From positions 1 through 25,660 of IMG/VR virus record IMGVR_UViG_3300034198_015833: a stretch of 25,660 nucleotides of DNA; one strand, 5' to 3'. This document shows positions 1 through 25,660 of the stretch, one piece after another. Numbering within the stretch: position 1 is the stretch's first letter; each line of letters begins with the position of its first letter. The translations under genes were made by a program, and so were the position numbers. Source of the DNA: a virus. The notes beneath the pieces were generated by a model. The model worked only from the letters and a program-made list of their open reading frames with translations. It made no database searches and was not told the DNA's origin.

Positions 1-1245
1 GAACCACTGGTTAGTCTCATAGTCAGCAACAAACGTAGTCTGCGAATACTGAGCGCCAATGGTTGCTGATGTAGCACCGTTGATAGTATCTGAGCCAGTA
101 CGTGCAATAGTTACTGCATTGGCATCGCCAGTCCACTTGACAATAGATACTTTGAATCCATCAGTAATGGTGGATATCTGAGGCAGGGTAATAGTTACAG
201 CGCCACTGGTAGTAGTAACTCTAAACAGAGTACCTCCATCGCTAGATGTAACTGTGTAGTTAGCAGACTTGTCTAGTACCTGACGATATAGGCCAGAGGC
301 TGCAGCAGCTGCAGCAGCAGTAGCAGAACTGGCAGCAGCACTCGCACTGGACGCTGCATTGGTAGCACTGGTTGATGCTGCAGTAGCCTGGGTAGTAGCA
401 GTACTTGCAGATGTTGATGCAGATGATGCAGAGCTGGCAGCATTAGTTGCGCTTGTCGCTGCGTTTGTTGCGTTTGTTGATGCGTTTGACGCTTGAGTGC
501 TTGCGGTGGATGCTGATGTTGCAGCATTAGTTGCCTGCGTAGTGGCAAGAGCAACCTGAGCGGTAGCAAGCGTGACTTGAGCGGCACCATTGGTTGTAGC
601 CAATGCAGCTTGAGTGGTTGCCGTACTAGCAGACGTCGCTGCATTTGTTGCACTGGTAGAGGCTGCACTGGCTTGGGTCGTGGCCGTCGATGCACTTGTT
701 GAGGCAGAGGTAGCCGAGCTAGTTGCCGATGTTGCACTTGATGCCGCAGAAGTTGCGCTGGTTGCAGCGTTTGTTGCGGCTGTAGTAGCACTTGCTGCGC
801 CAGCAATTATTGAAGCGATATAAGTTGCAGGCGTTGTGCTGCTAGAAATATCAACTTTTACCGATCTATCAAGCTGCTCGCTAAGTTGTTGCGTAAGAAT
901 AGTTACGCGGTCGAGCGAGTCATTAATGACTGATGGGTAAAAACCGCCCTGGTTTGTCAGGTCAGTTGGCTGTAAATAGCCAACTTTACTTGCCAGCGTC
1001 AAAAGAAAATTAGTAGTGAGCGCACTTGCCAAAATAACCGATCCACCAGGATTGGAGTTTTGGTTTGAGTTAAGCGTTACTGTGTAGTCAGTTCCAAGCG
1101 TTAGCGTGCTTTCTACAGCACTTAGGTTTGTGCGAACAACAAGCAAGTCTGCTGTTGTAAAAACCTTAAATGAAAACGCGAATGAGGTAGTTGAACCATT
1201 ACCCGTGTATGGTCCAGCTTTTCTAGTTGCTGATGAGATTGTCAA
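1..1245 (-). CDS. tail fibre protein, N-terminal part (truncated by window edge)
   Basis: The reading frame is open from 1245 to the left window edge (415 codons, no stop), so the C-terminus is missing. The start is a TTG at 1245-1243 preceded by a strong AAGGAG six bases upstream; no in-frame ATG lies near. Residues 1-140 (starting TISSATRKAGPYTGNGSTT) look like the virion-attachment domain of podovirus tail fibres. Residues about 145-315 are almost only Ala, Ser, Thr, Asn and Gln in short repeats of the SATxAASSA type, as in the lambda Stf tail-fibre repeat family, and probably form a fibrous coiled shaft. After residue 317 a folded beta-rich segment begins (GLYRQVLDKSANYTV). The protein should sit on the tail and bind the host surface. 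It follows the giant ejection protein by 60 bases. Receptor specificity cannot be judged because the tip lies outside the window. Confidence 0.85.
   Translation of the reverse strand, partial: MTISSATRKAGPYTGNGSTTSFAFSFKVFTTADLLVVRTNLSAVESTLTLGTDYTVTLNSNQNSNPGGSVILASALTTNFLLTLASKVGYLQPTDLTNQGGFYPSVINDSLDRVTILTQQLSEQLDRSVKVDISSSTTPATYIASIIAGAASATTAATNAATSATSAASSATSATSSATSASTSASTATTQASAASTSATNAATSASTATTQAALATTNGAAQVTLATAQVALATTQATNAATSASTASTQASNASTNATNAATSATNAASSASSASTSASTATTQATAASTSATNAASSASAAASSATAAAAAAASGLYRQVLDKSANYTVTSSDGGTLFRVTTTSGAVTITLPQISTITDGFKVSIVKWTGDANAVTIARTGSDTINGATSATIGAQYSQTTFVADYETNQWF
294..811 (-). repeat. degenerate Ala/Ser/Thr-coding repeat region in tail fibre
   Basis: The DNA is a run of degenerate short repeats made of GCA/GCT/ACT/AGT-type codons and encodes the low-complexity shaft of the fibre. 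Units such as SATSAAS, STATTQA and TNAATSA recur out of strict register. The bias also opens long spurious ORFs in other frames (for example 273-806 on the minus strand and 614-823 on the plus strand), which are not genes. Such arrays can change length by recombination. Confidence 0.8.
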
Positions 1246-1305
1246 AGCTCTTCTCCTTATTCACAGGCAATAGTCTGTGCGATTTATGTGTTGATACGCG
1301 CACCA

Positions 1306-4300
1306 TTAGTTCTTAGGCGGTGGGCCTACTAATGGAGCAAGTGGGTTCTCGGTGTTGCCCTCATAGAGCTCTAAGATTCCGCGCACAGTGCGCTCAAGTT
1401 GCAGGGCTGGGTAGTGGAACAAGACACCGGCAGTTGCATTGGCTGCACGAAAAAATGCTTCATCCGCTTCGCCCTGCTCAATTTGCTTGGCAAACTTGGC
1501 TACATCGGAGAAGAAGCGCGCGCCGGCTGGACCTTCGTAGCCCATGAAGCCGGAGACAACACCGCTGAATTCGCGCAGGCCCACCACCATCCCCATGGGG
1601 TAAGTGATGTTGGCTGCAATCAGGTTCTTTATTAATTTCTCTTCGTCATCGTCTTTGCCCTTGACAGCAGCGATAAGGAAATACCCAAGCGTTGCCGGCA
1701 CCATCGTCAACATAAGAACATCTGCCGCCAGAAGGGGTAGACGGCTAGGTCCAACCAAACGAGTCTCATTGATGGACTCGGTCAATTGGTTGTAGGCGAC
1801 GTTAAAGAAAGAATAGAAGTTAGTCCACAACTTTTGAAACTCGTTACCTCGCTGAGCCATTGAAAGGTCTTTGATCTGGCCGCCACCTTGGGAGTCGAGC
1901 ACAGCCTGGTCAGCCATGGCAATTGCTTTAGGCTCATCAACTCCGCTTGCCATCGATTTCTCATACTGACCCAACCAAGTCGGCACGTCTGCTACGAGCT
2001 GCATCTTGCCGATCAGATAGAAAAACGTGCCCTCCACTGCTGAGCGAGTTTCACCCTTGCTAATGGTGTTGCGAATTTCGCTGATCTCACGTTGTTGCGT
2101 TTTAGCGCGCAAGCGCATGAATTCTGATCTATCACTTATCCATCCAACGGTGTTCTCCATGCTGGCCGCATCGCGTAACCAGCGGCCCATTCCTTGCGCA
2201 ACCCACTTAGGTCCAATGCGCACAATGGACTGAGTCAAGCCCAGGGGTTGCTGCAGTGAGGTGACCAAGTTCCACCCCATAGATGCGATGGAGGCACCAC
2301 TTCTGATCCAGCGCACACCGCGCTCAACAACATTGGCACTTGGCAACTCGCCAATCGCGATGTCCTCAAACATTTTGCGCATGGTGCTCAATACTTCTGA
2401 GCCGTAGTGGTCTCGAATGGCCTGGTCAACTGGACCTGAGCGCAAGAGTCGATTGGCGTCCACCAGGTACTCGTGCCAAGACAAGTCGTGGATGACTTGG
2501 TTCAAGTGCTGGTCTATGACCCCAAGGTCGTAGCGCATAGGACGGTCTACAGATTCCACGCGCGCCTCGATATGGCCGCGGGCAGTTTGCGCTCTGGTGT
2601 AGAGACCGCGCTCCATTTGCTTTAGGACTTCTGCAGCCGTATCAGCTTCTGCTTTACTCGAGCGAGCTGCAGAGTATTTGATTGGGTAGTAGCCGCCTTG
2701 CAAAGACATCTGGGTGCCGTCTTGCAGCGTCACAAGGAACGGGCGTGATGCAACCTTCTCAGGAACGATGCCTGTCATGCGGCGCTCTTTGGCTGAAATC
2801 TCTGGCCAGTAGGTGTTGAGGTAATCCCAAATGCTTTGCACAAAATTCCACTGGTCTCTAGTCAGTGAGCCGACCACGTCGTTGACTTGCCCTGCATTCC
2901 AGCCCTCGCCCTCCATGACGCGGCGCATGTTGATCTCGTTGCCCATGTTCAAAGCAATGGCCAAGCGTCCTTCTAGGGATAGGCTGCCACCAATGGAGGG
3001 GATGAGCATCTTGCTGTCTAAGTTGACTTTGCCAAGAAGCTTGTATATCTCAGCCAACTTGACGGTGGCTTTCTCGCGCATGGAAGCTTCCTGATTACCG
3101 GCCTCGTTCATGGGGCGAGAGAAGGTGGACCACAAGAATCCACCGTCTTTAAAGCCATCCATCTGCCGGATAAGGGAAGCAAATTTCCTGTGCCAGGCAA
3201 GGACCTCATTGCCATTATTTACAACGGCATTGACCAAGCCTTTTTGCTCGAGCTGGGGTTGGATGTTTTGCGTAGCGTTGGCCCGTATGGTCTCGCCCGC
3301 CTCAGTTGCGATGACCTTGAATTCACGCTGGTCTTGTATTTTTAAGAGCTTGTCTTTTAATCGTCCGATGTGCTCGATGTTGCGCACAGCGTCCACCAGT
3401 CCGCGGAAATCTTCTAGCGTCATCTCTTTGTAAGACACGCGGTAGGCATCATTGAGCAGCTTTGGATCAATGACAGGCTCAATGCCTTTGGCTTGCTGGG
3501 CAGCAACAAATTGCACCAGAGAGCTGCGCCTATCGATTGCACGCAAGGTGGTGCTGGTGCGCAAATCGAACCTGTCTAGCAAGTCGTGAATTTGCTCGAG
3601 GTAGTCGACGTTAATTGTTTTGTAGATGTTCTTGCTATCAAAGCGACTCAAGTAGCGCACGGCCTTGATGACTTCGTCTTGCGCGTTGTAAGCTGCTTTG
3701 GCAGCATAGGTGTTGATGAGCTGATTGCGCTTTTCTGTAGCGGCTTCGACCAGGTTGGAGCCTGCTTTAACGGCGCTCTTTGCAGCGCGTGCAGCAGAGG
3801 CGGCGTATTGGCCAGGCTTGATGTTGCGAATCTGCAGGCGGTTAATCATCATCTCGGCAAACTGCTTGGCTGCAGTGGCTAAGATTTTTGGACGACCGGT
3901 CGCTTTTGCTAGCGCGTTGGCCTCAGCCGCCACGAACTTTGCACGAGCTTCGTTGTGGATAGCTTCGTCGGCTGCTTTGGAGAGGACTTGTGGACTATTG
4001 ATATCACCGTAGCGCTCTAGCATGCGTTGATCTGTAGCTTGCTCAATGACACCTCTTGGATCGGGCGCCTCAAGAAGTGAGCGCACCAAATGGTCGCCAG
4101 AGGTAAAGCCAAACATCTCGGCTACCTGGTTAGGGTGTATGCCGTTCTCTACACCCAGCATGCCGTATTTGCCGTGACCTAGCTCAGACTTGATGGTGCC
4201 CACGATGGGGTTGTCACCATACATAACTTCGATCTCGGGAATCGATAGCTTGTAGCCGCCTTCAACGGGTTGGCCATCAATGGTGCCGCGCTTTAAGAAT

Positions 4301-7300
4301 TCTCGAGCTCGGTAGACCGGCTCACCCATCACTTCGACTTCTACTTCGCGGCGCACTTCTTTGCGCAATGACGCGTTTTCTTTCTCCATCGCTTTGAGGA
4401 CTCGCGACTTGGCGTTGGATAGCCACTTCATGTCGCGCAGTGATCTGGCTTGCAATTCGTTGATAGCTTCCATCGAAGCTGCGACGTCAGAGAGCTGGTA
4501 CTCCTTCCACTCATCATTGGTCATGAAGGGTGGCTTGTTCTCAAACAGCGGCACAAAGGTGCGCGCCTGCTCTGCCTCTTGAATGGCTGCTGATGTTGCG
4601 ACCATGCGGTCAAAGACGCCGCGTATCTCATCATCAAGCTCTACGTTTAGAGCTTTAATTTGTTTGTAGACATTTACTAGCCAAGCTCTAAAGCGTTGGA
4701 AGATCGATTGCAACTCGAGGTTGGGGGACTTGCCCTCAAAGAGGTAGGCTTCAAAACCGCGTGCAAATTTCTCATGCATGGGGCGACGCTCTTCCAGCGG
4801 CATGGATTTCCATGCAGCCAGGTCAGTGACGCCAAACCATTTGAGAATGGCCTGCATGTCGTCTGTAATTTCTTGAGGTGCATTGGGCCGTGAAGCAATG
4901 TCCGCGGTGACTTCCAAGAAGAAGTGCCCCGACTCATGCAAGAACGTAGACAGATTAGCCGCTTTAAATAGCGTGATGACCGAGGGGGTCTCGGTGATGT
5001 CTGTGCCAAAGCTAATCTTGCCGCGAGGTCCTTGGTCGCCTTGGTAGAGGACAGAGTTCAAAGGAGCTAACTTTTTGGCAGCGCGCGTTTGCGCGGCTAA
5101 TGCTTTGCCATAGTCATCAAAGCGTTTACCGTCTTTGATGTCATAGCGACCCATGAAGGCTTTATCTAAAACCATCATCACAACATCTGGCTCGCCATTG
5201 TTAAATTCGCCAAAAGCTTTTTTGCTCCAGTTATTAGGCGATTGCGATTCATCCCAGCTCATGCGAGATGTGGCAACAAAGCCGTGCGCTGCGTAGTAAG
5301 TGGGAAGGATGGTGTCAAAGGCGTCTAGCTTGGTGCCGCCTGCAGCGACCGCCAGTTCCATGACAGAGCGTCCTGCGCTTGAACCTTTGCCAGAAAAGAC
5401 CGAGACGATATCGCCATCGGGTTTGATGGCTACTCCGCTCTTGCCGTCCTCAGCCAAAAACAAGCGCATGCTTTGATATTCATTAGCCGAGTAAACGTAG
5501 ACCGCAGAGCCAAATGCACCGCTTGAATTTTTACTCTCAATGATTGCATTTTCAAACCGTGTAGCGTTTTTCTCATCGCCTTGGGCAAGCTCATAAAACT
5601 TAGGAGTTGTAATTCCATTGGCTTTAAAAATAGTGCCCAGTGATTTACCGGCTTTCCACTCGGTGGTGTAAGTAACCCCAAGTGCTTTTTTAACTCTGGG
5701 TTTTAAAGGCCCAGGGCGTCCATCATATCCATCGCCGTCTCTTTGGTAAGTTGCGGATGATTGCGCATCGCCTGCGCGATGGGATCGAGCTCGTTGGACT
5801 GCAACGGCTCCGATGAAGAACCGTTTCTCGCGAGAAGTAAAGCTTTCAGTTTGGGGCTGCTGCCCTTGAGGTTGGACTGGTCGTTGTGCTCCATCCTCAG
5901 ATCGTGCATTTCCTGTGCGTCCATTTTGCTCTTCCTTTTTAAATGCGTTTTGAATCCTGCGATCTGTAACGCCTTTGGTTCGTGCGACGTCTGCTGCCGC
6001 ATTGGCGTAGTCAGGAGCGTCCTCATCATTGTACCCCTCTGTTGAGTCTTCCTCATCAGCATTGTCTTTAGCGGTTTCATACAGTCGTTTTTCCGCATAC
6101 CAAAGGACGGCCTGCAAATCGGCCATGGTGAGGTCAGCGTACTCGGGACGGGTTCTGAGCTCAGTGAGCATGTCGCCAAAGACGCTGCGAATGTAGTTGC
6201 GCTCGGTAGGTCCCGCTGGCGCTTCCTTTTGGCCATCCAAATACTTGGCTAAGGAGTTGCCTGCTTTTCTAAATTCCACCCCCGCTTCGGTCTCATTCAT
6301 TTGCTCGCGCAGCTTAGGGTCCATGCTGGCTTCTTGGACTTGAACGGCAAGTTCGTCTAGGGGCGTATCTTTGGCAAACCTATCACCAAGGATGGCCTTC
6401 ATCTTTTCATCTTCAAAGAGCGCATCTCTGGCTACAGAAAAGCGGTCTCTTGCTTTTGCGGTTTGCACGGGCTGGGGCTTAATCAGCGTGCCCGTCCAAC
6501 GGCCCCAAGTGCGCACCAACCAGCGGTCCATGGTGAGTGCATCAAAGTTACCGTACAGGTTTGAGAAAAACCCGTTACCAATCTTGGGCCCAATGATCGC
6601 TGCACCTTTGACCATGGTGGCCGCATGCTCGCCACCAGGCTTGAGGCTTTTGCTTAGCGACGTAATCTCACCAACGGTAAAGTTAGTGAGCATGAAGCGG
6701 CGCAAATCGTCAATGCCCCATTGAGCCTTCAGATCGTTAAATAACTGAAGCGATTTGTTGATTGCTTTTTGAGCTTGGCCGGCTTGGATGTTGGTGGGCA
6801 TGGAGCCCGTTTTTTTGTACTCAACATAAGCCAGCTCTGCCAACTCAAAGTTCTTGCCAACCTTCATGCCGTTGCTAGTTACGGCCAAGGCCCAAACAAA
6901 TGCAAAACGTGCGTTTTCGTCGGTGGCAATTTCTGGGTGTACCAGCGCCATGACGGCCAATGCTTGGCGCGTTTTGATGTCATACCAACCAATGGCATTA
7001 GGGTTTTGCGCAAGGGCCAGCAAAGCATCCTGCACGCCCACACGCACGAGGTACTCAGTCGACTGAGGGGAAGGTAGCCCAACGTCTACGCCGGCGGCTT
7101 GTGCAGCGCCCTGCACTGCTTCTTGGATTGCTACTTTTAGATCACGTCCTTTGTTCCAGACTTTGCTTTTAGCAACCTTTAAAGCATTGACCAGGGCAGA
7201 CTGCTCGTCCACGGCGGTAGGCACATTGCCTTGAACGCCGGACTCTACGTCGTCGGAGAGCTCTTTTTCTTTGGCGTCTTCGGCCGCGTACTCTTTGCCT

Positions 7301-9786
7301 AACTCGCTGTCTTGGTTAAGTACTTGGCGAGACACAATGCCTTGCCCAACATCTCGCTCTGTTTCAAAACGTATTGGATTTTCAACCGGGTATAAATATT
7401 TAACCCCGCCTGGTGCCACATCAAATTGACTTCCCTCTGGCACCAAATGCTGGTCTTGCATTTTTCGAAACTCAGATTCGTTAACTTTTAAAGGCTCACC
7501 CAAAGTAACTTCACCAATTGCTTTGGCTGTTCCCTCGCCTGTGCGAACAATCGCAATGCGTTGTCCTACATATGCACGCAAAGAGTCAGTATTTCTTGTT
7601 TCGTATTTCTTTTTACCATCAACAATTTCATCGGCATAACGCAGCCCGGCTTGGGTGTCACTGCGCACATTAATACCCATTAGGCGACCGTCTTGAAAAA
7701 AGAAGTCTCCTTGATCAAACTCGCTGTTGGTGTTAACACCATCCGCGCTGACCTTGATGGGATAGCGCACAGCCATCTCCTCTGGGGTGATGCCAAGCTT
7801 GGAAGCGGTCACGCCGTAGAACGTAGACATCAATGTGGCGTAGCCTTCATTGACATCATTGGTAAAGCGCTGGGTGCCTTGGAGCTCAGTCAAGACTTGT
7901 TGCTTGACCACATCCATGGATGCTTTAAATGCGTCGTCACCCTGCTTGTCTGCAAGCACTTTCTCGACTTCAGCTTTGAGGATTTCGCCCTGGTTTTGCA
8001 TGTACTCATCGGCCTGTACTTTGCTCATCCCGCTGGGGTCAGATTTCAAATGCGGCAACAAAGATTGCGCGTAATCGCTCCCGGCTATGCGCGCGGCAAA
8101 TTCCGATACGGGAATGGCCACATCGGTGCCGGTCTTCAAAGACTCTTCCAGGTTGGCCAATGAAGGCACATTGGCAATCACCTGGTCGATGTTGGCACCG
8201 GCAGCGGTCAACGTATCAATTAGCGTCTGGGGCTCTATGTACAACGTGTTGACGGGTGCATCTTGGGTGACAGATTGCATGAACCCTTCAAAGCTTTGCA
8301 CGTCACGCTCGCGCACTTTGCTGGCTGAGGAGAGATCGTTCAAACCATTTAAAAGATTAAAAAGTTGATTAGCTTTGCCGGCTTCTTCCTGGTCTTTTTG
8401 CATTTTGCTGGCGCCTCCAAAAAGAGCGCCAAATGTTCCACCCGTTAAACCGCCAACAAAAAATCCTGCAGCACCAGCTTCGGCAACGCCTTCGCTCAAA
8501 GATTGGTCGCGGTTTAAGTTGTCTTTGATGGCCAGGTTGCTAGCAAACTGCTCGCCCATACTTTGCGGAGCCTCAGTCAGCGCTTCTGTCAAAAATGCTT
8601 TACCAGCGCGGGGCACTAAAGAGCCACCTTCGCTGATGATTTTTCCTAAAAACTTACCGCCATAAAAGTTAGTGATTGCATCAATTAAACCTGCCATCGT
8701 GCCGGCTTGCTCTGCCGTTGTGGCTTGCAGGTAAAGACGCGCCGCTTCCTTTGAATAGCCTTGCCGATCTATTAAGTCGTAATAGGCAGGTGAAGTTCTG
8801 AGTTGTTCATCGGTGATTTTCTCTGCTTCTGCACGCGTTTGGTTGGCTTGTTGAGCGTAACCAATCAAGCCTTCGCTGATGCCGCTATAAGCAGACATGG
8901 TCGACATTGCAACTTTGGTGGCTTCGCGCATAGCCGCTTCAGCGCCAATCTTTCCTTCTAGCTGAGAGAAAGTATTTGCAGCAGCACTTTTGGTGACGTA
9001 CATGCTCGCCAATAGCGCTGCAGTTGTGGGCAGGGATTGCAGGGCGTCTCCTACCAACTTGACTGGAGACAGGTAGGCAGCGTTGTCAGTGTCAGTTGTG
9101 AAGTATTCTTTTGCGCTGTACTTGCTTTGCACTGCAGCCGGAGCTTGGCGCATGATTTGATTTGCCAACTCTTGCTGGGTTTGTGCCCAACGCGAAAGCG
9201 CGCCGGCTGAACTTGCACGCGCTTTTTGCAGACCTGCTGGATCGTTTTTATAAAGGGTCGCTAAATCTTCTTCTGAAGTGGGGCTAACCATTCCCAAAGA
9301 TAGGACCGGTAGCGCGGCTTCAAACAATTTTGTGCCGGCCGCGGTAAGGTTTAAAACACCAGAGCCCAATGAGCGCGTTAAGTAACTGGCCGCCATTTCG
9401 ATATTGCCCATCTGCGCTGTATCGTCTTGCGCAATCTTGGCAAAGTTGGGGTCCATCAATTGACGCGCCAGCACGGGTGACTCGCTCATCATGCGCTGCA
9501 TGTCAAGGAGCCTTACGCGCTCTTTGCGGCGCACGTCTGCCAGGTTATCTTCAACGGTTTGTTGTGGCAGGCCGCTGGTGCGTGAGAGCTTTAGAGCTTC
9601 GGCTGCTTGGTCTGGATTAATGGGGCTTACAACATCTAACACGCCTTTGATTTGCTGCTGCTGCAGTTTCAAATCTTCTTTTGCAAAATCCATGTATGGA
9701 TTTGCATTGGGTGTTGATGGCTCAGGCGAAGCGACGTAAGAAGACAGGTCTTCTTGCACTAGCTTCATGTAGGGATTGTCAGCCAC
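1306..9786 (-). CDS. giant virion-ejected polyvalent protein (2826 aa; T7 gp16 position)
   Basis: This is a single 2826-codon frame with a GTG start at 9786 and AAAGGA seven bases upstream; the only nearby ATG is out of frame. It sits where T7-like phages encode the ejected core protein gp16, directly after gp14- and gp15-like genes. Visible parts: a short N-terminal duplication (NPYMKLVQEDL, NPYMDFAKEDL); a Gly/Ala-rich hydrophobic stretch at 436-460; an ASCH-like domain at about 715-810 (KKYETRNTDSLRAYVGQRIA); a helical domain at about 860-1275 with core GPKIGNGFFSNL and LTMDRWLVRTWGR that resembles an HhH-GPD glycosylase signature; a polar linker at about 1285-1365; a GNAT-like region at about 1387-1542; a zincin with H1617-E-S-G-H1621 and a downstream HEKFARGFEAYLFEG; long helical regions; and a C-terminal part with a likely membrane segment at 2684-2708. 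No lytic transglycosylase motif was recognised. Domain arrangement matches published polyvalent proteins. Individual enzymatic activities are inferred. Confidence 0.88.
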   Translation of the reverse strand: MADNPYMKLVQEDLSSYVASPEPSTPNANPYMDFAKEDLKLQQQQIKGVLDVVSPINPDQAAEALKLSRTSGLPQQTVEDNLADVRRKERVRLLDMQRMMSESPVLARQLMDPNFAKIAQDDTAQMGNIEMAASYLTRSLGSGVLNLTAAGTKLFEAALPVLSLGMVSPTSEEDLATLYKNDPAGLQKARASSAGALSRWAQTQQELANQIMRQAPAAVQSKYSAKEYFTTDTDNAAYLSPVKLVGDALQSLPTTAALLASMYVTKSAAANTFSQLEGKIGAEAAMREATKVAMSTMSAYSGISEGLIGYAQQANQTRAEAEKITDEQLRTSPAYYDLIDRQGYSKEAARLYLQATTAEQAGTMAGLIDAITNFYGGKFLGKIISEGGSLVPRAGKAFLTEALTEAPQSMGEQFASNLAIKDNLNRDQSLSEGVAEAGAAGFFVGGLTGGTFGALFGGASKMQKDQEEAGKANQLFNLLNGLNDLSSASKVRERDVQSFEGFMQSVTQDAPVNTLYIEPQTLIDTLTAAGANIDQVIANVPSLANLEESLKTGTDVAIPVSEFAARIAGSDYAQSLLPHLKSDPSGMSKVQADEYMQNQGEILKAEVEKVLADKQGDDAFKASMDVVKQQVLTELQGTQRFTNDVNEGYATLMSTFYGVTASKLGITPEEMAVRYPIKVSADGVNTNSEFDQGDFFFQDGRLMGINVRSDTQAGLRYADEIVDGKKKYETRNTDSLRAYVGQRIAIVRTGEGTAKAIGEVTLGEPLKVNESEFRKMQDQHLVPEGSQFDVAPGGVKYLYPVENPIRFETERDVGQGIVSRQVLNQDSELGKEYAAEDAKEKELSDDVESGVQGNVPTAVDEQSALVNALKVAKSKVWNKGRDLKVAIQEAVQGAAQAAGVDVGLPSPQSTEYLVRVGVQDALLALAQNPNAIGWYDIKTRQALAVMALVHPEIATDENARFAFVWALAVTSNGMKVGKNFELAELAYVEYKKTGSMPTNIQAGQAQKAINKSLQLFNDLKAQWGIDDLRRFMLTNFTVGEITSLSKSLKPGGEHAATMVKGAAIIGPKIGNGFFSNLYGNFDALTMDRWLVRTWGRWTGTLIKPQPVQTAKARDRFSVARDALFEDEKMKAILGDRFAKDTPLDELAVQVQEASMDPKLREQMNETEAGVEFRKAGNSLAKYLDGQKEAPAGPTERNYIRSVFGDMLTELRTRPEYADLTMADLQAVLWYAEKRLYETAKDNADEEDSTEGYNDEDAPDYANAAADVARTKGVTDRRIQNAFKKEEQNGRTGNARSEDGAQRPVQPQGQQPQTESFTSREKRFFIGAVAVQRARSHRAGDAQSSATYQRDGDGYDGRPGPLKPRVKKALGVTYTTEWKAGKSLGTIFKANGITTPKFYELAQGDEKNATRFENAIIESKNSSGAFGSAVYVYSANEYQSMRLFLAEDGKSGVAIKPDGDIVSVFSGKGSSAGRSVMELAVAAGGTKLDAFDTILPTYYAAHGFVATSRMSWDESQSPNNWSKKAFGEFNNGEPDVVMMVLDKAFMGRYDIKDGKRFDDYGKALAAQTRAAKKLAPLNSVLYQGDQGPRGKISFGTDITETPSVITLFKAANLSTFLHESGHFFLEVTADIASRPNAPQEITDDMQAILKWFGVTDLAAWKSMPLEERRPMHEKFARGFEAYLFEGKSPNLELQSIFQRFRAWLVNVYKQIKALNVELDDEIRGVFDRMVATSAAIQEAEQARTFVPLFENKPPFMTNDEWKEYQLSDVAASMEAINELQARSLRDMKWLSNAKSRVLKAMEKENASLRKEVRREVEVEVMGEPVYRAREFLKRGTIDGQPVEGGYKLSIPEIEVMYGDNPIVGTIKSELGHGKYGMLGVENGIHPNQVAEMFGFTSGDHLVRSLLEAPDPRGVIEQATDQRMLERYGDINSPQVLSKAADEAIHNEARAKFVAAEANALAKATGRPKILATAAKQFAEMMINRLQIRNIKPGQYAASAARAAKSAVKAGSNLVEAATEKRNQLINTYAAKAAYNAQDEVIKAVRYLSRFDSKNIYKTINVDYLEQIHDLLDRFDLRTSTTLRAIDRRSSLVQFVAAQQAKGIEPVIDPKLLNDAYRVSYKEMTLEDFRGLVDAVRNIEHIGRLKDKLLKIQDQREFKVIATEAGETIRANATQNIQPQLEQKGLVNAVVNNGNEVLAWHRKFASLIRQMDGFKDGGFLWSTFSRPMNEAGNQEASMREKATVKLAEIYKLLGKVNLDSKMLIPSIGGSLSLEGRLAIALNMGNEINMRRVMEGEGWNAGQVNDVVGSLTRDQWNFVQSIWDYLNTYWPEISAKERRMTGIVPEKVASRPFLVTLQDGTQMSLQGGYYPIKYSAARSSKAEADTAAEVLKQMERGLYTRAQTARGHIEARVESVDRPMRYDLGVIDQHLNQVIHDLSWHEYLVDANRLLRSGPVDQAIRDHYGSEVLSTMRKMFEDIAIGELPSANVVERGVRWIRSGASIASMGWNLVTSLQQPLGLTQSIVRIGPKWVAQGMGRWLRDAASMENTVGWISDRSEFMRLRAKTQQREISEIRNTISKGETRSAVEGTFFYLIGKMQLVADVPTWLGQYEKSMASGVDEPKAIAMADQAVLDSQGGGQIKDLSMAQRGNEFQKLWTNFYSFFNVAYNQLTESINETRLVGPSRLPLLAADVLMLTMVPATLGYFLIAAVKGKDDDEEKLIKNLIAANITYPMGMVVGLREFSGVVSGFMGYEGPAGARFFSDVAKFAKQIEQGEADEAFFRAANATAGVLFHYPALQLERTVRGILELYEGNTENPLAPLVGPPPKN
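5703..5924 (-). CDS. candidate nested overlapping ORF inside the giant gene (73 aa, +1 frame)
   Basis: An ATG at 5924 begins a 73-codon ORF in the +1 frame relative to the giant gene, ending in TAA at 5703. AAAAAGGAAGAGCAAA stands directly before the ATG, a good ribosome binding site. By my hand count about 70% of its codons end in G or C, against about 36% for the host frame over the same bases, where CGA, GGA and CAA are frequent. The product starts MDAQEMHDLRMEHNDQ and ends DPIAQAMRNHPQLTK, ETAMDMMDALGL, which I recall as similar to C-termini of other phage proteins (NPxLTxExAxxMMxxxG). The host frame still looks real here (RFFIGAVAVQRARSHR), so both frames may be used. Alternatives are the relic tail of a formerly separate protein, a +1 frameshift product, or chance. 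The in-frame extension upstream to 6236 looks like a shadow. Confidence 0.4.
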   Translation of the reverse strand: MDAQEMHDLRMEHNDQSNLKGSSPKLKALLLARNGSSSEPLQSNELDPIAQAMRNHPQLTKETAMDMMDALGL

Positions 9787-9798
9787 GCATGATTCCTT

Positions 9799-12096
9799 TT
9801 ATTGTTTTTTGCCGCCGCGAACCCAAAAACTTGCGATGTTTTTCTCAGTGATGGGGTAACCTGCGGACTTCAAAGCAGGAATGATTTGCACGCGTTGTGC
9901 CGCTGGAATAGAGGCTATTGGTATTTTTTCTTCACCCACCATGACGTAGGCGTTTTGCAATTCATCGGCCTTCATGGTGACGATCGGCACGTCAGCTTTA
10001 TCCCACATTATTGAGCGCGACTTGTAGACCTTGTCCATCTCGACTTCTTGCAAAATTTTCTTTAACTCTTCTTGGCTTGCTTTGCGTTTGCCTTGCAAGG
10101 TAGAAGACTCGTAAGAGCTAATTCTTTGGTCAATAGCGCCCTGGAACTCATTAAAGCTTTTGGTTTGTGAGTCACCGGGTTTGCCGCTAGCGGGCAAGAT
10201 TCCCATGCGAACAGCGGAGTCTTTGACCATCTCGGCATTGCTCATGATGGACAAGTGCTGCTCGTCCTTGGAGCCATTCATAGCGTTGTTGATGGAGTAG
10301 AGCTTGTTGAGATCGGGCTCGCTGACTTTTAGGCTGTATTTGTTATAGATGTCTGTGGGCGTCATGGTCTTCAAATCAGACATATTGGTCATGACATCGG
10401 CCCAAGTGGCTGGGTCTGTTTCGACTTTGTTGCCTTTAGAGAAACCAACAACGCCTGCCAAGTGACCGGTATTTTTTAGGCCAAGATAAGCAGCGGGGTT
10501 TGCCTTTTGAAAATCCAGTATGGACTTGCCTGGGTTTTGTACAAACCAATCAGTAGCCCCACCGATCAGGCTTTTTTCGCCTTCTGCTTGTTGGGCTTTT
10601 TGTGTTTGCCAGTCTTGGGTGACGCGGGTTCTGGCTTGGTCTCTGATCGCTACGTCGTTGGGAGTTTTACCAGAGCTGTCGTACCAGTTATCGAGAGCGC
10701 GCAAGCGCGCATTCAAATCTCCTTTGCTCGCAGTGGCGCGAGACAAGCTGGTAGCTTCGACGCCCACGTTTTGCGCTTCTTCGGATTTTGTCTCGGCGTG
10801 TCGCGTGGTCAGGCCCTGCATCGTCGCGGTGTACACGCTTGGAGTTATATCTCCCGCGTTTAGCATTTGATCTAGCTTGGCGCGTTGTTGCACCAAACTG
10901 CCGCCACCGATGAGAGAGAGCGTTTGCGCAAGCTTGATAGATGCATCTGCCGTGCCTGCGGTGTCAAGGGTTTTGACAAACTCGCTGCGTTTTTCGGGAT
11001 TAATTTCCTGCTCATTGGCCGTGTAGTATTTTTTAGCTTCATCAAATTTATCTGCTGCTAAAAAACTATTGACAACTTTGCCGTGCATGTCGGTGAGCTT
11101 TATCAAGACAAACTGGCGAGCAGCTTCTGTGTCGCGTGCAAAGCCTTTGCCTTCAGCGATTGTGAGAGCTTCCTCGATGACGGTGGCTTTGGCTGTTGCG
11201 TAAGGATTAGGGGGTGCTTTTTCTTTGCTATCAAAAAATACGTCTTTGCCCTCGGCTATGCGCTTTTGTGCATGCGCTACAGCTTTATCCTCAATCGCTT
11301 TAGAAACCGGTTCGTTTCTAGAAATGTTTCCCAATACTTCGACAACTTCTTGTTTTGTTAGCGTTGGCACAAGGGTTGGGATTTGTTTTTCTTTTCCATT
11401 GATTTCAACATCAATGGTGTATTCAGTAGCAATGTCGTTTGTGCCTGGTACTTTTAAAAGACCTAAATACCCTACGCCTTTGTTATCTTCACTATTGTGT
11501 CTTTTACCTGCATTTGCCATATCAAATTCGCCAGGCTTAGCTCTGAGATCATTTAAATCTGCACGGTTTGCGTTCCAATATGGAGCGGAAACAATGGCGT
11601 CTTGCGCAGAAGCATCCAAACGTGCAGCACCACTGGCTTCTTTCCATACTTTGGATTGAGTCAAGTTATGTGACTCGATCTGGTTTAAGGCCATGTCTCT
11701 GCGACGTACTGCTACTTGGTCATACAGCTTGCGCTGCATGTCGTTTTGCAGGCCAGCGGAGTTGTCTTTAATGGCCTGATCAATTGCTTTGATGGTTGCC
11801 TCTTTTGCGTTGACCGCGTCTCCTGCTTGCAGCCCCAGGTACTGGGTATTGATGCCACGCAAGGAGTCCATCAAATTTGTGTCACGTGTTTTAGCTTCTG
11901 CTTCGTTAACATCTTTTTGCATGTCCGCGGCAATTGAGGACAGCGCTGTGCCGGCTTTTAAGGTAGCGTTGCCAAACTCTTGTTGTTGCTGGCCTGGCAT
12001 CGCGGCCATGCCTGCGCTCATGGGTGCTTCGGCGCGCGAGGGCCCTAGCACTTGAGGAGAAGCTTGGAATTCGTCGTAGGTAGGAACGCGTGGCAT
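9799..12096 (-). CDS. T7 gp15-like internal virion (ejection) protein
   Basis: 765 residues, ATG at 12096, separated by two bases from the stop of the gp14-like gene. Position between a gp14-like and a gp16-like gene, large size and a mostly helical, soluble, Gln/Ala-rich sequence fit the T7 gp15-type ejected core protein, which is released into the periplasm on infection. Assignment rests on order and composition more than on a motif. Residues about 191-290 differ: they contain a compact beta/helix module (KGVGYLGLLKVPGTND, QIPTLVPTLTKQEV, KAVAHAQKRIAEGKDVFF) that I recall from many unrelated phage virion proteins. This stretch is near 38% GC against 52-58% in nearby lines, so it looks inserted. 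The flanking helices (DLRAKPGEF and PYATAKATVIEEAL) continue on either side. Confidence 0.75.
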   Translation of the reverse strand: MPRVPTYDEFQASPQVLGPSRAEAPMSAGMAAMPGQQQQEFGNATLKAGTALSSIAADMQKDVNEAEAKTRDTNLMDSLRGINTQYLGLQAGDAVNAKEATIKAIDQAIKDNSAGLQNDMQRKLYDQVAVRRRDMALNQIESHNLTQSKVWKEASGAARLDASAQDAIVSAPYWNANRADLNDLRAKPGEFDMANAGKRHNSEDNKGVGYLGLLKVPGTNDIATEYTIDVEINGKEKQIPTLVPTLTKQEVVEVLGNISRNEPVSKAIEDKAVAHAQKRIAEGKDVFFDSKEKAPPNPYATAKATVIEEALTIAEGKGFARDTEAARQFVLIKLTDMHGKVVNSFLAADKFDEAKKYYTANEQEINPEKRSEFVKTLDTAGTADASIKLAQTLSLIGGGSLVQQRAKLDQMLNAGDITPSVYTATMQGLTTRHAETKSEEAQNVGVEATSLSRATASKGDLNARLRALDNWYDSSGKTPNDVAIRDQARTRVTQDWQTQKAQQAEGEKSLIGGATDWFVQNPGKSILDFQKANPAAYLGLKNTGHLAGVVGFSKGNKVETDPATWADVMTNMSDLKTMTPTDIYNKYSLKVSEPDLNKLYSINNAMNGSKDEQHLSIMSNAEMVKDSAVRMGILPASGKPGDSQTKSFNEFQGAIDQRISSYESSTLQGKRKASQEELKKILQEVEMDKVYKSRSIMWDKADVPIVTMKADELQNAYVMVGEEKIPIASIPAAQRVQIIPALKSAGYPITEKNIASFWVRGGKKQ

Positions 12097-12098
12097 AT

Positions 12099-12641
12099 CT
12101 AACTACCCATTCCATTGGTTCTACTTTGATAGCCCTTGTTTTGCATATACCAAGCGCCAGCAACCGTGCCTGCGCTTCCTATCAATGAGGAGTACATGGC
12201 CATGTTGGGATCGATACCTTGTGCGGTGGAGCGTTTGATCGCGGCGTCGTTCATGTCGTTGACGCCTTTCATGCGAAACGACTCGGCTGCTTGGGTGGCG
12301 TTGGAGCTGATGGTCAGGGCATCGGACTCGACCATGAACTGGGTGGAAGCCAAGATACGGTTGGTGGTCTCGGAGGCTGAAACGTCGATGCCGTTGGCTG
12401 CGCTAGAAGTTTTTTGTGCAGCTTTTAGGTTGGCCCCTTTTAGGCGAACTGATTGCTCTTGGCGTTGTCCTGTGATCAACGCTTGTTGTGCGGAGAGTTC
12501 ATCAGAGCGTGCGTTGATGGCGGCAATGTCTGCTTGAAAATTTAAAGCATTGCGGGTGCCAATGGCAGAGTTCCTTGCCCCAAACGCGCTATTGACTGCG
12601 CCAATGCCCATGACTGTTATGGCTGCTACTGAAAATGACAT
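12099..12641 (-). CDS. T7 gp14-like internal virion protein
   Basis: 180 residues, ATG at 12641 with AAAGGAAAAGGCGAAC before it. The N-terminus (SFSVAAITVMGIGAVNSAFG) is hydrophobic and glycine-rich. It is followed by a long Ala/Gln/Asn-rich helical region and a second short apolar segment near 155-166 (SSLIGSAGTVAGAWYM). This pattern and the position after the tail tube genes and before gp15- and gp16-like genes match the small ejection protein of T7-like phages, which inserts in the outer membrane as part of the DNA translocation channel. The function is inferred from position and shape. Confidence 0.68.
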   Translation of the reverse strand: MSFSVAAITVMGIGAVNSAFGARNSAIGTRNALNFQADIAAINARSDELSAQQALITGQRQEQSVRLKGANLKAAQKTSSAANGIDVSASETTNRILASTQFMVESDALTISSNATQAAESFRMKGVNDMNDAAIKRSTAQGIDPNMAMYSSLIGSAGTVAGAWYMQNKGYQSRTNGMGS

Positions 12642-12712
12642 GTTCGCCTTTTCCTTTAATGGCTAAAAGATACCCTGCAAATGCGCATGGACGCGCACTG
12701 CAATTAATGGTT

Positions 12713-12730
12713 TATGCGCCCTATGCGCCC
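12713..12730 (-). repeat. perfect 9-nt tandem repeat (x2) after tail gene stop
   Basis: TATGCGCCC on the plus strand is repeated exactly twice at 12713-12721 and 12722-12730, followed by a degenerate third copy (TCTATGCCCC). It lies immediately downstream of the TAG stop of the tail tube B-like gene, in the 90-base gap to the gp14-like gene. No terminator was seen here. Confidence 0.7.
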
Positions 12731-12731
12731 T

Positions 12732-15179
12732 CTATGCCCCTAACGCAACTTCTAACGTCATAGACACCACGGTGAGGGGTAGCGGGTCGGCTTGTCTTAC
12801 AAACACTTGGCCCGAGTTGTTCCACTGCGGCGTGATCGAGATCAATATCTCATCGCTCTTTAATGCCGGTGGTGTGCCGTAGGCTTCGGTGCTACGTTGT
12901 TTGGCTTCGGTCAAATTGTTTGAGTCAGGTCCTGCAAAGATGCCTGAGCTTCTAAACACGCGCAGCCACACTTTGTTGACGTTCTTGGTTCTGCCCTGAC
13001 CGAAGGCTGCATCAATTTGTGCGTTCCAGGGAAGCGTGGTGATGTCACTGGTGATGGGCAGGCCGACCTGCACCTTGGAGCCAGCACGGTCCAAAGTAAC
13101 CGTGCCACTGGTGACGGTGCGTTGTGGGTGCACGGCGCCGTCTACCAGGATGTTGACGGTCTTGCCTTCTAGCCAAGTCAAGCCCGAGATAGAGTCTCTG
13201 GCAAAGGCGTAAGCAGTGGTGGCGGTGTTCCTGTAGGCGGCAGGCAGAACGATGTCTATGCGCGCCAGCGCGACCGTGGTGCTGGTGGTCTCGTAGATGG
13301 TGAGGCGGTAGGTTTTACCGGCAGAGTCGGTGAAGACGATGGCGTCATTCACATCGGTTGTTGCGGGATACGCAAACAGTGCGGAGCTGGCGGTGAGGGT
13401 GAGGTTTTCTTCTGGACCCCAGGTTGTGCCACCAGAGACGGTGATGGTGATGGCGCTGGTGTTGGTTGCATCAAACGTCGCACCACAGTCCACAAAGAAA
13501 GCGTCTGCGGGGTCAACGAATTGGCGTGTGTGCATGCGCTCGATATAGCGCACGCTAGAACCATTGATCGTGCGCTTGACCACCACATAGAGCACATCTT
13601 CGTTGCCTTCTGCCACGACGGTGCAGCTCTCAAAGGTGCCGTCTGTATCGTGCTGGTGCCAGCCACCGACTTGTTGTTCTGGGACATAGGTAAGCCCCAA
13701 CAATTTGCCATTTGAGCTGATGGCCCACACGATAGGTTGCGGGCTTTTGGCGTAGCACATATCGATGATGGTCAAGTTATCAAAGAGGTGCGGTGCGCGC
13801 AGAGACAAGTCGCCTGTGACGAACCCGCTGGCTTGCCAGCTATAGGCGAGTTCACGCATGTGCCCGCCCCTGGCGGCTGCGTAGATCAGGTTGTTGTTGA
13901 TGATGACGGGCTGCACGTTGCTGGCGCCGACATAGCTCTGAGGTCGCACTGAGACGGTGGTCGGTGTGATGGCATCACTGTTCACACTTGTCACGCGCCA
14001 CTCGGCGGCGCTGGTGAGGAGCACCAAGTTAGTGAGCGGCACGATATGTCGAATCGTGTTGGCCTCCCGTGCAGCGACTCTGAAGTTAATCGAGTCATCA
14101 TCTTTGGTGGGCAGTGCGTAGCCCATGTTGGATTCGGTGCCGGTGCGAGTCATCCAGATGTTTTGTGGAAAGTTGGAGGTGCCCGCAAAGCAGCGGCGTT
14201 GCTCGTAATAACTCACCGCTGCGGGGTAGTTGCCGGCTCCTGAGAAGGGGTTGTTGGAGATGAGCGGGGTCTTACCCATATCGGCGACGATGTTGTCGTC
14301 AACGAAGGTGGTGGCGTCCGACTGGCCGATGTAGCCGTAGAGGCCACCGCTGAATTTAAAGACGTTGTAGCGTTGCGCGCCACTGGCCGCAGTCCAGGTG
14401 ATGGTGTTGTAGTTGCCGGTGGTGAGGAGGTTGTTGGTACAGCTCACGATGGAGGACGCCAGGGACTCATCAATGCCGTTTGTACCCACTGAGGTGACAA
14501 CGTATTTATAGGTCGGTGTACCCGTGCCTGTGGGGGTCACAGCGACGCCTGTGGGGGCTGTGAGGGTGGAGGCGAAGGTGATGGTAGAGAGCTGCCAATT
14601 GGTAGCGCCGTAGCGCCTGATCTCGCGTGGTGCGTAGCTCGTGTGGCAGATGGTTAAGACGTCAGCGGACTGCACAAAGTGCAGCACAAAGAGGTCTGCC
14701 TCTGCGTAGGGGGACGGGATTTCGTAAGTGGTGCCTGTGAGTGCGTACCACTTGCCCGCGGCCAAGTCGGTGGCAAAGGTGCCAGAGGTGTGCGCGGTGG
14801 TGCAGTAGTAGTTGGTGCCGCCGTTGGAGCGCAGGTCCCCGATGACGTAAGCGGTGGATGTGACCCAAGCGGTGACGGCTCCGGTGTTTAGGGTTGCGCC
14901 GTTGGTGTGAAAGCGGATGTAGCCGTCTCCAAACTCGAGCACCATGGTTTGCGTGGTGGAGTAAGAAAAGGGAATGAGCCTAGTAGCTTTGGTGCTTGTT
15001 TTGACGGCATTGACGTAGGCAAAGCCGGGTCGATTGGCGACAGGGCCGTGGGGCAAGGTGATGAAATTGCGGCACAAGGACAAGCCCGTTTGGAATTTGG
15101 CGTCATCGATTCGGCCAAAGAATTCTGGGGTGAGCTCGCCACCACCAAAAGAGCGCGAGAGGGTTCTGATGTTTGGCAT
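12732..15179 (-). CDS. tail tube/nozzle protein B (T7 gp12-like) with CBM-like and Fn3-like domains
   Basis: 815 residues, ATG at 15179. The N-terminus (SRSFGGGELTPEFFGRID, then CRNFITLPHGPVANRPG) is the classic opening of podovirus tail tubular protein B / nozzle proteins. The later YEIPSPYAEADL, LHFVQSADVLTICH stretch is also typical. Two extra modules interrupt the family pattern: residues about 102-148 (AYVIGDLRSNGGTNYYCTTA, HTSG, KWYAL) resemble a CBM5/12-type carbohydrate-binding module, and residues about 206-298 (APTGVAVTPTG, TITWTAASGAQRYNVF) resemble a fibronectin type III domain. Such surface domains may help hold host surface glycans. The protein should form the distal tail tube. 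No convincing Shine-Dalgarno lies before the ATG (AAATTCCAGCAC), so translation could depend on the preceding gene or the repeats between them. Confidence 0.87.
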   Translation of the reverse strand: MPNIRTLSRSFGGGELTPEFFGRIDDAKFQTGLSLCRNFITLPHGPVANRPGFAYVNAVKTSTKATRLIPFSYSTTQTMVLEFGDGYIRFHTNGATLNTGAVTAWVTSTAYVIGDLRSNGGTNYYCTTAHTSGTFATDLAAGKWYALTGTTYEIPSPYAEADLFVLHFVQSADVLTICHTSYAPREIRRYGATNWQLSTITFASTLTAPTGVAVTPTGTGTPTYKYVVTSVGTNGIDESLASSIVSCTNNLLTTGNYNTITWTAASGAQRYNVFKFSGGLYGYIGQSDATTFVDDNIVADMGKTPLISNNPFSGAGNYPAAVSYYEQRRCFAGTSNFPQNIWMTRTGTESNMGYALPTKDDDSINFRVAAREANTIRHIVPLTNLVLLTSAAEWRVTSVNSDAITPTTVSVRPQSYVGASNVQPVIINNNLIYAAARGGHMRELAYSWQASGFVTGDLSLRAPHLFDNLTIIDMCYAKSPQPIVWAISSNGKLLGLTYVPEQQVGGWHQHDTDGTFESCTVVAEGNEDVLYVVVKRTINGSSVRYIERMHTRQFVDPADAFFVDCGATFDATNTSAITITVSGGTTWGPEENLTLTASSALFAYPATTDVNDAIVFTDSAGKTYRLTIYETTSTTVALARIDIVLPAAYRNTATTAYAFARDSISGLTWLEGKTVNILVDGAVHPQRTVTSGTVTLDRAGSKVQVGLPITSDITTLPWNAQIDAAFGQGRTKNVNKVWLRVFRSSGIFAGPDSNNLTEAKQRSTEAYGTPPALKSDEILISITPQWNNSGQVFVRQADPLPLTVVSMTLEVALGA

Positions 15180-15191
15180 GTGCTGGAATTT

Positions 15192-15217
15192 CTTTGTGTA
15201 CTTGCTTTGTGTGCTTG
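15192..15217 (-). repeat. 13-nt tandem repeat (x2, one mismatch) between the two tail tube genes
   Basis: CTTTGTGTACTTG (15192-15204) is followed directly by CTTTGTGTGCTTG (15205-15217). The pair fills most of the 47-base gap between the stop of the gp11-like gene and the start of the gp12-like gene. On the transcript it reads as A-rich, unstructured sequence just before a start codon that lacks a clear ribosome binding site. Confidence 0.7.
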
Positions 15218-15226
15218 ATTTTGTTT

Positions 15227-15895
15227 TTATCGACCGGCAATCCAGCCGACGTTTTGTGCAATTTGCGTTCTACGCTGGTTTGCGTCAGAGGTTGTTGCGC
15301 GTCCAAAGACGCTAGCAAACATAGACATGCAGCGCTTGGCTTCTGCAGCGCCCAAGTCCCCTTTGATGATGGGTCCTGCCAAGTAGCTGGCCAAGTACCA
15401 AGAGAGGGAGTCAACAAAGAGGGGTGAGAAGACGGTGGTGTCGGTGATGGTGCGGGTGTAGCGAACTACGGCATTGGCTTGGTTGGTGTAGATCACCACG
15501 CTGCCGTCTTCTAAAGTCTCTTGACTGAATGTTTGTGGGGTGTAGGCGCCTGAGCCCACGATGGGCACGCCGCTTTGGGTGAAGCCGTAGTTGCTGCCAA
15601 CGCTGTAATCATCTGCAGCGTCGCTTGCCAGGATGGAGAGGATACCGACCGCGTCACCGGGTGAGGCGTAGCAGTACTGCCATTCGGGCCAGCCTGAGCC
15701 AAGAAGGGCCAAGGTCATGCGGGTGGTGGAGAAGCCCCAAGAGTGCAGCTCGAGCAGGGAGTCGCGGGCGATGGGGTAAAAGCGCGCGCAGTGCTCTGCC
15801 TGGTTCGATCCTTCTGGGGGATCGATGGAGGAGACGGTAGCGGAGTCGCCCAAATGGCCGAGCGCTAGATTACAAATATCGACTTCGGAGGCCAT
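15227..15895 (-). CDS. tail tubular protein A / head-tail adaptor (T7 gp11-like)
   Basis: 222 residues, ATG at 15895 with AAGGT eight bases before it. The N-terminus (MASEVDICNLALGHLGDSA, then CARFYPIARDSLLELHSWGF) is the well-conserved opening of gp11-type tail adaptor proteins of podoviruses. The C-terminus (LSWYLASYLAGPIIKGD, AKRCMSMF) also fits. The family forms a dodecameric ring joining the portal to the nozzle. The gene starts only 13 bases after the U-tract of a strong terminator, so its expression must depend on read-through or a promoter I cannot identify. Confidence 0.85.
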   Translation of the reverse strand: MASEVDICNLALGHLGDSATVSSIDPPEGSNQAEHCARFYPIARDSLLELHSWGFSTTRMTLALLGSGWPEWQYCYASPGDAVGILSILASDAADDYSVGSNYGFTQSGVPIVGSGAYTPQTFSQETLEDGSVVIYTNQANAVVRYTRTITDTTVFSPLFVDSLSWYLASYLAGPIIKGDLGAAEAKRCMSMFASVFGRATTSDANQRRTQIAQNVGWIAGR

Positions 15896-15907
15896 AAATT
15901 TTTACCT

Positions 15908-15938
15908 TAAAAAAAAGGGGAGCGTGTAGCCCCCCTTT
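15908..15938 (-). terminator. rho-independent terminator between head and tail modules
   Basis: On the minus strand the stem AAAGGGGGGC pairs with GCTCCCCTTT around the loop TACAC (one G-T wobble, ten pairs) and is followed by a run of eight T. The T-run overlaps the last stem bases. It lies after the small gene at 15980-16165 and just before the gp11-like gene, like Tphi of T7, which reduces transcription past the capsid gene. Confidence 0.85.
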
Positions 15939-15979
15939 AAAACGTGCCGCTAGGAGTCGGTCACATTAGGAGGGGAGGA

Positions 15980-16165
15980 TCACTCCCCCTCTTTGAACAC
16001 GCCGTCTGCCAAGTTATCTTGTGTCTCTGATTTGCTTTCAGCTTTGGCTTTGCCTTTGACCAACTCCAAGTTGCTTCCGGCTTTACCGTCGTACTCGATG
16101 ATTTCGCCCTCTTCAACGATGGAGTTGTTGATGAAAGATTTCGTGATAACTAAATAACGTGGCAT
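15980..16165 (-). CDS. small conserved phage protein downstream of capsid decoration gene
   Basis: 61 residues, ATG at 16165 with AAGGAAAAAACCT before it. The first 37 residues (SFINNSIVEEGEIIEYDG, then KAGSNLELV) form a small beta-rich unit that I recall in short phage proteins encoded next to capsid genes. The C-terminus is a charged Lys/Ser/Glu tail. It is the last gene before the terminator at 15908-15938 and is therefore probably made at high level with the capsid. Function is unknown; a head or head-completion role is a guess from position. Confidence 0.7.
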   Translation of the reverse strand: MPRYLVITKSFINNSIVEEGEIIEYDGKAGSNLELVKGKAKAESKSETQDNLADGVFKEGE

Positions 16166-16187
16166 AGGTTTTTTCCTTTATTACTGT

Positions 16188-16616
16188 TTAGGTCACGCTA
16201 AAACCAGAAGCGTAGGTCTTAGAGTCAGCGATATCGTGTACGACGTCGGCAGTGACCGTACCGGCAGAGTAAGTGCCGACGATGGTGTACTGCGCGCCGA
16301 GGTAGCGCTGACCGTTTGCAAACACCGCAGGGTTAATGCGCACGGCTGTTTTGTAGCCAGCTACCAAGGTAGCTGTCACAACGGCGTTGGTCGCACCCAC
16401 GATGGTGGGTGAGGTCAAGGCAGCAGCAGCAGAGGTGATGACTTGGAAAGTCACGCTCGTGCCGCCAGTCAAAGCAACTGGAACAGTGAAGTACACATAG
16501 ATGTCTTCACCGGCGCCCATGTCACGGGCTACACCCAAGTCGATGGTGTTGGTGGAGACCGCTGTGGTGGTCAGGGCTTGGCCGTCGCTTAAGCGTAAGA
16601 ATGCATCGGTAATCAT
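16188..16616 (-). CDS. Bbp16-like capsid decoration/cement protein
   Basis: 142 residues, ATG at 16616 with AAGGA nine bases before it. It is beta-rich with no charged helices (MITDAFLRLSDGQALTTTAV, GAGEDIYVYFTV, RYLGAQYTIVG) and resembles Bbp16 of phage BPP-1, a protein encoded directly after the major capsid gene and thought to coat or cement the shell. The ITDAFLRLSDGQA start and YLGAQYT motif drive the call. Distance from the capsid gene is 38 bases. Confidence 0.75.
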   Translation of the reverse strand: MITDAFLRLSDGQALTTTAVSTNTIDLGVARDMGAGEDIYVYFTVPVALTGGTSVTFQVITSAAAALTSPTIVGATNAVVTATLVAGYKTAVRINPAVFANGQRYLGAQYTIVGTYSAGTVTADVVHDIADSKTYASGFSVT

Positions 16617-16654
16617 GATTGTTTTTCCTTAATATATTGAGTTAATCGCACCGC

Positions 16655-17674
16655 TTAGGACACGACAGATTCGGTGTTGAGGAGTTGGTCTACGCGGCGA
16701 AGTGGAACGCCCAGGAAAGACAGGTAGTTGTTGGGTGTACCGAATTGGCTTAAGCCCTCTTCGACCTTCAACACATACTGTGACTTGTCCATTGCAGCCA
16801 AAGCCAAACCACTGTGAACCGTGCGGTTCATGTAGAAAGCTGGACGACCCATAGCCATATTAGGAATACGGTACAGAGCGCGGGCCATCAATTTAATGAT
16901 CGCTGTAGCGGCACTAGCTGCTTGGGTGCCGGTTTGGCCAATCAAGTCAGAGATGTCGACGTTACAGATGCGAACCACATAGCGCCAGTCTTTGACGACC
17001 AGGCCGTTCTTCCACTGGTAGTGGGTGCGATAGGCTTGGTAGCGAGCGCCGGTGGAATCCCACACAGTGTTCAATCCCAAATCTTCGTGCACGAGACCAG
17101 CTTTTGAGCCTTTGGGGAAAGGACAAAAGACGGTGTTGTCGCCCCAGATCACCAAGTAGATCGAGGTGTTGTCTGAGCCAGAGCCGCCGGCAGAGAGAAT
17201 GTTTTGTGCATTACCTGCTGAGAGCGAGCTGTAGCGTGTGGCCAAGCCTAAGAACTGTTTTGGATCAGTGCCTGGGTTGCCGTAGAACAGTGTCTGCGCT
17301 TGTGTTTGATTCATCGATTCCAAGAATGCGACGTCTTCACTCAAGCGGAACTGTGAGGTGTTGCCATTCAACTCAGCCAAGTCTTTGTCGACTTCGGAGT
17401 AGGCTTCGAGCATTCCGCAAGACTCATCGACTTGTGCAGTCGTTGACTTGGTGGTTGGGATACCTTGGTTGATTGCGCGCCAGTAGACGGTTGGCAAACC
17501 CGTGCGGATCACAACGCGGTGACCGGTAGGCAAATTGCCTTCCATAAACATACAGTCTTCTAAAATCTCGTTTGACTGAGACAAGAGTTCTGCGACGACG
17601 GGAACACGACCTTCTGGATCGATACGTTTTGCCCAATCCGCGAGGGTTAGTGCTGTGGTTGCTAAGGTAGCCAT
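16655..17674 (-). CDS. major capsid protein (epsilon15 gp7 / Bbp17 type)
   Basis: 339 residues, ATG at 17674 with AAGGA seven bases before it. The sequence (ALTLADWAKRIDPEGRVPVV, YWRAINQGIPTTKSTTAQVD, VHEDLGLNTVWDSTGARYQA) matches the gp7-type capsid family of epsilon15 and BPP-1, which has the HK97 fold. Length is normal for the family. It follows the scaffold gene and precedes the decoration gene. It builds the icosahedral shell around the scaffold. Confidence 0.9.
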   Translation of the reverse strand: MATLATTALTLADWAKRIDPEGRVPVVAELLSQSNEILEDCMFMEGNLPTGHRVVIRTGLPTVYWRAINQGIPTTKSTTAQVDESCGMLEAYSEVDKDLAELNGNTSQFRLSEDVAFLESMNQTQAQTLFYGNPGTDPKQFLGLATRYSSLSAGNAQNILSAGGSGSDNTSIYLVIWGDNTVFCPFPKGSKAGLVHEDLGLNTVWDSTGARYQAYRTHYQWKNGLVVKDWRYVVRICNVDISDLIGQTGTQAASAATAIIKLMARALYRIPNMAMGRPAFYMNRTVHSGLALAAMDKSQYVLKVEEGLSQFGTPNNYLSFLGVPLRRVDQLLNTESVVS

Positions 17675-17687
17675 ATAAATTTCCTTA

Positions 17688-17709
17688 AATTAATGTTGAA
17701 TTAATGTTG
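17688..17709 (-). repeat. perfect 11-nt tandem repeat (x2) across scaffold stop codon
   Basis: AATTAATGTTG (plus strand) occurs at 17688-17698 and again at 17699-17709 with no gap. The TAA stop of the scaffold gene (17701-17703) lies in the right-hand unit. The other unit forms the AT-rich leader just ahead of the capsid ribosome binding site. Confidence 0.7.
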
Positions 17710-18378
17710 TGACTGGTTCGGATACAACTGAGACGAGAAGTCCCGGTTGGCTTGTCGAGCTGCTGTGCCGGCTGGCACAAAGCTGTCTTCGCTAATGGTT
17801 TTGCCAGCTCTGTAGAACGCTCGGATGAGTTCCGGGTGATCTCCAAGGCCGCTCTCGTTGAGTAGCGTTTGCAACTCAGGAGTTCCAAAAGCTTTCAAAG
17901 CCTTCATCGCAACTTTCAAGTTTTGGTCGAGCTGGACTCCACCAATTTCTTTGTCAGCTTTTGTCGACTCTGTCCATTGGGCCTTTATCTCCGCTTGCGC
18001 TTGAGCTTGACGCTCTTGCATAGCGGGTGCGAGCTTACTGAGCATGGCCTGTGCGGTTTCCTGATTTAGACCGGCATCCTTGGCGAATTCCGAGAAAGCG
18101 TTTAAAGATGCCTCGTCCATGGGGACGTTTTCAGGCAACTTGAAATCGTATTTCTCTGGAACGTCTGGCTTGGTGTCCAGAGCGTTCTTGTCGCCTTCTT
18201 TGCCATCACCCTCGGCAGTGTTTGCTGCATCCTGGGTTGGTTCTAAAGCAGTGGTTGGGCTTTGTGTTGCAGCCGCGTCAAGAGCAGGCGCCGGCGCGCT
18301 TGTGCTATCAACCGTGGCTGCGCTAGATGCATCACCTTCAGTGGTCGTTGCGGTGGTCATCGTCTGATTTTCTGACAT
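17701..18378 (-). CDS. capsid scaffolding protein
   Basis: 225 residues. The ATG at 18378 has AAGGAG seven bases upstream, so the start lies within the end of the preceding gene (41-base overlap). The N-terminal third is a disordered Ala/Thr/Ser/Asp-rich tail. Residues about 74-90 (VPEKYDFKLPENVPMDEA) are the hallmark of this scaffold family. A helical middle (ETAQAMLSKLAPAMQERQAQ) and a conserved GDHPELIRAFYRAGKTI segment follow. The protein guides capsid assembly from inside the procapsid and then leaves. Its place directly before the major capsid gene supports the call. Confidence 0.85.
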   Translation of the reverse strand: MSENQTMTTATTTEGDASSAATVDSTSAPAPALDAAATQSPTTALEPTQDAANTAEGDGKEGDKNALDTKPDVPEKYDFKLPENVPMDEASLNAFSEFAKDAGLNQETAQAMLSKLAPAMQERQAQAQAEIKAQWTESTKADKEIGGVQLDQNLKVAMKALKAFGTPELQTLLNESGLGDHPELIRAFYRAGKTISEDSFVPAGTAARQANRDFSSQLYPNQSQH

Positions 18379-18679
18379 CGTTTTGCTCCTTGAGCATTAA
18401 CGCGTACTGGTCTGGACTGCTCTCGTTAATTTGTGCCATAAGCATCAAACCGACATTGCGCTGGCCCTCTCTAAAGAAGGTCTCGCTGTTGCCTGTAAAC
18501 GAAGAGCGATACACACCAGTGCGCTCCAGCAGGCGCCACACTATGCGACGCCCTCTTTTGCTTCCCATGAGCCACTTGAAATCTTCTTTCTCCTGTTCGT
18601 TGGCTTGTTTGTTGCGCTCTTCGGATTGCTCCTTGTAGCGCTCTTGCCCTCGCAGGTCCAGTGGATCAAAGTAGCTCAT
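18338..18679 (-). CDS. Bbp19-like phage protein
   Basis: 113 residues, ATG at 18679; the upstream sequence has only a weak ribosome binding site. The core (DFKWLMGSKRGRRIVWRLLE, RTGVYRSSFTGNSETFFREG, QRNVGLMLMAQI) closely fits Bbp19 of BPP-1 and its many phage relatives encoded between portal and scaffold. The N-terminal 35 residues are a charged helix rich in Glu, Gln and Lys. The precise role is unknown; a part in head assembly is inferred from its position. The last 41 bases overlap the scaffold gene, which implies coupled translation. Confidence 0.85.
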   Translation of the reverse strand: MSYFDPLDLRGQERYKEQSEERNKQANEQEKEDFKWLMGSKRGRRIVWRLLERTGVYRSSFTGNSETFFREGQRNVGLMLMAQINESSPDQYALMLKEQNDVRKSDDDHRNDH

Positions 18680-18719
18680 GTGTCGCTAATTTATTCGCAA
18701 TACGTTGGATAACGCGCAC

Positions 18720-18745
18720 GCAGATTAATCTTCTGATTAGTCTGC
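18720..18745 (-). other. intergenic hairpin
   Basis: GCAGA-C-TAATC, loop AGAA, GATTA-A-TCTGC on the minus strand gives ten pairs with one internal C-A mismatch. It is in the 69-base gap before the Bbp19-like gene, four bases past the TAA stop of the gene upstream. No T-run follows in either direction, so it is not a classical terminator. It may be an RNA processing or stability element. Confidence 0.5.
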
Positions 18746-18748
18746 ACA

Positions 18749-19075
18749 TTAATCCGCATCAGGTCCATACAACATCGACGCTGCTTGGGCTGAATTAGGT
18801 GCACCGTTTTTCTTAACGTCGATGTCTGTCAACTGGATGCACAGATAGATGTCTTTGCCACCGCTGTCGTCCGCTGCTTCGAGCTCCTCAGTAGCGCGGG
18901 TGACCATGCCCTTCGCTTGGATGGTGACCATCTGGCCCGCATTCATGATGGTGCTGATGCCTAATGCTTCGCACTGTTCACCGTTCAAACGTATCTCGGT
19001 GCCGTAACCGTAGGGGTTCTCAGTGGGTGTCTCGTACTCCGCATCTGCTTCTTGTTTCAAACTTATTAATGCCAT
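18749..19075 (-). CDS. small conserved head-module protein between portal and Bbp19-like genes
   Basis: I chose the ATG at 19075 (108 residues) because GGAG stands seven bases before it; a TTG two codons upstream at 19081 would overlap the portal stop and lies too close to the GGAG. The sequence (MALISLKQEADAEYETPTEN, YGYGTEIRLNGEQCEALGIS) is a beta-rich small protein seen in many podovirus head clusters next to the portal. The middle (GQMVTIQAKGMVTRA) and the YLCIQLTDIDVKK strand suggest a barrel. It may stabilise or decorate the capsid, but that is inference; no catalytic motif is visible. Confidence 0.75.
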   Translation of the reverse strand: MALISLKQEADAEYETPTENPYGYGTEIRLNGEQCEALGISTIMNAGQMVTIQAKGMVTRATEELEAADDSGGKDIYLCIQLTDIDVKKNGAPNSAQAASMLYGPDAD

Positions 19076-19077
19076 GA

Positions 19078-20796
19078 TCAAACTCCATTGGGGGTTGGTG
19101 AGTTGTAGCCAGAGAACATGCCCATGACGTCAGTCAATGCGTTTTGTCCTCCCGTGTTTGCGCCGGCCAGCTTGGAGGCTGTGTCTGCGGTTTGGTTCAA
19201 CATCGCTGAGCGTTGCGCGGCCAATGCCTGTTTGCTGCGCTCTTGGCGAATCAGGGCGACCTGCTCGCCTGGCACGATCAGCTCAGGACTAATGCCAAGC
19301 ATCTCGCTGTATTCATCGGCCCATTTGTCTGAGTCAAATTTATCGAGCACGTCAGGTTTGAAAGAAGCCATCGAACCTAAGTTAGCTACAAAGCGGTCGA
19401 CGCCGTTGGTCGCGACTGCACGCTGCGCTTGCGCCAACATAGAGACAAACTCCACATTGATCTCCATGCCTTGCAGCTCCTCAGGAGGAGGCGGCACGAG
19501 ACCGGCTTCCAGCATGCGCGCAAACGTCATCTCGATCATCGGATCAAGCAACTCGTTGTGTAAGCGCTCAAGCACGGGGCCCAGCATCAAGAGCTTTTCT
19601 TCATGGCGCTCGGCTACTTCTGTGGCTGTCATGCGTGCATCGGTTTGGTTGGCCAACATCAAGAAGAGGTCTGCGTAGAAGGAGCCTCGGATGCGCTCGC
19701 GCACGTCCCCAATGTCCATCAACAAGTGACTCAAATCGAGGTTCACATCAAACGCTGTTTTGATACCGCCGCTTTGGCCCGACATGTCTACAAAGGACAC
19801 ACCACCAGGCATGGTCTCGATGTCACGGTTCTTCATCGAAGTGGGTACTTGCAGTGGGGGCTTAGTCTTGTAGTCGATGGCCTGCGCTTTTCGGAGCTGC
19901 TCGTGCTGGAGCTGCTTGATGTCACCGAGTGCTTCCATGCCTGGGCCGTTGCCGTAGATGTCACCACCGGCGGTGGCCCAACGGGGTGAGAGTGCAGGAA
20001 ACTGCTTGTAGCCAGACTCGCGCAAGTACTTGCCCTCTTTGGCATTCAACTCAAAGTAGCACGACGCATAGGGCATGTTCTTCGCGTCCTTCATGCGTGG
20101 GTCCCGGTCGACTCGGGGCTCAATCGCGTGCACGATGGTGATCCACTGATCCAAGCTGCCACGGTCATGCATGTTCTTAACCGATGGGCTTACGTTGTCA
20201 ATCCCAAACTCTCCCACCAACTCGGCCACCGTCTTTTGAAACTCACGGTAGATGGTGTTAACTGTGCCGCGGTAGTCGGTCGCTAGTGCGTACTCACCGC
20301 AGGTCAATGGGTAGTGACGAATCACATCGTCGTAGTCATCCATCACGATAGAAGCAGCCGTGCCGTAGGCACCGAGCTCCTCATACATGCTGTGCAGTGC
20401 GCGGTAGGTGTTGCCCTTGCTAAATATCCGCAACATCATCTGCGTGTTCTCATGCAACCAGACTTTGACAGCGGGGCTCTTCATAAGATCAGGGTCGCCA
20501 ACGCCTAAGCGAAACCAAGGTCTTGCTGGGCTTGTCATGCCACTCATCATGCCGGCAGCTAGTACGCGCAGTGCACGCGTGCCGGTTGAGTCATAGATGT
20601 TGTTGTGTCGCTTCCAGCCCTTGTCTCGGTCTTGAATGAAAAAGCGCCCGGATCGCGGCAGCATGTAGTCCGATATCTCTTTCCAGTGCGACAACCAGGT
20701 CGCACGCTCAGACTTCAATGCACCCCAGCGGGTGAAGAGCTTGTCGCGTTTGGGGGATTTGCTGTTGGACTGTGCGTCAGAGGTGTATTCGCTCAT
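19078..20796 (-). CDS. portal protein (head-to-tail connector)
   Basis: 572 residues, ATG at 20796 directly abutting the TAA of the gene before it. The family signature is clear: LFTRWGALKSERATWLSHWK, SDYMLPRSGRFF, GMMSGMTSPARPWFRLGV near residues 82-98, and MYEELGAYGTAASIVMDDYD. This is the podovirus 'head to tail connecting protein' family (T7 gp8 type). It forms the twelve-subunit ring through which DNA is packaged and ejected and on which the capsid nucleates. Length is normal. The C-terminal 60 residues are Ala/Gln-rich and probably form the inner helical barrel. Confidence 0.92.
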   Translation of the reverse strand: MSEYTSDAQSNSKSPKRDKLFTRWGALKSERATWLSHWKEISDYMLPRSGRFFIQDRDKGWKRHNNIYDSTGTRALRVLAAGMMSGMTSPARPWFRLGVGDPDLMKSPAVKVWLHENTQMMLRIFSKGNTYRALHSMYEELGAYGTAASIVMDDYDDVIRHYPLTCGEYALATDYRGTVNTIYREFQKTVAELVGEFGIDNVSPSVKNMHDRGSLDQWITIVHAIEPRVDRDPRMKDAKNMPYASCYFELNAKEGKYLRESGYKQFPALSPRWATAGGDIYGNGPGMEALGDIKQLQHEQLRKAQAIDYKTKPPLQVPTSMKNRDIETMPGGVSFVDMSGQSGGIKTAFDVNLDLSHLLMDIGDVRERIRGSFYADLFLMLANQTDARMTATEVAERHEEKLLMLGPVLERLHNELLDPMIEMTFARMLEAGLVPPPPEELQGMEINVEFVSMLAQAQRAVATNGVDRFVANLGSMASFKPDVLDKFDSDKWADEYSEMLGISPELIVPGEQVALIRQERSKQALAAQRSAMLNQTADTASKLAGANTGGQNALTDVMGMFSGYNSPTPNGV

Positions 20797-21606
20797 TTAA
20801 AGTCCGATCATTGTGTTTTTGTTGAGCTTGTACTCGTTGTCTGGTCCAGCGACGGTGCGGGTTGAGGTGGAGCTCACGCCTCCTCCACCAACGGCAGCCG
20901 GGTCAGTCAAGGATGTGTTCCTGAGCTCTTGGTTCTGTGTCAATGTGGTGTCCGATGTTGCTGCCGGCCCTGGTTGTTTAGGTGCTTGGGGCTTAGGTGC
21001 AAGACCAATAGTTGAGGCTGTAGTGGCCGCAATATTGGCAACAGCACCAACAACATCTTTGGCAGTTTGTGTAGCACCTGATGCCAACTGATTAAGCGCC
21101 GTACCAGTACCCGTAACGGTTTGAGTGGCCACCGTGTTTGCACCAACAACCGTGTCTTTAACAGCAGCAACGGGATTTAAATTTATGACATCTTTAGTAA
21201 CTTTGGATGCTGTACTTCCAGCCGTATCAACAACATTCGATACGGTATTGCCTACAGTTTGAACTACGTTTGATACGGTATTTACAGCAGTACTAACGGG
21301 AGCGGCAACCGCTTTGATGACAGAACCAAAGAAGCCACCCCAGAATTCTGGGTGTCCGGTCTCAGGGTTGATTTTGTTTTTTACGTTACCGACGGTGAAT
21401 TCGTCGACATCAGCACCAGCCAACTCAAACATCATGGTGAGCATGGCAACGGCTTGCTTGTTTTGTGCAATGTGCACGGGCACCACAATCTCACCCGTTG
21501 TCAAGTGCGCCATCACATCATCAGTGACGCGACCCTCCTCTGCCATGACGTCCATAGCTTGGGCCTGCGGCGCCGCTTGCATGGATGGTGCTGGATTAGT
21601 TGCCAC
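20797..21606 (-). CDS. putative virion protein with three 11-residue amphipathic repeats
   Basis: 269 residues with a GTG start at 21606, three bases after the preceding stop. Residues 18-50 (EEGRVTDDVMAHLTTGEIVV) match a short domain common in phage proteins encoded near portals. A segment with WGGFFGSVIKAV at 89-100 leads into three hendecads at 104-136 of the form VxTxxxTxSxV (VSTAVNTVSNV, VQTVGNTVSNV, VDTAGSTASKV). The rest is Val/Ala/Thr-rich with similar spacing to about residue 200, then Pro- and Thr-rich. The pattern suggests a long amphipathic or membrane-active helix. It could be a minor virion or ejection component. No enzyme motif is visible and the function is unknown. Confidence 0.75.
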   Translation of the reverse strand: MATNPAPSMQAAPQAQAMDVMAEEGRVTDDVMAHLTTGEIVVPVHIAQNKQAVAMLTMMFELAGADVDEFTVGNVKNKINPETGHPEFWGGFFGSVIKAVAAPVSTAVNTVSNVVQTVGNTVSNVVDTAGSTASKVTKDVINLNPVAAVKDTVVGANTVATQTVTGTGTALNQLASGATQTAKDVVGAVANIAATTASTIGLAPKPQAPKQPGPAATSDTTLTQNQELRNTSLTDPAAVGGGGVSSTSTRTVAGPDNEYKLNKNTMIGL

Positions 21607-21609
21607 GTT

Positions 21610-21939
21610 TTAGCCGCCGAGCAGTGTGCTTTTAGACAATGACAGGGACGTGGGATCAATGCCGGCAGGACCAGTGAGCATGGTGCCTGATTGGCCACCA
21701 CGCGCTGATGTCGATTGCTGAGACAAGATCGCAGCCACATCGGGTGACTTGGCGTTGGCTTTGTTAAAGGCTTGCTCTTGCAGCGTTTGCTGCTTGTTGG
21801 CATTCACCGTCGCCTGGTCCATCGCCTGTTTGTTAAGCTCGTTGGCTTGCTTGGCGTTGTTGTTGGCTTGAATCGTTCCATAAGCCAATGCACCTGCACC
21901 CACCATGGCCCAGGTCGCTGCTGATATTCCAAAAGCCAT
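21610..21939 (-). CDS. small putative virion protein with membrane-like N-terminus
   Basis: 109 residues. The ATG at 21939 shares one base with the preceding stop (TAATG) and has GGAG seven bases upstream. Residues 4-20 (GISAATWAMVGAGALAYGT) are hydrophobic, like a small signal or membrane segment. An Asn/Gln/Ala-rich helix follows (ANNNAKQANELNKQAMDQAT), then a conserved tail (SPDVAAILSQQ, GTMLTGPAGIDPTSLSLSKS, TLLGG). This type of short protein recurs in podovirus head modules between terminase and portal. The role is unknown; a minor virion component is likely. Confidence 0.75.
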   Translation of the reverse strand: MAFGISAATWAMVGAGALAYGTIQANNNAKQANELNKQAMDQATVNANKQQTLQEQAFNKANAKSPDVAAILSQQSTSARGGQSGTMLTGPAGIDPTSLSLSKSTLLGG

Positions 21940-22406
21940 TAAAGTTCTCCTTCAATTTTGTATTCGCTGGCGCTGTAGTAGCTAATGCCATTACGTTGTG
22001 TTTGCAGCATCTCGTGCTCATCTGTCATCTCACGCTCAATGTCTGCAATCTCTGTTTTGTCAGTCACAAAGAGCGTCGTCCAATAGGTGTCTGCATGCGT
22101 CCAGCCTGCGCGCTTAAAGCCTGCGCGTGCTGGCAGCACATGAAAACCTGTTAACTGCCGGGTGCCCTCATCGGTCGTGACGGTGATGTCACCGTGTATG
22201 ACGCAGATGTTGTCGCAGTTGGTGAGTGCACCAGTGAGCACAGTGCCCGCTGGTATGAAGATCGTGCGTGCACACATCCCACCATGCACAACGTGTTGCG
22301 TGCTCAAGTCAACTTGAGGCTGCTTTAAGAGTTCCAGCTCCAACTCATGCACCATCTCAGGTGCTACTCTGTAGTCGACTTTGCTTGTCTCAATAGCAGT
22401 GTTCAC
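21939..22406 (-). CDS. cupin-like phage protein
   Basis: I prefer a GTG start at 22406 (155 residues), six bases after GGAG; a TTG two codons upstream is too close to the GGAG. The middle (ARTIFIPAGTVLTGALTNCD, NICVIHGDITVTTDEG, LTGFHVLPARAG) has the regular short strands and glycine turns of a cupin jelly roll, but it lacks a full set of metal-binding histidines (one in CVIHGD, one in TGFHV). Similar short proteins lie after terminase genes in other podoviruses. The C-terminus is a charged helix (DIEREMTDEHEMLQTQ). Function unknown. It follows TerL and overlaps the next stop/start by one base. Confidence 0.75.
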   Translation of the reverse strand: MNTAIETSKVDYRVAPEMVHELELELLKQPQVDLSTQHVVHGGMCARTIFIPAGTVLTGALTNCDNICVIHGDITVTTDEGTRQLTGFHVLPARAGFKRAGWTHADTYWTTLFVTDKTEIADIEREMTDEHEMLQTQRNGISYYSASEYKIEGEL

Positions 22407-22468
22407 ACGCAATACTCCATCAGTGTTGCGCGACTATAAAAGCGCAATGACACATGACGCGCACTGCT

Positions 22469-22494
22469 GTCTCAACATCTCATCTCAGCATCTC
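22469..22494 (-). repeat. 13-nt imperfect tandem repeat (x2) across terminase stop
   Basis: GTCTCAACATCTC (22469-22481) is followed by ATCTCAGCATCTC (22482-22494), with two mismatches. The TGA stop of the large terminase (22480-22482) lies at the junction of the two units. The rest of the 73-base gap to the cupin-like gene holds a TATAGT box-like sequence without a matching -35, which I do not call a promoter. Confidence 0.6.
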
Positions 22495-23799
22495 GTAAGG
22501 GTTGTATTCCTTCTTCGTTGCACGTCCACCACCGTACTGCTCAATCGCTGTCTTCTTGTACACGGGGAATGCAAACGTCAAAGCCAATGCATCCCCTAAG
22601 TCAGGGCTCGGTAGCCCACGCTTCTTGATGTCGTCTTTGGGCTCCAACTGCAGGCGTCCCATCGCGTCGTACCAAAAGATGGGAGCTGCTAAGTCTTGTT
22701 TGAGGTCCACCAGGTTCGGGATCGCACCACCCATCCTGATCCACTCACGCATCTCAAACCACATCTCCGCACGCTTGTTCAAGTACATCGGGTCCGTTGG
22801 CCGGCCACCAAAGTGCACCTCGATAGGGTCATAGCCCAACTGGCGCAGCCGGTCGATCACGCCACCACCTTGGCCAGAGTCGATGAACGTGGCATCGGGC
22901 TTCCACTCATCGATCTTGGCCGCCACGCGTGCAGCCAGGTCCATGTTGTCTATGCCGCGGTAGATGATGGGAGTGAGTGCACCAATGCCTTGCCTTGGAA
23001 AGATCACGCTTCTATCGTCACCAAAGCGTGCAGGGTCCACACCCAAGATGCGCGGTGCATATTCGATCTGCACCGGCGTGACATCACGTTGCGCTGCCGA
23101 CTCGACATCACTCAAGCTGATCAACTGGTCGTCCCCTGCTGCACTGAAGTCGCACAGGTACTCACGTTGGAATGAGGTTTCGCTCATGTCACGCTTTAAC
23201 CTGCTTACCTCATCTGGATCGATGGAATGCGTGTCATAGACCGTGTACTTGGCTGAGTGCCAGTCATCGTATTGCGCTGATCTGAAGTAGAGCTCAGAGA
23301 ACAGGTTCACACCAGCCGGTGTCCCGATAAACAGTGACCAGCCCTTGCGGTCTGATAGCGCAGGTTGTAAGACATCGTTCCACACTGCAGGCTTGATCTG
23401 TGCCACCTCATCGATCACGCAGCCATCCAGTCGGACACCACGCATCGCTTCCCCGTTGTCTGCTCCAAATATGCGCACGATGGCACCGTTGTGTTTAAAG
23501 CGCACAGAGAGTTCGCTCTCGTTGATCTCGACCGCTGAGTGCTGGCGCATGGGCTCCAACCTAGCTTTGAGACGTGCCCAAGCAATCGCTTTGGCTTGCT
23601 TTAAAAACGGTGCGATGTAGAAGAAGAGTCCAAGGTCCTTCTTGAACCGCAATGCTTCATGTAGCAACTCCATGATGGCCAGCTCAGTTTTGCCCGCACG
23701 TCGATGCAGCGCCAGCACGGTGAAGCGTTTGCGGTCACGGTGACACTCCTTCTGCCAGTCGCGTGGGAAGTAGCCAAGGCCAATGTCTTTCTCACTCAC
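22480..23799 (-). CDS. terL: terminase large subunit (DNA packaging ATPase/nuclease)
   Basis: 439 residues with a GTG start at 23799 that overlaps the end of the small subunit gene by eight bases. ATPase: Walker A-like LHRRAGKTE at residues 31-39, Walker B CVIDEV at 127-132, motif III LFIGTPAG at 156-163. Nuclease: GVDPARFGDD with D255, FIDSGQGGG with D307, PDLGDALALTFA with D403, the three acidic metal ligands of the RNase H-like fold. All key residues are present. The enzyme cuts concatemers and pumps DNA into the procapsid through the portal. Length is normal for a podovirus enzyme. Confidence 0.95.
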   Translation of the reverse strand: MSEKDIGLGYFPRDWQKECHRDRKRFTVLALHRRAGKTELAIMELLHEALRFKKDLGLFFYIAPFLKQAKAIAWARLKARLEPMRQHSAVEINESELSVRFKHNGAIVRIFGADNGEAMRGVRLDGCVIDEVAQIKPAVWNDVLQPALSDRKGWSLFIGTPAGVNLFSELYFRSAQYDDWHSAKYTVYDTHSIDPDEVSRLKRDMSETSFQREYLCDFSAAGDDQLISLSDVESAAQRDVTPVQIEYAPRILGVDPARFGDDRSVIFPRQGIGALTPIIYRGIDNMDLAARVAAKIDEWKPDATFIDSGQGGGVIDRLRQLGYDPIEVHFGGRPTDPMYLNKRAEMWFEMREWIRMGGAIPNLVDLKQDLAAPIFWYDAMGRLQLEPKDDIKKRGLPSPDLGDALALTFAFPVYKKTAIEQYGGGRATKKEYNPYEMLR

Positions 23800-24202
23800 G
23801 CGTGATACCCGTGATCACGTTGATGGTGATGCCGCCCTCTATGTTGCCCCTCAATTCAGTGGGCAAGACCTTGCCAATGAGCCCCATGAAGGCGACAGGG
23901 TTGGCTTTGGCTTGCTGGGTCAAGTAGTCCTGGCCACCGGCATCGTGCAAGGCGCCAATGATCATTTCCTTGATCTGTTTGTTGATCTTGTTGGGCTCGC
24001 CTTTGACGCGTCCCTGGCCCATGCGCAGGTTGGCTATGGATCGCTCTCGACCTGAGAGCATCGTGATCGGTGAGGACGGTATTGTTGCGTCTAACGCAAT
24101 TTCTGTAATGTCTGTAAGCATCGGTACTTTGTTGTTGTTTTTATTGCTTGATTTAATGTTTTGATTACTGCTTGGTTTATTGTTTAGCTCTGTCTTCTTC
24201 AT
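23792..24202 (-). CDS. terS: putative terminase small subunit
   Basis: I choose the ATG at 24202 (136 residues) because GGAG lies seven bases before it; a TTG further up at 24229 lacks such a site. The N-terminus is basic and Asn-rich (KTELNNKPSSNQNIKSSNKN) and likely disordered. Residues about 64-115 (GRVKGEPNKINKQIKEMIIG, ALHDAGGQDYLTQQAKANPV, AFMGLIGKVLP) match a family commonly found directly before TerL and thought to be the DNA-recognition subunit. It overlaps the HTH gene by 26 bases and TerL by eight. No classical HTH is obvious, so the role rests on position and family. Confidence 0.72.
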   Translation of the reverse strand: MKKTELNNKPSSNQNIKSSNKNNNKVPMLTDITEIALDATIPSSPITMLSGRERSIANLRMGQGRVKGEPNKINKQIKEMIIGALHDAGGQDYLTQQAKANPVAFMGLIGKVLPTELRGNIEGGITINVITGITRE

Positions 24203-24452
24203 CTTCAAACTCCAGTTTTTTCCAACCAAATGGGGTCAGCGCTCGACGTCTGTACTGGCACACGCCGGCAATCATTCCCTTCGATACTCCGAACATCTCT
24301 GCAAGTTGTCGGTAGTTCAAGTCGTGGTCTTCGTGTAAGTCCCTGATGCGGTCGATCTGCTCGTTGGTGAGCTTGGCGTTGGGGTGGTCCTCTCCCATGC
24401 GCAAGCCCTGGTCAGTGATCGCGACCATTCGATACTTTTTACCCATAAGCAT
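24177..24452 (-). CDS. small helix-turn-helix protein
   Basis: I start at the ATG at 24452 (91 residues), four bases after GGAG; the next in-frame ATG at 24446 has ten-base spacing and is equally possible. A GTG at 24479 would extend it but without such a site. Residues 25-70 (NAKLTNEQIDRIRDLHEDHD, NYRQLAEMFGVSKGMIAGVC) form a clear HTH with the glycine turn in MFGVSKG, followed by basic QYRRRA. Such proteins near phage terminases bind DNA; it could be a regulator or help recognise the packaging site. The similar motif in homing-endonuclease accessory domains has no attached nuclease here. Confidence 0.78.
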   Translation of the reverse strand: MLMGKKYRMVAITDQGLRMGEDHPNAKLTNEQIDRIRDLHEDHDLNYRQLAEMFGVSKGMIAGVCQYRRRALTPFGWKKLEFEDEEDRAKQ

Positions 24453-24503
24453 GTATCTCCACAGTGATGCGTATGGCACAACATGTTAATTTAAACTCAA
24501 TGC

Positions 24504-24908
24504 TCATGGCGCACCCATTTCTTTAAAAACGTGGTTCTCTCCCTCAGGGGCTATCAGCGTGACCAGCACACACACGCGGCCATACTTGATCGGCTCGGCC
24601 CAACTGATGTGCTTGGCCCTGATCTGTGAGTCGTCCTGCCACACCCCCGCCCTGGTCATTGCGTCCCCAATCACCTTCCACGCGTTGTCCATATCCCTCA
24701 CCCGTTTGTCAGGTGGGTAGAGCAACACTTCGATAGACAAGGGCTCAACCAAACGCAGCACAGCTCCTTGGACCTTGCAGGCATAGGCCACGTTGACGTA
24801 GTAATCCACCACCTTCTTGACCAGGTAGTGCTTGCCGCTGGTGGTGTGCTTCCACATGTGGTTCCCACTAATCGGTGGGTACGGTAAAACAATGTTCATT
24901 TGTGACAT
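24504..24908 (-). CDS. rusA: RusA-like Holliday junction resolvase
   Basis: 134 residues, ATG at 24908; ATG at 24899 is an alternative. The start NIVLPYPPISGNHMWKH is the usual RusA opening. Residues 71-93 contain RDMDNAWKVIGDAM and WQDDSQI, placing the catalytic acids at D72, D74 and D92/D93, equivalent to the E. coli RusA active site. The family cuts four-way DNA junctions as a dimer. In phages it clears branched replication intermediates before packaging, which agrees with its place just upstream of the terminase genes. All active-site residues are present, so it is probably functional. Confidence 0.92.
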   Translation of the reverse strand: MSQMNIVLPYPPISGNHMWKHTTSGKHYLVKKVVDYYVNVAYACKVQGAVLRLVEPLSIEVLLYPPDKRVRDMDNAWKVIGDAMTRAGVWQDDSQIRAKHISWAEPIKYGRVCVLVTLIAPEGENHVFKEMGAP

Positions 24909-25107
24909 GAGTACTTTCTAACTAGGGGTCAATCTTGCTCGTCCACCTTGGCCCACCTTTAAGGTGGTGGGCCGGCGGGCCGGTGGATAACTTTATTTCG
25001 GCTCGCTTTTGCGGGCTGAAAAAAATGAGGCTTTATGCGGGTTTGCAGAGGTTTCAAGGAAGTCAGCCCGCAAACGGCTCAGTGCCTATTTTTTAAGCTG
25101 GCCCGCT
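24909..25107. other. 199-base gene-free gap with GC-rich inverted repeats
   Basis: No supported ORF is present. A perfect 8-bp stem lies at 24950-24957/24966-24973 (GGCCCACC). Nested arms follow: CGGCTCGC at 24999-25006 pairs with GCGAGCCG at 25111-25118, enclosing TGCGGGCTGA at 25010-25019 and its complement at 25063-25072. A near-consensus DnaA box (TTATCCAC, minus strand) is at 24983-24990. No T-run follows the stems in the direction of the genes, so none is a clear terminator, and I see no convincing promoter. Confidence 0.6.
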
Positions 25108-25317
25108 TTAGCGAGCCGACTTTGTGTAGTTCTTTTTTATTCCTTTGTAGATTTCTATGGCTGCCTGTCGCCAAAGGTTTTTGGCCTCTCGGTGCTGCGC
25201 ACACATGGGGCAGTTTTGTATGGTTTGTAGGATTTCTTGTTTAACAATAAACCTGCGCACATCGGCCCTGATCTGGTCATGCTCAGGCAAATCAAAGATC
25301 TCTTTGGCAATGCTCAT
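25108..25317 (-). CDS. small hypothetical protein with CxxCxxH motif
   Basis: 69 residues, ATG at 25317 overlapping the stop of the gene before it by ATGA, so translation is likely coupled. The N-terminal half is a charged helix (EIFDLPEHDQIRADVRRFIV). CPMCAQH near residues 36-42 gives two Cys and one His, half of a zinc site, perhaps completed in a dimer. I do not recognise the family. The TAA stop sits in the loop of a hairpin (25100-25117). It is the last of three short genes joined by ATGA overlaps. Confidence 0.65.
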   Translation of the reverse strand: MSIAKEIFDLPEHDQIRADVRRFIVKQEILQTIQNCPMCAQHREAKNLWRQAAIEIYKGIKKNYTKSAR

Positions 25318-25475
25318 GACTGCCCCCTTTTTCTAATCCACTCAGCAATAGTTCGTGAGGGATGAGGCCAACCAACAGCCCATTCGTCGGCAATCAAGGC
25401 GCACTCTTCGCGCTCGGCTTTGACTGCTTCTTCGATCATGCGTTTAACTAACTCATGGTCGTATGTGGAATTCAT
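25314..25475 (-). CDS. small hypothetical protein (53 aa), related to its upstream neighbour
   Basis: 53 codons, ATG at 25475, TGA at 25314-25316; both ends overlap neighbours by four bases (ATGA). The sequence contains KAEREECALIADEW and ends SRTIAEWIRKRGQS. That matches a very common type of short phage protein with an EREACA...C helix and a final I-R-x-RG. The gene just upstream (25472-25660) has the same layout, so the two look like diverged copies. No function is known for the family. Confidence 0.7.
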   Translation of the reverse strand: MNSTYDHELVKRMIEEAVKAEREECALIADEWAVGWPHPSRTIAEWIRKRGQS

Positions 25476-25660
25476 GCTTGTCCCCTATATCTGATTGTTT
25501 TAGCGCAGTAATACGCCGCACCACCTTTTTCCCAATGGTCATCACACACCTTTGCACACGCCTCACGCTCTTTCTCTGCTACCAGTTTGGCAAAGATTTC
25601 ATCACGAACTTGATGCCAATTCGGGTGGTACTCACCTTTCATGTTCAACACTTTGTCCGC
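25472..25660 (-). CDS. small hypothetical phage protein, 5' end outside window
   Basis: The last 62 codons are visible, ending at TGA 25472-25474; the start lies beyond the right edge, or at an internal ATG seven codons in. It contains VAEKEREACAKVCDDHWEKG followed by YYCAKTIRYRGQA. The EREACAKVC and C-terminal IRxRG are hallmarks of a widespread but uncharacterised short phage protein. Cys residues are spaced to allow metal binding, which is untested. It overlaps the next gene by ATGA. Confidence 0.65.
   Translation of the reverse strand, partial: ADKVLNMKGEYHPNWHQVRDEIFAKLVAEKEREACAKVCDDHWEKGGAAYYCAKTIRYRGQA

Follow-up and report, generated by a model that had tools for sequence, protein, structure and literature searches.

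In gene pairs of the lambda Rz/Rz1 type, the smaller gene is completely contained in the larger, uses its +1 frame and carries a ribosome site of its own, and the two proteins cooperate. GNAT toxin-antitoxin operons (TacAT/AtaRT) place a small gene first and the GNAT gene second, at a short distance or with an overlap, and their antitoxins are ribbon-helix-helix DNA-binding proteins. Phage polyvalent proteins have been predicted to be injected multi-domain proteins, with RimI-like GNATs among their predicted domains (Iyer et al., 2017; PMC5512222). In the MuF polymorphic toxins of temperate phages, enzymatic cargo is fused to a minor capsid protein, and a small neighbouring gene could act as immunity (PMC5576092). 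In phage P1, the small protein Hdf is paired with DarA, an internal-head protein that is ejected (PMC12810830).

The locus described here lies in a 25,660-base IMG/VR virus record (the window, meaning the whole stretch of DNA analysed). It shares with Rz/Rz1 the nested +1 layout and a ribosome site of its own, here putative, but Rz/Rz1 is a lysis pair, whereas this small ORF is embedded in a linker within a giant virion protein and accompanies a single enzymatic module across several unrelated host genes. The order of small gene and then GNAT, close or overlapping, is that of TacAT/AtaRT, a likeness known here purely from gene order and co-occurrence; unlike those antitoxins, the small protein is predicted to be all-helical and matches no family, and the GNAT is fused to virion proteins. 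With the polyvalent proteins the locus has in common a giant LPD22 protein carrying a predicted GNAT-fold module; the putative nested partner is new here, and a text search of that paper finds overlapping genes nowhere mentioned (PMC5512222). The MuF toxins likewise combine enzymatic cargo on a virion protein with a small companion gene, but no GNAT is mentioned there (PMC5576092), and in the window the small gene lies upstream and inside the cargo gene, in another frame. Hdf and DarA are encoded by separate genes, not nested ones, and the likeness drawn here is one of pairing. Hdf-DarA may serve as an analogy for a packaging reading of the small protein and the GNAT toxin-antitoxin operons for a silencing reading; membership in neither is claimed. 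Nested phage genes and GNAT domains in phage polyvalent proteins (PMC5512222) are already known. No earlier report of the small gene was found in the open-access literature, and the paper on phage DC33, a carrier of the overlap, lists 52 ORFs and nowhere mentions it (PMC12195039).

The giant gene and its nested reading frame

The features of the locus are as follows:

9799..12096, minus strand: 765-aa virion protein upstream of the giant, its N-terminal part related to phrog_10475
1306..9786, minus strand: giant host gene, GTG start, 2826 aa; relative of BPP-1 Bbp10, LPD22 polyvalent/ejection-type protein (phrog_9880)
9376..9627, minus strand: LPD22 domain of the giant
7387..7641, minus strand: ASCH domain of the giant
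5938..6999 (boundaries approximate, from alignments), minus strand: module upstream of the overlap, candidate HhH-like (the label of the first-pass annotation), ending in ..APDYANAAADVAR..
5929..5937, minus strand: Shine-Dalgarno-like AAGGAAGAG before the nested ATG; an AAGGAG/AGGA-like stretch in most relatives
5703..5924, minus strand: nested gene, 73 aa, ATG to TAA, +1 frame of the giant; kept in all testable relatives
5119..5673, minus strand: predicted GNAT-fold module of the giant (phrog_2563), directly after the nested ORF

The giant (phrog_9880, LPD22, ASCH) is related to Bbp10, a protein of Bordetella phage BPP-1. Its gene comes after those for a tail protein, an internal virion protein of 180 aa and the 765-aa phrog_10475-related protein, and this gene order is the layout of short-tailed phage ejection proteins. 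At the position of the ASCH domain (7387-7641), the giants of the relatives L002 and DC33 show what is by eye an ART-like segment, a module swap at one site.

The first-pass annotation had described a 73-codon +1 ORF with its ATG at 5924, a TAA ending at 5703, AAAAAGGAAGAGCAAA before the ATG and the giant frame open throughout, all of which is confirmed. The G/C bias in codon use that it had noted is also borne out: within the overlap, GC3 is 0.73 for nested codons and 0.35 for host codons, compared with 0.56 elsewhere in the giant. The nested frame is open upstream of its ATG as far as 6236, other same-strand ORFs of 60-110 codons are present, open +1 frames are not rare in the giant, and a host-only simulation leaves the nested frame open ~90% of the time. 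The open length alone is therefore unremarkable, and it is the conservation of the ORF that exceeds chance.

Conservation and selection in both frames

A search with the nested protein gave one close relative, L002 (65%), and a 71-aa homologue (42%) in the cultured Limnohabitans phage DC33, where it lies inside XLZ15523.1 and is absent from that phage's annotation. (The DC33 record, PQ492659.1, gives its taxonomy as Inoviridae, yet the phage is a 39-kb dsDNA phage with a short tail.) About 25 further contigs came from the nested-protein search, and more divergent ones later. The first 28 loci all (28/28) keep the ATG, the TAA and an open host frame of 1500-3150 codons, and a ribosome-site-like AAGGAG/AGGA stretch stands at the same place in most loci where the contig covers it, being weak in some AT-rich ones. 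To avoid selecting on the nested frame, the host frame alone was used as query, which gave 408 relatives, 80 of them fetched. Every locus in this set that covers the site (L104 read by hand) has a +1 ORF of ~70-82 codons that starts with ATG or GTG at a shared position and usually terminates in GF*; the exceptions are five contigs that begin inside the overlap and one (L036/L105) with a deletion that breaks the host frame too. On this last contig, 3300008113_006476 (L036, L105, L180), the deletion runs through the overlap and is either an assembly fault or real. Both frames are thus open and conserved in relatives chosen regardless of the nested frame, as expected of a dual-coding pair. Relatives with the host frame kept and the nested frame broken had been named at first pass as evidence that would speak against the gene; those found by the host frame keep the nested one.

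Synonymous change over 5703-5924, a test likewise proposed in the first-pass annotation, is strongly reduced in the host frame, and the reduction is limited to the overlap. It amounts to 0.2-0.66 of the value in the rest of the gene and is seen in 15/15 pairs spread across the family; in distant pairs, the lowest windows of 1200 codons fall in the overlap. Pooled over 12 pairs in 12-codon windows, host pS is 0.54-0.64 before the nested start, 0.11-0.35 within the nested ORF and 0.53 straight after its stop, a drop that coincides exactly with the limits of the nested ORF. Codon phase shifts as well: in most pairs the most variable site is the first position of the host codon, which corresponds to the third position of the nested codon. 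The nested identity to L002 is 0.65, against a maximum of 0.38 in 2000 host-only simulations. Two single-frame nulls, maintaining only the host protein or only the nested protein, were simulated on equal-length pairs. The host-only null yields nested identities below those observed, except in one close pair (maximum 0.86 against 0.85 observed); the nested-only null puts stops in the host frame in 83-100% of trials and gives lower host identity than observed. As neither null reproduces both identities, both amino acid sequences are under selection.

The most constant parts of the small protein are its start, M.AQ..HD, and its C-terminal end, DPI..AM..HPGLTREEA..MAE.FGF, which is helix-turn-helix-like; in L239/L266 the N-terminal part is replaced and the C-terminal end kept. 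The protein is predicted to be all-helical with low confidence (pLDDT 69, pTM 0.26), and a structure search with this model came back empty. The family search recommended at first pass gave no significant match in Pfam, PHROGs or PDB sequences, the hits being weak, at chance level and in no named family. Similarly, NCBIfam searched with a free-standing homologue as sole query gave no family match, and a plasmid search gave nothing significant. The impression that the end resembles other phage C-termini holds to the extent that HPGLTREEA-like ends are shared by other phage ORFs, but no match to a family model results. These ORFs are an HNH-like ORF and ~470-codon ORFs resembling portal proteins (L155:9867-10319, L150, L151, L157, L161), and the shared ends may reflect chance or a common helical cap; the C-terminal 27 residues as sole query found nothing else in the phage collection. 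Weak bacterial matches (L045, L136, L137; all E 0.001-0.006) were set aside, L045 having been read and found to hold no homologue.

The free-standing homologue lies on a Burkholderiales metagenome contig (L034), where a separate gene encodes 73 aa, 42% to the window protein, with the main motifs kept. It has its own ribosome site, starts at the same methionine as the nested ORF, and is located three bases after a 207-aa ORF and upstream of the type I-E genes cas3 and cse1. Since the gene is separate and the host-like frame there is closed, the nested frame appears to encode a protein able to exist alone. A lack of protein matches had been the other outcome named against the gene at first pass; relatives of the product are found, one of them free-standing. 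No further copies of the free-standing gene were found in ~800 more genomes of the order and phylum of L034. The phrog_2563 GNAT is not detectable in the genome bin holding L034 with a model that finds its phage targets as positive control, so that the small protein can apparently exist without it. The free-standing copy is part of a ~2-kb stretch of small ORFs (L034:3672-5858) upstream of the type I-E cas3. Bordered by duplicated DNA (79-85% identity), this stretch resembles an inserted cassette, and a 61-nt repeat precedes two of its ORFs. The family of the 207-aa neighbour (L138-L147) occurs in 10/399 genomes of the order, sometimes in longer ORFs, and has no Pfam match; in the loci read, no small gene of the nested family stands beside its members.

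The first-pass annotation had left open a true dual-coding gene or the fossil end of a once separate, fused protein. The kept nested frame, the reduced synonymous change and the protein relatives, including the free-standing one, support the former, and on this comparative evidence we regard a real dual-coding gene as near certain.

A GNAT-fold module after the overlap

The module that follows the nested ORF is predicted with high confidence (pLDDT 94.5) and, on this model, has a GNAT fold: the PDB matches listed in a fold search have folds of the GNAT or another N-acetyltransferase type (probability 0.99 and E 2.8e-3 for the best). It has no Pfam match. A DNA pattern for HPGLTRE(E/Q)A, used to find far-diverged ORFs, gave four; each occupies the +1 frame of another host protein and immediately precedes the same GNAT-like module. 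Two of the hosts, with near-identical sequence there, are a DUF2213 head-protease/NUDIX protein (L148 and L156); the others are a transglycosylase-headed (SLT) giant (L159) and a further giant (L160). In the minor capsid protein VG15 of Microbacterium phages Barnstormer and Caron, a ~46-codon +1 ORF lies at the same place before the GNAT, and synonymous codon differences amount to 2% in the overlap and 13-14% in the flanks. A further set was assembled with distant GNATs only as queries, counting a +1 ORF of at least 38 codons that ends between -25 and +35 bases from the GNAT start. Such an ORF is present in 34/38 loci, against 0 in the +2 frame and 9.9% at other positions of the same hosts; the 38 loci partly share ancestry, so that a binomial value overstates their independence. 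The four misses comprise a longer C-terminus (L250), a related ORF farther upstream (L257 and L307) and an open frame without an ATG or GTG start (L304). Host pS is again reduced in the informative distant pairs from other hosts.

In 741 pairwise comparisons, the identity of the nested protein follows that of the GNAT (partial r 0.70) but not that of the upstream module (0.04). The first-pass placement of the ORF at a module joint is thus correct, but the meaningful neighbour is the downstream GNAT and not the candidate HhH-like module upstream, which is present without the nested ORF in L004 and L007. On these comparisons, the nested ORF appears tied to the GNAT module (phrog_2563) rather than to the upstream module, although tighter physical linkage rather than function could explain part of the tracking. 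Fused GNATs are accompanied by the small gene but solo phage GNATs are not, none being found at those of Streptomyces, Pseudomonas and Haloarcula viruses. As the overlap recurs in very different phages, each time just before the GNAT-like part, its distribution suggests that the two products work together.

In two loci (L299:2780-2966, L322:1650-1838), CCAAAAAAAGAYTAG stands at the end of the upstream giant ORF, the ORF with the GNAT carries on in the -1 frame, and the small ORF occupies the third frame. The arrangement resembles a programmed -1 frameshift that joins the giant to the GNAT, rather than an unfused layout.

Candidate roles of the small protein

Our inference is that the small protein is started independently on the late mRNA, binds the GNAT and either silences it or helps it fold. 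A second ribosome binding site on the giant's late mRNA would allow an internal start in the +1 frame and yield the 73-aa helical protein, and ribosomes from the giant's own start would read the same DNA as the linker into the GNAT module. Small ORF and GNAT module would form one overlapping unit, moved together between virion proteins. The small protein would be a dedicated partner that binds the GNAT module in the virion-producing cell and keeps the acetyltransferase silent or correctly folded until injection into the next host. On balance we hold such a partner, holding off or folding the GNAT until injection, to be the probable role. Counting against it, solo GNATs manage without the small protein, and the L034 bin has the small protein without a detectable GNAT.

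The dual-coding product might instead serve the giant, or virion assembly generally, as a packaging chaperone or capsid adaptor (Hdf-like) that has nothing in particular to do with GNAT activity. Every identifiable non-solo host is a virion or polyvalent protein, solo GNATs, which need no packaging, are without the ORF, and the DarA and Hdf pair of P1 is bound to the inside of the head (PMC12810830). However, those giants and ejection proteins of the family that do not carry the GNAT (BPP-1, SR18, ctEw122, ctQRb9) also have no small gene, and nested identity does not follow the upstream module, which makes a general assembly role doubtful. Slightly more doubtful is an independent job in the infected cell, for example in counter-defence or takeover, for a product merely located in the linker. 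Such a job would fit the free-standing copy in bacterial DNA, which neighbours a type I-E cas operon in a bin with no GNAT detected, but it leaves the recurrence at the GNAT boundary in unrelated hosts unexplained. In a further, rather unlikely reading, the small protein would inhibit an injected phage acetyltransferase in the manner of an immunity protein; the virion gene for the enzyme would itself contain it, in another frame, and the two would move together between phages. The free-standing copy beside the CRISPR-cas operon would then be an orphan immunity gene defending against the injected enzyme.

Entry into the nested frame by ribosomal frameshifting from the giant frame, which would truncate the giant after a new tail and require no internal initiation, is compatible with the frame being open upstream of the ATG in the window. 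It is nevertheless highly improbable, given that nearly all loci share the position of the start codon and most have a ribosome-site-like sequence, that several loci have a nested-frame stop a few codons upstream of the start, and that the free-standing copy begins at the same methionine. A spurious frame, a fossil or a constraint from RNA structure only is the least credible explanation: open +1 frames may be common in the giant, but substitutions in phase with codons, a constraint that sets in and ends sharply at start and stop, selection on both frames and the free-standing homologue argue against all three, and the fossil reading is rejected.

Fully nested genes of tailed phages are easily missed, as annotation programs suppress overlaps. 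The overlapping pair described here apparently moves as a unit between virion proteins, which is unusual, since an overlap normally ties a gene to one place. If the small protein is a partner of the GNAT module, the pair would also offer a handle on the role of GNAT modules in injected polyvalent proteins, because a bound partner or inhibitor is testable.
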